From Paracoccaceae bacterium (GTDB lineage Bacteria; Pseudomonadota; Alphaproteobacteria; Rhodobacterales; Rhodobacteraceae): a DNA stretch of 64,000 nt. This document shows, piece by piece, positions 1 through 64,000 of this stretch. The stretch is taken from contig JAFIEF010000004.1 in NCBI GenBank assembly GCA_020832655.1, forward strand, positions 1 through 64,000, in the 5' to 3' direction. Under the pieces are notes generated by a model, which saw only the letters and a list, made by a program, of their open reading frames with translations, did no database searches and was not told the DNA's origin. Position numbers and translations under genes: made by a program. How positions within the stretch are numbered: the stretch's first letter is position 1; the number at the start of each line of letters is the position of its first letter.

Positions 1-532
1 CGACCATTGTTCTTGAACCAATGGCGAACAAGGTCTCATTCTACCAGATCGAGAAGACAGTGCGCGGCAAGGATGCGGACATGCGCCTTGTAGCCCGGCA
101 TGAACATGCAGCCCCGATCATCACTGCGCTCAAGCCGTGGCTGAAGGCCCAGCTCTCGCGCATCCCGCAGAAATCCCAACTCGCCGAGGACATCCGATAC
201 ACCCTCGCGCACTGGCCCGGCCTGATCCGCTTCCTGGAAGACGGGACGCTCGAACTGGATACCAACCCGGTCGAGAACCAGATCAGACCAATCGCCCTGA
301 CAAGGAAGAATGCACTCTTCGCCGGGAATGAAATCGGCGCCGAGAACTGGGCCATGCTGGCCTCACTGGTCGCAACCTGCAAGATGTCCGACGTAAACCC
401 GGTCGACTATCTTGCCAACACCCTGCGCGCCATCCTCGACGGCCACCCGCAAAGCGGCATCGAAGACCTCATGCCATGGCGCTTCAACCAACCGTCAAGC
501 CTCGCCGCATAGGGTGACGCCGTCGCGCTTAC
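1..532 (+). mobile_element. IS66-family insertion sequence, right end
   Basis: This is the 3' end of an IS66-type element whose left part lies outside the window. The end of the transposase gene is followed after the stop by a short terminal stretch ending in CGCGCTTAC, matching the usual ...TTAC end of IS66 elements (they begin GTAA). IS66 elements usually make an 8-bp target duplication, which would here be bases 533-540. That cannot be confirmed without the left end. The IS end lies only about 5 bases from the att repeat of the neighbouring integrated element. Confidence 0.7.
3..512 (+). CDS. tnpC: IS66 family transposase, C-terminal part (partial)
   Basis: This is the C-terminal portion of the DDE transposase of IS66 elements. 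The visible stretch contains the family-typical IRYTLAHWPGLIRFLEDG region, the LDTNPVENQIRPIALTRKNALFAG block carrying the last acidic catalytic region, and the C-terminal NGHPQ-like and MPWRF motifs. The frame is open upstream of the first ATG (base 21) to the window edge, so the ATG is probably internal and the gene starts outside. Full-length IS66 TnpC is around 500 residues. Whether the missing part is intact cannot be seen. Confidence 0.85.
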   Translation, partial: TIVLEPMANKVSFYQIEKTVRGKDADMRLVARHEHAAPIITALKPWLKAQLSRIPQKSQLAEDIRYTLAHWPGLIRFLEDGTLELDTNPVENQIRPIALTRKNALFAGNEIGAENWAMLASLVATCKMSDVNPVDYLANTLRAILDGHPQSGIEDLMPWRFNQPSSLAA

Positions 533-537
533 GGTTG

Positions 538-556
538 TTTGGCTCCGGCGGTAGGG
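538..556. repeat. attachment site, distal end (attL/attR core)
   Basis: Nineteen bases identical to the 3' end of the tRNA-Asn gene at 13846-13864. After the repeat the sequence diverges (TCCGCAGC here versus ATCGAACC in the tRNA). This is the expected footprint of integrase-mediated insertion into a tRNA 3' end: the tRNA side is restored and a short core copy is left at the other end. Confidence 0.85.
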
Positions 557-919
557 TCCGCAGCAAAACCAGAAAAAACCTTTTGGAATCAACGGTTGGC
601 CCTCTGCGAAACAACCGCCGGACCCGTATTGTGCCCAATCTTTTGTGACAGTCAAGGGCACAAGCCTTACGCACTCTCGGGGAATCGACGCTGAAAAAGT
701 AAGGAACATAGCAAGAACCTTTTCGCTCTCTCGTCGAGTTCTCGTCGCAGCACAAGAGATAGTGTCGTGTGCAGGGCGTGAGACCAACTTGCATTGCTGC
801 CTTCCTGATTTACGCTCAATCCTCCGAGTTTCGGGATTGACCCATATCTTGGGACAAGCAAGAATCCACAAGCCAGCACACGGCATAGACAGCAAGAGAT
901 TACAGATGAGGAACAAGGA
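557..919. other. non-coding left end of the element
   Basis: No convincing gene is seen here; the ORFs listed in the track lack family resemblance or start signals. Just inside the att core is CGCAGCAAAACCA, which recurs near the integrase start at the other end of the element. The last bases hold the ribosome-binding site of the next ORF. Confidence 0.5.
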
Positions 920-1273
920 ATGAACAACCCACAAGCCTCGATGGCCGAGTTGAGAAAGATAAAAGCAAAGGGCGTGAAATATCGGGGTCCCTATCAGGGA
1001 CGCTGGTTTCACGTCGGGGTTGCATTTGAGTGCGATGATGTTGCTGCAACAATGCGGTTGGGTGCGGCTCTTGCAAAATCGAAAACGCTCGCTCCACTCT
1101 TGAAAAATGAGATACATACTGATAACTCGGGTGACCAAATCCTTGTCTCATTTCACGCCCTCCACGTATACCCAGACGGGCCAAAAGTTGAGAATGACAG
1201 GTTGCAGTTTATGCTGGCCGAGTCTTTTCAAGCACAAAGTGAGTGGCAAGAACGGAACAAGGGTAGGTTATAA
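920..1273 (+). CDS. hypothetical protein of the element (117 aa)
   Basis: I do not recognise this protein. A strong ribosome-binding site, AGGAACAAGGA, directly precedes the ATG and supports a real gene. The product is small, basic at the N-terminus, without a signal peptide or membrane segment, and contains a GRWFHVGVAFECDD stretch typical of a folded globular domain. It converges on the res gene, with about 50 bases between the two stops. Its position at the distal end of the element suggests cargo. Function unknown. Confidence 0.6.
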   Translation: MNNPQASMAELRKIKAKGVKYRGPYQGRWFHVGVAFECDDVAATMRLGAALAKSKTLAPLLKNEIHTDNSGDQILVSFHALHVYPDGPKVENDRLQFMLAESFQAQSEWQERNKGRL

Positions 1274-1325
1274 GCCAATCCCTTGGTCGGCTATTCCTTA
1301 TGCTGCAACGCGGGGAATGCAAACA

Positions 1326-3986
1326 TCACCGAGCGATGGTCGCCTGAATGAGGTCGAACCTTCGTTCGGTCGGCATACAAAACAGACATTGCCCACCGCT
1401 GGCTTCTGCCCAAGCGTTCCCAATCTGTCGCTTGACTTCCTCTGCTTCGTAAAACTGTTTGCCCTTGTATTCGACGACAAGCGTTCTCCCGTCTTGAAGC
1501 ATTACAACGAAGTCGGGAAAGAACTTTCGATGAGGTAGTTGTAGCCAGAATGCGTTTCTTTTGTCGTCAAGATTACGAATCCAATAAAGAACCTCATCAA
1601 GTCGGTCGATGTGAACGGCACAATCAAACTCTTCATCACTGTCGAAGTCACCGACGAGAGGTGTGTAATGTTTAGAAAACTTCGTCCCACCCGAATAGAT
1701 TTTGTTAGGGGCATAGGTCGCCTCGTCAAAAATCACCGAGTGTTCCGCACTTATGGCAAAGTCTTGGGCGTTTGCAGCAAATAGAGCATTGTAACGACCG
1801 ACTTCCCTTTCCGACCGCAGGTCTCGAATAAGGTCGGCCAATGCCCGCCGTAGGTCGTAGCGATTACGAGCCAGCACATCGAGCGGCGTTCCCTCCGATA
1901 TCAATGCGTCAAGGGCTTTTGAAATGAACACGATAGCACTTGGCTTTGTTATATCTGGGTGATGAATGCCGGAGTCGAGCCAGTTGGCAAGCCGTGCTGG
2001 TGTCCAGACTGGCTCCCGCACAATCCCGTTGAGTTGTCCTTGCAGGTTTCGAACAAATGATATCTCCAACTTGCCCTTGTCGGTGACATCAATGTTGCCT
2101 GTCTGGCTTCGGTCGATAATCTTGAAACGCTCGGTTATGGGTGACGGGTCGCATTCGTCAAGCCGCCAAGGCAAGTCAAGGAAATGCTCCTTGCTGAACA
2201 GTTCAAGTTCGCCCTGATTTCGGAATGCCAACAATGGCACAATGAAAGGGGGCTTGTCGTCTTCGTCTGCTGCCGATGTCTGGAAGTTATTCGACCTGGC
2301 ATAAAGGCGGTCAATCGTTCTGCTGACATTCGGCACGGTCGCCAGACCAAGGTGAAGAATGTTGCGGCTTTCTCGGGACATCGGCCCTGTATAGGCCAAG
2401 GTTCTTTTTTCAGGGTCAAAAGAAACACGGGAACGAACAGAGGGCGGCAAGCGGTTGATTGCGTCGGAAAAAATCTCCGGCGACACATCTTCTTGTGGCA
2501 GAGGGTCCGATTCAAATCGCTGTTGTGCTGCGGCCTCGGCAAATCCAAGATTGTGCTGCGGGGCAATCAAGGTTTCGGCTTCAAGGCGGTTGAAGCCCGC
2601 TCCGTCCACAAGCCCGTTTTTCAACTGCTGGGCAGTCTCGTCAAAACTCTTGGACACGATGAACGCATAAGACTGGTTCAATGCGTCTCGCCGTTTGCTG
2701 CGGGCTTTCGGCATTCGCAGCACTCGGCCCAATATCTGCTCAACGGCAACCGCCGACACTTGGTCGGCCAGTGAACACAGAACATAGGCAAAGGGGCAAT
2801 CCCAACCTTCTTTCAGTTTTGCCACTGTTATGATGAAGCGAACAGGGCAATCCTTCGCTTCAATGTTGTCAATGCTGTCGAGGTCTTTGCGTGGTCCGGT
2901 ATGAACTGCGATTTGTTCTTTCGGAACGCCTGCCTCTTCGACGAGGTGCTTTTCCAGCACTTCCCAAGTCAAGCGGTGTGGGTCTTTCGCACTGGCACTT
3001 TGTGCCTGAAACAGAATGATGGGGCGAATATACTCGCCCGTTTCCTGCTCTTCGGCCTTGGCGGCTTCTTCCAGCATTCGCTGGCAATCCCGTGCCGCTC
3101 CTACGCTCTTTTTCCAATCGCCGTCCGTGGTCAAGCGGATTGGCATTTTTATCATCTCTTCTGCCTTCAACTCGGCGGCAGACACAGAATAGAGAATGTT
3201 CGAGGCGTGTTTGTCTCGCTCGGGCTTATGTTCGGTCTGCGGGGTGGCCGTAAGTTCGAGAATGAGCGACGGATTGAAGCGGGCAAGCGTGCGGAAAGAC
3301 AAGTCGCTCCGACTGTTATGAGCCTCATCGACAATGACCATTGGCCGATGAAGTTTCAGCAGGTTGGCAAGCGAAGCGATTGGGCGGCGGGTGCCGTCCA
3401 TAATATCGAGGTTTGCCATCTGCTCTACGGTCAAGCCCTCGAAATGGTCCATCAACGCCCCTGCGTCTTCATAGACCTTCAAGCCCTCGGGATTTTCCTT
3501 TCCTTTGTCATCTTCACGGCGGAAAGATTGAATCGTGGACACGATGACAACTGCCCCGCCCAATGCGTCGGCTCGTGACATCGACAAGGCTTCGGCCTTG
3601 GTTATCACGGTGAAGTTGCGGTTGAAGTCTTTCATCAGTGCCGCCCGATATGGGTGGCCTTCTGTCTTCAATGCCTGAATGGTCTGGTCCAGAATGGCGG
3701 TCGAAGGGACAAGCCACAAAACCATCGGGTTCGGGGTTTGCAGCAGGTCACGGGCGGCAATGCCGATGGCATAGGCCGCAAGCAATGTTTTCCCGCCGCC
3801 TGTCGGCACTCGAAGGCAGACATATGGTGTGCCATCGGCCACGGCGGGGGCGTGGCGAAAGGGCAGATTTGTGGCCTTGTAGAAAGCCAGATTTGCCCCG
3901 TGCTCTTGGGTGTCTCGCAGATAAGATGACAGGCGTTCAAGGGAAAGCCGCTGATATTCCTTCAACTCGAAGTTGGTCGCCGCCAT
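1326..3986 (-). CDS. res: type III restriction endonuclease, Res subunit
   Basis: The 886-residue product is the helicase-nuclease subunit of a type III restriction-modification system. It acts with Mod, translocates or slides along DNA, and cuts near unmethylated sites. The N-terminal part has a superfamily 2 helicase core: Walker A PTGGGKT at about residues 61-67, DEAH at about 220, and motif VI-like EQILGRVLRMPKA at about 420. The C-terminal end has a PD-(D/E)XK nuclease signature, FFPDFVVML then VVEYKGK. Length is in the usual range (850-1000). The start ATG lies one base after the mod stop (TGATATG), so the pair is probably translationally coupled. No frameshift or broken motif is visible. 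Confidence 0.93.
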   Translation of the reverse strand: MAATNFELKEYQRLSLERLSSYLRDTQEHGANLAFYKATNLPFRHAPAVADGTPYVCLRVPTGGGKTLLAAYAIGIAARDLLQTPNPMVLWLVPSTAILDQTIQALKTEGHPYRAALMKDFNRNFTVITKAEALSMSRADALGGAVVIVSTIQSFRREDDKGKENPEGLKVYEDAGALMDHFEGLTVEQMANLDIMDGTRRPIASLANLLKLHRPMVIVDEAHNSRSDLSFRTLARFNPSLILELTATPQTEHKPERDKHASNILYSVSAAELKAEEMIKMPIRLTTDGDWKKSVGAARDCQRMLEEAAKAEEQETGEYIRPIILFQAQSASAKDPHRLTWEVLEKHLVEEAGVPKEQIAVHTGPRKDLDSIDNIEAKDCPVRFIITVAKLKEGWDCPFAYVLCSLADQVSAVAVEQILGRVLRMPKARSKRRDALNQSYAFIVSKSFDETAQQLKNGLVDGAGFNRLEAETLIAPQHNLGFAEAAAQQRFESDPLPQEDVSPEIFSDAINRLPPSVRSRVSFDPEKRTLAYTGPMSRESRNILHLGLATVPNVSRTIDRLYARSNNFQTSAADEDDKPPFIVPLLAFRNQGELELFSKEHFLDLPWRLDECDPSPITERFKIIDRSQTGNIDVTDKGKLEISFVRNLQGQLNGIVREPVWTPARLANWLDSGIHHPDITKPSAIVFISKALDALISEGTPLDVLARNRYDLRRALADLIRDLRSEREVGRYNALFAANAQDFAISAEHSVIFDEATYAPNKIYSGGTKFSKHYTPLVGDFDSDEEFDCAVHIDRLDEVLYWIRNLDDKRNAFWLQLPHRKFFPDFVVMLQDGRTLVVEYKGKQFYEAEEVKRQIGNAWAEASGGQCLFCMPTERRFDLIQATIAR

Positions 3987-3987
3987 A

Positions 3988-5625
3988 TCAAAGCCCCTCG
4001 ATCTGGTAAGGGATTTGCTTGAAGACCACGCCCTCTGCCTTCAAGCGTTCGGGGGTGACGGTCGTTCCTTCGGCATAGACAACCCGCATACCTTCAAAGC
4101 CTTCGGGCGGGGGCGGCAGGTCGGCCAGTGCGGCAGGGGTCAAGACATTGCCAGAGGCTTCGCGGGCAAAGCCTTCCTGCCCTGGCGAAAACAGCAGATA
4201 GACGGCCTTCTCGGCGTGCTTGCCAAGAAATGATGTCTGTCCCGTCGCCTTGGTCGGAATGGGCACGCCAGTTTCGGCAAAGAAGATGTGAGCGGCAAGG
4301 TCGGAAAAGGTTACGCCGCCGTCAATATCTCCGAACTCGTTGAAGAGTGGCACGCCAAGGTGACAGAAACGGAAGCCGCCACCGAGTGCTTCGACGGGCT
4401 TGGTTGGGTCGCCACCTTTGTCATAACCTTCGACCGAACGCCGCAAGCGAGTGGCCGTAACTTCTCTTGCAATCTTTTCTTCCATTTCAATCAAAATGAA
4501 GCGTCGATTGCCGCCGTCCTGTTTGTTGAGGTCCAACACGGCGTGGCCCGTCGTGCCTGAACCGGCGAAAGAATCTAAAATGAGGTCTTCTGGACCTGCT
4601 CCGATTTTCAGCAAATGGGCAATCAATGTGGTCGGTTTCGGTGTCGCAAAAACTTCATCTTGTCCGTGAAAGATTTCAAGAATCTGCCGCTTTGCCGACT
4701 GGTTGTGTCCTACATCTGCGTGAAGCAATACCGTCCGAGGAACAACGCCGCCTACATCGGAAAGGAACCTCTTGAATCGTGGAGAGGTATTCCTTCCAGA
4801 TTTCCCCCAAAAAATACGATTTTCTTCAACGTGCTTTTCGTATGTCTCTCTGGGGTAACGCCAGACGGCAGTAGGTGATGGCCAAATCTCTTCTCCCGTG
4901 TTCGGGTTCACAATTGCATACCAACCATTAGGTCGTTCTTGCTTGGACTTATTTGAGGTGTAGTTGTCTGATTGCCAGCGTCCTCGTGGGTCATCATCAG
5001 GATTTTGATACTTCCCGTCCTGAGCCGATGTTCTTTCTAGTTTGTTGGGTGACCACAGATTCTTCTGTTTTGCATAGACCAAGATGTAGTCGTGGTCATC
5101 ACTGAAAAATTTAGCGTCGTTTGCTGGTGCATATTTCTTTTGCCAAACCAAGCAAGCGATGAAGTTGTTTGTCCCAAAAACCTCATCAAGAAGAACTCGC
5201 AACCGATGGTGTTCATCATCATCAATACTTACAAAAATAACGCCATCTTCCCGCAAGAAGTCACGCAACAAGCGAAGTCGGGGATACATCATACAAAGCC
5301 ATTTATCGTGGCGGGACAGGTCTTCGGCTTCCTTGCCGACGACCTTTCCAAGCCACGAACGGATTTCAGGACTGTTCACATTGTCATTGTAAACCCAACC
5401 CTCATTCCCTGTATTGTAGGGCGGGTCGATGTAAATGCATTTCACCTGTCCAGCGTAATAGGGCAACAGGGCTTTCAGGGCTTCGAGGTTGTCGCCCTGC
5501 ACCAGCAGGTTGCCTGCGTCGGGGTCGCCTGCCGACAACTCTCCATCACAATGAACAAGGCGATACGGCACTTCTTGGTGGTGGTGTTCGACCGCCGATT
5601 TTCCAATCCAGTTCAATGATGGCAT
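3988..5625 (-). CDS. mod: type III modification DNA methyltransferase (Mod, N6-adenine, beta class)
   Basis: The 545-residue protein methylates adenine in the recognition site and gives the Res/Mod complex its specificity. Motif IV DPPYNTG is at residues 67-73 and motif I LDSFAGSGTTGHAV lies far downstream (about residue 355). This order (IV before I) defines the beta class used by type III enzymes. The stretch between the motifs is the expected target-recognition region. It is the first gene of a two-gene operon with res. No simple-sequence repeats that would suggest phase variation are seen in the gene. The recognition sequence cannot be read from the protein. Confidence 0.92.
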   Translation of the reverse strand: MPSLNWIGKSAVEHHHQEVPYRLVHCDGELSAGDPDAGNLLVQGDNLEALKALLPYYAGQVKCIYIDPPYNTGNEGWVYNDNVNSPEIRSWLGKVVGKEAEDLSRHDKWLCMMYPRLRLLRDFLREDGVIFVSIDDDEHHRLRVLLDEVFGTNNFIACLVWQKKYAPANDAKFFSDDHDYILVYAKQKNLWSPNKLERTSAQDGKYQNPDDDPRGRWQSDNYTSNKSKQERPNGWYAIVNPNTGEEIWPSPTAVWRYPRETYEKHVEENRIFWGKSGRNTSPRFKRFLSDVGGVVPRTVLLHADVGHNQSAKRQILEIFHGQDEVFATPKPTTLIAHLLKIGAGPEDLILDSFAGSGTTGHAVLDLNKQDGGNRRFILIEMEEKIAREVTATRLRRSVEGYDKGGDPTKPVEALGGGFRFCHLGVPLFNEFGDIDGGVTFSDLAAHIFFAETGVPIPTKATGQTSFLGKHAEKAVYLLFSPGQEGFAREASGNVLTPAALADLPPPPEGFEGMRVVYAEGTTVTPERLKAEGVVFKQIPYQIEGL

Positions 5626-5916
5626 TCTTGGCTCCCTGTTCTTGTTGGCACCTTGTCCCGTCCGGCGGTAATGTTCAAGCCGCTATCGGGACACCGGGCA
5701 GAGCGATGTTCGGCAAAGCCTTGGTTTTGTTGAACAGTTGCGAATGAACAAGCGGATGTGTCACGCAGACACGCGGCATCTGCTCTTTGCAACGCTCAAC
5801 GAACGATTGTAGCAGACCAGCACATACGCCGATGAACATTCCCTTCACACTTGACATACCCCTCTCCGCTGGTCAGGATTTCGGACAACGAGGGTAGGCT
5901 CCTGGGTTTTGCTACA
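5626..5916. other. intergenic region upstream of mod
   Basis: This region separates the mod-res operon (minus strand) from a small plus-strand gene cluster, so it should hold divergent promoters. A TTGACA hexamer sits at 5851-5856 on the plus strand, but I could not pair it with a well-spaced -10 box. A 60-codon minus-strand ORF (5675-5857) has a purine-rich leader but no protein-like features and is not annotated. Confidence 0.4.
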
Positions 5917-6177
5917 ATGGAAATGCTGTTCGCGATGTTAATTGCAAAACTCCTCGGAATTGCGGGTCTTGGCGGATTATTATCTGGGCTCTTCATTCGC
6001 TCCTTGCCGCTCGCTTTGAGTGGTGGGGTTGCAGCAGGATTTATTGGCCAAATCGTATTGAGTAGCCTACGAAGCTCGAGTGTTGGTTTATTGAGTTGGA
6101 TTATGGCTATTGTTGCAGGGATTCTAGCAGCTGCAATCGGGTGGCTTGTGCGTGGTAGGAAAATCTCCGCAAAATGA
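5917..6177 (+). CDS. small hydrophobic membrane protein, unknown function
   Basis: The ORF track extends to 5851 from a TTG; the first ATG is at 5917 (MEMLFAMLIAKLLG) and gives 86 residues. The protein is almost entirely hydrophobic, with about three membrane segments and a glycine-rich AGLGGLLSGLFIRSLP stretch reminiscent of small GlsB/YeaQ-like membrane proteins. I do not claim membership. It ends in a short basic tail RGRKISAK. Its stop overlaps the ATG of the next gene (ATGA), suggesting coupled translation. No strong ribosome-binding site is visible, so the start is uncertain. Confidence 0.55.
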   Translation: MEMLFAMLIAKLLGIAGLGGLLSGLFIRSLPLALSGGVAAGFIGQIVLSSLRSSSVGLLSWIMAIVAGILAAAIGWLVRGRKISAK

Positions 6178-6686
6178 GCAAGATGATATGGCGTAATGAA
6201 AACTTAGATGGTGCGAAATCTTCATTTCTGTATATAGCCAACTTGGCTAAACAAATTCGAGGTTCTTTTTTTCTATTCCAGAAAGGGCACAAAAATATGT
6301 CTGCGTCGCCACTCCCCATAAATGATTATGACGTAGCAGCAATAAGCAATCAAGTGCAAAGATGGCAATCAAACGGGCTCTTTGCGAGTTTCGACATCGC
6401 TGGTCGCTCTAATGGTGTAGCACTAATTATTCTTGAAAACTGTCTTTCTTTAAGTTACGGCTTCGCGGCGTTAGAAATACGAAAGTTCGGTATCAAACGC
6501 TTTATTGGAAAGAGATCTTATTGGGTAATTCAACTTTACGCCGGCGATAGTGCTACGGGACCGTTCCACAAAAAAGGCTGTGTCACCGGAAATATGCTTG
6601 TGAGTGCTCTCGCAGAAGCGGAGTTAGATATTAGGCACAACTTCATCAGCAAACTATCAATGGAATGGGCAACAAATTCAGTATAA
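6174..6686 (+). CDS. hypothetical protein of the element (170 aa)
   Basis: I do not recognise this protein. It overlaps the end of the preceding membrane-protein gene by four bases (ATGA). An alternative start at 6297 (MSASPLPIND, 129 residues) has a better-placed AAAGGG leader, and residues 1-41 look less protein-like, so the shorter form is possible. There is no signal peptide or clear membrane helix. The sequence is noticeably AT-rich compared with host genes. Placed between the type III R-M genes and ardC, it may be part of a cargo module. Function unknown. Confidence 0.5.
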   Translation: MSKMIWRNENLDGAKSSFLYIANLAKQIRGSFFLFQKGHKNMSASPLPINDYDVAAISNQVQRWQSNGLFASFDIAGRSNGVALIILENCLSLSYGFAALEIRKFGIKRFIGKRSYWVIQLYAGDSATGPFHKKGCVTGNMLVSALAEAELDIRHNFISKLSMEWATNSV

Positions 6687-6884
6687 CTCTTGTTTATTGC
6701 TATGACATTTGTCTGCTGACAAAATTTTACCTGCGTTGCGGAGCAAAAGAGGGTTGGAAACAGATTACCCTTTGCCAAAAAGAGAGCCTGTCGATAGAAA
6801 GTTAGTAATCTTGTGGTGAAAGTCCTTTCTATTGGGCTACACACATTTTTAAGTGACCTATGAAGGACAGAGAGCGGAGGCGGT

Positions 6885-7163
6885 ATGAAAGAATCGCGAC
6901 GGTTCGAAATCAATAATGAAATCGAAACTCTGCAAAGAGGGATGGACCCGAATGGAAACTTCTGGATAGGACTTGGAGCCTTTGGTATTATTGCGACTGC
7001 ACTCGGACTTCAGGGTGATGGTGTGGCGGCAGGTCTTGGGATTGCTGTTTCAATCGGGCTTTTGTTGTATGGGTTCGCTGCAAAGGATAAGGTCAAAAAG
7101 TCGGAAGAAAAGATTAGGATTTTGCAGAAGACACTCGACCTCGCAAAGCCTAACGAGAAATGA
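6885..7163 (+). CDS. small membrane protein with coiled-coil-like ends (92 aa)
   Basis: A GGAGGCGGT leader just before the ATG supports this gene. Residues about 1-20 form a charged helix (EINNEIETLQRG). Two hydrophobic segments follow (about 26-42 and 48-66, with a glycine-rich turn), then a charged C-terminal helix, KVKKSEEKIRILQKTL, that could form a coiled coil. Topology is therefore likely cytoplasmic N and C ends around a membrane hairpin. No known family is recognised. It converges on ardC. Confidence 0.6.
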   Translation: MKESRRFEINNEIETLQRGMDPNGNFWIGLGAFGIIATALGLQGDGVAAGLGIAVSIGLLLYGFAAKDKVKKSEEKIRILQKTLDLAKPNEK

Positions 7164-7225
7164 AAGAAGTAAGGATTATCGAATAAAGAGCCTGATTCTT
7201 GTTTGAGATTTTTTGGTTGTGGCGG

Positions 7226-8110
7226 CTATTCAGCCGCCACATATCCAACGTGTTTCTCAAGTGCGTAAATAAAATCCACGGCTTTCTGGGCTTCACTTGC
7301 TGCACGGAAAATCGCTTTCTTGTCTTCCTTCATCGCTGCAAGCCAACCTTCGATATATGCCCCGCTCTGGGCAAAGTCGGGGGTCAAGCCAAGCGTTACC
7401 GACAGAATGCAGTTTCCGATTTCGGCAATCAGTTCTTCAAAGGCATATGCCTTGCGGTCGGAAAACCGTTCAAAGCGTGCAAGGCGGGTGCTGGCTCCTG
7501 TCCAGTGGGTGAGTTCGTGGGCAAGTGTGCCATAATACCCGTTGGCGTTGTGAAATGTCTGAATCAACGGCATATGAATCAGGTCTTTGGTAATGTCGTA
7601 ATAGGCTCGGGGCTTTGATGTCGCTTCGATCTTGGCACCTGTTGCGGCAAAAAACGCGTCCAGATGGGCGACAGGCTCGGTGCCAAGGTCTGCGGCGGGT
7701 TCTGGAATGTCGTAATATTCGGCGGGCAATCCGTCTATCTGGTCGGCGTTGAATACCCGATAGCCTTTTGCATAGGGGATTACCTTCTCTTCGCCGTTCT
7801 CGTCTTCTTTCTCGACGGTGCCAAACTTCACAACGGTTGCCGATTTCTCGCCTTTGCGGACATTGCCGCCAAGTTCCTTTGCCTGCTTGAAGGTCAACCA
7901 GCGTGCCGATGTGTAGCCCTTGGCCGACGCGATAGACCACAACACAAGAATGTTGATTCCCCGATATGGCTCGCCGTTGTGACGCAAAGGCAGACTCGCC
8001 CCCTTGCTGCTGCCTGTCCAGGGCTTCCGCCACGGTGGGCAACCTGCTTCGATGGCCTGCATAAGTTGGTCGGTGATTTGCTGGTGAAGGTCAAAAGTCG
8101 CTGCCGCCAT
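7226..8110 (-). CDS. ardC: ArdC-type antirestriction protein, ssDNA-binding with zincin domain
   Basis: ArdC proteins protect incoming single-stranded DNA of conjugative elements from host nucleases. The N-terminal ~120 residues match the ArdC ssDNA-binding domain (CPPWRKPWTG, PYRGINILVLW, WLTFKQAKELGG). The C-terminal domain carries a metalloprotease-like HELTH at residues 198-202 followed by an ELIAEIG glutamate helix. I chose the ATG at 8110 because GGAG lies about 7 bases upstream; the track's longer start at 8164 adds 18 unlikely residues. It lies beside the relaxase gene on the same strand, separated by the palindromic block, consistent with a transfer module. Confidence 0.88.
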   Translation of the reverse strand: MAAATFDLHQQITDQLMQAIEAGCPPWRKPWTGSSKGASLPLRHNGEPYRGINILVLWSIASAKGYTSARWLTFKQAKELGGNVRKGEKSATVVKFGTVEKEDENGEEKVIPYAKGYRVFNADQIDGLPAEYYDIPEPAADLGTEPVAHLDAFFAATGAKIEATSKPRAYYDITKDLIHMPLIQTFHNANGYYGTLAHELTHWTGASTRLARFERFSDRKAYAFEELIAEIGNCILSVTLGLTPDFAQSGAYIEGWLAAMKEDKKAIFRAASEAQKAVDFIYALEKHVGYVAAE

Positions 8111-8746
8111 TGTCAACTCCATTGTGCTTGGAAGAGCAATGTGAGTTCTTTCCCCAAAGGCCAAAGCCGTCTAACTTCCGCCTTGGGCGGGACATCTCTG
8201 CTCTTCCGTTTGAAATGCCCATACATTTCAAAGGGCAGAGCAGAGAGGGCATAGCCCGACCTGCGGTCTGGCAGGCACGGTGCAACTGGGTGAAGCCCGT
8301 GAAAACGGGAAGGAACCGCCCGCTTGCGGGTGGAAGGAACCGGTTTTCTCGGGCGGAACTGCTGCAACGCAGCACTTGCCGGTTGTGGCGTGCCTGCCAG
8401 ACTGGTAGGCGGAACATTCTAAAACGAAAGGATTCAAAGCAGGGTGAATGGCAATCTGCCATTGAGTGCTGCTGCGGCTATTTCACGCTCAATCCCGCCG
8501 TGAGGGATTTCGATTTCTTATATGAAACCTCTCTTCGGGCTTTTTATATTCCAGAAATACTCCCATATCTTTTTTAGCCGAACGGACGCTCCCCCGTGAC
8601 CTCCCAAGGCAAGGGAAAGATTGAAACAAATCCTATATGGCCATAAAATGGGTTTGCGAAGATTTTTCCCGTCCTTCCCGCCGCATAGGCGGCTTCGAAA
8701 GTCGAATGAAACTCCTGTTTGGCCCTCTGTCTCCAGAGGGCCACTT
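8111..8746. repeat. non-coding palindromic region between ardC and the relaxase gene
   Basis: No credible gene is seen. The block is rich in inverted repeats. One long hairpin is at about 8194-8247 (CTCTGCTC..TTTGAAATG, loop, CATTTCAAA..GAGCAGAG). A larger nested structure at about 8265-8403 has outer arms TCTGGCAGGCAC / GTGCCTGCCAGA and inner arms GCCCGTGAAAAC / GTTTTCTCGGGC; in the centre are two copies of GGAAGGAACC flanking CCCGCTTGCGGG. Such a region could be a replication origin (the element encodes a RepA-like ATPase), a structured RNA, or part of a transfer region. The sequence does not decide. Confidence 0.6.
8721..8742 (-). terminator. stem-loop just after the relaxase stop
   Basis: GGCCCTCT / AGAGGGCC form a perfect 8-bp stem with a 6-base loop about five bases downstream of the relaxase stop codon. 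There is no clear U-tract, so it may act as a weak terminator or as an mRNA 3' end stabiliser. Confidence 0.4.
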
Positions 8747-9589
8747 TCATTCCCGCTGTCGCTGTTCACCGCCATTTGCGTCAACGGCTTTACTGTTTTG
8801 CTTCATACCTACATCTGCCAAGTTCAGGATTTCATCAATGCTCTGTTCGATATCATTGCCATCAGTGAAGAAATCGAACACTTCTTTTGCGGCCTTGTCT
8901 TTCGCACGGACGGCACGCCTTTCCGCCCCTTCGTGTTTTGTTGGCTTCCGGCGAAGTCCACGCTCCTTGAAACTTCGCCATTCAACGCCATTCTCACCGT
9001 GTTCTTTTGCTGTTTCATTCAGGACATCGGCAATCCGTTTTCGCCACCTTTTCGGTGCACCCCTCTCGTTGAATCGTTGCACGTTCCGCCGTCGGATTCT
9101 TGTGGCGTTTCCGCCGCTCCTGATTATGGCAGAGTGTCTGCTTTCAACTCCGTCCACGGTGATGAAGTGCAGATGAGCATTGTTCTCCTTGTCGATGTGC
9201 TGAACGATGAACACCGAAGCCTCGGAACCCTCTGGTGCCAGTTCTTTTGCCAGTTGGGACATAGCGGCTTTCACGGTTTTCTCACCCCAAGAGTTGGGAA
9301 GTGATATTATTCCAGTTGTTGCAATGCGTCTGCCAACTCTGCCACCTTTACCCGCTTCCGCACGAAATCTTTTTCGCAACATAAGCCGAGCCTCTTTCGG
9401 CGTTCGGACTTCATCGCCATCTTCGTTTTTCAGGCCCTGCCAGCACATCAATCCAGCGGCATTCTCTCTGGCGATATAGTTCAACGCTCCATAGCACCTT
9501 TTCAGCGGGTCTGTCTTTCCAAGGCTCTTACTCTTTGCCGCTGGACTGCTTGATATACCCTTAAATTTTGTTGTCAGTTCGAGTCCCAT
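8747..9589 (-). CDS. mobA: MobA/MobL-type (MOBQ) relaxase
   Basis: The relaxase nicks oriT and leads the single strand into the recipient. The probable catalytic tyrosine is Tyr38 in ALNYIARE, which resembles the DYIQRE tyrosine motif of RSF1010 MobA. The metal-binding signature HIDKENNAHLHF (His131, His139, His141) matches the H-x-D...N-x-H-x-H pattern of the MobA/MobL family. The 280-residue length corresponds to a relaxase domain without the primase extension seen in RSF1010. The tail is charged and alanine-poor (RRKPTKHEGAERRAV). The leader GAGGGAAAA precedes the ATG. A strong hairpin with TGCG motifs lies about 40 bases upstream and is the candidate oriT. Confidence 0.87.
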   Translation of the reverse strand: MGLELTTKFKGISSSPAAKSKSLGKTDPLKRCYGALNYIARENAAGLMCWQGLKNEDGDEVRTPKEARLMLRKRFRAEAGKGGRVGRRIATTGIISLPNSWGEKTVKAAMSQLAKELAPEGSEASVFIVQHIDKENNAHLHFITVDGVESRHSAIIRSGGNATRIRRRNVQRFNERGAPKRWRKRIADVLNETAKEHGENGVEWRSFKERGLRRKPTKHEGAERRAVRAKDKAAKEVFDFFTDGNDIEQSIDEILNLADVGMKQNSKAVDANGGEQRQRE

Positions 9590-9612
9590 TTTTCCCTCGC
9601 AATCCAGAGGAA

Positions 9613-9672
9613 GTCACGCATTTTGAGTGCGAGGTTTATGCCTATGGGCATAAACCTCCTTGTGCGACTAAA
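9613..9672. other. oriT: candidate origin of transfer (oriT)
   Basis: A perfect 12-bp inverted repeat, GAGGTTTATGCC / GGCATAAACCTC with a 4-base loop, lies at 9631-9658, directly upstream of the relaxase gene. It is followed on the plus strand by CTTGTGCGACTA and on the minus strand by a stretch containing AAAATGCG. RSF1010-family (MOBQ) oriTs consist of an inverted repeat followed by a short spacer and a TGCG-containing nick region. Position and layout fit; which strand and base are nicked is unknown. There is no T-tract, so a terminator is less likely; an autoregulatory operator for the relaxase gene is an alternative or additional role. Confidence 0.6.
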
Positions 9673-9759
9673 CTCTTTCTATCTTCGAGGAATCTATTGC
9701 CTTCTTTGTTCCATTCCAAAAAATGACCTAAATGAACTCCAACAAATGAGGAGTGCAGT

Positions 9760-10212
9760 ATGTGGTATGATGTTGAACTTGCGAATTTTTCAAGAGAAAC
9801 ACGGGCGGCTTTGTCCCTATTTCTTCCACTCCCCAACGGTATGAGTGCCAGAGATTTTGACCGTGCTGCCCGGAATAATCGGCTTTTCGGTATTGCCCAA
9901 GCGTGGGAAAACACTCTGCTTTCCTCTTGTCGTTTGCTTGTCCTTTCGGTTCCTTCCGGGTCTTTCAGTGATACGCTTCGTCACGCCAGAGAAGTTGCCG
10001 AAAACTCCGATGGCCTTGGTCGCAACGCTCTCGAAAGGCTTGACCCGACGCTTTCTCTGCTGAAAGCCGAGTTTACCAGAAACGACCGTGCCCGCCGTGC
10101 ATTGCGGCGGGCTTTTCTGCGGCCTCCATATGCAGAAGCCCTGTCCAAAAGAAAAGGCGGCGGGGCTACGCCACAAAGGCAACGCCCCGCTCCTGGTGTC
10201 ATCAGGACTTGA
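9760..10212 (+). CDS. hypothetical protein (150 aa) between oriT and repA
   Basis: AGGAG about 7 bases before the ATG supports translation. The first ~110 residues look protein-like (WYDVELANFSRETRAALSLFLPLP, RLFGIAQAWENTLL), while the last ~40 are low-complexity and basic. Two terminator-like hairpins lie inside this 3' part, and the stop overlaps the end of repA by 11 bases on the opposite strand. The gene may therefore have been extended by loss of an earlier stop. The family is not recognised. Its location suggests a replication or mobilization accessory, which is inference only. Confidence 0.5.
   Translation: MWYDVELANFSRETRAALSLFLPLPNGMSARDFDRAARNNRLFGIAQAWENTLLSSCRLLVLSVPSGSFSDTLRHAREVAENSDGLGRNALERLDPTLSLLKAEFTRNDRARRALRRAFLRPPYAEALSKRKGGGATPQRQRPAPGVIRT
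10090..10118 (+). terminator. Rho-independent terminator inside the 3' end of ORF 9760-10212
   Basis: Perfect 8-bp stem GCCCGCCG / CGGCGGGC, 7-base loop, then TTTTCT in the plus direction. It falls in the coding sequence of the small ORF about 95 bases before its stop. Confidence 0.6.
10147..10190 (-). terminator. probable terminator of repA
   Basis: Stem GCGGGGC / GCCCCGC with a 17-base loop. Reading on the minus strand it is followed by CGCCTTTTCTTTT, and it lies just past the repA stop at 10202. Confidence 0.55.
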
Positions 10213-11353
10213 CCCGTATCGAACCGTCATCGGCCTTTTCGACCAATCCTTGTTTTGACAAGGTGTCAATCGCTCTCGCGATTGCTTTTCGCAGACTGTC
10301 GGGTTTGTCGAGTAAGGCGTTGAACGGACCAGTGACCTTGCTTCGCAGTGATGTGGCAGTATGGAAAACACCGCTTTGCTCTTGCTCTAACTGCCGAAGA
10401 GTTTGCAGCAAATGCTGAACCCGTGCGTCGGTGTCGGTTGCACCTGTTCCCTTGGGCTTGTTCACCATTGGTGTTGCCCCGATAACAGGTTGGGCAACAG
10501 GCAATGTAATCGGGTCGCCATCAGTATCTTGACCAACTTCAACGGCGGCAATTTTCAAGAACAGAGGCTCGCCCCGTGCAAGGCTCCGCTGCTTCTTTTG
10601 ATTGACGGCAATCACCATCTCGCCTTCCGTGGTGCGGGCTTCATTCAAAACAAGCAAAGTATCGCAGTTGCCAATCATTGCAGAAGAGCCACGCGGCTTT
10701 TCAGGGTCGCTATGCGTGGCGTGATGAACAATCATCACGTGAGCGTTGTGTTCGAGGGCGAGTTTTTGGGCATTGCTGATGGCTTTGCCCATATCGCGGG
10801 ACGAGTTTTCATCACCATCACCAAGGCACAAGTTCAGGGTGTCGAAGACAAGGAAGATTTTGTCTAACGCTCGTGCCTTCATATACTCGCAGAGTTCACG
10901 CCCAAACCTTTCCATCATCTCGCTATCAGTCAAATCAACTGATGAAGGAATGATATCGAACGGCAGGGCGTCGCTTCGTCGCTTGCCCAGCACTGCTGAC
11001 CCCCTTTCGGCAACGCCGATAGGGTCTTCTGCGGCAACATAGAGCGTTCCCGCTTGGGTTACTTTTCTGTCGCCAATGGCGTCACCGAGGGCGGCGTGAC
11101 CTGCAATCATCGCAATGACAGAGGTCTTGCCCGTGTTGGGCGGGCCTGCGAGCATACTAACCTGGCCGAACAAGAGCAGATCTTTCACCAGATATGCTCT
11201 CGGTGCCATACTGCAAAGCGTGTTGGCCGAGATGAGTTCCTTGCCCAAAAAGAGCGGCTTGGTTTCACCAAATGCTGGCGTGGCTTGCCCATCGTCGCCA
11301 GCGTCGATGAGCGTGGGAATGTCGAATGCGGTCGTTGAAGTTGGTTTGTTCAC
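10202..11353 (-). CDS. repA: RepA-like AAA/RecA-fold ATPase (replicative helicase type)
   Basis: The 383-residue protein carries GPPNTGKTS (Walker A, residues 70-78), a Walker B-like IFLVFDTLN at about 165, and MIVHHATHS at about 205. This is the pattern of hexameric RepA helicases of RSF1010-type replicons and related AAA_25 proteins. The C-terminal ~100 residues look like a winged-helix region (HLLQTLRQLEQ, ARAIDTLSKQGLVEKADDG). The start is GTG at 11353, preceded at good spacing by a full AGGAGG; this is why I keep that start. On an integrated element it may drive replication of the excised circle or assist transfer. No RepC-like initiator or iterons were found. Confidence 0.8.
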   Translation of the reverse strand: MNKPTSTTAFDIPTLIDAGDDGQATPAFGETKPLFLGKELISANTLCSMAPRAYLVKDLLLFGQVSMLAGPPNTGKTSVIAMIAGHAALGDAIGDRKVTQAGTLYVAAEDPIGVAERGSAVLGKRRSDALPFDIIPSSVDLTDSEMMERFGRELCEYMKARALDKIFLVFDTLNLCLGDGDENSSRDMGKAISNAQKLALEHNAHVMIVHHATHSDPEKPRGSSAMIGNCDTLLVLNEARTTEGEMVIAVNQKKQRSLARGEPLFLKIAAVEVGQDTDGDPITLPVAQPVIGATPMVNKPKGTGATDTDARVQHLLQTLRQLEQEQSGVFHTATSLRSKVTGPFNALLDKPDSLRKAIARAIDTLSKQGLVEKADDGSIRVKS

Positions 11354-11478
11354 GGCGGAACCTCCTGTTTTTTGCCAAGGCCCCGTGCCCTAGCCGAAAA
11401 GAGGTGGGAGATTTCGCCGCATTACAAGGGCAGAAGACGAACAAAAGTGAACAAAAGCAGAAAAAAAGCACTAATCGA

Positions 11479-11533
11479 GGAAAAGACACGGACGGACGGA
11501 CACCCCCTTAGGGGGAGTGTCCGTCCGTCCGTG
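11479..11533 (-). terminator. large hairpin after the integrase gene
   Basis: CACGGACGGACGGACAC at 11487-11503 pairs with GTGTCCGTCCGTCCGTG at 11517-11533. A further C-run/G-run stem with one bulge lies inside, giving about 23 paired bases and a tiny loop. On the minus strand it begins four bases after the integrase stop and is followed by TCTTTTCC, so it is most simply a terminator separating int from repA. The three GGAC repeats in each arm are unusual. Confidence 0.65.
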
Positions 11534-11537
11534 ACAT

Positions 11538-13724
11538 CTATTTTTCCAGCGGTTTTTCAATACCCTTGTCGGGTTCATCTCCGACAGGCGGGGGAGTTGA
11601 AGAAACCAGTCGCAAGGTCTGCGGCGTTTGTGAGAACATCATACGCCCGAAGGGCGGCAGAACCCCTGCATAGTTGATATTGTTCTTGTCCACGGCGTTT
11701 TTCAGGTTTTCCATCGTAAGCCCTGCACGCAGATAAGCCGTATAGGTGACCTCGGTATGCTGATGGCCCATCAGTATCTTCCGCACATAGTCTTCAACGC
11801 CGGCACGGGTAAGACGAACGTGGAACTCGGTTCGCAATGCGTGAAAATCAAGAAAGTCGTCCGTGATACCAACGCTGCGACGGTAATAGCCGAATCGCTT
11901 GCTCATTATGGCACTGAATGTTCCTTTCGATTTTGAGCGGGTCATATGAGGAAAGAGGCGAGACATTCCCTGCTGCCTGCGGATGTCCACCAGTTCAGGA
12001 AGGCCGAGGTCAAGCAAGGCGTTGTGAAGTGGCACACGTCGAATACTGCTTTCGGATTTGGTGGTTTGCGACCCGATTTCGTTCTGAACGGCGACATAGA
12101 AAATACCGTCTTCTTTGCCGAAGTCCCGAATCCGCAACTGCAAGATCTCTTCCAGTCGAAGCCCTGCAAACATAGCAATAAGCGGTGCCCAGAACAGTGG
12201 TTCATCGGGCGAGTCCAGTGGCTCACGGAAGACCTTCGTTCGAAGCAAGGTGTATATCTCTTCACCCCACCCCTTCCGGGCCACACGGTTCTCTGTCCGT
12301 TTGCGGCGATTTACCTCTGCCTCGGTCAACACCCGCCCCTTGAACGGATTTGATTCAATCAAGCGACGAGAAAGGGCGTAGTCGAGAATCGCTTTTAGTG
12401 CCGTCTGGTGGCGTTGGACAGTCCTCGCCGAAATGCGTTTTACCCGTGCTGCGGCCAATCGGTCTTCGATTTCTGCTGGCGGCAACCCTTGCTCGGCCAG
12501 TTTGCGTTCCATTTCATTTCGTGTCTCGACTTCATCACTGTCGATGTCTTCGACAACTTCCCTTGCCGTTCGCTGGTCATTTGCCGATTTTCCGTGGTTC
12601 TTGGGCAATTTCTGCACAAGAGCGTTGAAGTCGAGAATGTCGTCTTTGTTGATGTCGCGAAGTGGCAAATCCCCGACTATATCAGTGAACAATCTCACTG
12701 AAGCCCGAGCATTCCCAAGTGAAGATTTCTTGAAACTTTCGCCAACCCCTTCATAGGGCGTTTCATCTTCCTTTTTCAGCGTATAGCCTTCGCACCGTAG
12801 TTTGAGATACTGCTCGGCGAAAGCAGAGAAGGCAAGGTCGCTGTATTGTGGCTCCTGGATTGCGGATTTTGTGCTTCGGGTGTTGGCTTCCGGCAATCCA
12901 AGCCGTTTGGCAGAGTCATATAGGCTTCTGGCAATGCGGCGAGCGGCAGGAAGTTCTTGGGAAATATTTCTTCCCTCTTTTTCGCAGGTGGTGATGAAGT
13001 CATTCAGCAAGGCTCCTAGCCCGCTTGCGAAGTCCTCGATACGCTCCACCCCATCTTCATCATCAGGGTCAATAAGGCGAGATTCGGTCACATCGAGATA
13101 TGCGGTTTTGCGGTTTTCACTCTCGATGATGTTTTCTATCACCCCCAAACACTCCGCTCGGGTCTTTTCTTCCCAAGCGTAATACTCCTGTTCTTCTGGT
13201 GTTCGCTCTTCGGGTGGAGTCTCTTTGATACTGATATACTGTATTGGTGCCGGGGTCGTTCGCTTGAACATATCATCATAAGGCAACTGGGCTATTCCGA
13301 GTGACTGCCGCAGTTCCGCGTCAATGGTGGCAAACACTCGCTCCCGCACCTCTGGGGTCAATGTTGCAACATTCATCGTCCGGTAATGTGTGATGTATTT
13401 GCGGAATCCTTCGGTCAGCGTGAGTGCCATTTTGTCGATAAGGTCTTGGGCAGGGTGGTCGTTCATCGCTGTTATTTCCGTCTCAAACTTCGACCAGGCA
13501 CGCTCAAAGTGTTCGGCAATCTTGGCGGCAAGAAGGCGTGCTTCCCTCACTGATGAGGTTTGCAGGCTAACCGCAAGATGACCCCGTGCTTGTGCGGTCA
13601 CTCTGTTGTCTTCGTAACTGCCTGAAAAAACAGGAAGTTGGCCTTGTGAGATGATGATAGCGGGGTGACGGCGGCGAAACCACCATATTCTTCCCCGTTT
13701 TGAGAGATAGGCAATGCGTCCCAT
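11538..13724 (-). CDS. int: tyrosine recombinase/integrase of the element
   Basis: This enzyme catalyses insertion and excision at the tRNA-Asn att site. From the ATG at 13724 the product has 728 residues. It opens with MGRIAYLSKRGRIWWFRRRHP, typical of the N-terminal DUF6538 domain of long integrases; a middle region with coiled-coil-like charged stretches follows, then the catalytic domain. Catalytic residues are visible: the first Arg in AGLRLEEILQLR, then HALRTEFHVRL (His-x-x-Arg), MGHQHTEVTYTAYL (His and the nucleophile Tyr). I prefer 13724 over the track's 13766 because GGAG lies about 7 bases upstream. It sits next to the tRNA target, as usual for such elements. Confidence 0.92.
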   Translation of the reverse strand: MGRIAYLSKRGRIWWFRRRHPAIIISQGQLPVFSGSYEDNRVTAQARGHLAVSLQTSSVREARLLAAKIAEHFERAWSKFETEITAMNDHPAQDLIDKMALTLTEGFRKYITHYRTMNVATLTPEVRERVFATIDAELRQSLGIAQLPYDDMFKRTTPAPIQYISIKETPPEERTPEEQEYYAWEEKTRAECLGVIENIIESENRKTAYLDVTESRLIDPDDEDGVERIEDFASGLGALLNDFITTCEKEGRNISQELPAARRIARSLYDSAKRLGLPEANTRSTKSAIQEPQYSDLAFSAFAEQYLKLRCEGYTLKKEDETPYEGVGESFKKSSLGNARASVRLFTDIVGDLPLRDINKDDILDFNALVQKLPKNHGKSANDQRTAREVVEDIDSDEVETRNEMERKLAEQGLPPAEIEDRLAAARVKRISARTVQRHQTALKAILDYALSRRLIESNPFKGRVLTEAEVNRRKRTENRVARKGWGEEIYTLLRTKVFREPLDSPDEPLFWAPLIAMFAGLRLEEILQLRIRDFGKEDGIFYVAVQNEIGSQTTKSESSIRRVPLHNALLDLGLPELVDIRRQQGMSRLFPHMTRSKSKGTFSAIMSKRFGYYRRSVGITDDFLDFHALRTEFHVRLTRAGVEDYVRKILMGHQHTEVTYTAYLRAGLTMENLKNAVDKNNINYAGVLPPFGRMMFSQTPQTLRLVSSTPPPVGDEPDKGIEKPLEK

Positions 13725-13845
13725 TCTCTGGCTCCGGACTTTTGGGCGCAGCAAAAACCACGCCATTGGGCACAGAGGGCAGATTCACGGGAACGGCACG
13801 GGGCGGAATCCCCAAGCCATTGATTTCCCAAAAGATTATTTAGAT

Positions 13846-13864
13846 TTTGGCTCCGGCGGTAGGG
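13846..13864. repeat. attachment site at the tRNA-Asn 3' end
   Basis: Nineteen-base copy of the repeat at 538-556. It covers the encoded CCA, the 3' acceptor strand and the start of the T arm of the tRNA-Asn gene, so the tRNA stays intact after integration. Confidence 0.85.
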
Positions 13865-13922
13865 ATCGAACCTACGACCAATTGATTAACAGTCAACTGC
13901 TCTACCGCTGAGCTACGCCGGA
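13848..13922 (-). tRNA. tRNA-Asn(GTT)
   Basis: On the minus strand the sequence starts TCCGGCGTAGCTCAGCGG and ends with GGTTCGATCCCTACCGCCGGA-G-CCA; the 7-bp acceptor stem pairs perfectly. The anticodon loop is CTGTTAA with anticodon GTT. The CCA is encoded. The 3' end is the integration target of the adjacent element. Confidence 0.95.
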
Positions 13923-13989
13923 ACACGGGGCGGATATAGCAATGGATTTGGGCAGCGTCCAGACCCGAATCGCAACAAATCAGACAATG

Positions 13990-14874
13990 TCATGACAGCC
14001 GCCGATAGCGCGCCGAAGGGGCGGGCAGCGGGTCGGCCGCAACCAGTCCACGCTCGCACAGATCGATCAGATGGGCATGCACATTGCGCGCCGCAGCCGG
14101 GTGCAGTTCAGCCGGTGTGTCGGTGTAGATCGCGGCCACAAGCTCTGCAATCCCGGCCGGGCCATGCGCAAGCTGCGCCAGAATCGCCGCGCTGCGCGCC
14201 TGGCGATGGGCCGCCAATTCCGCGATTCGGGCGGCGGCATCGGGGATCGGCGCGCCATGCCCCGGATAGAGCGCCCGCGCGCCTTCATCGCGCAGCTTTT
14301 CGAGCGAGCGCATATAGGCGCCCAGATCGCCATCGGGCGGCGAGATCAGCGAGGACGCCCAGCCCATCACATGGTCCCCGGTGAACACCGCGCCGCGCCA
14401 GGCGAAGCACAGATGATTGCCCATATGCCCCGGCGTCCAGATCGCGCGCAGGCTTTCTTCGCCCACGCCAAATTCTTCCTGATCACCCAACAGCCGATCC
14501 GGCCGGAAATCCGCGTCCACCCCCTCGCCGCCTCCGGCCACGCCTTGCGCTGCCAGATCGGCCATCAGATCTGACCGCCCCGACGCGCTGTCGCCAAACC
14601 CCAGCACAGGCGCGCCCGTGGCATCCGCCAATTCGCGCGCGAGCGGCGAGTGATCCAGATGGCTGTGCGTGACCAGAATCGCCGCCACCTGTTCATCGGG
14701 CTGCAAGGCGGCCATGATCGCGCGCAGATGCTGCGGGTCGGCCGGGCCGGGATCAAGCACGCAGACCTGCCCGCTACCAATGATATAGCTGTTGGTCCCC
14801 GCGCCGGTCATGGCAGAAGGGTTGTTTGCCCGGATCAGTCGCAGGCCGGGTTCGATCTGTGTTGCGCGTTCCAT
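13990..14874 (-). CDS. MBL-fold metallo-hydrolase (LACTB2/RNase-Z-like subgroup)
   Basis: The 294-residue product carries the metallo-beta-lactamase metal motif THSHLDH at residues 69-75, a later GHMGNH and a GDHVMGW aspartate. Its C-terminal helix-rich extension (AARNVHAHLIDLCERGLV) is typical of the LACTB2-like group. The substrate cannot be read from the sequence. The start at 14874 (MERATQIEPG) begins the conserved fold; the track's extension to 15456 is the shadow of the kinase gene on the other strand. It is the first host gene beyond the tRNA and is transcribed divergently from the kinase. Confidence 0.88.
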   Translation of the reverse strand: MERATQIEPGLRLIRANNPSAMTGAGTNSYIIGSGQVCVLDPGPADPQHLRAIMAALQPDEQVAAILVTHSHLDHSPLARELADATGAPVLGFGDSASGRSDLMADLAAQGVAGGGEGVDADFRPDRLLGDQEEFGVGEESLRAIWTPGHMGNHLCFAWRGAVFTGDHVMGWASSLISPPDGDLGAYMRSLEKLRDEGARALYPGHGAPIPDAAARIAELAAHRQARSAAILAQLAHGPAGIAELVAAIYTDTPAELHPAAARNVHAHLIDLCERGLVAADPLPAPSARYRRLS

Positions 14875-14970
14875 GCTGCCGCTATCTACGCCCTGCCTTG
14901 CGCCAAGGTCAATCAACTGCGCAGCGCAGTTTCGCTGGCGTTGCGCGCGCAATCGGCTAGGCTGCGCGGC

Positions 14971-16332
14971 ATGTGGACGCAGTTTCTGAAAAACTATCTG
15001 CCGCGCAGCTTTTACGGCCGCGCCGTGCTGATCCTGATCGTGCCGATCATCGTGATCCAGATCGTGCTGTCGATCGTGTTCATCCAGCGCCATTACGAAC
15101 GCGTGACCGAGCGGATGACCGAAAACCTGATGCGCGAGGTTCTGTTCCTGACCGAGCAGATCGATGCCGCCCCGGCGCTGGAACCCGCGCTGAATCAACT
15201 GGCACCGCTGAAACAGGCGCTGCTGATCGATATCGGCGTCGCGCAGAACGCGCAGATCCCTTACAACACCCGCCAGATCGCAAGGCTTGACCTCGCCGGG
15301 GCCGAAATCATCCGGGTGCTGGATGCAGAGCTTCCGGGGTTTCTGGCGGCAGATCTGATCAGCCAGCCCAATGCGGTTCTGATCTGGGTCAACAGCCGCC
15401 ACGGCATCCTGCAACTGGTGATCCCGCGCCGCTTGCTGACCACCTCGAACCCGCATCAGCTTCTGGTGATCGTGTTCATGGCCTCGGTGTTGATGGCGGC
15501 GATTGCGTTCCAGTTCCTGCGCTTGCAGATCCGGCCGATCCGTCGCCTTGCACTGGCCGCCGAAGCCTATGGGCGCGGCGCATCGGTGCCCTTCACCCCG
15601 TCAGGCGCACGCGAGATCCGGGCCGCCGGGCTTGCCTTCGCGAATATGCGCAACCGCATCGAGCGGCAGAACGCGCAGCGCAAGCTGATGCTGTCGGGCG
15701 TCAGCCATGACATGCGCACGCCCCTGACCCGCATGCGGCTGATCCTGTCAATGATGGAGGACAGCGACGAGAAAGCCGCGCTGGAGGCCGAGATTGCGGA
15801 GCTGTCCGCCCTGCTGGACGGGTTTCTGGATTATTCGCGCGGGCAGGCCGCAGAAGATCCCGAACTCACCGATATCATCGCGCTGATCCGCGATCAGATC
15901 CAGCGGCATCAGGCGTCGGGGCGGATTGTCAGCCTGCGCGGTGATGACAGCCCAATCGCCGATCTGAGATTGCGCCGCGGACTGATCGAACGCGCGCTGG
16001 ACAATCTGCTGAGCAATGCGCTGCGCTATGGCAAAACGGTCGAGGTCAGCCTGGCGCGGCACCCCGATGGCTGGCTGGAAATCGCCGTCGAGGATGACGG
16101 GCCGGGCATCGCAGAGGCCGACCGCGCCCGCGCAGTCGAACCCTTCACCCGCCTTGACGAGGCGCGCAACCGCGACATGGCAACCGGCGTCGGGCTGGGC
16201 CTGGCCATTGTCAGCGAAGCGCTGCGCAGCCATTCCGGCCAGCTTGTGCTGGAAGACAGCGCGCGGCTGGGCGGGTTGCGGGCTGTGATGCGCCTGCCGC
16301 TGCGCCCTGCAGCGAAGCCTCACAAATCGTAG
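14971..16332 (+). CDS. EnvZ-like sensor histidine kinase
   Basis: The 453-residue inner-membrane kinase has a TM segment at about 18-40 (AVLILIVPIIVIQIVLSIVF), a periplasmic sensor of about 120 residues and a second TM (LVIVFMASVLMAAIAFQF). A HAMP linker follows, then the phosphoacceptor box LSGVSHDMRTPLTR, and HATPase motifs NLLSNALRYG (N box), EDDGPGI (G1) and GVGLGLAI (G2). This layout is that of EnvZ-type osmosensor kinases. No response-regulator gene is adjacent in the window, so the partner (an OmpR-like protein) must lie elsewhere. The ATG at 14971 is chosen because the upstream track extension overlaps the divergent promoter. Its 3' end overlaps the convergent M32 gene by 13 bases. 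Confidence 0.88.
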   Translation: MWTQFLKNYLPRSFYGRAVLILIVPIIVIQIVLSIVFIQRHYERVTERMTENLMREVLFLTEQIDAAPALEPALNQLAPLKQALLIDIGVAQNAQIPYNTRQIARLDLAGAEIIRVLDAELPGFLAADLISQPNAVLIWVNSRHGILQLVIPRRLLTTSNPHQLLVIVFMASVLMAAIAFQFLRLQIRPIRRLALAAEAYGRGASVPFTPSGAREIRAAGLAFANMRNRIERQNAQRKLMLSGVSHDMRTPLTRMRLILSMMEDSDEKAALEAEIAELSALLDGFLDYSRGQAAEDPELTDIIALIRDQIQRHQASGRIVSLRGDDSPIADLRLRRGLIERALDNLLSNALRYGKTVEVSLARHPDGWLEIAVEDDGPGIAEADRARAVEPFTRLDEARNRDMATGVGLGLAIVSEALRSHSGQLVLEDSARLGGLRAVMRLPLRPAAKPHKS

Positions 16333-17792
16333 AGCGCTGCGAATTTCTGTTCCAGATAGGCCAGCAACGGTTCTTCACTCGGGGCCGTGCCGCAGGCATG
16401 GGTGATGGTCTCGACCGGCTCGCGCAGCGCGCCGAAGCGTTGCAGCCGCGCGCGCAGCCAGCCCGTGGCGGCAGAACTGTCGCCCGCTTCAAGCTGGCCC
16501 TGCAATTGCGGCAGATCGGCCTGCATCGCGGCAAACAGGCAGCCGGCATAGACATTGCCCAGCGCATAGGTGGGGAAATAGCCAAACAGCCCTACCGCCC
16601 AATGCACATCCTGCAACACGCCATCGGCAGGGCGGTCCACCGGATAGCCGAAATCCTGCGCAAAGCGGGTATTCCACGCCTCTTCCAGATCATCGGCCTG
16701 CAACTGCCCGCGAACAAGTGCGCGTTCCAGATCGAAGCGCAGCATGATATGCAGGTTATACTGCACCTCATCGGCCTCGGTGCGGATATAGCCTTTGGTC
16801 ACGCGGTTCACCGCCGCATAGAAGGCATCGGCATCCGCAACGCTTAGCGGGCCGAATTCCTGCCCCATCGCCTGATAGAGCCATGCCGTGAAAGCGCGCG
16901 AGCGGCCAAGCTGGTTTTCGTAAATCCGGCTTTGACTTTCATGCACCCCCATCGACACGCCCCGTCCGATCGGGGTCAGCGCATAGGCCGCATCCACCCC
17001 TTGTTCATAGGCGGCATGGCCGACCTCGTGCAGGGTCGAATACAGGCAGTTGAATGGATCATCCACCGCGACACGCGTGGTGATGCGCACATCATCGCCC
17101 GAACCCGACGAAAACGGATGCACCGCCAGATCGATCCGCCCGCGGGTGAAATCATAGCCCATATGTTCGGCCAGACGGCGCGACAGGCGCAGCTGGCCGT
17201 CTTGCGCGAAATGCCCGGTCAGGGGCGCGGGGGTGTCGGCCCCCAGTACGGCCTCGCGCAGGGCAACAAGGCGCGGGCGCATGCGCGCGAACATTGCGGC
17301 AATATCATCCGAGTCCGTGCCGGGTTCATAATCCTGCATCAGCGCATCATACGGGTCGCCGCCATCGGCAATGGCGTGGCCTTCCTCGCGGCGCAACCCC
17401 AGCATCTGTTTCAGCCAGGGCAGGAAAGCGGCGACATCACCCGCCAGCCGCGCCTCTTCCCATGCGGTTTGCGACAGGGGCGTGACGCGGGCCAGTTCAG
17501 CGGCCAGTCGCGCCGGCACCTTGGTGTTGCGCGCCCAGTCGCGGCGCATCTCGCGCAGCATGGCACGGTGTGCCGGGTCGCTGGGCGCGGCCTTGTCCAG
17601 CCATTCCCCATAGCGCTGATCGGTGCGCCGCGCATGCAGCACTGCTTCCAGCGCGGCCATTTCCTCTGATCGCTGCGCATTCGCGCCGCGCGGCATCACG
17701 GTCTGCTGATCCCAGCCCAGCCGCCCCGAGATCTGCGCCAGCGCTTCGGTCTGGCGGGCATGGGCCAGCGCCTGTTCGAATGCATCACTCAT
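16320..17792 (-). CDS. M32 family metallocarboxypeptidase
   Basis: This 490-residue thermostable-carboxypeptidase-1 (Taq) type enzyme removes C-terminal residues from peptides in the cytoplasm. HEVGHAAYEQG at residues 255-265 is the HEXXH zinc site; MGVHESQSRIYENQLGRS downstream provides the third ligand and matches the family HESQS motif. Length fits the family (about 490-510). The start ATG overlaps the ctaA stop (ATGA), so the two are co-transcribed. Confidence 0.92.
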   Translation of the reverse strand: MSDAFEQALAHARQTEALAQISGRLGWDQQTVMPRGANAQRSEEMAALEAVLHARRTDQRYGEWLDKAAPSDPAHRAMLREMRRDWARNTKVPARLAAELARVTPLSQTAWEEARLAGDVAAFLPWLKQMLGLRREEGHAIADGGDPYDALMQDYEPGTDSDDIAAMFARMRPRLVALREAVLGADTPAPLTGHFAQDGQLRLSRRLAEHMGYDFTRGRIDLAVHPFSSGSGDDVRITTRVAVDDPFNCLYSTLHEVGHAAYEQGVDAAYALTPIGRGVSMGVHESQSRIYENQLGRSRAFTAWLYQAMGQEFGPLSVADADAFYAAVNRVTKGYIRTEADEVQYNLHIMLRFDLERALVRGQLQADDLEEAWNTRFAQDFGYPVDRPADGVLQDVHWAVGLFGYFPTYALGNVYAGCLFAAMQADLPQLQGQLEAGDSSAATGWLRARLQRFGALREPVETITHACGTAPSEEPLLAYLEQKFAALYDL

Positions 17793-18943
17793 GCGGCAGC
17801 CCCTTTCCTGCGCAAACTGTCAAAGCGCGGATATTGCGCCAGATGGCGTGCGCGGATGATCAGCACCCAAAGCAGGATCGCCGTCGCCTGATGCGCAATC
17901 CCAAGCTGCCAGGGCGCGCCATGCAGCACTGTGACCACCCCCAGCACGATCTGCGCCAGCATCACCATGAACATGACATTGAAGGCCGCGCGGGTGGCGC
18001 CATGCGCCGATTTGCGCCCGCGCAGCCACACGATCACGGCGAAGATCGCCAGCAGGTAGCCCGCCTTGCGGTGGATGAACTGGGTCGTGGCCGGGTTTTC
18101 GAAGAAATTTACCCAGGCTGGCTGCATTGCGAACAGTTCGGGCGGGATGAAGACGCCATTCATCAAGGGCCAGTCGGTATAGCCGCGCCCGGCATCGATG
18201 CCTGCCACCAAAGCGCCAAGGATGATCTGCAGAAAGGCGAAATGCATCAAGCCGGTGGAGATGGAAAAAAGCCGCCCCTCGCGCGCGCGGCGCGCGGCGA
18301 TCAGGTCGGCTTCGGGGCGGTTGAGCAGATAGGCATACCACGCGATCATGCCCAGAATGACAAAGGCCAGCCCCAGATGCACGGCAAGGCGGTAGGACGC
18401 CACAGCCACCATCCCTTCTGTCAGGCCGGAAGCCACCATCCACCAGCCGATTGCCCCCTGCGCGCCGCCCAGCGCGCCCAGCGCCAGCAGGCGCGGGGTC
18501 CAGCCCGCCGGGATCATCTTGCGCAGCCAGAAGAACAGGAAGCCCACGCCCCAGACCAGCCCGATCACGCGGCCAAGCTGGCGATGCCCCCATTCCCACC
18601 AATAAATGACCTTGAACTCTTCCAGCGTCATGCCGCGATTGAGCAGTTGATACTGGTCAATCTGGCGGTATTTCTCGAACTCCTCCAGCCACATCGCATC
18701 GGACATCGGCGGAATAGCCCCGGTGACGGGGCGCCATTCGGTGATCGACAGCCCGCTATCGGTCAGCCGCGTCATACCGCCCACCACAATCATCACGCAA
18801 ACCAGCGCGAACAGGCTCAGCAGCCACAGTCGGATTGCCTGCCTTGCGCCTTTGGGCTGGCGGTCGATCACGCCCCCCTGCGGGGCGGGGGCGGGTTTGC
18901 GGGTCTCGCTGACCTCTTCGAAGATGGGGCGTTTTGCGGCCAT
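17789..18943 (-). CDS. ctaA: heme A synthase, COX15/CtaA family
   Basis: This enzyme oxidises the C8 methyl of heme O to give heme A for aa3-type cytochrome oxidase. The 384-residue protein has about eight membrane segments. Conserved motifs are GGMTRLTDSGLSITEW near the first TM, EWGHRQLGRVIG (heme histidine), AVHLGLAF, FIHRKAGYLLA and IAHQATAILLW, i.e. the four histidines of the two heme sites. The start at 18943 has CAGGAG at proper spacing; the track's extension to 19354 shadows olsA. It overlaps the downstream carboxypeptidase gene by four bases. Confidence 0.94.
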   Translation of the reverse strand: MAAKRPIFEEVSETRKPAPAPQGGVIDRQPKGARQAIRLWLLSLFALVCVMIVVGGMTRLTDSGLSITEWRPVTGAIPPMSDAMWLEEFEKYRQIDQYQLLNRGMTLEEFKVIYWWEWGHRQLGRVIGLVWGVGFLFFWLRKMIPAGWTPRLLALGALGGAQGAIGWWMVASGLTEGMVAVASYRLAVHLGLAFVILGMIAWYAYLLNRPEADLIAARRAREGRLFSISTGLMHFAFLQIILGALVAGIDAGRGYTDWPLMNGVFIPPELFAMQPAWVNFFENPATTQFIHRKAGYLLAIFAVIVWLRGRKSAHGATRAAFNVMFMVMLAQIVLGVVTVLHGAPWQLGIAHQATAILLWVLIIRARHLAQYPRFDSLRRKGAAA

Positions 18944-18993
18944 CGGGCGCTCCTGTTGATTGCGCGGCAAGCTAGTCCGAGGCCGCGCCCGGT

Positions 18994-19830
18994 TCAAGCC
19001 AAACCCGCCTCCGACCGGCGGCGCGCGAACCCGTCGCGCACGGCGATTTCGGCGGCCTGCGCGACGCGCTTGCGGTCGGGCAGATCGGCGACGCGCAGGG
19101 GGGGGTGAAATTCCAGTTCCACCCGGCCACGGGCGGGCTGCGCCAGCACAGCCAGCAGATGCGGGCCAAACGCCATCTCGCCCCACCAGCCATAAAAGCG
19201 CGGGGCGCAGCCTTCGGGGGCGTGATAGATCACGCTGACCGGCTGGATATGCAGGAAATCGCGCAGCTCCGGGGCAAAGAAAGCCTCGAACAGGGTTGAT
19301 TTGAAGCCCAGCACGCGCTGCCCGTCGGAACTGGTGCCTTCGGGGAAGAAACACAGCCGGTGCCCCGCGCGCAGCCGTGCCTCGAACAGCAGTTTCTGGC
19401 GTGCGGCATCGTGTCGGTTGCGGCGAATGAACACCGTCCCTGTGGCGCGCGCCAGCCAGCCGATACCGGGCCAGGTCGCCACTTCGGATTTGGACACGAA
19501 ATAAACCCGGTCAGCGGCATTCAGCACGAAGATATCCAGCCATGACGCATGATTGGCCACCAGCGCGCCACGCTCGCGCATGGGCTGCCCGTGAACATGC
19601 AGGCGCAGCCCCAGCACGCGCAGGGTGGCGCGGCACACTGCTTGCGTCAGATAGGGGGTCAGCGGGCGGCGTAACCCGAAAAGCGGCCGCTCGATCAGCC
19701 GCAGCGCCAGCAGGATCACCAGCCCGCCAAAGATCAGCACGCCCAGCACAGATGCACGCAAGATCACGCGCGGCCAGTCGCGCAGATCCAATGCCTGACG
19801 CGGCGGCGGAATATCCGCGCCCCAGGTCAT
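18994..19830 (-). CDS. olsA: lysophospholipid/lyso-ornithine-lipid O-acyltransferase
   Basis: The 278-residue PlsC-type acyltransferase has one N-terminal membrane segment (VLGVLIFGGLVILLAL), the NHASWLD (NHx4D) catalytic box and the FFPEGTSSDG substrate motif. Directly upstream, overlapping by four bases, is an OlsB-like N-acyltransferase. This pairing is the olsBA operon that makes ornithine lipids in alphaproteobacteria: OlsB acylates ornithine and OlsA adds the second acyl chain. OlsA enzymes may also act as ordinary lysophosphatidate acyltransferases. Confidence 0.87.
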   Translation of the reverse strand: MTWGADIPPPRQALDLRDWPRVILRASVLGVLIFGGLVILLALRLIERPLFGLRRPLTPYLTQAVCRATLRVLGLRLHVHGQPMRERGALVANHASWLDIFVLNAADRVYFVSKSEVATWPGIGWLARATGTVFIRRNRHDAARQKLLFEARLRAGHRLCFFPEGTSSDGQRVLGFKSTLFEAFFAPELRDFLHIQPVSVIYHAPEGCAPRFYGWWGEMAFGPHLLAVLAQPARGRVELEFHPPLRVADLPDRKRVAQAAEIAVRDGFARRRSEAGLA

Positions 19831-20591
19831 GACACACCTGCCCGCGCGCCGGTCAGACTGCGCCCTGCCCGCGACATCTGCGCCACATCAAGGATCAGGC
19901 AGATATCAGTGGTGCGAAAGGCATGGTCGATGAACGCGCCGTCGCCCACCACCCCGCCAATGCGCAGATAGGCTTTGATCAGCGGCGGCAATTGCGCCAG
20001 CGCAGCCTTGCGGTCCAGTTGATCCAGTGCCAACAGATCCATCGGCTGGAAGCTGCGCGCGCGCACGCGCAATTCTGGCGGGGCCAGATGGGTGTGATGC
20101 AGCAGCGACAGTGGCTGCGCCAGCGCCTGCGGGTCGGTGCCGCGCAAACTGGCCGCCCCGAACAGGATCTCGGCCCCGCTGCGCTGGACATACTCTGCCA
20201 GACCCTGCCACATCAGCAGCATCGCCGGCCCGCCGCGCCAGGCCGGGTCAACGCAGGACCGCCCCAGTTCCAGCAGACGGCGACGCGACGCGATCAGCGG
20301 TTGCAAGTCAAATTCATCATCGCAGTAAAACCCGCCCGCCGCGCGCGCGCGCGCCTGCGGCATCAGCCGGTAGACCCCGACAACATGGCCCGGCTGACCG
20401 GCGGGGACAGCATTATTCACCAGCAGCAGATGATCGGCAAAAGCATCAAAGCGGTCGCGTTCCAGCTTGGCGGCATGGTCCACCAGCGGCCCGTCCGCCC
20501 CCATTTCCTGCACGAAAACACGGTAGCGCAACGCCTGCGCCGCCTGCAAGTCAGACTCGTCGCGCGCCAGCCGCACAGCCAGATGCATCAT
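19827..20591 (-). CDS. olsB: L-ornithine N(alpha)-acyltransferase
   Basis: OlsB transfers a 3-hydroxyacyl chain from ACP to ornithine, the first step of ornithine-lipid synthesis. The GNAT-like fold is seen in LRYRVFVQEMGAD, DHLLLVN, VVGVYRLM and LELGRSCVDPAWRGG, which are characteristic of OlsB/hemolysin-type proteins. I place the start at 20591 (MMHLAVRLARDE) behind AAGGTGG; the track allows 20642. It is first in the olsB-olsA operon. Confidence 0.87.
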   Translation of the reverse strand: MMHLAVRLARDESDLQAAQALRYRVFVQEMGADGPLVDHAAKLERDRFDAFADHLLLVNNAVPAGQPGHVVGVYRLMPQARARAAGGFYCDDEFDLQPLIASRRRLLELGRSCVDPAWRGGPAMLLMWQGLAEYVQRSGAEILFGAASLRGTDPQALAQPLSLLHHTHLAPPELRVRARSFQPMDLLALDQLDRKAALAQLPPLIKAYLRIGGVVGDGAFIDHAFRTTDICLILDVAQMSRAGRSLTGARAGVS

Positions 20592-20765
20592 TGCGATTGC
20601 CACCTTCGCTTCCATATGTGGCCAGACCATTCGCTTGCGCAATGCAGGTTGCCACCGTCCCGAAGCCTTTATGCAGCCCTACACGCCAGTTCAACCCCGC
20701 CAGCGGCTGGAATTCAAGACGCAGGGCAAGGCAAGCTGCACACGTATAGGTTGCAAGCGGCGCTG

Positions 20766-20942
20766 TCAGGGGGTAAACACAATCTCTAGAAGAATAACAG
20801 TTCCATTAATGACTTTCTTACCCTCTTCGGGAAACATCACTGTAACCAGATCGCCCGCACGCGACTGCACCTGCCCTACCCCCCATTCCGGGTGGCCGGG
20901 GTGACGAACGAACATACCCGGTGTCAGGATCAAATGACTCAT
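20766..20942 (-). CDS. DUF3553 domain protein (58 aa)
   Basis: A tiny protein, MSHLILTPGMFVRHPGHPEWGVGQVQS..., with the DUF3553 pattern resembling the Tudor-like N-terminal fold of CarD/UvrD-linked domains. Function is unknown. The start at 20942 is deduced from the domain; the longer track ORF is an antisense shadow of chpT. Its first codons overlap the start of the divergent chpT gene. Confidence 0.75.
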   Translation of the reverse strand: MSHLILTPGMFVRHPGHPEWGVGQVQSRAGDLVTVMFPEEGKKVINGTVILLEIVFTP

Positions 20943-21587
20943 TTCAGCAAGACATATCCCGCCAGCCCCGAAATGCAACAGATGCCAGAGGCGCTTGATC
21001 TGGCCCATGCAATCACATCGCGCATGTGTCATGATCTTGTCAGCCCGCTCGGGGCCATCGCCAATGGCATGGAATTGCTGGGGATGACCAGGGGCGGCGG
21101 GAACGAAGTTGATCTGGTCGGCGAAAGCGTGGCGACAGCACATGCCCGCATACGCCTGTTCCGCGCGGCCTTTGGCACCGCGCAACCCGGCCAGATGATG
21201 GCACCATCGGAAATAGCGTCTCTGCTGAAAGATCACGCCGTTTCAGCGCGTTACGATACGGATTTCGTGACTTCGGACAATCTGCCACGGCAGGATATCC
21301 GGCTTCTGCTTCTGGTGTTGATGTGTTTGGATACGGCACTTCCCTGGGGCGGTACAGTACAGATCCGCCAAGACGGGCAGGGCTATCAGATCACGGCAGA
21401 GGCAGAGCGCCACAGGCTGGACCCGGAAGCGTGGTGCTGGCTGACCGGCCAGAGCGTCAGCGCAGGGATTTCCCCCGCAACGGTGCAGTTTCCGATGCTG
21501 GCCCTGATCGTGCACCAGCAAGGATGGCGCCTGCAGCTGACCCACACAGCCCAAAACCTGAACATCCGGCTGGCAAACGCCCGATAA
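20934..21587 (+). CDS. chpT: histidine phosphotransferase ChpT
   Basis: ChpT relays phosphate from CckA to CtrA and CpdR in the alphaproteobacterial cell-cycle/motility phosphorelay. The phosphoacceptor region MCHDLVSPLGAIANGMELL contains the His in the expected HDLVSPxGAI box, and the C-terminal half resembles a degenerate HATPase fold (LLLLVLMCLDTALPWGG). The 217-residue length fits. AGGA five bases before the ATG at 20934 supports this start, so the gene's first bases overlap the divergent DUF3553 gene. Confidence 0.9.
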   Translation: MTHFSKTYPASPEMQQMPEALDLAHAITSRMCHDLVSPLGAIANGMELLGMTRGGGNEVDLVGESVATAHARIRLFRAAFGTAQPGQMMAPSEIASLLKDHAVSARYDTDFVTSDNLPRQDIRLLLLVLMCLDTALPWGGTVQIRQDGQGYQITAEAERHRLDPEAWCWLTGQSVSAGISPATVQFPMLALIVHQQGWRLQLTHTAQNLNIRLANAR

Positions 21588-21832
21588 TCCGACATGCGGG
21601 ATCCGGGGGATAGCCCGCTGCACCTATGGCGCAGCAAAGCAGATGCCTTTGGCAGTATCTGCCTGCAGGGGCACGATTACAGACGTTCCACAACCAAGGC
21701 CGCGGCAGCAACTGCGTGGCACGAAAATATCAAAATGTGATCAGCACACTGACCCCGGCCACGGATTGCCCGTGTATCAGCGCGACAAAACATGCTAGGA
21801 TTTCCGTCGCATTCCAAGAAGGAGATGAGCAG

Positions 21833-22105
21833 ATGACGAAACTTGCACTGGTGGCAATTCTGGGCGGCGCAATGACGCTGGCAGGGTGCCAGATGACCCA
21901 GCAGGAACGGCAGATCGTCGGCGCCGGTGCCGGCGCTGTGGGCGGTCTGGCTGTTGCCAATCTTATGGGTGGGGGCACCAACTGGAAGATTCTTGGCGCC
22001 GTCGCCGGTGCCACTGCCGGCACATTGCTGGCCCGCAACACCCAGACCGGCATGTGCGCCTATGCGCGCGGGGATGGCACCTATTACGAAGCCCCCTGCC
22101 CGTAA
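21833..22105 (+). CDS. small glycine-zipper lipoprotein (90 aa)
   Basis: A strong AAGGAG leader precedes MTKLALVAILGGAMTLAGC, a signal peptide ending in a lipobox LAGC (lipidated Cys19). A glycine-rich zipper segment follows (VGAGAGAVGGLAVANLMGGG, AVAGATAGTLLA). Proteins of this kind sit in the outer membrane; the specific role is unknown. The two cysteines near the C-terminus (MCAYARGDGTYYEAPC) could form a disulfide. Confidence 0.78.
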   Translation: MTKLALVAILGGAMTLAGCQMTQQERQIVGAGAGAVGGLAVANLMGGGTNWKILGAVAGATAGTLLARNTQTGMCAYARGDGTYYEAPCP

Positions 22106-22196
22106 ATCCGGGCTTCAGCCTGCCAGACATTTTTGGCGGCCCGCCCCAGTGCGTGGCCGCCATTTCTTGCGCCGGGGCGGCGCAAGCTGTCGTGCC

Positions 22197-23360
22197 TCAG
22201 CCCAGCGGCAAGCGTTGCTCGGCCAGTTCGACCCAATAGCTGCACCCCGCCGGGATCGCATCATCATTGAAGTCATATTCCGGGTGGTGCACCCCGGCCG
22301 TGTCGCCATTGCCCACCAGAATATAGGCACCGGGCCGTTCCAGCAGCATGAAGGCAAAATCCTCGCCGCCCATGATCAGCGGCGCAGGGCCACACGCCCC
22401 TGAAACCGCGCGGGCCGCGGCCTGGGCATGGCCGGTCTCGGCATCAGTGTTCACCATTACCGGATAGCCCGGCATGTAATTCACCCGTGCCGTGGCCCCA
22501 TAAGCCGTGGCCGTGTGCGTGACCAGCGCCTCCAGCCGGTCTTGTGCCAGCTTGCGCATGTCTTCATCCATTGTGCGCACAGTGCCGCGCAAACCTGCAT
22601 GCTGGGGGATCACATTGAAGGCATGGCTGTCGGTCACGAAAGACGTCACCGAAACAACGACCTGCTTGGTCGGGTCGGTGTTGCGGCTGACAATGCTTTG
22701 CAGTGCCAGTACGATCTGGGCCGCCACCAGCGTCGTGTCGATGCATTGATGGGGTTTGGCGGCATGCCCGCCCAGCCCCTCTACCGTAATCTCGAACTGG
22801 TCGGTGGCCGCAAAAAAGGCACCGGGGCGAATGCGGAATTCACCCACCGGAATGCCGGGCCAGTTATGCATCCCGTATACTTCCTGAATGCCGAAACGGG
22901 TCATCAGCCCGTCGCGGCACATTTCCTGCCCCCCCGCGCCGCCTTCTTCAGCGGGCTGGAAGATGACAACCACCGTGCCATCGAAATTGCGCGTCTCGGC
23001 CAGATATTGCGCCGCGCCCAGCAGCATGGCGCTGTGGCCGTCATGGCCGCAGGCATGCATCTTGCCAGCTTCGGTCGAGGCGTATTCCAGCCCGGTCGCC
23101 TCGTCGATGGGCAGCGCATCCATATCGGCGCGCAGCCCGATCACCCGGCCTGATCTCTGGCGTGATCCGCGAATGACACCCACGACACCGGTGCGCCCGA
23201 TGCCCTCGACCACCTCGTCGCAGCCAAAGGCGCGCAACTTCTCGGCGATGCTGGCCGCCGTGCGGTGGCAGTCATACAGCAATTCGGGATGGGCGTGAAA
23301 ATCCCGCCGCCATGCGGTGATCTGCGGGGCAAGCTGTGCAAACCGGTTCCTGATCGGCAT
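22197..23360 (-). CDS. M20 family metallo-amidohydrolase (hippurate hydrolase/N-acyl amino acid aminoacylase type)
   Basis: The 387-residue enzyme hydrolyses N-acyl or N-benzoyl amino acids. Metal-binding motifs of the M20D group are visible: DFHAHPEL, GLRADMDALPI, MHACGHDGHSAMLLGAA, FQPAEEGGAGG and GGEDFAFML. A dimerisation domain lies in between (GLGGHAAKPHQCIDT). I use the ATG at 23360, with GGAG eight bases upstream, rather than 23378. No neighbouring gene indicates the substrate. Confidence 0.9.
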   Translation of the reverse strand: MPIRNRFAQLAPQITAWRRDFHAHPELLYDCHRTAASIAEKLRAFGCDEVVEGIGRTGVVGVIRGSRQRSGRVIGLRADMDALPIDEATGLEYASTEAGKMHACGHDGHSAMLLGAAQYLAETRNFDGTVVVIFQPAEEGGAGGQEMCRDGLMTRFGIQEVYGMHNWPGIPVGEFRIRPGAFFAATDQFEITVEGLGGHAAKPHQCIDTTLVAAQIVLALQSIVSRNTDPTKQVVVSVTSFVTDSHAFNVIPQHAGLRGTVRTMDEDMRKLAQDRLEALVTHTATAYGATARVNYMPGYPVMVNTDAETGHAQAAARAVSGACGPAPLIMGGEDFAFMLLERPGAYILVGNGDTAGVHHPEYDFNDDAIPAGCSYWVELAEQRLPLG

Positions 23361-23456
23361 GGCGCGCGCTCCTTCCATAATGGGCCGCGATTGCGCGACC
23401 CGCCAGCGAGTATAGACATAATCCGGCGCGCCGCACGGGCCAAGCGCCCTGCTGCA

Positions 23457-24338
23457 TCACGCCGGGGTCACGAAATCGTCAATCCTGTAGCCCTGCAGAT
23501 AAAGCAGCGCGGTCAGATCGCCATGATTGACGCGCAGATCGCATTGTGCAGCCACCACAGGCTTGGCATGCAGCGCCACGCCTGCGCCTGCACGATCAAG
23601 CATCGCCAGATCATTCGCCCCGTCCCCCACCGCCATGACATCATCGACCGACAGCCCGAATTGCACGACCAGCTCTTGCAGCGTGGCGAGCTTTGCCGCG
23701 CGGCCCAGAATTGGTTCCGCCACGCTGCCGGTCAGCCGCCCCGCTTCGGTTCCCAGCAGATTGGCGCGGTGCTGGTCAAACCCCAGCGCCTGCGCGACAT
23801 GCGCCGTGAAGGCCGTAAACCCGCCAGAGACCAGCATGGCATAAGCGCCATTGGCCTTCATCGTGGCAATCAGTTCCTGCCCGCCAGGGGTGAAGGTGAT
23901 ACGCTCGCGGATGACCTTGGCGATGATACTGACCTCCAGCCCCCGCAGCAGGGCCACGCGTTCGCGCAGCGCCTCCTCGAATTCCAGCTCGCCATTCATG
24001 GCGCGGGCGGTGATCTGGGCAACATGCGCGCCCACGCCGGCCTCGTCGGCCAGTTCGTCAATGCATTCCTGCCCGATCATGGTGCTGTCCATATCGGCCA
24101 GCAGCAGCCGCTTGCGCCGCCCCTGTGCCAGTTGCAGCGCCAGATCGATGCCCTGCGGCTGCAAATCCTGCCAGACCTGCCAAAAGTTGTCCGGGCGCGT
24201 GGTCAGGGTAAATTCGGCCGCGATACCGGGGTTGAGCCAATCGGCCGCCCCCCCGCCCCAGGCATTGCGCAACGCCTCGATCAGGCTGGCCTCCAGCCGC
24301 GGTGTTTCGGGATTGGTGATCAGGGTTGCAACATACAT
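23457..24338 (-). CDS. serB: phosphoserine phosphatase
   Basis: The final step of serine synthesis: O-phosphoserine to serine. The HAD motif I DMDST (residues 82-86, nucleophile Asp82 and Asp84), motif II VSGGFTAF and motif III/IV GDGANDLAML are all present, with the FEEALRERVALL substrate-lid stretch typical of SerB. An ACT-like N-terminal part of about 75 residues precedes the HAD domain. 293 residues is the usual size. The start at 24338 (MYVATLITNP) begins the conserved N-terminus. Confidence 0.93.
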   Translation of the reverse strand: MYVATLITNPETPRLEASLIEALRNAWGGGAADWLNPGIAAEFTLTTRPDNFWQVWQDLQPQGIDLALQLAQGRRKRLLLADMDSTMIGQECIDELADEAGVGAHVAQITARAMNGELEFEEALRERVALLRGLEVSIIAKVIRERITFTPGGQELIATMKANGAYAMLVSGGFTAFTAHVAQALGFDQHRANLLGTEAGRLTGSVAEPILGRAAKLATLQELVVQFGLSVDDVMAVGDGANDLAMLDRAGAGVALHAKPVVAAQCDLRVNHGDLTALLYLQGYRIDDFVTPA

Positions 24339-24485
24339 CGGGCGGGCTTTCGCAATGGTCTGGATAGCGGGGGTCCGGATAGCGGGCGACCTGCCGGGGC
24401 AAGCCACGCGCACGCCGCAGCGATAGCCTGCCATTGCCGCAAGCGCAACATGGCGCCTATGTCTCCGGGCCGTACAGTTGGAAAA

Positions 24486-24562
24486 TGGCGCGCCCGAAAG
24501 GATTCGAACCTCTGACCCCCAGATTCGTAGTCTGGTGCTCTATCCAGCTGAGCTACGGGCGC
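24486..24562 (-). tRNA. tRNA-Arg(ACG)
   Basis: On the minus strand GCGCCCGTAGCTCAGCTGGATAGAGC... ends with GGTTCGAATCC...CGGGCGC-G-CCA. The acceptor stem is perfect, the anticodon loop CTACGAA gives anticodon ACG, and CCA is encoded. Confidence 0.95.
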
Positions 24563-24630
24563 GTCGGGGGCTACCTATCGCCCCGCAAACGGCTTGGCAA
24601 GAGGGACGCGCAGGGTTTTCGCAGAAAAAA

Positions 24631-26028
24631 TCAGTCCGCCGCGGGCATCCAGATACGGAACTCGGTCCCGCTTTCATCCGAGCGTGTCAATTCCAGCATG
24701 CCGCCATGCCCGCGCACCAGCTCTGCCGCGATGGCCAGACCAAGACCGACCCCGCCTTTGCGTACCCCGCCCTGAAACGCTTCGAACAAATGCTCTCGCG
24801 CGCGCGGCGGCAGGCCCGGCCCGGTGTCACCCACACGGATGCACACGCCAGCCTTGCCATCGCGGGTGCTGTCGGTGGCGGAAACCTCGATCTCGCCGGG
24901 CTGGCGCGAGGCTTCAAGCGCCTGACGCGCATTGCGCACCAGATTGTGCAGCACGCGGTAAAGCTGTTCACCATCGGCGCGCAGATAAAGCGTCGGCGGG
25001 ATATCGGCCAGGAAACTGATATCCACCCCTTCAGCCAGCGCCAGTTTTTCGCTGTCGATCACATCCTCGACCAGCGGGGCCAGTTGCAGCCGGGTCAGAC
25101 GCGGCGGGGGTTCTTCTGCCTTGCCGAAAGCCAGCGTCGATTCGCACAGATTGATCGCGCGCGACAGCGACCCCACAAGTTTTGGCGCTGCGCGCTTGAC
25201 CGACGGATCATCGCTGCTTTCCATCCGGTCGGCCAGCATCGAGGCCGTGGTCAGCATGTTGCGCAGATCATGGCTGATGCGCGCAACAGACCCGCCAAGC
25301 TGGGCCAGACGGTCCTTCTGGCGCAGCAGGCCGGTCAGGTCACTTTGCATGCGCCGCAGCGCTTCTTCTGCGTCGCGCAACTCGCGGATGCTGGATTGCG
25401 GCGTGATGATGCGGGTGCTGTCCTGTGGCGCATCGGCATAGGCCGCCATCGACCCGATGACCCGCCGCATCGGCGCGACCACGAAATACCGGATCGCCAG
25501 AAACAGCAGCAGCGCCGTGAAGCCCGAAATCGCCAGCGACAGCAGCAGGATGCGCAGGCCATATTCCCAGATCTCGCGGTGCAGATCGGCGGTATCAAGG
25601 GTAATCTCGATCAGCAGCCCGCCGCGCCGCACCGGGTCGCCAATGACACGGATGATGCGCGGCTCTCGCTGGGCCATTTCATTCAACGCATCGCGGATCA
25701 GCCCCAGCGCGGAGACAGTGCGCAGATCATAGGTTGCATCAATCGGCGCAGGCAGTGGCGAGGACAGAACCAGTTCGCGCACTTCGTCGCGGCGCAGCAC
25801 CACATTGTAGACGCCCGCATTTTCCAGCAATTCGCCCGCAAGTTCGCCCGCGATGGATCCGTCAGAGGCCAGAAGCGCCAAGGACGCAATCTGCGCGCGT
25901 TCCAGCCGCGCCAGCAAATACTCCTCTCGGAAGCGCGCGACCGAAGGGGCAAAGATCAGCACCTCTGCCAGCATCACGAAGATGACGGCAAGCAGCAGGA
26001 ACCGACCCGACAGCGTGTTGACGAACAT
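24631..26028 (-). CDS. sensor histidine kinase (orphan)
   Basis: The 465-residue protein has an N-terminal TM segment (FLLLAVIFVMLAEVLIFA), a periplasmic domain, a second TM (ILLLSLAISGFTALLLFLAI) followed by a HAMP-like linker, and a histidine box VARISHDLRNMLTTA. HATPase motifs are NLVRNARQAL, VGDTGPGLP and GVGLGLAIAAELVRGHGG. The HDLRN box without a classical P-containing motif resembles HisKA variants of the NtrB/alphaproteobacterial type. No regulator gene is adjacent. The signal sensed is unknown. Confidence 0.83.
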   Translation of the reverse strand: MFVNTLSGRFLLLAVIFVMLAEVLIFAPSVARFREEYLLARLERAQIASLALLASDGSIAGELAGELLENAGVYNVVLRRDEVRELVLSSPLPAPIDATYDLRTVSALGLIRDALNEMAQREPRIIRVIGDPVRRGGLLIEITLDTADLHREIWEYGLRILLLSLAISGFTALLLFLAIRYFVVAPMRRVIGSMAAYADAPQDSTRIITPQSSIRELRDAEEALRRMQSDLTGLLRQKDRLAQLGGSVARISHDLRNMLTTASMLADRMESSDDPSVKRAAPKLVGSLSRAINLCESTLAFGKAEEPPPRLTRLQLAPLVEDVIDSEKLALAEGVDISFLADIPPTLYLRADGEQLYRVLHNLVRNARQALEASRQPGEIEVSATDSTRDGKAGVCIRVGDTGPGLPPRAREHLFEAFQGGVRKGGVGLGLAIAAELVRGHGGMLELTRSDESGTEFRIWMPAAD

Positions 26029-26052
26029 GCCCCCTCTGGCGCGCGCCGGGTC

Positions 26053-27447
26053 TCAGGGCAGCCAGTTCTGCACCAGTCTGACGACGCGCTTTACTGCCGT
26101 ATTATCAAATAGTTTGGGGGAAAAATAGGCGCTTGCCGCGCGTTTGCCGATTTCCGCCAATGTCGGATAGGGCAGAACTGTCGCGGCCATCGCCGACAGT
26201 TTCATGCGGTTGGCCATTGCCAGCGCGAAGGGCGCGATCACCTCGCCCGCCTGACGCCCGACAATGGTCACGCCCACAGGCCGCCCGCCCGCCACCATCA
26301 GCTTGCAGAAACCTTGCGTGCAGCCCTCGGCCTGCGCACGATCGATCTGGTCATAACCGATCTTGTGGACCGAAAGCCGCGCACCGAATTTCGCGCGCGC
26401 CGCCGCTTCGGTCAGGCCGATCTGGGCAAGTTCGGGGTCGGTATAGCTGACATGGGGGATGTGGTCAGTGCGCGCTTTGGCGGGCAGGCCAAACAGCATG
26501 GAGCGGATGATCACCCCGGCATGATACCCCGCCAGATGGGTGAACTGCCCCTGCCCTGCCACATCGCCAATGGCATAAACGCGCCGGTTACTGCTGCGCA
26601 GCCCGGCATCAACAGTGATGCCGCGCGCGTCATGGGCAATGCCCGCGCGGTCCAGATCCAGCCCGTCCAGACTGGGCTTGCGCCCCACAGCGACCAGCAG
26701 ATCCGTGCCTGCGAAAATGGTGCCACCCGCCACCTGCACTTCTATCGCGCCCTGATCGCCCGAGACCTGCTCGACCTGCACGCCTTCGATGATCTCTATT
26801 CCTTCGCTGCGCAACTGCTTCAGCACAATGGCGGCCGCGTCAAGGTCATCGCGCCCCAGGGCGCGCGCGCCTTCGATCACCGTGACCCGCGCGCCAAGCC
26901 GCCTGTGCGCCTGCGCCATTTCCAGCCCGATGGGACCAGCGCCGATGATCAGCAGATGACGCGGGCAGCTTGTCTGCTCAAACAGCGTTTCATTGGTCAT
27001 GTAGGGAACCGTGTCGATCCCCGTGATCGGCGGGATCAGCGCCGTCGATCCTGTCGCGACCACGAAACGCCGCGCCGAAATGATGGTGTCGCCCACTGCC
27101 ACGCGGTCAGCGCCGGCAAAGCGCGCATGGCCTTGCAGCACCGTCACGCCCAGCCCTTCGAAGCGGTCCACCGAATCATGCGGTTCAATGGCCGCAATCG
27201 CGGCCTTCACATGCGCCATCGCGGCAGTGAAATCCGAAGCTGTCTGGGGCGTGCCGCGCGCGGCAAGCGCCCGCGCCTGTGCCAGCAGCGCCTTTGACGG
27301 CACGCAGCCATAATTCAGGCAATCACCACCCATCTTGTGGCGCTCGACCAGCACCACGCTTGCGCCCATCTGCACTGCCCCGGCCGCAACTGACAGCCCG
27401 CCAGAGCCTGCGCCGATGACGCAGATATCCGTCTTGATATGGCTCAT
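26053..27447 (-). CDS. FAD-dependent pyridine nucleotide-disulfide oxidoreductase (dihydrolipoamide/mercuric reductase family)
   Basis: The 464-residue flavoenzyme has an N-terminal FAD Rossmann motif (VIGAGSGGLSVAAGA), the redox-active disulfide GGDCLNYGCVPSK (Cys43, Cys48), an NAD(P)-binding motif IIGAGPIGLEMAQ, the YAIGDVAGQG FAD motif and a C-terminal dimerisation domain. The usual HPT catalytic His-Glu pair of lipoamide dehydrogenase is not obvious near the C-terminus (LPYPTLAEIGKRAA has Tyr-Pro-Thr instead of HPT). The substrate is therefore probably not lipoamide. It overlaps the upstream TVP38 gene by four bases; the pairing with a membrane TVP38 protein recurs in proteobacteria. Confidence 0.87.
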   Translation of the reverse strand: MSHIKTDICVIGAGSGGLSVAAGAVQMGASVVLVERHKMGGDCLNYGCVPSKALLAQARALAARGTPQTASDFTAAMAHVKAAIAAIEPHDSVDRFEGLGVTVLQGHARFAGADRVAVGDTIISARRFVVATGSTALIPPITGIDTVPYMTNETLFEQTSCPRHLLIIGAGPIGLEMAQAHRRLGARVTVIEGARALGRDDLDAAAIVLKQLRSEGIEIIEGVQVEQVSGDQGAIEVQVAGGTIFAGTDLLVAVGRKPSLDGLDLDRAGIAHDARGITVDAGLRSSNRRVYAIGDVAGQGQFTHLAGYHAGVIIRSMLFGLPAKARTDHIPHVSYTDPELAQIGLTEAAARAKFGARLSVHKIGYDQIDRAQAEGCTQGFCKLMVAGGRPVGVTIVGRQAGEVIAPFALAMANRMKLSAMAATVLPYPTLAEIGKRAASAYFSPKLFDNTAVKRVVRLVQNWLP

Positions 27448-28175
27448 GCCGCGCCCCCATTTCCGCGCACAGCCCTGACGATCACGGGCAGCAGCGACAA
27501 GGCCGCCAACCCCAGCAATGGGCCCAGGATATGCGGCTCGAAGATGATGCCCATATCGGGGGTTTCATCGCGGGCAAAGACCTCGCCCAGCCCAGCCCCC
27601 ACCCATGTATAGATGAACCCGCCCGGCATGATTCCGAAAAAGGTGGTTGCCGCGAAGACCGACAGGCGCACCCCGATCAGGGCAGGGATCACATTCATCA
27701 CGAAGAAGGGCAGGATCGGCATGAAACGCAGCGACAGCAGCACTGGCACCTCATTTTCGCGAATGGCCTGTGTGATGCGCTTGATGCGCCCGTCGCTGGC
27801 ATCGATCCGCGCGGCCATCGCCCGCCCGAAGCCTGCGCGCACGGCCAGAAAGATCAGCACGGCCCCGATGGTCGCCGCTGTCAGGTTGAAGAACGCGCCG
27901 GGAAACACCCCGAACAAAAACCCCCCGGTCAGCGTTGCGGCGGTGGCACCGGGCAACGAGAAGGTGACAATGGCGATGTAGCCCAACACGAACAGGCTGG
28001 CGGTCAGCAGGTAATGCGCATCGCGATAGGCGATCAGCACCGCGCGATTGTCACGCAGGGTTTCAAAGGTCAGATGCTCGCGCAGCACCACCGCGCCGAT
28101 AATCGCAACCATCACGATGATTACAACTGGCAGGCGCTGCCGGAAGGTCGATTTCAATGGGGGCGGGCTGCTCAC
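27444..28175 (-). CDS. TVP38/TMEM64 family (DedA-like) membrane protein
   Basis: The 243-residue polytopic protein has about six hydrophobic segments and the family signature region FSLPGATAATLTGGFLFGVFPG...TIGAVLIF, then RFMPILPFFVMNVIPALIGV. TVP38/DedA proteins are membrane proteins implicated in lipid scrambling or transport. The next gene (a flavin disulfide reductase) starts within its stop codon, so a joint role, perhaps redox-linked, is inferred. Confidence 0.86.
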   Translation of the reverse strand: MSSPPPLKSTFRQRLPVVIIVMVAIIGAVVLREHLTFETLRDNRAVLIAYRDAHYLLTASLFVLGYIAIVTFSLPGATAATLTGGFLFGVFPGAFFNLTAATIGAVLIFLAVRAGFGRAMAARIDASDGRIKRITQAIRENEVPVLLSLRFMPILPFFVMNVIPALIGVRLSVFAATTFFGIMPGGFIYTWVGAGLGEVFARDETPDMGIIFEPHILGPLLGLAALSLLPVIVRAVRGNGGAA

Positions 28176-28351
28176 GCTGTTGGTGTCCTTGCTGATTTGC
28201 TTTCATTCAACTGCGCCATAGTTGGCGGATATGTTTCACCAGTATAGGCCGTATCACGCCACAGTGATGGAAACAGCGCCAAATCCCCGGCTTTCATGCC
28301 CCGCCCCCTGCGACATGGCACGATTCCCGGCCAAAATTGCATGATTGCGAA

Positions 28352-28380
28352 TTGACTTGTGGCAGGCGGGGCCGTAATCA
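28352..28380 (+). promoter_or_regulatory. putative sigma-70 promoter of the rpmH operon
   Basis: TTGACT and TAATCA are separated by exactly 17 bases, about 70 bases upstream of the rpmH start codon, in the otherwise empty 274-base stretch between the divergent TVP38 and rpmH genes. Confidence 0.55.
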
Positions 28381-28449
28381 GCGGGCTTGAATGTGAATGG
28401 GTGGCCGAATCCGGTGGGATTGCGGTTGCCGGAATGAAGGAACGGAGCG

Positions 28450-28584
28450 ATGAAACGCACCTATCAGCCCAGCAATCTGGTCCGCAAGCGTCGTCACGGC
28501 TTTCGCGCGCGCATGGCCACCAAGGCCGGCCGCAAGATCCTGAATGCACGCCGCCGCATGGGCCGCAAGAAGCTTTCGGCCTGA
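28450..28584 (+). CDS. rpmH: 50S ribosomal protein L34
   Basis: The gene is too short for the ORF track: [20 protein letters not shown]... to MGRKKLSA, 44 residues. This is a near-perfect L34 sequence, strongly basic, with the leader GGAACGGAGCG before the ATG. It is followed by rnpA and yidD in the classic rpmH-rnpA-yidD order. Confidence 0.96.
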
Positions 28585-28684
28585 AGCAATTTCAGAAAAA
28601 GTTGCCAGACTTTTTCGGTTCGAGATTGCGCCAAAGCGGACCGCCTTGAGTGGATTGGCCTGCACGCACAGGCAAGACAGGACG

Positions 28685-29107
28685 ATGATGACAGCGCCGT
28701 CGGGATCAGATGTGGCAAGGCAGGACGCCCGCGCCGCAGACGCCCCGGCGGCTTTGTCATGCGCAATGCCCGAAACCCTGCGACAACGCGCCGATTTCCT
28801 GAGTGTGGCCAAGGCGCGGCGCATGCCCTGCCCGGCCTTCCTGCTGCAGGCACGCGTGCGGGGTGATGGCGCGGCAATGCGGGTGGGGTTCACCTGTTCG
28901 AAAAAGCTTGGCAATGCCGTGACCCGCAACCGCGCCAAGCGCCGCCTGCGCGCGATTGCGCGGCAGGTCTTGCCAAGGCATGGGCAGGCAGGGTGGGATT
29001 ATGTGCTGGTGGGCCGCCCACAGGCCACAGTCAGCCGCGATTTTGCTGCCATGTGCGCCGATCTGCGCGCAGCGCTGGCCAAGCTGCATCAGGGGGGCAA
29101 GGCATGA
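28685..29107 (+). CDS. rnpA: ribonuclease P protein component
   Basis: The protein subunit of RNase P, which matures tRNA 5' ends. The family RNR motif is visible as [18 protein letters not shown]. An alanine-rich extension of about 25 residues precedes the conserved [15 protein letters not shown] start. The true start may be 28685, 28688 or the internal ATG before PETLRQ. The stop overlaps the yidD start (ATGA). Confidence 0.92.
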
Positions 29108-29376
29108 CACCGCTGGCCTGGGTCTTGTCGCTGCCAGTGCGGCTTTATCGCGTGGTCTTCAGCCCCTGGGTAGGGCATAATTGCCGCTATCAGCCCACCT
29201 GTTCGGCCTATGCGCTGGAAGCGCTGGAACGCCACGGCGCGATCAGGGGCGCGTGGCTGGCCGCACGCCGTATCGGGCGCTGCCACCCCTGGGGCAGTTC
29301 AGGCTATGACCCGGTGCCGGGGGCAGACCCCGCGCATGATGCCTGCAAGCCAAAGGGGCATGACCATGCGCGATGA
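29104..29376 (+). CDS. yidD: membrane protein insertion efficiency factor YidD
   Basis: 90 residues with the signature [33 protein letters not shown] and a C-terminal [18 protein letters not shown]. YidD assists YidC-dependent insertion of inner-membrane proteins. An amphipathic N-terminal helix attaches it to the membrane. It overlaps rnpA by four bases and ttcA by 11 bases. Confidence 0.94.
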
Positions 29377-30220
29377 CTCCGACCTGCCCCTGATCCTGCG
29401 CGACGCGCCCGACACGACCGAGTTTCGCAAGCTGCGCAAACGCATCATCCGCGACACCCGCACGGTGATCGAGCAATACGGCATGGTCGAACCCGGCGCG
29501 CGCTGGCTGGTGTGCCTGTCGGGCGGCAAGGACAGCTACACGCTGCTGGCCGCGCTGATAGAGCTGCAATGGCGCGGGCTGCTGCCGGTTGATCTGCTGG
29601 CCTGCAATCTGGATCAGGGCCAGCCGGGCTTTCCGGCAACGGTGCTGCCGGATTTCCTGACCAGAATGCAGCTTCCCCACCGGATCGAGTATCAGGACAC
29701 TTATTCCATTGTCATGGACAAGGTGCCGCAGGGGCGCACCTATTGCGCGCTGTGTTCGCGGCTGCGGCGTGGCAATCTGTACCGCATTGCGCGCGAGGAA
29801 GGCTGCAGCGCCGTGGTGCTGGGCCATCATCGCGATGATCTGCTGGAAACCTTCTTCATGAACCTGTTTCATGGCGGGCGGCTGGCCACCATGCCGCCCA
29901 AGCTGGTCAATGAAGAGGGCGATCTGTTCGTCTATCGCCCGCTGGCCTTTGTGGCAGAGGAAGATTGCGACCGCTTTGCCCGCGCGATGAATTACCCCAT
30001 CATTCCCTGCGATCTGTGCGGGTCGCAGGACGGGTTGCAGCGCATGCAGGTCAAGGCGCTGCTGGATGAATGGGAAAAGCGCAGTCCGGGGCGGCGTAAT
30101 GTGATGTTCCGCGCGCTGCTGAATGTGCGCCCCTCGCATCTGGCCGACCCACAGCTTTTCGACTTCCTGTCGCTGGCCACGGCTGGGGCGGGAAAGTTGC
30201 GCTGCGGCGAAGAAGGATAG
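29366..30220 (+). CDS. ttcA: tRNA 2-thiocytidine(32) synthetase TtcA
   Basis: TtcA thiolates C32 of certain tRNAs using ATP and an iron-sulfur cluster. The PP-loop SGGKDS is at residues 52-57; the CALC pair (in [12 protein letters not shown]) and a later CDLCGSQ supply the cluster cysteines. [19 protein letters not shown] is characteristic of the family. The 284-residue start at 29366 has AAGGGG about nine bases upstream; it overlaps the end of yidD. Confidence 0.92.
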
Positions 30221-30228
30221 CGCGGCCT

Positions 30229-31500
30229 TCAGACGTTTTCGCGCAGCACCCCCCCCGCCAGATAGAGCGAGCCGCAGATCAGCACATGCGCCTGCGGGTC
30301 GCGCGCCGCGATATGGCGCAGCGCATCCATCACGCTTTCAGCCTCGGTGGCAGGGATACCGGCCGCGCTGGCTTGCTGCGCCGTCTCGGAGGCGGACAGC
30401 GTCGCCGCCTCGCCAGGGATAGGCACAGCAAACAGATGCTGCGCATGGGCGGCCAGCGGGCGCATGAAGCCCGCCACATCCTTGGTGTTCAGCATCCCGC
30501 AGATCAGCCAGACGCGCCCCACCCCCATCTGCGCCAGCGTGGCAGAAATTGCCTGACCGGCGGCCGGGTTGTGCCCGCCATCAAGCCATAGCGTGCCAGC
30601 AGGCAGCGCATCGACCAGCGGCCCCTGGCGCAGGCGTTGCATCCGCGCGGGCCATTCGGCGCGGCGCATCGCGGCCTCGGCCCCCGCATCATGGCCCAGC
30701 GCACGCAGGGCTGCCAATGCCATGCCTGCATTCTGCACCTGATGCGGCCCGGCCAGACGCGGCAGGGGCAGATCCAGCAGCCCGGTTTCGTCCTGGTAGA
30801 TCAGCCGCCCGCCATCTGTGCTGACATGCCAGTGCTGACCACAGGCCAGAAGCGGCGCGCCCAGCCGCGCGGCGCGCGCCTCGATCACCTGAGCCGCGAC
30901 ATCATCCTGCGGCCCGACCACAACCGGCACACCGCGCTTGATGATGCCGGCCTTTTCGCCCGCGATCTGGGCCAGGGTCTCGCCCAGATATTGCTGATGA
31001 TCCAGACTGATCGGGGTGATGATGCTCAATGCGGGGTGGTCAATGACATTGGTCGCATCCAGCCGCCCGCCCAAGCCCACTTCCAGCAGCGTGTAATCGG
31101 CGCGCGCGCGGGTGAAGGCCAGCAGCGCGGCGCAGGTCGTGATCTCGAAATAGGTAATGGCGTCCGTGCCATTGGCGGTCAGGCATTCATCCAGCAGCGC
31201 GCTCAGCGCATCTTCGGAAATCAGCCTGCCCGCCAGCCGGATGCGTTCATGAAACCGCGCCAGATGCGGGCTGGTATAGGCATGCACGCTGCATCCCGCC
31301 CCCTCCAGCCCCGCGCGGATCATCGCAAGCGTCGAGCCTTTGCCATTGGTGCCCGCAATATGCACCACCGGCGGCAGGCGGCGTTCGGGATGGTCCAGCG
31401 CGGCCAGCAGGCGCCAGACCCGGTCCAGCGTCAGGTCGATGATCTTGGGGTGGAACGTCATCATCCGCGCCAAAAGCGCGTCAGACCCCTGCACGGGCAT
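30229..31500 (-). CDS. folC: bifunctional folylpolyglutamate/dihydrofolate synthase
   Basis: This enzyme adds glutamate to dihydropteroate and folates. The ATP-binding Mur-ligase-like motif IAGTNGKGST is at about residues 47-56, with YTSPHLARFHERI, FEITTCAALLAF, EVGLGGRLDATN and DGGHNPAAGQA all in the family order. 423 residues is normal. It lies two bases after accD on the same strand, the usual accD-folC arrangement. Confidence 0.94.
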   Translation of the reverse strand: MPVQGSDALLARMMTFHPKIIDLTLDRVWRLLAALDHPERRLPPVVHIAGTNGKGSTLAMIRAGLEGAGCSVHAYTSPHLARFHERIRLAGRLISEDALSALLDECLTANGTDAITYFEITTCAALLAFTRARADYTLLEVGLGGRLDATNVIDHPALSIITPISLDHQQYLGETLAQIAGEKAGIIKRGVPVVVGPQDDVAAQVIEARAARLGAPLLACGQHWHVSTDGGRLIYQDETGLLDLPLPRLAGPHQVQNAGMALAALRALGHDAGAEAAMRRAEWPARMQRLRQGPLVDALPAGTLWLDGGHNPAAGQAISATLAQMGVGRVWLICGMLNTKDVAGFMRPLAAHAQHLFAVPIPGEAATLSASETAQQASAAGIPATEAESVMDALRHIAARDPQAHVLICGSLYLAGGVLRENV

Positions 31501-31502
31501 GC

Positions 31503-32426
31503 TCAGCGGCTTTCCGAAGCAGGCGGCAAGGCAGGCACGCCCTTGTCGGGGGCTGGCAGATCACCATGCACAACCGGGCCTTGTTGGGTCAGCATCCGCA
31601 GGATGGTGGCGATTTCCTCGCGCAGCTTCTGGCGCGGGGTAACGCGGTCCAGCATGCCGTGATCGCGCAGATATTCGGCCCGCTGAAAGCCCTCGGGCAG
31701 GGTTTCGCGGATGGTCTGTTCGATCACGCGCGGCCCGGCAAAACAGATCAGCGCGCCGGGTTCGGCGATCTGGACATCGCCCAGCATGGCATAGCTGGCC
31801 GTCACGCCCCCGGTGGTGGGATGGGTCAGCACCACGATATAGGGCAAGCCTGCCTCGCGCAGCATATCGATGGCAACGGTGCTGCGCGGCATCTGCATCA
31901 GCGACAAGATACCTTCCTGCATGCGCGCCCCGCCCGCGGCGGAAAACAAGACCAGTGGCAGTCGATGGCGCACGGCATGTTCACAGGCGGCGATAATGGC
32001 GTTGCCGACATACATGCCCATCGACCCGCCCATGAAACTGAAATCCTGCGCCACAGCGACAAGGCGGGTGCGCATCACCTCGCCTTCAGCGACCAGCATG
32101 GCTTCCTTCTCGCCCGTGGATTTCTGCGCCGCCTTCATCCGGTCGGGATATTTCTTCTGATCGCGAAAATGCAGCGGATCAGCCACCGGCTGGGGCACGG
32201 CGATTTCATGGAACAGGCCACCATCAAAGAAATGCCCGAACCGCGCACGCGGCGCGATGGTCATGTGATGGCCGCAGGATGTGCAGACGCGCTGATTCTC
32301 GGCCAGTTCGCGATGGAACAGCATGGTGCCGCAGCCGGGGCATTTCTCCCACAGGTTTTCGGGCATTTCACGGCGCGAAAACAGCGAGTTGATTGTGGGG
32401 CGGACGTAATTCGTGATCCAGTTCAT
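31503..32426 (-). CDS. accD: acetyl-CoA carboxylase carboxyltransferase subunit beta
   Basis: Transfers the carboxyl group from biotin to acetyl-CoA in fatty-acid synthesis, together with AccA. The N-terminal zinc ribbon has four cysteines (Cys29, Cys32, Cys48, Cys51 in EKCPGCG...CTSCGHH). The crotonase-like domain shows [14 protein letters not shown] and [15 protein letters not shown]. The ATG at 32426 is behind AAGGTGG; the track's longer form is not needed. A C-terminal tail of about 25 residues is poorly conserved. Confidence 0.95.
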
Positions 32427-32483
32427 AGGCACCACCTTGCAGGGTCTGGCGATTGCAATACTGGCGCGCGGCGCGAATTGCAA

Positions 32484-33374
32484 TCAGCGCGCGCGCAGCC
32501 ACCAGCGACACACAGCCCAGATCAGCACCATGCCCAGCATGTCGAGGCCCAGCATGACCGACATCACCTCGGGGTCTTCGGGGCCGAAAGGCAAGCGATA
32601 AAGCGCCAGCCCGTCCAGCGCCTCGCCGGTGGTGAACACAAGCATCGCCAGCAGGTTATTGGCGAAATGCAGCCCCCAGGCCACGCCCAGCGACCCGCTG
32701 CGCGCGGTCAGATCGGCCAGAATCAGACCGAAAAACCCTGTCGCAAGCACAACCAGCCAGACCGACCCGCCCATTTCCTGCGGCGCGTAATGAACCAGCC
32801 CGAACAGCACCGAGGGCAGCACCATCCACGCCCATCGCGCGGCAAAGCGCGCCGCGAGTTGCTGTTGCAGATAGCCGCGAAACACCAGTTCCTCGGCCCC
32901 GGTCTGGATCAGCAGCCCGATCAGCGCCAGCGGCAGGAACATGACCCAGACCGACCAGTTCACGCCGCGTTCCAGTTCCAGAAAGAACAGGAAATAGAAC
33001 ACTCCGGGCGATGACAGCGCCAGAAATATCCCCATCGCCACCAGAAAATCACGCAGCACTACGGCGCGGGGGCCGAACAGGCTGGCAATGGGGCGGTGAT
33101 GGATGAAGCGCGCGGCGGCAAATACCCCCAGCGCCATGCCGACAAAGGTCAGCAGAAGGAAGATCAGCGAAGCGGGGCTGCGCCCGAGGCCAACCTCTGC
33201 CAGCCCGGCCTCCAGCGCCTTCAGGCCGATGACGGGCCATAATGCCAGCCCCGTCAGCGCCATCCAGCCCAGATAGACCAGCATCACCACTGCCAGCCCC
33301 AGCAGCAGCCGCCATATCTGCGGGCGCAGCCTTGCGGGGGCAACGAAACGATCAAACACCAATGGCGACAACAT
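32484..33374 (-). CDS. CPBP family intramembrane metalloprotease
   Basis: The 296-residue protein has seven to eight hydrophobic segments and the CPBP/Abi motifs EELVFRGYLQ (Glu-Glu-x3-Arg), FGLVHYA and the later HFANNLLA. Bacterial members are prenyl-endopeptidase-like or bacteriocin-immunity proteins; the role here is unknown. The start at 33374 has GGAGAG upstream. It lies directly upstream of accD on the same strand. Confidence 0.85.
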   Translation of the reverse strand: MLSPLVFDRFVAPARLRPQIWRLLLGLAVVMLVYLGWMALTGLALWPVIGLKALEAGLAEVGLGRSPASLIFLLLTFVGMALGVFAAARFIHHRPIASLFGPRAVVLRDFLVAMGIFLALSSPGVFYFLFFLELERGVNWSVWVMFLPLALIGLLIQTGAEELVFRGYLQQQLAARFAARWAWMVLPSVLFGLVHYAPQEMGGSVWLVVLATGFFGLILADLTARSGSLGVAWGLHFANNLLAMLVFTTGEALDGLALYRLPFGPEDPEVMSVMLGLDMLGMVLIWAVCRWWLRAR

Positions 33375-33529
33375 CTGCACTCTCCACTTGCGGCGCGGGA
33401 CAGGCGCAACTGCGGGTCTCAGCCCCACAGATAGCCCCTGCCCGGTGCCCTTCAAACAGATCGGCGGCGGGGTGACAATGCTGCGCGAAAATGACACTGT
33501 AGCGTGCCGGGTCGGGCAGGGAACAGCAT

Positions 33530-34960
33530 ATGGCGACCGTCACAGTCGTTCTGGTCATCATCTTGCAGGTTACATTCATCATCCGCGCGCTGCTGCGTGC
33601 GGGGCTGACGCCATCTGCCCGGCTGGCCTGGGTGACGATGATTTCAGCGCTGCCGGGCGTTGGAATCGCGGCCTATTTCCTGTTCGGCGAAATCCGGCTG
33701 GCACGCGCGCGGCGCGAGCGCATGCGCGAGGTGCGCCACAAGCTTCTGGCTGCGCAACCCATCCCGGCCCCGTTGGATGATCTGGCGCGGGCAGGTGCTG
33801 CGCGACCGGCCTTTGCCGCCGGGATGGCGACCAGCCAGTTCCCGCCACGGGCAGGAAACCGCCTGACCCTGCTGCCCGAAAGCGATGCTATGATGGATGA
33901 CATCATCGACGCCATCGATGCTGCGCAGGATCATGTCCATGTGCTGTTCTATATCTGGCTGGCCGACCGCACCGGCACGCGCATGGCCAATGCCCTGATC
34001 AATGCCGCGCGTCGCGGTGTCGCCTGCCGGGTTCTGGTCGATGATCATGGCGCGCGCTGGCTGATCCGGTCCCCGCTTTGGGGGGCGATGCAGCAGGCCG
34101 GGGTTGCGGTGGACCGTGCAGCCCCGGTGGGCAACCCGCTGATCAGCCTGCTGTTCCAGCGCATCGACCTGCGCAATCACCGCAAGATCGTGGTGGTGGA
34201 TAACCGGCTTAGCTGGGTGGGCAGCCGCAATTGTGCGGATGCCGCCTTTTCGATCAAGCCGCGCTATGCGCCCTGGGTCGATCTGCTGGTGCGGCTGGAA
34301 GGGCCGGCGGTGCTGCAACAGCAGGCCGTGTTCCTGCATGACTGGATGACCCATCACGCCGAAGACCTGAGCCATATTCTGCGCAACGCGCCAGAGCCGC
34401 CCGCTATCGGGCCGGTCATGGCGCAGGTCATCGCCTCTGGCCCCGATGACATCTTTACCACGCCCTCTGACACGCTGCGCGCGATGCTCTATGCCGCAAC
34501 CGAGAAGGTGATGCTGACCACCCCCTATTACGTGCCCGACCCGGCACTGCATACGGCGATCTGTTCGGCCGCCGAACGCGGGATCAGGGTCGATCTGATC
34601 CTGCCTGCGCGCAATGACAACCGCATTGTGGGCGCGGCCACCGAAAGCCTGTTTCCCGACCTCTTGCGCAGCGGGGTGCGGATACATCTGTTCCAGGACG
34701 GGCTGATCCATTCCAAGATCGTGACCGTCGATGGCAGTTTCGGCATGATCGGCACGGCCAACCTGGACCATCGCAGTTTTGACCTGAATTACGAAAACCT
34801 GCTCTTGTTCCGCTGCCCGGCTTTCACCGCGGAAATCGATGCGCGGCAGGACAGCTATATCGCGCGCGCCGCGTGCATCGAGCGCGCCGATGTCGCGGCC
34901 TGGTCGCCGTTGCGGCGCTTGCGCAACAACATCATCGCGCTGGCCAGCCCGCTTCTGTAG
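33530..34960 (+). CDS. cls: cardiolipin synthase (phospholipase D superfamily)
   Basis: Condenses two phosphatidylglycerol molecules to cardiolipin. Two N-terminal membrane segments (VTVVLVIILQVTFIIRAL; VTMISALPGVGIAAYFLFG) are followed by two HKD motifs, NHRKIVVVDNRLSWVGSRN and HSKIVTVDGSFGMIGTANLDHRS. The 476-residue length fits ClsA-type enzymes. The leader is GGGAACAGCAT. It is transcribed divergently from the CPBP gene. Confidence 0.92.
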   Translation: MATVTVVLVIILQVTFIIRALLRAGLTPSARLAWVTMISALPGVGIAAYFLFGEIRLARARRERMREVRHKLLAAQPIPAPLDDLARAGAARPAFAAGMATSQFPPRAGNRLTLLPESDAMMDDIIDAIDAAQDHVHVLFYIWLADRTGTRMANALINAARRGVACRVLVDDHGARWLIRSPLWGAMQQAGVAVDRAAPVGNPLISLLFQRIDLRNHRKIVVVDNRLSWVGSRNCADAAFSIKPRYAPWVDLLVRLEGPAVLQQQAVFLHDWMTHHAEDLSHILRNAPEPPAIGPVMAQVIASGPDDIFTTPSDTLRAMLYAATEKVMLTTPYYVPDPALHTAICSAAERGIRVDLILPARNDNRIVGAATESLFPDLLRSGVRIHLFQDGLIHSKIVTVDGSFGMIGTANLDHRSFDLNYENLLLFRCPAFTAEIDARQDSYIARAACIERADVAAWSPLRRLRNNIIALASPLL

Positions 34961-34972
34961 CGGCCCGCCTGC

Positions 34973-35245
34973 TCAGGCAGGGCGCGCGACCCCTGCGGCC
35001 TGCGCGATCCTGTCCAGCAGCGGTTTCAGATGTTCCGGGGCGGGTTGCGCGCCTGTCACCCACAGATAGAGATCCTGATCATTTTCCGACAACAGCCGGT
35101 CATAGCCGTCCATTTCCTGCGCGCTCATGGCGTCCAGATGCGCATCGGCATAGGGGCCGAGGATCAGATCCATTTCCTTCATGCCGCGCCGCCAGGACCG
35201 CATGCGCAGCATCTTGCGGCGCGCCTCTTCCGGGGTTGGCTGCAT
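34973..35245 (-). CDS. sdhE: FAD assembly factor SdhE
   Basis: Small soluble protein (90 residues) that promotes covalent flavin attachment to succinate dehydrogenase. The RRGMKEMDLILGPYAD segment contains the conserved RGxxE motif; LLSENDQDLYLWVTG matches the family. Its ATG overlaps the stop of the preceding regulator gene by one base. Confidence 0.93.
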   Translation of the reverse strand: MQPTPEEARRKMLRMRSWRRGMKEMDLILGPYADAHLDAMSAQEMDGYDRLLSENDQDLYLWVTGAQPAPEHLKPLLDRIAQAAGVARPA

Positions 35246-35646
35246 CAGATTGCCTCTCGCAGGATCAGGCGCAGGCGCTTTTCGGCGCGGCCCATCCGGG
35301 TTGCCATGCGTGTCATCTCGGCGCGCATCTCGCGCAGATCCTTGAGCAGCGCATCGGCATCTTCGGCCAGTTCCTCGGGGTCGATCGGCTCTGCCAGCCC
35401 CTCGCCCTCGCCGGTCAGCAGCCAGCGCATCGAGACATTCAGCACCCCGGCCAGCATTTGCAGCTTGTTGGCGCGCGGCTCTGAGCGGTCGTTTTCCCAG
35501 CCTTGCAGCGTCTGCACCTTCACACCCAGGCGGCTGGCCAGCTTCGACACGCTCATGCCCTGCGCCTCGCGTGCGGCGGTCAGGCGGTCGCCGAATGTGG
35601 CGTGATCGGCCGAATACCAGTCATTGGTTTCTGTCTGGTCGCTCAT
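35245..35646 (-). CDS. XRE-type helix-turn-helix transcriptional regulator
   Basis: The 133-residue protein has an HTH_3 domain at about residues 20-80: LTAAREAQGMSVSKLASRLGVKVQTLQGWENDRSEPRA, then a helical acidic C-terminus (PIDPEELAEDADALLKDLREMRAEM) that may dimerise. It is placed upstream of sdhE and divergent to aspC, so the shared 100-base region may carry its operators. Ligand and targets unknown. Confidence 0.85.
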   Translation of the reverse strand: MSDQTETNDWYSADHATFGDRLTAAREAQGMSVSKLASRLGVKVQTLQGWENDRSEPRANKLQMLAGVLNVSMRWLLTGEGEGLAEPIDPEELAEDADALLKDLREMRAEMTRMATRMGRAEKRLRLILREAI

Positions 35647-35667
35647 CTTGCACCCTTTCGAATTTGA

Positions 35668-36951
<1,284 letters not shown>

Positions 36952-36952
36952 C

Positions 36953-37366
36953 ATGACCAAGGGCGCGCGCGGCTATTATTTTCGCCCGCGCCCCAATGGC
37001 GCGATGCTGCTGCAAATCCGCCATGACCCGCGCTTGCGGCGCACCGAACTGCACCGCATCGCGGGGATTCAGGCCGATAGCGGCGAGATCAGACCCGCCA
37101 GGGGCCACAACCTGAGCGACGAGGAACGCGCCCTGATCAAGGGCTGGCTGGCGCGCGGCAATGGGTTAAGCGGGCGCGGCAAAAAAGCAGTGGCCGAGAT
37201 CGGCCATATCGCGCATTGGGCACAATTCCGCGCCACCCCCGAAGAGCTGGATGCCGCGACCGACGAATTGCTCTGGGCGATGCAGGATCTGCGCGAGGTT
37301 CTGGTGCGCAGACTGGCGCAGCGCGCCAGTTCGAAGGACGCGCCAGAGACCGGGACCGACGAATAG
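36953..37366 (+). CDS. conserved hypothetical protein (137 aa)
   Basis: I do not recognise a named family. The gene starts one base after the aspC stop and is probably co-transcribed. The product is basic, soluble, and contains MLLQIRHDPRLRRTELHRIAGIQADSGEIRPARGHNLS followed by amphipathic helices (EELDAATDELLWAMQDLREVLVRRLAQ). GC-rich codon use matches the host, so this is a resident gene. Confidence 0.65.
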   Translation: MTKGARGYYFRPRPNGAMLLQIRHDPRLRRTELHRIAGIQADSGEIRPARGHNLSDEERALIKGWLARGNGLSGRGKKAVAEIGHIAHWAQFRATPEELDAATDELLWAMQDLREVLVRRLAQRASSKDAPETGTDE

Positions 37367-37441
37367 GCCGGGCCGGGCGTCAGCGCTGCGGATGAGCGTC
37401 AGACCGACAGCACCACCCTGCACCGGGCGGCACTGCCCGCC

Positions 37442-38773
37442 TCAGACGTAATCCGACCGCACCAGCCCGTATTTCGCCATCTTTTCGTTCAGCGTGCGCC
37501 GCGGCAGGCGCAACTCTTCCATCACGGCGGTGATCGACCCCTTGTGGCGGCGCATGGTATTGTCGATCAGCATACGCTCAAACGCTTCGACATGCTCTTT
37601 CAGCGGCTTGCCTTCGGTGGTCATGACTTCGCTGCTGGCTTCATTATCGGCCATGATCAGCGACATCAGCGCGCCGTCCTCGCGGCGGCTGTGCAGCACG
37701 GTGCGTTCGGCAATATTGACAAGCTGACGCACATTCCCCGGCCAGGGCGCCTGCAATAACTGCGCGGCCTCGGGCATGGTCACACTCGGGGCGGCGCAGC
37801 CATAATCCTCGGCAAAGCGCGTCAGATAGGTGTCAAACAGAGCAAGGATATCTTCGCCCCGCATCCGCAGCGGCGGCAAGACCAGCTTGTGCGCGGCCAG
37901 CCGGTAATACAGATCCGGGCGCAGCACATCCTCTATGGTCTGTCCGGCGGCATGGGTGTTGCAGATGCCGATCACACGGGTTTCGGGGGGCGTGCCCAGA
38001 TCATTGAGGAAGGCCAGCAGCCGCGCCTGACTATCCGGTGCCAGCGCCTCGACGCTTTCCAGAACCAGCGTTCCGCCGCGCGCCTCTTCGGCAAGCGGCT
38101 TGCTGCCCAGATCATCAACCGGACCAAACAGCCGTGTCATGAATTCCGGGTCGGGACAGGCGGCACAGTTGATCGACACCAGCTTGCGCCCCGCGCGCGG
38201 GCCTACCGCATGCAGCGCATGGGCGACCAGCGTCTTGCCGGTGCCGGTTTCGCCATCGATCAGCACATGACCATCGGCCTGCCCGATATCCAGAATATCC
38301 TCGCGCAGGCGCTGCATCACATCCGACGCGCCGACCAGCCGCTGCATGATGCTGCCGCCATCGGACAATTCCTGACGCAATGCCCGGTTTTCCAGCACCT
38401 GCTTGCGGGTCTTGGCCGCGCGCTCTGCCAGCGCCATCATCTTTTCGGGGTCAAAGGGTTTTTCAAGGAAATCAAAGGCACCAAGCCGCATCGCCTCGAC
38501 CGCGATGGGCACATCGCCATGCCCGGTGATCATGATCACGGGAATGGTGCTGTCAAGCGCGACCAGATGCTTCAGAAGCGCCATGCCATCCATGCCGGGC
38601 ATGCGGATATCGGTGATCACCACGCCCGGAAAATCCGCGCCGATCGCCGCCAGTGCCGCCTGACCATCGGCATAGGTTTCGGTGTCGAACCCCGACAGCG
38701 CCATCCACTGGCTGATGGATTGGCGCATATCCTGTTCGTCATCCACGATGGCAACGCGCATCTGCTTGCTCAT
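37442..38773 (-). CDS. DctD-like response regulator, sigma-54-activator family but lacking GAFTGA
   Basis: The 443-residue protein has an N-terminal receiver (phospho-Asp in VVITDIRMPGMDG; KPFD lysine), an AAA+ domain (Walker A DGETGTGKT) and a C-terminal Fis-type HTH (SITAVMEELRLPRRTLNEKM). The sigma-54-contact loop is missing: instead of ESELFGHEKGAFTGA it reads MTRLFGPVDDLGSKPL. Walker B is also altered (GGTLVLESVEAL instead of GGTLFLDEIG). LRPDLYYRL is kept. It is encoded just downstream of a DctB-like kinase. Rhodobacter NtrC is a known precedent for a GAFTGA-less regulator working with sigma-70. The ATG at 38773 has AGAGGAT upstream. Confidence 0.85.
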   Translation of the reverse strand: MSKQMRVAIVDDEQDMRQSISQWMALSGFDTETYADGQAALAAIGADFPGVVITDIRMPGMDGMALLKHLVALDSTIPVIMITGHGDVPIAVEAMRLGAFDFLEKPFDPEKMMALAERAAKTRKQVLENRALRQELSDGGSIMQRLVGASDVMQRLREDILDIGQADGHVLIDGETGTGKTLVAHALHAVGPRAGRKLVSINCAACPDPEFMTRLFGPVDDLGSKPLAEEARGGTLVLESVEALAPDSQARLLAFLNDLGTPPETRVIGICNTHAAGQTIEDVLRPDLYYRLAAHKLVLPPLRMRGEDILALFDTYLTRFAEDYGCAAPSVTMPEAAQLLQAPWPGNVRQLVNIAERTVLHSRREDGALMSLIMADNEASSEVMTTEGKPLKEHVEAFERMLIDNTMRRHKGSITAVMEELRLPRRTLNEKMAKYGLVRSDYV

Positions 38774-38885
38774 GATCCTCTGTCCCCCTGCGACCTGTTG
38801 CATCGTTGTCTATGGTCTGGCCACGCGCATGTCACTGATCGGGAGCAACAAAAGGCAGGTTTGCGCGATGAAAGCTGCGTGATCG

Positions 38886-40652
38886 TCATTCCGCCGCATC
38901 CTGCTGGCTGGCCTGATAACGGGGAAACTCGGCTTCGAACACGGCCCCGCCTTCGGGCGAGTTGATCGCCGACAGCCGGCCGCCATGATCCGTGACAATG
39001 CCCGATGAAATCGCCAGCCCCAGCCCGACACCATGACCAGAGGGCTTGGTGGTATAGAATGGCTCGAACAAGGCTTCGATATCTGCGATCCCGGTGCCAT
39101 TGTCGCGCACGATCAGATTGGCGGTTTCGGCCTGGCTGATGATGATGTCGATCTGCGGCGCATTCACCCCGCGCGTGGCATCGACGGCATTGCGCACAAG
39201 GTTCAGGATCACCTGCTCCACCCGCACCGAATCGCCCATGATCATCACCGGTTCATGCGGGACGGTGCGCACCACCAGAACGCGGGCATCGCGCAGCATC
39301 GGTTCCATCATCGTCAGCGCATCGGCCAGACAGGTGCGCAGGTCTATGGGTGCAAAGGCTTCGCCGCCCTTGCGGGCAAAGGATTTCAGCGTGCGCGCAA
39401 TCGACCCCATCCGGTCGATCAGCCCGTCAATGCGGTCGAAAGAGGCCAGCGCCTCATCGCTGCGCTTGTGGCGCAGCAGCAGCCGCGCACCCGCCAGATA
39501 GGTCTTCATCGCCGCCAGCGGCTGGTTCAGTTCATGACTGACCGAGGCAGACATTTCGCCCAGGCTTGCCAGCTTGGCCGATTGCGCCAGCGTCTGTTCG
39601 GCCACCGCCAGATCCTTCTGTACGCGCAGCCGCGTGGCGATTTCGCGTTGCAGCCGCGCATTCAGCGCGCGCAAATCCTGCGATTCGCGTTCCAGCACGG
39701 CCGATTGCGACAGCGCATTGCGACTGACCAGATAGAAGGTCAGCGCCAGCAAAAACGCAAAGCCGGTCAGCACCAGCGCCAGCACGGAATTCACCCGCTC
39801 GCGCACCGAATCATAGCGCGTGAAGCTGACCAGCCGCCAGCCGCGAAACGGCACGCGCACTTCAGAGCGCAGCACCGCCTCGCCGCGCAGGAAGGTGTCG
39901 GGCGGGGCTTGCGCCCAATCCGCCGTGGCACGCAATGCGCGCGCAATCGCCGAGGGCGCGTCCTGCACTGCCAGCGCGTCTTCCAGACTGCGCCCGCGCC
40001 AGCGCGGTTCGGTGGCCAGAATGATCCGGCCACTGGAATCAAGCAAGGCCACAGCGTCGGCAAAGCCTGCCCAGCTTCGTTCGAATTTCTGCAAATCGGC
40101 GTCCACCACCACCACGCCCAGCAGGTCATTGCCGGACCGGATGTTGCGCGCAAAGGAAAAGCCGAACCCGCCGCTTTCCAACTCCTTGACCAGAAACACC
40201 GTATCGCTGGAACGTCGGGCATCAATGAAGGCCGCATCCTCGCTGCGGTTCTTGTCAAGATGCACGCGGTCAGTGGCGCCCACGACCCGCCCATTGCTGT
40301 CCAGAAGCTCTATCCCGGCGGCCCCGATCTCTTCCTGCAAGGTCATCAGCCGCTGAGAGGTGGTGGCAAAACTGCCCTCGCGCAGCGCCGCGATCAGGTC
40401 CGGGTCGCGCGCCAGCAACAGGGGGACAACCGAATTGCGCTGCAGTTCCGACTGGATATTGCCGGAATACAGCACCAGCCGCAATTCGGCGCGGTTGCGC
40501 GTCGAGTCGGTGAAGCGTTCCGACAGCCAGGAATTCAGGAACCAGATCAGCCCGATCCCGCCGACAACCAGCACCAGAATGACCGCCCGCCCCCAAAGCG
40601 GGATACCCAGAAAACTGGCGCGGCGGTTGTCTAGATCGGGCGTCATGGCCAT
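38886..40652 (-). CDS. DctB-like sensor histidine kinase
   Basis: The 588-residue inner-membrane kinase has TM1 (AVILVLVVGGIGLIWFL), a large periplasmic double-PAS/Cache-like sensor (about 35-290), TM2 (VLALVLTGFAFLLALTFYLV), a coiled-coil linker (LRALNARLQREIATRLRVQKDL), and the His box SLGEMSASVSHELNQPLAA typical of DctB/HK4 kinases. The HATPase domain shows NLVRNAVDATRG, DNGTGI and GVGLGLAISSGIV. The following gene is its probable response regulator. DctB kinases sense C4-dicarboxylates, but no transporter is nearby, so the ligand is unassigned. Confidence 0.87.
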   Translation of the reverse strand: MAMTPDLDNRRASFLGIPLWGRAVILVLVVGGIGLIWFLNSWLSERFTDSTRNRAELRLVLYSGNIQSELQRNSVVPLLLARDPDLIAALREGSFATTSQRLMTLQEEIGAAGIELLDSNGRVVGATDRVHLDKNRSEDAAFIDARRSSDTVFLVKELESGGFGFSFARNIRSGNDLLGVVVVDADLQKFERSWAGFADAVALLDSSGRIILATEPRWRGRSLEDALAVQDAPSAIARALRATADWAQAPPDTFLRGEAVLRSEVRVPFRGWRLVSFTRYDSVRERVNSVLALVLTGFAFLLALTFYLVSRNALSQSAVLERESQDLRALNARLQREIATRLRVQKDLAVAEQTLAQSAKLASLGEMSASVSHELNQPLAAMKTYLAGARLLLRHKRSDEALASFDRIDGLIDRMGSIARTLKSFARKGGEAFAPIDLRTCLADALTMMEPMLRDARVLVVRTVPHEPVMIMGDSVRVEQVILNLVRNAVDATRGVNAPQIDIIISQAETANLIVRDNGTGIADIEALFEPFYTTKPSGHGVGLGLAISSGIVTDHGGRLSAINSPEGGAVFEAEFPRYQASQQDAAE

Positions 40653-40700
40653 GCACGCCAGAATAGGGCCAATGGCCCCCCCGCTCAAGCGTGGTGCAGC

Positions 40701-41369
40701 TTATGCAGGCGTCAAAGCGCCGATCAGGCTGTCGAACATGGCGCGACCGTCGCTGCCGCCATGCAACGCGCCGAAAGCGCGCTCGGGATGGGGCATCATG
40801 CCCAGCACACGGCGGTTTTGCGACAGCACGCCTGCGATATCATCGACCGAGCCATTGGGGTTGTCGGTATAGCGAAACGCCACCAGCCCCTCGCCGCGCA
40901 ACCGCGCCACGGTTTCGGCATCGGCGTTGTAGTTGCCGTCATGATGCGCGATCGGAATGGTGATGGTGCTGCCCGCCCTGTAGCCGCCGGTGAAGGCGCT
41001 GTCGGTGGTTTCGACACGCAGGCCCACAGGCTTGCAGATATACTTCAGATTGGCATTGCGCAGCAACGCGCCGGGCAGAAGCCCCATTTCCACCAGCACC
41101 TGAAAGCCGTTGCAGACGCCCAGCACATGCCCGCCCTTGCCCGCGAAATCCGCCACGGCCCGCGCGATGGGCGAGCGCGCGGCAATCGCACCGCAGCGCA
41201 GATAATCGCCAAAGCTGAACCCGCCGGGAATGCCGACAATATCAATGCCCGCCGGCAGCGCGGTGTCCTTGTGCCAGACATGCCGGACCTGCGCGCCGGT
41301 CCCTTCAAAGGCAAGGGCAAGGTCACGGTCGCAATTCGATCCGGGGAAGGTGATGACAGCAGCTTTCAT
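40701..41369 (-). CDS. purQ: phosphoribosylformylglycinamidine synthase, glutaminase subunit PurQ
   Basis: 222 residues of a class I glutamine amidotransferase: [19 protein letters not shown], the nucleophile Cys in [20 protein letters not shown], and the C-terminal GMMPHPERA with the catalytic His-Glu. It supplies ammonia to PurL together with PurS. purS and purC lie upstream on the same strand, separated by an alcohol dehydrogenase gene. Confidence 0.95.
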
Positions 41370-41447
41370 GGCGCGCGCTCCATTCAGGCGGGATTACCTG
41401 CGCTTTAGCCTGTCTGCGCTGCAGGCGCAAAGGGAAAGCGGCAAGGC

Positions 41448-42485
41448 TCAGCCCTGAAAGTCGCTGATCACGGCCACGCCGGGCGGCATGGGGCCGTCGA
41501 ACAGCGCAAGTTCCGCGCCCGCCTGTGACAAGCCGACCTCGCGCGCGATCATCGGGGTGAAATCCACCAGCCCGGCATCGATCATCCCCAGCAGCGACGG
41601 GTATTTATGCGCAGGCATGCCGCGCGTGCCGTAAAGCGCAAGGTTCTTCTGATAGACCACGCTCATATCGATCTGCATCAGCGCGGTATGCCCCACGGGC
41701 ATGCCCACCTGCACATGACGCCCCAGCGGGCGCAGGCAGCGCAACGAGGCGTTGGTGGTCTGCTCGATCCCCAGCGCCTCGACCGAGACATGGGCACCGC
41801 CACCGGTCACATCCCTGATGCGTTGTGCAACATCGCCCTCGCGCGCATCCAGCGCGGCATCAGCACCCAGCGCACGGGCATGCTCCAGCTTCTCGGGCAC
41901 GATATCGACCACCACCACCCGCGCCCCCAGCGCGCGGCCCAGTAGCAGCGTGGCCAGCCCGATCCCGCCCGTGCCGTGAACGGCCAGCCATTCACCGGGG
42001 CGCAGCGCGGCGCGGTCGGTCAGGGCATGAAACGCCGTGGTCACCCGGCAGCCCAGACCGGCGGCAAGCACGGGCGACATGCCGTCAGGCAGACGCGTCA
42101 GGTTATGGGCATGGGGCACGCTGACATATTCGGCGAATGCGCCGGGTTCAATGAATCCCGGCAGGCGCTGATCGGGGCAGGTATTCGACACCCCAGATCT
42201 GCACGCCGGGCAAGACCCGCAGGCCAGAATGAATGGCGCGATCACATGCGCGCCCACGGACCAGCCGCTGGCCGGGCCAGCCTCGACCACCTCGCCGCAA
42301 TATTCATGGCCGGGTATCTGGCCGGGCTTCACACGCGGATGTTCCCCCACCCAGCCATGCCAGTCCGACCGGCAGATGCCGCAAGCCAGCACCCGCAGCA
42401 CCACACCATCAGCTTCGCAGACCGGGTCGGCAACGGTTTCGATGCTCAGATCCTTGCGATATTCCGTCAAGACCGCAGCACGCAT
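41448..42485 (-). CDS. zinc-dependent medium-chain alcohol dehydrogenase
   Basis: The 345-residue MDR-family enzyme has the catalytic zinc site (CGICRSDWHGW, GHEYCGEVVEAG), the four-cysteine structural zinc loop (CGSCPACRSGVSNTCPDQ) and the NAD(P) Rossmann motif GTGGIGLATLLLGRALGARVVVVD. The substrate alcohol cannot be deduced. It interrupts the purine genes between purS and purQ. Confidence 0.9.
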   Translation of the reverse strand: MRAAVLTEYRKDLSIETVADPVCEADGVVLRVLACGICRSDWHGWVGEHPRVKPGQIPGHEYCGEVVEAGPASGWSVGAHVIAPFILACGSCPACRSGVSNTCPDQRLPGFIEPGAFAEYVSVPHAHNLTRLPDGMSPVLAAGLGCRVTTAFHALTDRAALRPGEWLAVHGTGGIGLATLLLGRALGARVVVVDIVPEKLEHARALGADAALDAREGDVAQRIRDVTGGGAHVSVEALGIEQTTNASLRCLRPLGRHVQVGMPVGHTALMQIDMSVVYQKNLALYGTRGMPAHKYPSLLGMIDAGLVDFTPMIAREVGLSQAGAELALFDGPMPPGVAVISDFQG

Positions 42486-42556
42486 CGCCTATCCCCCATA
42501 CTGGCTGGCACAGATGGTGCAATCTGTGGTCGCCAGCGTCAATCGCTGCTTGAGGC

Positions 42557-42796
42557 TTAGACCGGCTCGATGCGGTAGGATTCGATAACGGTATTGGCCA
42601 GCAGCTTTTCGCACATATCCTCGGCCATCGAGACGGCTTTGGTCGCGTCCTGCTCGGCCAGGTCCAGCTCGATCATCTTGCCCTGACGCACGGAGTTCAC
42701 CCCGTCAAAGCCCAGCGCAGCCAGCGCATGTCGAACGGCCTCGCCCTGGGGATCAAGAACACCGGATTTCAGGGTCACATACACTCGCAACTTCAT
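42557..42796 (-). CDS. purS: phosphoribosylformylglycinamidine synthase subunit PurS
   Basis: 79 residues, MKLRVYVTLKSGVLDPQGEAVRHALAALGF..., the full PurS pattern. PurS bridges PurL and PurQ. The ATG at 42796 is used; the track's 42802 start is a GTG two codons earlier. It lies 15 bases after purC. Confidence 0.94.
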   Translation of the reverse strand: MKLRVYVTLKSGVLDPQGEAVRHALAALGFDGVNSVRQGKMIELDLAEQDATKAVSMAEDMCEKLLANTVIESYRIEPV

Positions 42797-42811
42797 GGCC
42801 ACTCGAACCTT

Positions 42812-43573
42812 TCAATTCATCAGCTTCGGTTTGGTGATGGGGGTCGGAGATTTGGGCATGACGCCCAGCCGCCGCGCGACTTCGGAATAGGCATCGGTCA
42901 GACTGCCCAGATCGCGGCGGAACACATCCTTGTCCAGCTTCTGGCCGGACTGGATATCCCACAGGCGGCAGCTGTCAGGGCTGATCTCATCGGCGACGAT
43001 CAGGCGCTGCATATCGCCATCGAACTGACGCCCGATCTCGATCTTGAAATCCACCAGCCGGATGCCAACGGCCATCATGACGCCCGACATGAAATCATTG
43101 ACCCGCACCGCCAGCGCCACCATGTCATCGAGATCCTGATGGCTGGCCCAGTTGAAGGCCAGGATCTGGTCTTCCGTCACCAGCGGGTCGCCTAAGCCAT
43201 CATCCTTGTAATAGAATTCGATGATCGGGCGCGGCAGGGGCGTGCCTTCGGCAATGCCCAGTCTTTTCGACAGCGAACCTGCGGCAATATTGCGCACCAC
43301 AACTTCCAGCGGAATGATCTCGACCGAGCGGATAAGCTGTTCGCGCATATTGATGCGCTTGATGAAATGCGTGGGCACGCCGATCTTGTTCAGACCAGCC
43401 ATGAAGAATTCCGACAGCAGGTTGTTCAGCACCCCCTTGCCTTCGATCACATCGCGCTTTTCGGCGTTGAAGGCGGTGGCATCATCCTTGAAATACTGCA
43501 CCAGCGTGCCCGGCTCTGGCCCTTCATACAGTATCTTGGCCTTGCCTTCATATACCTTGGTGCGGCGCGCCAT
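42812..43573 (-). CDS. purC: phosphoribosylaminoimidazole-succinocarboxamide synthase (SAICAR synthetase)
   Basis: 253 residues with the family motifs [51 protein letters not shown] and [10 protein letters not shown]. It condenses CAIR with aspartate in purine synthesis. The start at 43573 ([11 protein letters not shown]) is the conserved N-terminus; the longer track ORF is not needed. First of the purC-purS group. Confidence 0.95.
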
Positions 43574-43751
43574 TGCGATCTCCGAATAATTGCCGGGGGG
43601 CGGTTTGCCCCCCTTTGCGCTGCCTATAGCCGCATTATCGGGCCATCGCAAGCAGCGCCACGATCCGCCCCGTCGGTGATTTCGCCTTGCAGCGCAGGCG
43701 CGCAGAGGTCATATGATCTTAGAACAGCGACCCTGCAATCACGAGGCCAAG

Positions 43752-44063
43752 ATGACGACTTTCCAAGATCGCGAGCGCGCATTTGAGAACAAGTTTGCCC
43801 ATGACCAGGAAATGGTCTTCAAGGCAGTAGCCCGGCGCAACAAGAAGCTGGGGCTTTGGGGCGCTGCGCTTCTGGGCAAGACCGGCGCCGATGCCGAAGA
43901 CTATGCAATGGAGGTGATCCGCTCGGATTTCGAAGAGGCCGGCCACGAAGATGTCTTCCGCAAGGTACAGGCCGATCTGGCGGGCAAGGCCGATGAGGCC
44001 GAGATCCGCGCCAAGATGGCGGAATTCCTGGCCGAGGCGAAAGCGGAGCTCGCCGACGGCTGA
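43752..44063 (+). CDS. F1F0-ATPase inhibitor zeta subunit (DUF1476)
   Basis: The 103-residue helical protein begins MTTFQDRERAFENKFAHDQEMVFKAVARRNKKLGLWGA, matching the alphaproteobacterial zeta subunit, whose N-terminal helix inserts in F1 and blocks ATP hydrolysis (shown in Paracoccus). The remainder (about 40-103) forms a helix bundle. The ATG at 43752 is chosen because the 13 preceding residues in the track do not fit the family. Divergent from purC. Confidence 0.88.
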   Translation: MTTFQDRERAFENKFAHDQEMVFKAVARRNKKLGLWGAALLGKTGADAEDYAMEVIRSDFEEAGHEDVFRKVQADLAGKADEAEIRAKMAEFLAEAKAELADG

Positions 44064-44144
44064 GCAGCCAACATGAATGCGCTGCATGGTTGTCATGCAG
44101 TTTATGAATTTGCCTCATTGCAGACAATGTGGCAGTGATCCGGA

Positions 44145-44173
44145 CAGCGGGAGCGCGCCAGCGCCTCCCGCTG
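44145..44173 (+). promoter_or_regulatory. stem-loop in the leader of the homocysteine methyltransferase gene
   Basis: CAGCGGGAG and CTCCCGCTG form a perfect 9-bp stem with an 11-base loop about 25 bases upstream of the start codon. It does not resemble a SAM, SAH or cobalamin riboswitch that I know, and there is no U-tract. It may influence translation initiation. Confidence 0.35.
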
Positions 44174-44197
44174 CGTTGCAATTGGAAGGCATGGCAG

Positions 44198-45229
44198 ATG
44201 ACCAACGCGCTACAGAAACTGTTGTCGGAACGTGACTGGCTGCTGGCGGACGGGGCCACCGGCACCAACCTGTTCAATATGGGTCTGCAATCGGGCGACG
44301 CGCCGGAATTGTGGAACACGGACGAACCCGAAAAGATCCTGACCTTGTATCGCAATGCGGTTCTGGCCGGGTCCGATCTGTTCCTGACCAACACCTTCGG
44401 GGGCAATGCCAGCCGCCTGAAGCTGCATGACGCGCAAGGCCGCGTGCGCGAGTTGAACCGTGTCGGCGCGGAACTGGGGCGCGAAATTGCTGACAAGGCA
44501 GATCGCCCCGTGGTGGTCGCAGGTTCGGTCGGCCCGACGGGTGACATCATGGCCCCGATGGGGACGCTGACCCATGAAATCGCGGTCGAGATGTTCCATG
44601 AACAAGCCGAGGGGCTGAAGGAAGGCGGCGCAGATGTGCTGTGGGTCGAAACCATCTCTGCGCCCGAAGAATACAAGGCCGCCGCCGAAGCCGCCGGGCT
44701 GGCCGATATGCCCTGGTGCGGCACCATGAGCTTCGACACCGCAGGGCGCACGATGATGGGCATGACCTCTGCTGCAATGTCGCAGATGGTGGGCAAGCTG
44801 AAAACGCCGCCGCTGGCCTTTGGCGCAAATTGCGGTGTGGGCGCGTCGGATCTGCTGCGCACGGTGCTGGGCTTTGTCGAGGCCGGCGCGCCCATGCCGC
44901 TGATCGCCAAGGGCAATGCCGGTATTCCGAAATATGTCGATGGCCATATCCATTATGACGGCACGCCTGATCTGATGGCCGAATATGCCGTGCTGGCACG
45001 CGATTGCGGGGCCACCATCATCGGCGGCTGCTGTGGCACCATGCCCGACCATCTGCGCGCCATGCGCGCGGCGCTGGAAACCCGCCCGCGTGGCGAGCGC
45101 CCCACGCTGGAGCAGATCACCGCCGCGCTGGGGGGTTTTTCATCGGCGCTTGATGGCACGGAAGGCGGGGATGCCGCACCGCAGGGCCGCGCGGGCCGGG
45201 GTGGTGGCCGCCGCCGGCGCGATGCGTGA
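44198..45229 (+). CDS. homocysteine S-methyltransferase (methionine-synthase homocysteine-binding component)
   Basis: The 343-residue zinc methyltransferase (pfam02574 type) has DGATGTNLFNMGL, TNTFGGNASRL, GSVGPTGDIM and the zinc cysteines in FGANCGVGASD and IIGGCCGTMPDHLRA. It stands next to a separate cobalamin-binding protein. Roseobacters are reported to split MetH over separate polypeptides, so this is probably the homocysteine domain; a betaine-homocysteine methyltransferase is the alternative. GGAAGG precedes the ATG at 44198. The C-terminus has a low-complexity Arg-Gly tail. Confidence 0.85.
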   Translation: MTNALQKLLSERDWLLADGATGTNLFNMGLQSGDAPELWNTDEPEKILTLYRNAVLAGSDLFLTNTFGGNASRLKLHDAQGRVRELNRVGAELGREIADKADRPVVVAGSVGPTGDIMAPMGTLTHEIAVEMFHEQAEGLKEGGADVLWVETISAPEEYKAAAEAAGLADMPWCGTMSFDTAGRTMMGMTSAAMSQMVGKLKTPPLAFGANCGVGASDLLRTVLGFVEAGAPMPLIAKGNAGIPKYVDGHIHYDGTPDLMAEYAVLARDCGATIIGGCCGTMPDHLRAMRAALETRPRGERPTLEQITAALGGFSSALDGTEGGDAAPQGRAGRGGGRRRRDA

Positions 45230-45381
45230 CATTCCTGCCGCAATGGCACGCAATCACGCGCAATGCGTCGCCTGTAAAATCGCTCATGTCGCAAACAAGA
45301 CAGTGACCTGCGACAAAATGGCCAAACGATGACGCAACTGGAAACCACAGGCGCTGACGTGCCGTTCAAGGGATGAAGCTT

Positions 45382-46083
45382 ATGTCTGACGAAGAAGACA
45401 TCATTCTGGCCGATCTGTCCGACGATGAGCTCGTCGAACAGATGATGGATGACCTTTATGACGGCATGAAGGAAGAGATCGAGGAAGCTGTCAACATCCT
45501 GCTGGAACGCGGCTGGACACCCTATGACATCCTGACCAAGGCGCTGGTCGCGGGCATGACCATTGTCGGCCATGACTTCCGCGACGGCATATTGTTCGTG
45601 CCCGAAGTGCTGCTGGCAGCCAATGCGATGAAGGGCGGCATGGCGATCCTGAAGCCGCTTCTGGTCGAAACCGGTGCGCCGCGCATGGGCAAGATGGTCA
45701 TTGGCACTGTGAAGGGCGATATCCACGATATCGGCAAGAACCTTGTCGCGATGATGATGGAAGGCGCAGGGTTTGAGGTCGTCGATCTGGGCATCAACAA
45801 TGCGGTCGAGGCCTATCTGGAAGCGTTGCAGGCCGAACAGCCCGACATTCTGGGCATGTCGGCACTGCTGACCACCACCATGCCCTATATGAAGGTGGTG
45901 ATCGACACGCTGGCCGCGCAGGGCATCCGCGACGACTATATCGTGCTGGTGGGCGGTGCGCCGCTGAACGAGGAATTCGGCCGCGCCATCGGGGCAGATG
46001 CCTATTGCCGCGATGCTGCCGTTGCGGTCGAAACCGCCAAGCAACTGGTGGCGCGCAAGCATAACCAGATGGCGGCGGGCTGA
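45382..46083 (+). CDS. corrinoid (cobalamin-binding) methyl-carrier protein
   Basis: The 233-residue protein has a helical cap domain (about 20-100: MMDDLYDGMKEEIEEAVNILLERG, FVPEVLLAANAMKGG) and a B12-binding Rossmann domain with GTVKGDIHDIGKNLVAMMM. The DxHxxG histidine is the lower cobalt ligand. SALLTTTM and GGAPLNEEFG are the dimethylbenzimidazole-tail contacts. It corresponds to the cobalamin module of MetH or to MtbC/MtgC-like carriers. The homocysteine methyltransferase gene is 150 bases upstream on the same strand. AAGGG nine bases before 45382 favours this start. Confidence 0.9.
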   Translation: MSDEEDIILADLSDDELVEQMMDDLYDGMKEEIEEAVNILLERGWTPYDILTKALVAGMTIVGHDFRDGILFVPEVLLAANAMKGGMAILKPLLVETGAPRMGKMVIGTVKGDIHDIGKNLVAMMMEGAGFEVVDLGINNAVEAYLEALQAEQPDILGMSALLTTTMPYMKVVIDTLAAQGIRDDYIVLVGGAPLNEEFGRAIGADAYCRDAAVAVETAKQLVARKHNQMAAG

Positions 46084-46345
46084 TCGGCGCGAACCCTACG
46101 GCGCGATCTGGTCGGATAGCAGCAGTGCGGATTATATCCGTCGCCGCAGGCGACAACCCGCGCCCGCCCCCACCTCGGGCGGAAGCGGATTGTCGGCCAC
46201 ATACGATAGCTGCTTCCACCAGATGTGATCATGCAACGAGCGCATCCATATCAGGCGGCGGCCCAAGGGCCGCCGCCTTGAGTTTGCGCGCCTCCACGCT
46301 AAGCTTGCTTCGGATATGGGCCGCGAACAGGAAGGGCAGCGGGGC

Positions 46346-47020
46346 ATGGATCAGGTATTGCGGCTGCGCGATGTCACCAAAAGCTTTGGTCAGGGCGACG
46401 CCCGGATCGAGGTGCTGCGCGCGGTCTCGCTTGATCTGGGCGCTGGGCAGTCGCTGGCGCTGACCGGCGAATCGGGCAGCGGCAAATCCACCTTGCTGCA
46501 TATCTGCGCGGGTCTGGAACCCGCCGATCAGGGGCAGGTACTGATAGGCGGCACCGATATCGCCCGCTGCGATGATGTCGCGGCAGCGGCATTGCGCCGC
46601 GCCAGCATCGGGCTGGTGTTTCAGCATTTCAACCTGATCCCGTCGCTGAATGTTGCGGCCAATCTGGCGTTTCAGGCGCGGCTTGCACGGCGCCATGATG
46701 CAGGCTTTCAGGCCGATCTGGCGGCACGGCTGGGCATCGGCCATCTGCTGGCGCGCTACCCCGAACAATTATCCGGCGGGCAGCAGCAGCGCGTGGCGAT
46801 CGGGCGCTGTCTGGCCGTGCGCCCGCGCCTTGTGCTGGCCGATGAACCGACCGGCAATCTGGACGAGGCCACGGGCGACAGCGTGCTTGACCTGATGCTG
46901 GAACTAAGCGCGCAGGCCGGGGCCGCGCTGCTGCTGGTGACGCATTCGCCGCGTCTGGCCGCGCGCTGCGACGCGCGGGCGCATCTGCGCGCGGGGCGGC
47001 TGGGACCGGGGGCGACATGA
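46346..47020 (+). CDS. ABC transporter ATP-binding protein (LolD/MacB-type)
   Basis: 224 residues with Walker A GESGSGKST, signature LSGGQQQRVAIGR, Walker B LVLADEPTGNLDE and the switch histidine in LLVTHSP. This is the pattern of ATPases that partner FtsX-like permeases (mechanotransmission type). The ATG at 46346 is preferred over 46316. Its stop overlaps the permease start by four bases. The cluster ATPase-permease-AttH resembles the AttEFGH system. Confidence 0.88.
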   Translation: MDQVLRLRDVTKSFGQGDARIEVLRAVSLDLGAGQSLALTGESGSGKSTLLHICAGLEPADQGQVLIGGTDIARCDDVAAAALRRASIGLVFQHFNLIPSLNVAANLAFQARLARRHDAGFQADLAARLGIGHLLARYPEQLSGGQQQRVAIGRCLAVRPRLVLADEPTGNLDEATGDSVLDLMLELSAQAGAALLLVTHSPRLAARCDARAHLRAGRLGPGAT

Positions 47021-49404
47021 ACCGCGCGGCGCTGGGCGCGCTTCTGTCGCATTGGGCACGCCACCCGTTTCAGCTTGCCATGCTGCTGATGGGGCTGGCG
47101 CTGGCAACTGCGCTGTGGTCAGGCGTGCAGGCGCTGAATGCCGAGGCCCGTGCCGCCTATGCCAGCGCCGAGGAATTGCTGGCCGATGGCGGGCTGGCGC
47201 GGCTCGAACACCCTTCGGGGCGCATGCCCGACGCTGAATTCGGGCGGCTGCGGCGCGCGGGCTGGATGGTCTCGGCGGTGGTGGAAGGGCGCGCGCGGCT
47301 GGGGCAGGCGCGGGTGACACTGCTGGGGATAGAGCCGCTCAGCGCGCCCGCGGGCGGCACTGGCCCTGCCCTTGCACAGGCCGATCTGGAAAGCTTTCTG
47401 TCCGGCACCGGCTTTGCCCACCCCCAGACGCTGGCTGAAATGGGCGACAACGGGCTTGACCTGCGCCCCTCTGGCGCCGTGCCGGTGGGCATGGTGCTGG
47501 TGGATATCGCGCAGGCACAGGATGTGCTGGACATGCGCGGCCAGATCACCCGGCTGACGCTCGCGCCTGACCAGCGCAAGGGGCTGACCCCGCTGGCAGA
47601 GCTTGCCCCTGACCTGACCCTGATCCCGCCCGGCGAAGGGGCTGATCTGGCCGGTCTGACCGACAGCTTCCATCTGAACCTGACCGCCTTTGGACTGCTG
47701 GCCTTTGCGGTGGGCCTCTTTATCGTGCATTCGGCAGTGGGGCTGGCCTTCGAACAGCGCCGCGGCCTGTTTCGCAGCCTGCGCGCGATGGGGGTGCCGC
47801 TGCGCAACCTGTGTGCACTTCTGGGCGCGGAAATGGCGCTTTTCGGGCTGCTGGCGGGGGCGCTGGGGCTGGTTTTGGGCTACCTGATGGCAGCATTGCT
47901 GCTGCCCGATGTCGCGCTGTCCCTGCGCGGGCTATACGGCGCGCCAGTGCCCGGCGCGTTGCAGTTCAACCCGGTCTGGGCGGCGGCGGGGCTGGGCATG
48001 ACGCTGGCGGGCATGGCGATTGCGGGCGGGCAGGCGCTGTGGCGGCTGGCGCATCTGCCGCTGCTGGCACCGGCGCAACCGCGCGCATGGGCGCAAGCCT
48101 CGGCCCGCGCGCGGCGTGCTCAGGCCGCGCTGGCGGTCGCGCTGGCGCTGGCAGCGCTGGGCTTGGCGCAATGGGGCGGCGGGCTGGTTGCAGGCTTTGC
48201 GCTGCTGGCCGCAGCACTTCTGGCCTGCGCGCTGATCATGCCGGTGCTGCTGGCAGGCGCGCTGGCACTGGCAGGGCGCGCGGCGCGCGGGCCGGTCGCG
48301 CAGTGGTTCTGGGCCGACAGCCGCCAGAACCTGCCGCGTCTGTCACTGGCGCTGATGGCACTTTTGCTGGCGCTGGCGGCAAATATCGGCGTGGGGACAA
48401 TGGTGTCGAGCTTCCGCGCCACCTTCATCGGCTGGCTGGACCAGCGCCTGGTTGCCGAAGTCAACGTCATCCCCCGCGATCCGGCAGAGGCCGCGCGCAT
48501 CCGCGCCTTTGTCGCTGCGCGGGGCGAGGCCGCGCTGCCTGTGCAGCGCGTTGACGCAACGCTGGCAGGCCAGCCCGCGCAGATCTATGCGATGAAGGAT
48601 CACGCGACCTTTCGCGACAACTGGCCGATGCTGGACGCGCTGCCCGATCTCTGGGACCGGCTGGCAGCGGGGAAAGGTGTGCTGATCAATGAACAGCTTG
48701 CCCACCGCGACGGGCTGGGACCGGGGGATGTTCTGACCTTGCCGCAGCTTGGGGCAATGCCGGTTCTGGGGGTCTACCCCGATTACGGCAACCCGCTGGC
48801 GCAGGCGGTTACCGGACTGGATCTGTTCGCCGCCAACTGGCCCGACGCCCCGGTGCGCCAATACGCGCTGCGCAGCGATGCCCCGCAGGCGCTGATCGCC
48901 GCGCTGCAAGATGAGCTGGGCCTGTCATCGGGGCAGATCACCGATCAGGCTGCGGCCAAGGCGATGTCGCTGGCGATCTTCGAACGCACGTTCCTGATCA
49001 CCGGTGCGCTGAACCTGCTGACCTTGTCGGTGGCGGCGCTGGCGCTGTTTGCGGCGCTGATGACGCTGTCGGGGATGCGGCTGGTGCAGTTGGCCCCCCT
49101 CTGGGCGCTGGGGCTGACCCCGCGCGCCCTGGCGGGCCTGGAAGCGCTGCGCGCGCTGGTGCTGGCGGCAATGACGATGATCTTCGCGCTGCCGGTGGGG
49201 CTCATGCTGGCGCAGCTTCTGCTGGCGGTGATCAATGTGCAGGCGTTCGGCTGGCGGCTGCCGATGCAGCTTTTTCCGGCCGACTGGGCGCGGCTGGCGG
49301 CAGGGGCCTGGCTGGCGGTGGCGCTGGCAGTGGCGCTGCCTGCATGGCGGCTGTGGCGTGACGGGCCGCGCGATCTGCTGAAGGTCTTTGCCCATGAAAG
49401 ATGA
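47017..49404 (+). CDS. ABC transporter permease with two FtsX-like domains
   Basis: The 795-residue inner-membrane protein starts with one TM segment (HPFQLAMLLMGLALATALW). It has a periplasmic domain, an FtsX block of three TMs around 220-320 (LLAFAVGLFIVHSAVGLAFEQRRGLFRSLRAMG) and further TMs. A second periplasmic domain and a C-terminal FtsX block follow (LNLLTLSVAALALFAALMTL, MTMIFALPVGLMLAQLLL). This 10-TM layout occurs in AttF/YbbP-like permeases. It is coupled to the ATPase gene. The substrate is probably a lipid or lipoprotein, by family only. Confidence 0.86.
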   Translation: MNRAALGALLSHWARHPFQLAMLLMGLALATALWSGVQALNAEARAAYASAEELLADGGLARLEHPSGRMPDAEFGRLRRAGWMVSAVVEGRARLGQARVTLLGIEPLSAPAGGTGPALAQADLESFLSGTGFAHPQTLAEMGDNGLDLRPSGAVPVGMVLVDIAQAQDVLDMRGQITRLTLAPDQRKGLTPLAELAPDLTLIPPGEGADLAGLTDSFHLNLTAFGLLAFAVGLFIVHSAVGLAFEQRRGLFRSLRAMGVPLRNLCALLGAEMALFGLLAGALGLVLGYLMAALLLPDVALSLRGLYGAPVPGALQFNPVWAAAGLGMTLAGMAIAGGQALWRLAHLPLLAPAQPRAWAQASARARRAQAALAVALALAALGLAQWGGGLVAGFALLAAALLACALIMPVLLAGALALAGRAARGPVAQWFWADSRQNLPRLSLALMALLLALAANIGVGTMVSSFRATFIGWLDQRLVAEVNVIPRDPAEAARIRAFVAARGEAALPVQRVDATLAGQPAQIYAMKDHATFRDNWPMLDALPDLWDRLAAGKGVLINEQLAHRDGLGPGDVLTLPQLGAMPVLGVYPDYGNPLAQAVTGLDLFAANWPDAPVRQYALRSDAPQALIAALQDELGLSSGQITDQAAAKAMSLAIFERTFLITGALNLLTLSVAALALFAALMTLSGMRLVQLAPLWALGLTPRALAGLEALRALVLAAMTMIFALPVGLMLAQLLLAVINVQAFGWRLPMQLFPADWARLAAGAWLAVALAVALPAWRLWRDGPRDLLKVFAHER

Positions 49405-49436
49405 CAGGATGAAAACCGCGCCCGCGAGCCGCACCC

Positions 49437-49613
<177 letters not shown>

Positions 49614-50713
49614 CCTGTCGGTCGGGCGCTGGCGGTGCTGTGGCTGGGGCTGGTATCGGCGCAGGCGCAGGGCTTTGCCGGGCTGGGGCTGGAGGTCGAG
49701 GGCTTCGCCGCCCCGCAGCGCGGCCATGCGCTGGAATTCCCCCGCGATCATGGCGCGCATCCAGACTATCGCATCGAATGGTGGTATCTGACCGCAACGC
49801 TGAGCGATGCAGACGGGCAGGATTACGGCGTGCAATTGGCGCTGTTCCGCTCCCCCTACGCCCCCGAAGAGCGCGAGGGCTTTGCCAGCCCGCAAATCTG
49901 GATGGGCCATATCGGGCTGACCAGCCGCGATGCGCATTTCGCCGCTGAACGTTTCGCGCGTGGGGGGGTCGGACAGGCCGGGGTCAGCACCGCGCCATTC
50001 GAGGCGTTTATCGATGAATGGCGGATGATCAGCACCGCCGCCCCTGATCAGGACGCGCTGGATCATCTGGAACTGCGCGCAGGCACGGCAGAATTCGGCT
50101 TTGAGCTGACGCTTCAGGCGACAGGGCCGCTGGTCCTGCATGGCGATCAGGGGTTTTCGGTCAAATCCTTTGACGGGCGGGCCAGCTATTACTATTCGCA
50201 GCCCTTCTATCAGGTCACAGGCCAGCTTGACCTGCCCGATGGCCCGGTGGGGGTGACAGGGCAGGGCTGGCTTGACCACGAATGGTCGAGCCAGCCTTTG
50301 TCTGATGACCAACAGGGCTGGGACTGGGTGTCGCTGTCATTCGAGGACGGGCATCGCATGATGGGCTTCCAGCTTCGCGGCCACGACATCTTCACCGCCG
50401 GCACATGGGTCACGCCAGAGGGGCAGGCCACCGCGCTGCCCCCCGGCGCGCTACGCTTCACCCCGCTGGATCACGCAGAAGTCGCAGGGCGAGAGGTGCC
50501 GGTGCGCTGGCGGATCGACTGGGAAGATGGCGGGGTGTCGGTCATCACCGAACCGTTGAACCCGCACGCCTGGATGGATCTGGGCATCAGCTACTGGGAA
50601 GGGCCGCTACGCTTTTCGGGCAGCCATTCCGGGCGCGGCTATCTGGAAATGACCGGCTATTGACGCGGCGTTGCGCGTGACACAGGGCACCGCGCGCGCT
50701 TATCTGGCCCTGA

Positions 50714-52753
<2,040 letters not shown>

Positions 52754-52922
52754 ACCGCGCCCGATATGGCCCGCCCGCCCACCCCCGCCGCGCGTTGCAC
52801 GCGCGGCTTGCCATATCGGGCGCGGTCACCAAAACCCGTGACGCCGTCACACGCGCCCCATGCGCCAAGCCGCGCGTCCCGCGCGCGGCGGCGGGGGGGG
52901 TGGGCGGGGCGCATGGGGCGCG
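52754..52922. repeat. nested GC-rich inverted repeats downstream of the FadH-like gene
   Basis: Hairpin 1: ACCGCGCCCGATATGGC (52754-52770) pairs perfectly with GCCATATCGGGCGCGGT (52810-52826). Hairpin 2: CGCGCCCCATGCGCC (52852-52866) pairs perfectly with GGCGCATGGGGCGCG (52908-52922). The loop of hairpin 1 is nearly the reverse complement of the loop of hairpin 2 (CCCGCCCACCCCC...CGCGCGGCTTG), so the two hairpins also pair with each other. No gene fits here. It may be an extragenic palindromic repeat element. Confidence 0.65.
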
Positions 52923-53010
52923 CCTTGCCCCCATGCAGCCTGACGACAAGTTGCGTGGACAAATGCCGCGAAGCTGTTAGGCTGCATGCCATTGTCAGAG
53001 AGGTTTCGTA

Positions 53011-53295
53011 ATGGCCCTGCCCCTTGCCCCGATTGCCATTGTCGCCGCGAAATACGGCACCATCGCCCTTGCGGGCTATGCGCTTGCGCGCCAGATCCAG
53101 CCCGGCCGCACCGACCAGCGGGTCGAGGATGCGCTCGATCAGATGCCCGAGGGGATAAGCGCGCATCGCCCGCGCGACCGCGATCAGATCAATGGTGCGA
53201 CACGGTTGCGCCGGGTGATCCGGCTGGGCCAGTCCGGCCCCGGCCTGGAGATTGACGCAACTCTGCTGGGGCGGGTTCGGTTCCGGCGCGTGTAA
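53011..53295 (+). CDS. conserved hypothetical protein (94 aa)
   Basis: A short protein with an N-terminal hydrophobic segment (LPLAPIAIVAAKYGTIALAGYALA) followed by a basic soluble part (RQIQPGRTDQRVEDALDQMPEG, RLRRVIRLGQSGPGLEIDATLLGRVRFRRV). It is probably membrane-anchored. The leader GAGAGGTTTCGTA precedes the ATG. No named family is recognised. It lies directly upstream of the GST gene (six bases between) and is probably co-transcribed with it. Confidence 0.68.
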   Translation: MALPLAPIAIVAAKYGTIALAGYALARQIQPGRTDQRVEDALDQMPEGISAHRPRDRDQINGATRLRRVIRLGQSGPGLEIDATLLGRVRFRRV

Positions 53296-53301
53296 ACCCC
53301 G

Positions 53302-53913
53302 ATGCTGACCCTCTATCACAGCCATAACTCGCCCTATGTCCGCAAGGTCATGGTGCTGATCCATGAAGCCGGGCTTTCGGATCGGATCACACTGATCACC
53401 GGCTCTGGCACGCCGCTTGACCCCGCAACCGCGCCTCTGGCCGAAAACCCCTTGGGCAAGGTGCCGGTACTGACCCGGCCCGATGGCGGCGCGCTTTATG
53501 ACAGCCGTGTCATCTGCCGCTATCTTGATACGCTGGCGGGGGACAGCTTCTACCCCGCGGGGGCGCGGCTATGGGATGCGCTGACGCTGGAAGCCACGGC
53601 GGACGGGATCATGGATGCGGCCCTGCTGATGGTCTATGAAGACCGGCTGCGCCCCGAGGAAAAGCGCCTGCCTGCCTTTGTCGAAGGCCAATGGGCCAAG
53701 ATCATGCGCGCGCTTGATACGCTGGAAGCGCGCTGGATGGCCTATCTGGCAGGCCCGCTCTGTATTGGCCAGATAGGCTTGGGCTGCGCGCTGGGTTATC
53801 TGGATCTGCGACTTGGCGCGCGCAACTGGCAAGCCAGCCGTCCGCAGCTTTCGCGCTGGCAGGCAGGGTTCAATCACCGCGACAGCATGACGGCAACGCA
53901 ACCGCCGGGATGA
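53302..53913 (+). CDS. glutathione S-transferase
   Basis: 203 residues with a thioredoxin-like N-terminal domain (LTLYHSHNSPYVRKVMVLIHEAG, NPLGKVPVLTRPDGGALYDSRVICRYLD, including the cis-proline and the DSRVI glutathione contact) and an all-helical C-terminal domain. The active-site Ser in HSHNSPYVRK is the usual position for bacterial GSTs. The substrate is unknown. Confidence 0.88.
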   Translation: MLTLYHSHNSPYVRKVMVLIHEAGLSDRITLITGSGTPLDPATAPLAENPLGKVPVLTRPDGGALYDSRVICRYLDTLAGDSFYPAGARLWDALTLEATADGIMDAALLMVYEDRLRPEEKRLPAFVEGQWAKIMRALDTLEARWMAYLAGPLCIGQIGLGCALGYLDLRLGARNWQASRPQLSRWQAGFNHRDSMTATQPPG

Positions 53914-54140
53914 TCCCCGCCTGTGCCTGTCCGATGCAACCGGCCATGCTTATCTCCGGGCGGAATCGGCCGCGCGCTGGAAATTTGCGCGAAAAACCGA
54001 CTTGGCTGCGACACCTTTACCCGTTTTCGCGGCTAGACGGGATGGCCAATCCCCGCTAAATACCCGCAATGATGGGCTATGGCGCTGCTGTGGCCCGTTT
54101 GAATTGCAGCCCTCGTACCCATTGAAAAGGGAGAATGCTC

Positions 54141-54704
54141 GTGTCGCATGCTGAAGACAACGAAAGCACCCGCAGGGACTTCATCTATTATGCCACGGCC
54201 GGTGCAGGCGTTGTGACAGTCGGTGCTGCCGTCTGGCCGCTGGTGAACCAGATGAACCCTTCGGCAGATGTTCAGGCGCTTTCATCTATTTTCGTCGATG
54301 TTGGCGGGCTGGAACCCGGCAGTCAGCTTACGGTCAACTTCCTGGGCAAGCCGGTCTTCATCCGCCGCCGCACCGCCGAAGAGATCGAGGCTGGCCGCGC
54401 CGTGAGTGCTTCCGAACTGTCCATCGACCGTGACTCGCGCAACCCCAACAAGCCGGGCACCGATGCCTCGGATGAAAACCGCACGATGGATGACGCGGGC
54501 GAATGGCTGGTGATGATCGGGGTCTGCACCCATCTGGGCTGCGTGCCGCTGGGCAATGGTGCTGGCGATTTCAATGCCTGGTTCTGCCCCTGCCACGGTT
54601 CGCATTACGACACCGCCGGACGCATCCGCCGCGGCCCCGCGCCGGAGAACATGCATATCCCGGTCGCGCGCTTCGTCGACGACAACACCATCCAGCTCGG
54701 CTAA
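54141..54704 (+). CDS. petA: ubiquinol-cytochrome c reductase Rieske iron-sulfur subunit
   Basis: The Rieske protein of the cytochrome bc1 complex. N-terminal [13 protein letters not shown] is a Tat-type uncleaved anchor (twin arginine and one TM helix). Cluster ligands are in CTHLGC (Cys129, His131) and CPCHGSH (Cys149, His152), with disulfide cysteines Cys134 and Cys151. I start at the GTG at 54141 ([14 protein letters not shown], the usual rhodobacterial N-terminus) with GGGAG at good spacing; the ATG at 54135 is two codons earlier. First gene of petABC. Confidence 0.95.
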
Positions 54705-54716
54705 GGGAGACGACAT

Positions 54717-56072
54717 ATGTCTGGTATTCCACACGACCATTACGAGCCGAAAACCAATGCCGAGAAGTATTTTCACCGGCGGCTCCCGATCATCGGGCTG
54801 ATCTATGACACGATCATGATCCCCACCCCCAAGAACCTGAACTGGATGTGGATCTGGGGCGTGGTGCTGATGTTCTGCCTGATCTTGCAGATCGTCACCG
54901 GCATCGTTCTGGCGATGCATTACACGCCGCATGTCGACATGGCCTTCGCCAGCGTCGAGCATATCATGCGCAACGTCAATGGCGGGCATATGCTGCGCTA
55001 TCTGCACCAGAATGGCGCGATGCTGTTCTTCCTTGCCGTTTATATGCACATGTTCCGCGGCATGTATTACGGCAGCTACAAGACCCCGCGCGAAATCACC
55101 TGGATCATCGGCATGCTGATCTATCTGGCGATGATGGCCACGGCCTTCATGGGCTATGTGCTGCCCTGGGGCCAGATGTCGTTCTGGGGTGCCACGGTGA
55201 TCACCGGCCTGTTCGGTGCCATTCCGGGCATTGGTGATGTGCTGCAAGCCTGGCTTCTGGGCGGGCCTGCGGTGGACAATCCCGCGCTGAACCGCTTCTT
55301 CAGCCTGCACTACCTGCTGCCCTTCGTGATCCTTGGTCTGGTCATCCTGCATGTCTGGGCGTTTCACCACACCGGCAACAACAACCCGACCGGGGTTGAG
55401 GTGCGCCGCGGATCGAAGGAAGAAGTCGAGAAGGACACCCTGCCCTTCTGGCCCTATTTCGTGATCAAGGATCTGTTCGCGCTGGCCGTGATTCTGGCGC
55501 TGTTCTGGGCGCTGGTGGGCTTCATGCCGAACTTCCTGGGCCACACCGACAACTATATCGAGGCCAACCCGCTGGTAACCCCGCCAGAGATCGTGCCGGA
55601 ATGGTACTTCCTGCCATTCTACGCGATCCTGCGCGCCTTCACCTCTGATGTGTGGATCGTGATTGCGGTGAACTGGCTGTCCTTCGGCATCATCGACGCG
55701 ACCTTCTTCGGGGTGCTGGCGATGTTCGGGGCGATCTTCGTCTGGGCGCTGCTGCCCTGGCTGGATACGTCTTCGGTGCGTTCGGGCCGGTATCGACCGA
55801 TGTTCAAGATGTTCTTCTGGGTCTTCATCGTGAATTTCTGGGTGCTGACCTGGGCAGGTGCGATGCCGGCTGAAGGTATCTACACCAATATCGCGCTGAT
55901 CGGCACGGCCTACTGGTTCGCCTATTTCCTGGTGATCATGCCGCTTCTGGGCGTGCTGGAAAAACCGCTGCCGGAACCGGAAACGATTGAAGAGGACTTC
56001 AAGGCAAGCCTGAAATCCAAATCGTCGGGCGGCCCGAAAGGCCCGTCGCCTGAATCGATCCCCGCAGAATAA
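54717..56072 (+). CDS. petB: cytochrome b of the bc1 complex
   Basis: 451 residues, eight membrane helices. The Qo-site [14 protein letters not shown], the heme region [27 protein letters not shown] and [21 protein letters not shown] are all visible. The long charged C-terminal extension after the last helix is usual in Rhodobacterales. It lies 12 bases after petA behind GGGAGACGACAT. Confidence 0.97.
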
Positions 56073-56096
56073 CGGCAACCCGAAAGGATATCTCTC

Positions 56097-56894
56097 ATGA
56101 AACTCAGGAACCTTGCCGTTGCTGCCCTGTCTGCTCTGGTGCTGGCCCTGCCAGCCACCACGGCCGAGGCGTCGAAAGTGAAAGGCGAAGTCACCAATTT
56201 CGACTTCTCCTTTCAGGGGCTGACCGGCACATATGACCGCAACCAGCTTCAGCGCGGGCTGCAGGTCTTTCATGAAGCCTGTGCAAGCTGCCACGGGCTG
56301 CAATATGTCGCCTTCCGCACCCTGTCGGACCCCAACGGCCCGGAACTGCCCGAAGACCAGATGCGCGCCTTTGCGGCGATGTATGAAGTCTGGGATCCGG
56401 AATTGCGCGACTGGCGCATCGCCGAAGGCCCGGACCATTTCCCCGAATCGCAATTCGAGGGGGCGCCTGACCTTAGCCTGATGACCAAGGCACGCGCGGG
56501 CTTTTCCGGCCCCTACGGGCTGGGCATCAACCAGCTGATGAAAGGGATTGGCGGGCCGGAATATGTGGCCTCTTTCCTGCTGGGCTATACTGGCGAGGAA
56601 GATTTCCAGGCCGGGACCATGTTCTACTACAACAAAGCCTATGGCGACTGGGTGTCGATGAACCCGGTGCTGTTTGACGACATGGTGGAATATGCCGATG
56701 GCACGCCCGCAACCGAAGAGCAGATGGCGCTGGATGTCGCGGCCTTCCTGACCTGGACTGCTGAACCCAAAATGGTCGAACGCAAACATGCCGGTTTCGT
56801 CGGCGTGATCTTCCTGTCGGTTCTGGCCGCGCTGCTCTATCTGACCAACAAGCAGCTTTGGGCACCGATCAAGAAAGCCGCCAAGAAAGACTGA
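56097..56894 (+). CDS. petC: cytochrome c1 of the bc1 complex
   Basis: 265 residues. A cleavable Sec signal (about 1-25, ending ATTAEA) exports the protein. The heme c motif CASCH is at residues 62-66, and a C-terminal membrane anchor (FVGVIFLSVLAALLYLTNKQLW) holds it in the membrane. The axial methionine is likely in the conserved MTKARAGFSGPYG region or nearby. Last gene of the operon, followed by a clear terminator. Confidence 0.96.
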   Translation: MKLRNLAVAALSALVLALPATTAEASKVKGEVTNFDFSFQGLTGTYDRNQLQRGLQVFHEACASCHGLQYVAFRTLSDPNGPELPEDQMRAFAAMYEVWDPELRDWRIAEGPDHFPESQFEGAPDLSLMTKARAGFSGPYGLGINQLMKGIGGPEYVASFLLGYTGEEDFQAGTMFYYNKAYGDWVSMNPVLFDDMVEYADGTPATEEQMALDVAAFLTWTAEPKMVERKHAGFVGVIFLSVLAALLYLTNKQLWAPIKKAAKKD

Positions 56895-56919
56895 CCAACC
56901 CAACCCGGATCTGGCTTCA

Positions 56920-56946
56920 AGCGCGCCTTTCGGGGCGCGCTTTTTG
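56920..56946 (+). terminator. Rho-independent terminator of petABC
   Basis: Stem AGCGCGCC / GGCGCGCT with a short loop, followed by TTTTTGCTTTT, about 25 bases after the petC stop. Confidence 0.85.
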
Positions 56947-57006
56947 CTTTTCAAGCCACTGCGTTGGGGATAGGTCTGGCGTTGTTAACCTGTGAAGGAT
57001 TTCCTC

Positions 57007-57870
57007 ATGTCCGACAATCTGCGCGGGGCCATTCTGATGGCGCTGGCGATGGCCGGTTTCGCGCTGGAAGACATGTTCATCAAGCTGCTGGCCGATGCGC
57101 TGCCGGTGGGTCAGGTGCTGTGGATGCTGGGGCTGGGCGGCGCGCTGGTTTTTGGCGCAATGGCCAAGGCACGCGGCGAGATGGTTCTTTCCCCTGCCCT
57201 GCTGTCGCGGACATTATTGCTGCGCAATCTTGCCGAACTGGTCGGCACGGTGGGCTTCGTGCTGGGTTTCGTGCTGGGCAGTCTGGCAATGGCCTCGGCC
57301 ATTCTTCAGGCGACCCCGCTTGTGGTGACATTGGGTGCCGTGCTGTTTCTGGGCGAAACCGTGCGCTGGCGACGCTGGAGCGCGATTGCAGTGGGCTTCT
57401 TCGGCGTGATGCTGATCGTGCGCCCCGGCATGGCCGGGTTCGAACCTGCGTCGCTCTTTGCGGTGATCGGGGTGCTGGGGCTGGCCGGGCGCGATCTGGC
57501 AACGCGGGTGGTGCCGCGTAATGTCAGCAGCTTCCAGATATCGGCATGGGCCTTTGCAATGATGGTCCCCGCCGGGATCGGGCTGATGCTGGTGATGGAC
57601 GATCATCTGACCATGCCGGACCCGCGCGGCGTGCTGCTGTTGTCGGCAGCGCTGCTGGTGGGGGTGCTGGCCTATTACGCGGTGGTCGGTGCGATGCGGG
57701 TGGGCGAGCTGTCCTTTGTCACCCCGTTTCGCTACACGCGGATGCTGTTTGCGCTGGTGGTTGCGGTTCTGGTCTTTGGCGAGCGCCCCGACGCGCTGAC
57801 CCTGATCGGCGCGTCAATCGTCATTGCAGCCGGGCTGTTTACCTTGTGGCGCGAAACGAAAGCAGCCTAG
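57007..57870 (+). CDS. EamA/DMT-family transporter
   Basis: 287 residues with about ten hydrophobic segments arranged as two EamA repeats (GAILMALAMAGFALEDMFIKLLADALPVGQVLWMLGL... and ISAWAFAMMVPAGIGLMLVM...). The family features ASAILQATPLVVTLGAVLFLGETVRWRRWSAIAVGFFGV and FVTPFRYTRMLFALVVAVLVFGERPDALTLIGASIVIAAG are clear. Such exporters move metabolites across the inner membrane; the substrate is unknown. AAGGA before 57007 supports that start over 56992. Confidence 0.88.
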   Translation: MSDNLRGAILMALAMAGFALEDMFIKLLADALPVGQVLWMLGLGGALVFGAMAKARGEMVLSPALLSRTLLLRNLAELVGTVGFVLGFVLGSLAMASAILQATPLVVTLGAVLFLGETVRWRRWSAIAVGFFGVMLIVRPGMAGFEPASLFAVIGVLGLAGRDLATRVVPRNVSSFQISAWAFAMMVPAGIGLMLVMDDHLTMPDPRGVLLLSAALLVGVLAYYAVVGAMRVGELSFVTPFRYTRMLFALVVAVLVFGERPDALTLIGASIVIAAGLFTLWRETKAA

Positions 57871-57895
57871 AAAATGTCTGGCGACAGGGCTATAG

Positions 57896-59212
<1,317 letters not shown>

Positions 59213-59743
59213 CAGATCGCCCCGCGCGCGCCGTACCCTGTGACCCAGCGCTGCCCCCGGCACCCTGCCGCGCGCCTTGATTTTGCGCGCTGCACGGCTT
59301 TTGGCGGGGGCTGTAAAAATCGGCATTGTCTTTTCCCTGCATTCGCCCTTATGGTGAACATGTAAAGATGTGCCCTGACAAAGCGGGCCATCCGAGCGAA
59401 TTTCGCTGCATCAGGTGAATGGCGCGCCGTTCTGGCCCCCTCTTCCCTTTTGCGGATGGATCGGCCGACAGGCCTATTGCCCGTTCCGGCACCTTGCCCT
59501 GCGGGCCTAGACAGCACTGGTCGCAAGCCGCGACCATATGGGAAACATGATGACAGGGTCTGATTTGCGACCACCATGCCAGCACCAAAGCCCGCGCCTT
59601 GCGCGCGCGGTGCGGCAGGGCAACGCCAAAGACCCGTCAGCACACAAGACAAGCCGCGCAACCGCCCGGATGACTGATTTCTGGCCCCGCCTTCATGGGC
59701 GGGCAGAGGCCGGTCGCACAGCCGTTGCGCGCGATGGACTTCA
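59213..59743. other. long intergenic leader region upstream of RNase E
   Basis: There is no credible gene in this 531-base stretch. A possible promoter is TTGTCT at 59326 and TTATGG at 59349, with 17 bases between. A perfect hairpin TGGTCGC / GCGACCA lies at 59518-59536. RNase E genes in other bacteria have long 5' UTRs through which the enzyme controls its own mRNA, and this region could play that role; that is inference. Confidence 0.4.
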
Positions 59744-62614
59744 ATGGGACATAAGATGCTTATCGATGCCACCCACGCGGAAGAAACCCGCGTCGTGGTG
59801 GTTGACGGAAACAAGGTCGAGGAATTCGATTTCGAGGCCATCAATCGCAGGCAGCTAGCCGGCAATATCTATCTGGCCAAGGTAACACGGGTCGAGCCAT
59901 CGCTACAGGCGGCCTTTGTCGATTACGGCGGCAACCGCCACGGCTTTCTGGCCTTCAACGCAATTCACCCCGATTACTACCAGATCCCCGCAGCCGACCG
60001 CGAGGCGCTGCTGGAAGAAGAGCGCGTGCTGGCGCGCGAGCAGGATGACGAAGAGCGCACAGACAGCGCCCCCAAAGCTGCAAAGTCTGGCCGCAAGCCG
60101 CGCCGGTCGTCGAACCGGCGCAAACAGGCCAGCAAGGCCGAAAGCATCGACAGCGCCGACAGCGTCACCACCCGCGAAATCTCGGGGATGGATATTCTGG
60201 ACGCCAACCAGGACCAGCCAGCGGATGACGATACGCTGATTGCCGAAGGCTTCGGGGCCGGGGCCGCCCTTGCCGGCGATGCTGTCACCGCGCCTCAGGC
60301 CGATGCCGTGGCAGAACCAGCGGGGCATGACAGCGCCGAAGACGATCAGCCCGCTGCCGGGCAGCGCGCCGACACCGACAGCGCGACCGGGGATTCTGCC
60401 GCTGCAACTGACGCGAAACCCGCGACAGCGACCGACACTGCCGACGATGCCCCCGAAGCCGAGGGCGAACCCTATAGCGCCGCCGACCATGCCTCTGAAA
60501 ATGATGACCGGATCGAATCGGTTTCTGACGGGGGTGATCCGGGCGAGGAGGTGCGCGTGCGCCGCAAACCCCGCCCCCGGCGCTACAAGATTCAGGAAGT
60601 CATTCGCGTGCGCCAGATCATGCTGGTGCAGGTGGTCAAGGAAGAGCGCGGCAACAAGGGCGCGGCGCTGACAACCTATCTGTCGCTGGCCGGGCGCTAT
60701 TGCGTGCTGATGCCCAACACGGCACGCGGCGGCGGGATCAGCCGCAAGATCACCAATGCCGCTGATCGCCAGAAGCTGAAGGCCATCGCCAATGACATCA
60801 GCGTGCCCGAAGGGGCGGGGCTGATCATCCGCACGGCAGGCGCGAACCGCACCAAGGCTGAAATCAAGCGCGATTACGAATATCTGTTCCGCCTGTGGGA
60901 GCAGATTCGCGATCTGACGCTGAAATCCATCGCCCCGACGCCGATCTATGAAGAAGGCAATCTGATCAAACGCTCGATCCGCGACCTTTACAGCCGCGAT
61001 ATCGATGAAGTGCTGGTCGAGGGCGAAGCAGGCTACCGCGTGGCCAAGGACTTCATGAAGATGATCATGCCGTCCCACGCCAAGAACGTGAAGCTTTACA
61101 ACGACCCGATGCCGCTTTTCGCGCGCTATCAGGTGGAAAGCTATCTGGCGGCCATGTTCAACCCCACCGTGCAACTGCCCTCGGGTGGCTATATCGTGAT
61201 CGGGATTACCGAAGCCTTGGTCGCGATCGACATCAATTCGGGCCGCGCCACCCGCGAAGGCTCGATCGAGGAAACCGCGCTCAAGACCAATCTTGAAGCG
61301 GCAGAGGAAATCGCGCGCCAGCTGCGCCTGCGCGATCTGGCCGGGCTGATTGTCATCGACTTCATCGACATGGAAGAACGGCGCAACAATGCCGCAGTCG
61401 AGAAGATGCTGAAGGACAAGCTGAAATCCGACCGCGCGCGGATTCAGGTGGGCCGCATTTCCGGCTTCGGCCTGCTGGAAATGAGTCGCCAGCGCCTGCG
61501 CCCCGGCATGCTGGAAGCCACCACCCAGCCCTGTCCACATTGCCACGGCACCGGGCTGATCCGGTCTGATGACAGTCTGGGTCTGACCATTCTGCGCCAG
61601 ATCGAGGAAGAAGGCACGCGCCGCAAATCCCGCGAGGTTCTGGTGCGCGCACCCGCCGGAGTGGTGAATTTCCTGTTCAACTTCAAGCGCGAACATATCG
61701 CCCAGATCGAGGCGCGCTATGGCATGGCGGTCCGGCTGGAAGCTGACCCGCTGATGGTCAGCCCGGATTTCACGCTGGAAAAATTCAAGACCGCCACGCG
61801 GATCTCGCCCATGACCACGGCCGAAGTGGTATCGTTCGATACCAGCCAGATGCCCGAACCACCCGATGAGCCGGTTGCCGATGCAATCGAGGACACGCCC
61901 GATGCCACCAGCCCCGAACCCGGCGACGAGCAGCCGCGCAAGAAGCGTCGGCGCCGCTCGCGCAAGCCACGGGGCAAGAAATCGGCAGAGGGCCAGCCAG
62001 AGGCGCAAGCGCAGGACGAAACCGAGGACAACCCGGCACAAGCCGCCGAACAGGCAGAGCAGGCAGAACAGGACAGCGACGCAGGCACGACCGACACGGC
62101 CAGCCCCGAAAGCGCCGCGCCCGAAAGCGACGAAAAGCCGAAACCCGCCAGAAAGCCGCGCAGTCGGCGCAAGGCGCCGGCCAAGTCACAAAAGCCTGAC
62201 ACAGAAACCCCACAGCCGGACGCGGCCACCGCGACCGACGGGGCCGAGCCAACGGCAGAGGCGTCGGACGCAACCCCGGTCAACGCCGCACAGCCGGATG
62301 CGATCAAAGCCGTGGACCCTGCCCCGGCCCCCGCTGACGCCCCGGCACCGGCACCTGAACCAGAGGACGCCGCGCCCGTCAGCCTGGCCGTGCCGGACAC
62401 AGCAGATGCGCCGAATGTCACGCAAGCCAAAGCGCCTATGCAACCGGCAGAGCCAGCAGCCGATCCGGCATCCGAGCCGGGCACGGATAGCGCTGCCAGG
62501 GCGCTTCAGGCGGTGGAGCCCGTTGGCACCGCCGAACCCGAGCAGCAACCGGAGCAGCCGGAACCCGAAGCCAAAGCCCCGCCCAAGCGGCGCGGCTGGT
62601 GGGCTGCGAAATAG
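59744..62614 (+). CDS. rne: ribonuclease E
   Basis: 956 residues. The N-terminal catalytic half begins MGHKMLIDATHAEETRVVVVDG. It has an S1 RNA-binding domain (GNIYLAKVTRVEPSLQAAFVDYGGNRHGFL) that is interrupted by an acidic, low-complexity insert of about 180 residues (roughly 105-285) before the S1 fold resumes at EVIRVRQIMLVQVVKEERGNKGAALTT. Next come the 5'-sensor and DNase-I-like region (GYIVIGITEALVAIDINSGRAT, DLAGLIVIDFIDM) and the zinc link CPHCHG. The C-terminal ~250 residues are a disordered, Ala/Pro/Glu-rich, basic-patch scaffold. The enzyme is the core of the RNA degradosome. Confidence 0.94.
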   Translation: MGHKMLIDATHAEETRVVVVDGNKVEEFDFEAINRRQLAGNIYLAKVTRVEPSLQAAFVDYGGNRHGFLAFNAIHPDYYQIPAADREALLEEERVLAREQDDEERTDSAPKAAKSGRKPRRSSNRRKQASKAESIDSADSVTTREISGMDILDANQDQPADDDTLIAEGFGAGAALAGDAVTAPQADAVAEPAGHDSAEDDQPAAGQRADTDSATGDSAAATDAKPATATDTADDAPEAEGEPYSAADHASENDDRIESVSDGGDPGEEVRVRRKPRPRRYKIQEVIRVRQIMLVQVVKEERGNKGAALTTYLSLAGRYCVLMPNTARGGGISRKITNAADRQKLKAIANDISVPEGAGLIIRTAGANRTKAEIKRDYEYLFRLWEQIRDLTLKSIAPTPIYEEGNLIKRSIRDLYSRDIDEVLVEGEAGYRVAKDFMKMIMPSHAKNVKLYNDPMPLFARYQVESYLAAMFNPTVQLPSGGYIVIGITEALVAIDINSGRATREGSIEETALKTNLEAAEEIARQLRLRDLAGLIVIDFIDMEERRNNAAVEKMLKDKLKSDRARIQVGRISGFGLLEMSRQRLRPGMLEATTQPCPHCHGTGLIRSDDSLGLTILRQIEEEGTRRKSREVLVRAPAGVVNFLFNFKREHIAQIEARYGMAVRLEADPLMVSPDFTLEKFKTATRISPMTTAEVVSFDTSQMPEPPDEPVADAIEDTPDATSPEPGDEQPRKKRRRRSRKPRGKKSAEGQPEAQAQDETEDNPAQAAEQAEQAEQDSDAGTTDTASPESAAPESDEKPKPARKPRSRRKAPAKSQKPDTETPQPDAATATDGAEPTAEASDATPVNAAQPDAIKAVDPAPAPADAPAPAPEPEDAAPVSLAVPDTADAPNVTQAKAPMQPAEPAADPASEPGTDSAARALQAVEPVGTAEPEQQPEQPEPEAKAPPKRRGWWAAK

Positions 62615-62774
62615 CGCGCATGATGGCAGGGCAGCATAGTTCATGCCTGCCCTGCCCGCGACGCCATCCGCGACATCCTGACGCAACGCACAGGATTGTG
62701 ACGCCGCGCGGCGTGACCTTCGCGCCGCTGGCGCATATCAGCATTCAGGCCAGCTGGAAATTCGGGGCGCGACG

Positions 62775-63527
62775 ATGTTTGGGATAGATGTCTTTGATGC
62801 AGCCCTTCTGCCCGCGCTGATGATCGCGCTGGGGGCTGGCGTTCTGTCCTTCCTGTCACCCTGCGTGCTGCCCATCGTGCCGCCCTATCTGGCCTATATG
62901 GGCGGGATCAGCATGCAGGAAATGACCGAGAGCGGGCGCGCGCAGCGCCGCGCCATCCTGCCTGCGCTGTTCTTCGTGATGGGGCTGTCGACGGTCTTTT
63001 TGCTGCTGGGCTTCACAGCCTCGACGATGGGTCATCTGTTTTTGCGCAATGCCGAACTGTTCGGGCAGATTGCAGGCGTGGTGGTGATCATCTTCGCGGT
63101 GCATTTTCTGGGCATTCTGCGCATCCCCTTCCTGATGCGCGAAGCCCGCATCGATGCGGGTGACCGGGGTGGTTCAGCCTTCGGGGCGTATATATTGGGG
63201 TTGGCCTTCGCCTTTGGCTGGACGCCCTGCATCGGGCCGGTGCTGGGGGCGATTCTGTCGCTGTCGGCGACGGAAACCACTGTCGCGCGCGGCACGGCCA
63301 TGCTGGGCGTCTATGCGCTGGGGCTGGGGCTGCCCTTCTTGCTGGCGGCGATATTCGTGCAGCGCTCGATGTCGCTGATGACCCGGCTGAAGCGGCATAT
63401 GGCGCTGATCGAGAAGATCATGGGGCTGTTGCTGCTGGCGGTGGGCATCGCGCTGATCACCGGGGCGTTTTCGGCATTTTCCTGGTGGCTCCTGGAAACC
63501 TTCCCGGCAATGTCACGCCTGGGCTGA
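62775..63527 (+). CDS. ccdA: cytochrome c biogenesis protein CcdA (DsbD-type membrane reductase)
   Basis: 250 residues, six membrane helices. The two redox cysteines lie in SFLSPCVLPIVPPYLAYMGG and FGWTPCIGPVLGAILSLSA. CcdA passes electrons from cytoplasmic thioredoxin to periplasmic CcmG/ResA-like proteins that reduce apocytochrome c, in keeping with a host that makes bc1 and c-type cytochromes. Confidence 0.93.
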   Translation: MFGIDVFDAALLPALMIALGAGVLSFLSPCVLPIVPPYLAYMGGISMQEMTESGRAQRRAILPALFFVMGLSTVFLLLGFTASTMGHLFLRNAELFGQIAGVVVIIFAVHFLGILRIPFLMREARIDAGDRGGSAFGAYILGLAFAFGWTPCIGPVLGAILSLSATETTVARGTAMLGVYALGLGLPFLLAAIFVQRSMSLMTRLKRHMALIEKIMGLLLLAVGIALITGAFSAFSWWLLETFPAMSRLG

Positions 63528-63536
63528 CCCCCCAGC

Positions 63537-63968
63537 CTAACGCAAACCGATTTCCGCCAGCGCGGCATCCAGTTCCGGCGGCAGGCTGTCATCGCCTGCG
63601 CGCTTTTGCGGCAGATCGGCGGGCGCATCGTCAGCGGCCAGATAGCGCCAGCCCTGAAACGGGCGGCGCGGGGCTGCAACGGTGCGGATGATCTGCGGCT
63701 TCAGCACAATCGCGCAACGCTGGATGCCATCTGCCCCCTCGACCGGGTCCAGCCGCACTATGCGCTGACGCGCCAGCACGCTGCCCTTGAACACCCAGTA
63801 AAGCGACCCGCCCTGCACCAGATCATCGCCGCGTTTGGGCCACATGCGGGTAACATGGCGCGGCAGCCCGTCCGGCCCCTTGGCGCGCGGTGTTGCCTGC
63901 CAGTTTTCCAGATCGGCGATATCGCTGGCCCCGACACACAGCTTGATCAGGTGAATTCTGGCCCCCAT
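63537..63968 (-). CDS. DUF1489 family protein
   Basis: The 143-residue protein begins MGARIHLIKLCVGASDIADLENWQ and continues with TRMWPKRGDDLVQGGSLYWVFKGSVLARQRI and PFQGWRYL, the pattern of the alphaproteobacterial DUF1489 family (unknown function). The ATG at 63968 is chosen; a TTG three codons earlier (63977) is also possible and has AGGA nearby. It converges on ccdA with about 10 bases between the stops. Confidence 0.85.
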   Translation of the reverse strand: MGARIHLIKLCVGASDIADLENWQATPRAKGPDGLPRHVTRMWPKRGDDLVQGGSLYWVFKGSVLARQRIVRLDPVEGADGIQRCAIVLKPQIIRTVAAPRRPFQGWRYLAADDAPADLPQKRAGDDSLPPELDAALAEIGLR

Positions 63969-64000
63969 CGCACGCAACCCCTTTCCTGCTGCCCAGAGGC

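What the first reader, a model, noticed from the sequence alone, without database searches (positions are those of the whole stretch)
538..13864. Integrative mobilizable element in tRNA-Asn carrying a type III R-M system
Seen: 19-bp direct repeats at 538-556 and 13846-13864, the second forming the tRNA-Asn 3' end; a tyrosine integrase beside the tRNA; relaxase, ArdC, RepA-like ATPase and mod-res inside; AT-richer composition than flanking genes. Known: tyrosine integrases target tRNA 3' ends, and IMEs carry a relaxase without a mating pore. Inferred: a mobilizable defence island.
Basis: partly seen in the sequence, partly recalled or inferred. Interest (0 to 1): 0.8.

Follow-up and report, generated by a model that had tools for sequence, protein, structure and literature searches.

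The report
Mobilizable island in a tRNA-Asn gene
A 13.3-kb piece of mobile DNA has inserted at the end of a tRNA-Asn gene in a Rhodobacterales-type bacterium; it carries its own integrase, a MobA-type DNA-nicking protein with a matching transfer origin, an anti-restriction gene and a type III restriction-modification system, and is a clear new example of a known kind of hitch-hiking element, with one unusual conserved folded sequence in front of its anti-restriction gene.

Summary
The 19-bp repeats (538-556, 13846-13864) are exact; three-mismatch chance expectation in the window is 0.03. The second is the tRNA-Asn 3' end. A relative genome (G040) has a homologous 9-kb element in the same tRNA-Asn, beside the same neighbour gene, with a 17-bp repeat and the same backbone (integrase 50%, AAA_25 ATPase, relaxase 60%, ArdC about 82% identity) but no type III R-M, so mod-res is swappable cargo. 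Other genus members have one uninterrupted tRNA-Asn site.

New here: (1) The relaxase model matches MobA R1162 and NES as top structures. (2) A MOBQ-type oriT lies upstream at 9631-9667 (12-bp hairpin, then CTTGTGCG); the same arrangement precedes all four relaxase homologues examined, one on a small circular Rep_3 plasmid. (3) The window starts inside an IS66 ending at 532, so the native left flank is not visible. (4) About 300 nt directly upstream of ardC form a covarying structure, absent from Rfam and shared with Rhodobacterales plasmids.

Verdict: new member of a known kind, an IME. Excision, transfer, restriction activity and the leader's function are untested. The leader is the most novel part.

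The parts
1..532 (+). 3' part of an IS66-family insertion (tnpC C-terminus 21-512, right end at 532); contig C111 begins at window base 1; not part of the IME
   Evidence: Pfam DDE_Tnp_IS66 and IS66_C; two other genomic copies of the IS right end stop matching at 532/533, and the window is C111:1-64000
538..556 (+). attL: distal copy of the tRNA-Asn 3' end (17-bp core 540-556)
557..669 (+). conserved inner attL arm region, about 78% identical to the G040 element; candidate integrase/accessory binding region (inferred)
920..1273 (+). 117-aa ORF of unknown function in the cargo slot
   Evidence: no Pfam, NCBIfam or PADLOC hit, no plasmid match
1326..3986 (-). Res subunit of a type III R-M system, 886 aa, motifs GGGKT, DEAH, PD-X-EYK intact
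3988..5625 (-). Mod subunit (beta-class N6-adenine methyltransferase), 545 aa, motifs DPPY, FAGSG intact
5851..6177 (+). small protein with hydrophobic stretches, conserved in the G040 element (L040 9193-9525)
6885..7163 (+). small protein with hydrophobic stretches, conserved in the G040 element (L040 9803-10126)
7226..8110 (-). ArdC anti-restriction protein (likely ATG start near 8110; the listed ORF runs from 8164)
   Evidence: Pfam ArdcN + MPTase-PolyVal; PDB ArdC 6i89/6sna E 3e-124; homologues start here
8137..8456 (-). conserved structured non-coding leader directly upstream of ardC; 60 consensus pairs, 21 with double changes
   Evidence: not in Rfam
8747..9589 (-). relaxase, MOBQ (MobA/MobL) type, 280 aa, HIDK...HLH metal motif, conserved Tyr38
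   Evidence: Pfam, alignment, fold match to 4ht4 NES and 2ns6 MobA R1162
9631..9667 (+). candidate oriT: 12-bp perfect inverted repeat 9631-9658, then C-TTGTGCG (nick expected after about 9666-9667)
   Evidence: RSF1010 nic in PMC4814116
9760..10212 (+). conserved 150-aa protein, unknown; divergent from the relaxase across oriT; possible relaxosome accessory (inferred)
   Evidence: 49% identical to L040 13929-14381; no Pfam hit; structure model unreliable
10202..11353 (-). RepA-like hexameric-helicase-type ATPase (AAA_25)
   Evidence: Pfam; weak PDB match to RSF1010 RepA 1g8y, E 5e-4
11487..11533 (-). long near-perfect hairpin (GGACGGAC... / GTCCGTCC...) just after the integrase gene, conserved in G040; terminator or regulatory hairpin (inferred)
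11538..13766 (-). tyrosine integrase, 742 aa (DUF6538 N-terminus, phage-integrase catalytic domain)
13846..13864 (+). attR: 3' end of tRNA-Asn (17-bp core 13848-13864)
13848..13922 (-). tRNA-Asn(GTT), integration target, kept intact

Best explanation
The stretch from 538 to 13864 is an integrative and mobilizable element (IME). Its tyrosine integrase recombines a 17-bp att core with the identical 3' end of tRNA-Asn, leaving the tRNA gene whole (anatomy shown, reaction inferred). When excised as a circle, the MOBQ relaxase would nick the + strand at the oriT at 9631-9667. It would then use a coupling protein and mating pore supplied by a helper conjugative element (inferred; the element encodes none that was recognised). 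The RepA-like helicase probably supports DNA unwinding or transient replication of the excised circle (inferred). ArdC, behind a conserved structured leader, would protect the incoming DNA from restriction in the recipient (inferred from R388 ArdC). The type III Mod-Res pair is passenger cargo inserted between the attL arm and the backbone; it would restrict phage or competing DNA and stabilise the island (inferred).
For: Exact att repeats and tRNA. Homologous element at the same site in G040 with the same gene order, its own 17-bp repeat and an abrupt end of similarity at the core, but without the R-M. Single uninterrupted tRNA-Asn core in genus members without the element; relaxase in 2 of 37 genus genomes and the close integrase in the same 2. 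Relaxase fold: top hits NES 4ht4 and MobA R1162 2ns6, both E 1.1e-5, probability 1.00. oriT-like hairpin + TTGTGCG upstream of all four relaxase homologues examined, in 0 of 100 simulated 64-kb sequences, matching the RSF1010 nic layout. One homologue sits on a small Rep_3 contig with a 95-bp end overlap. ArdC matches solved ArdC, and R388 ArdC is needed in recipients (PMC7213743). Intact Mod/Res motifs.
Against: No excision, circle or transfer data. The native left flank is missing because an IS66 and a contig end lie at 1-532. The relaxase has no match in 72,556 plasmids and is rare in the family (2 of 397), so it is not a common mobilization system. The nearest integrase relative is only 50% identical.
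Confidence: 0.9

Rival explanations
1. A fixed, decayed genomic island: once an IME, now immobile, with the IS66 insertion at attL marking the start of decay.
For: IS66 has inserted within a few bases of attL.
Against: Integrase, relaxase, ATPase, ArdC, Mod and Res are all open and full length; both att cores are identical; the oriT-like site is intact.
Confidence: 0.2
2. A phage satellite or cryptic prophage remnant rather than an IME, since integrase plus AAA ATPase beside a tRNA is also satellite anatomy.
For: Tyrosine integrase with DUF6538 and an AAA_25 ATPase in a tRNA site are shared with satellites (general knowledge).
Against: No capsid, terminase or packaging gene among the profile-scanned proteins; MOBQ relaxase with matching oriT-like site; ardC and its leader are shared with mobilizable or conjugative plasmids.
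Confidence: 0.03
3. A small mobilizable plasmid captured by an integrase, able to replicate on its own through the RepA-like helicase.
For: RepA-like ATPase; a homologous relaxase on a small circular Rep_3 plasmid.
Against: No RepC-like initiator, Rep_3 protein or primase recognised in the element; the same integrated form at the same site in a second species.
Confidence: 0.15

Closest known systems
Integrative and mobilizable elements (IMEs), e.g. those reviewed in PMC5704250 (tRNA-Asn-targeting IMEs; MGIVchMoz6 with a type II R-M; GISul2 with RepA/RepC)
   Same: Tyrosine integrase, tRNA 3'-end target, own relaxase and oriT without a mating pore, plasmid-type replication factor, R-M cargo
   Different: Combination of MOBQ relaxase, AAA_25, ArdC with structured leader and a type III R-M; excision not tested
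RSF1010/R1162 mobilization module (MobA, oriT, RepA)
   Same: Relaxase fold; oriT layout hairpin then ..GTGCG|N; RepA-like ATPase
   Different: 280-aa relaxase without the fused primase, no recognised RepC or MobB/MobC, chromosomally integrated
Element in genome G040 (L040 9015-18040)
   Same: Same tRNA-Asn, same neighbour gene, same backbone and att core
   Different: No type III R-M; a different 289-aa cargo gene between relaxase and ardC
MobQ/ArdC modules of Rhodobacterales plasmids (e.g. Sulfitobacter alexandrii NZ_CP018079, Roseivivax pTHAF197b_d)
   Same: ardC with the same structured leader, beside a MobQ relaxase gene, TAAGTGCGCCC nick-like site in the same orientation
   Different: Longer annotated MobQ relaxase genes (about 1.3 kb), carry T4CP genes, extrachromosomal
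Frpo single-strand promoters of conjugative plasmids (PMC11541004)
   Same: Structured DNA upstream of an anti-restriction gene on a transferable element; the ardC template is the presumed transferred strand
   Different: No sequence-family test; no promoter match in the leader hairpins; ardC lies at the late end of transfer here, not in the leading region

Membership tests
IME | Integrase plus flanking direct repeats at a specific site | tested here: met
IME | Same site empty in relatives | tested here: met
   Single tRNA-Asn core in genus members without the element; native left flank of the host itself not visible, and no empty site with both flanks identical was obtained
IME | Own relaxase and/or oriT | tested here: met
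IME | No own mating pore | tested here: met
   No T4SS or coupling-protein profile among the main proteins of 538-13864
IME | Excision and mobilization by a helper | not testable with these tools
   Needs experiment; host helper genes not searched (cap reached)
MOBQ relaxase | HUH nuclease fold with H-x-D...H-x-H motif and N-terminal Tyr | tested here: met
   Tyr38 invariant in three homologues, catalytic role inferred
MOBQ oriT | Inverted repeat then a GTGCG-type nick motif upstream of the relaxase gene | tested here: met
   cleavage not tested
Type III R-M | Adjacent Mod (beta-class MTase) and Res (helicase + PD-ExK nuclease) | tested here: met
   activity not tested
ArdC | ArdC-N ssDNA-binding domain + metallopeptidase domain | tested here: met
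Frpo/ssi promoter | Hairpin carrying -35/-10 elements transcribed from ssDNA | tested here: inconclusive
   Strong conserved hairpins, but the promoter scan found none in the leader itself

The most novel reading that the evidence does not exclude
The roughly 300-nt segment upstream of ardC is an undescribed structured regulatory element, shared by this IME and many Rhodobacterales plasmids. It also occurs ahead of other genes (a ParB-like gene region, possibly a DUF3560 gene). It acts either as an RNA leader or as a folded single-strand-DNA promoter or priming site that switches on establishment genes during DNA entry.
Probability: 0.5. Interest if true: 0.7.

Novelty: new member of a known kind. 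Interest (0 to 1): 0.45.

Why it matters
The element gives a two-species, same-site comparison that separates backbone from cargo, with a small relaxase/oriT pair that can be tested in vitro. Having both an anti-restriction gene and a restriction system on one mobilizable element poses a clear question of how the two are ordered during entry. The conserved structured leader of ardC offers a testable case of early-entry gene control outside the enterobacterial plasmids where Frpo promoters are known.

Tried and rejected
Scans of named genomes with the relaxase and with the two-integrase alignment found no relatives, and a scan of viral contigs with the relaxase alignment found none. Relaxase against plasmids: no match. 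Joining the element to its true left flank through the IS66 target duplication GGTTGTTT failed. G040's left-flank genes were not found beside tRNA-Asn in G049, so no empty site with identical flanks on both sides was obtained. The structure model of the 150-aa ORF was too poor to search. The idea that ardC lies in the leading region was rejected: both the IME and two plasmids place it at the late end given the nick orientation.

Full report
Observation. The two 19-bp repeats are exact, lie 13,308 bp apart, and are the only copies in the genome. The right copy covers the 3' end of tRNA-Asn(GTT) at 13848-13922, minus strand. G+C inside is mostly 0.43-0.57 against 0.60-0.67 on the right. One correction: contig C111 starts at window base 1, inside the C-terminal part of an IS66 transposase. 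Other copies of that IS end in the same genome stop matching at 532/533. So what lies left of 538 is an IS insertion a few bases from attL, and the chromosomal left flank is not in the window.

Boundaries by comparison. In the same-genus genome G040 (L040) the same tRNA-Asn carries a 9-kb element with direct repeats of TGGCTCCGGCGGTAGGG (9015-9031, 18024-18040) beside the same metallo-beta-lactamase-fold neighbour. Aligning the ends shows similarity beginning exactly at the core on the left and running through the inner arms; on the right it continues into the tRNA. The backbone order is shared: integrase (50% identical), AAA_25, a 150-aa plus-strand ORF (49%), relaxase (60%), ArdC (about 82%) and two small proteins with hydrophobic stretches. 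The type III R-M and the 117-aa ORF occupy a slot that is only about 50 bp wide in G040. G040 instead has a 289-aa gene of unknown function between relaxase and ardC. Of 37 genus genomes only these two carry the relaxase and the close integrase. Many others show a single tRNA-Asn core, six with a shared terminator-like sequence next to it. Another DUF6538 protein sits at the same tRNA in G019 and a similar ORF in G010, which suggests a hotspot.

Mobilization. The 280-aa protein at 8747-9589 matches MobA_MobL. Its predicted structure (mean pLDDT 66) finds two significant PDB matches, the NES relaxase 4ht4 and the minimal MobA relaxase of R1162, 2ns6, both E 1.1e-5. Just upstream, on the plus strand, 9631-9658 is a perfect 12-bp inverted repeat followed by C-TTGTGCG. 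The same arrangement, with the hairpin sequence changed but still paired, precedes the homologues in L040, in the G119 contig L061 and in G525 L067. No simulated 64-kb sequence of 100 had such a site. The published RSF1010 nic substrate has the same layout: hairpin, then TAAGTGCG/CCCT (PMC4814116); the R1162 oriT as I remembered it occurs on 135 plasmids, all typed mobilizable. L061 is a 5-kb contig with a 95-bp terminal overlap and a Rep_3 initiator, so a relative of this relaxase lives on a small plasmid. No coupling-protein or mating-pore profile was found among the main proteins.

Cargo. Mod and Res match their PADLOC profiles over full length and hold the expected motifs. The nearest plasmid homologues are adjacent on a Sphingopyxis plasmid: Res 72%, Mod 53%, with the methyltransferase the more diverged of the two. 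ArdC matches the solved ArdC at E 3e-124; ArdC of R388 works in recipient cells against type I restriction (PMC7213743).

Structured leader. A non-coding stretch directly upstream of ardC (8137-8456, minus strand) is conserved in G040 at 82% and in 38 plasmids and 18 of 397 family genomes, mostly at 72-77%. In most of the close cases ardC follows directly; in others (L091, L080, L082) a 149-167-aa gene and a ParB-like gene follow, and a short match (L092) is followed by a DUF3560 gene. The consensus has 60 pairs, 97% of cells paired against 36-51% in slid controls, and 21 pairs with changes on both sides against 9.5 in shuffles. Folding z-scores are -6.6 (DNA) and -7.0 (RNA). Rfam has no family for it. 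Whether it acts as RNA or as ssDNA is open. The nick orientation places ardC late in transfer, both here and on two plasmids, which weakens but does not exclude a Frpo-like role (PMC11541004).

Mechanism and status. Shown from sequence: att sites, target, gene content, oriT-like site, cargo variability. Inferred: excision, nicking, helper-dependent transfer, ArdC protection, R-M activity. IMEs in tRNA genes, including tRNA-Asn, with replication factors and with an R-M system are already known (PMC5704250; Mesorhizobium IMEs beside tRNA-Asn, PMC8627217). This is therefore a new member of a known kind.

Noticed in passing
window 8137-8456 (-): Conserved, covarying structured segment upstream of ardC, shared with Rhodobacterales plasmids and absent from Rfam.
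   Followed up: partly
window 1-532: IS66 end within a few bases of attL; putative 8-bp target duplication GGTTGTTT at 533-540 overlaps the repeat; partner copy not found in the assembly.
   Followed up: partly
window 11487-11533: Long hairpin between integrase and AAA_25 genes (z -9.7 as ssDNA), conserved in G040 with compensating changes.
   Followed up: partly
L013, L025 (G010, G019) beside tRNA-Asn: The same tRNA-Asn has other integrase-like DUF6538 proteins in other genus members, suggesting an integration hotspot; DUF6538 was profile-tested in L025 only.
   Followed up: partly
L061 (G119:C10): Small probably circular plasmid (95-bp end overlap) with Rep_3 initiator, a 36-39% relaxase homologue and the same oriT motif.
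   Followed up: yes
L040 11867-12736: 289-aa gene of unknown function between relaxase and ardC in the G040 element; alternative cargo.
   Followed up: partly
window 9760-10212 (+): Conserved 150-aa protein of unknown family divergent from the relaxase across oriT.
   Followed up: partly
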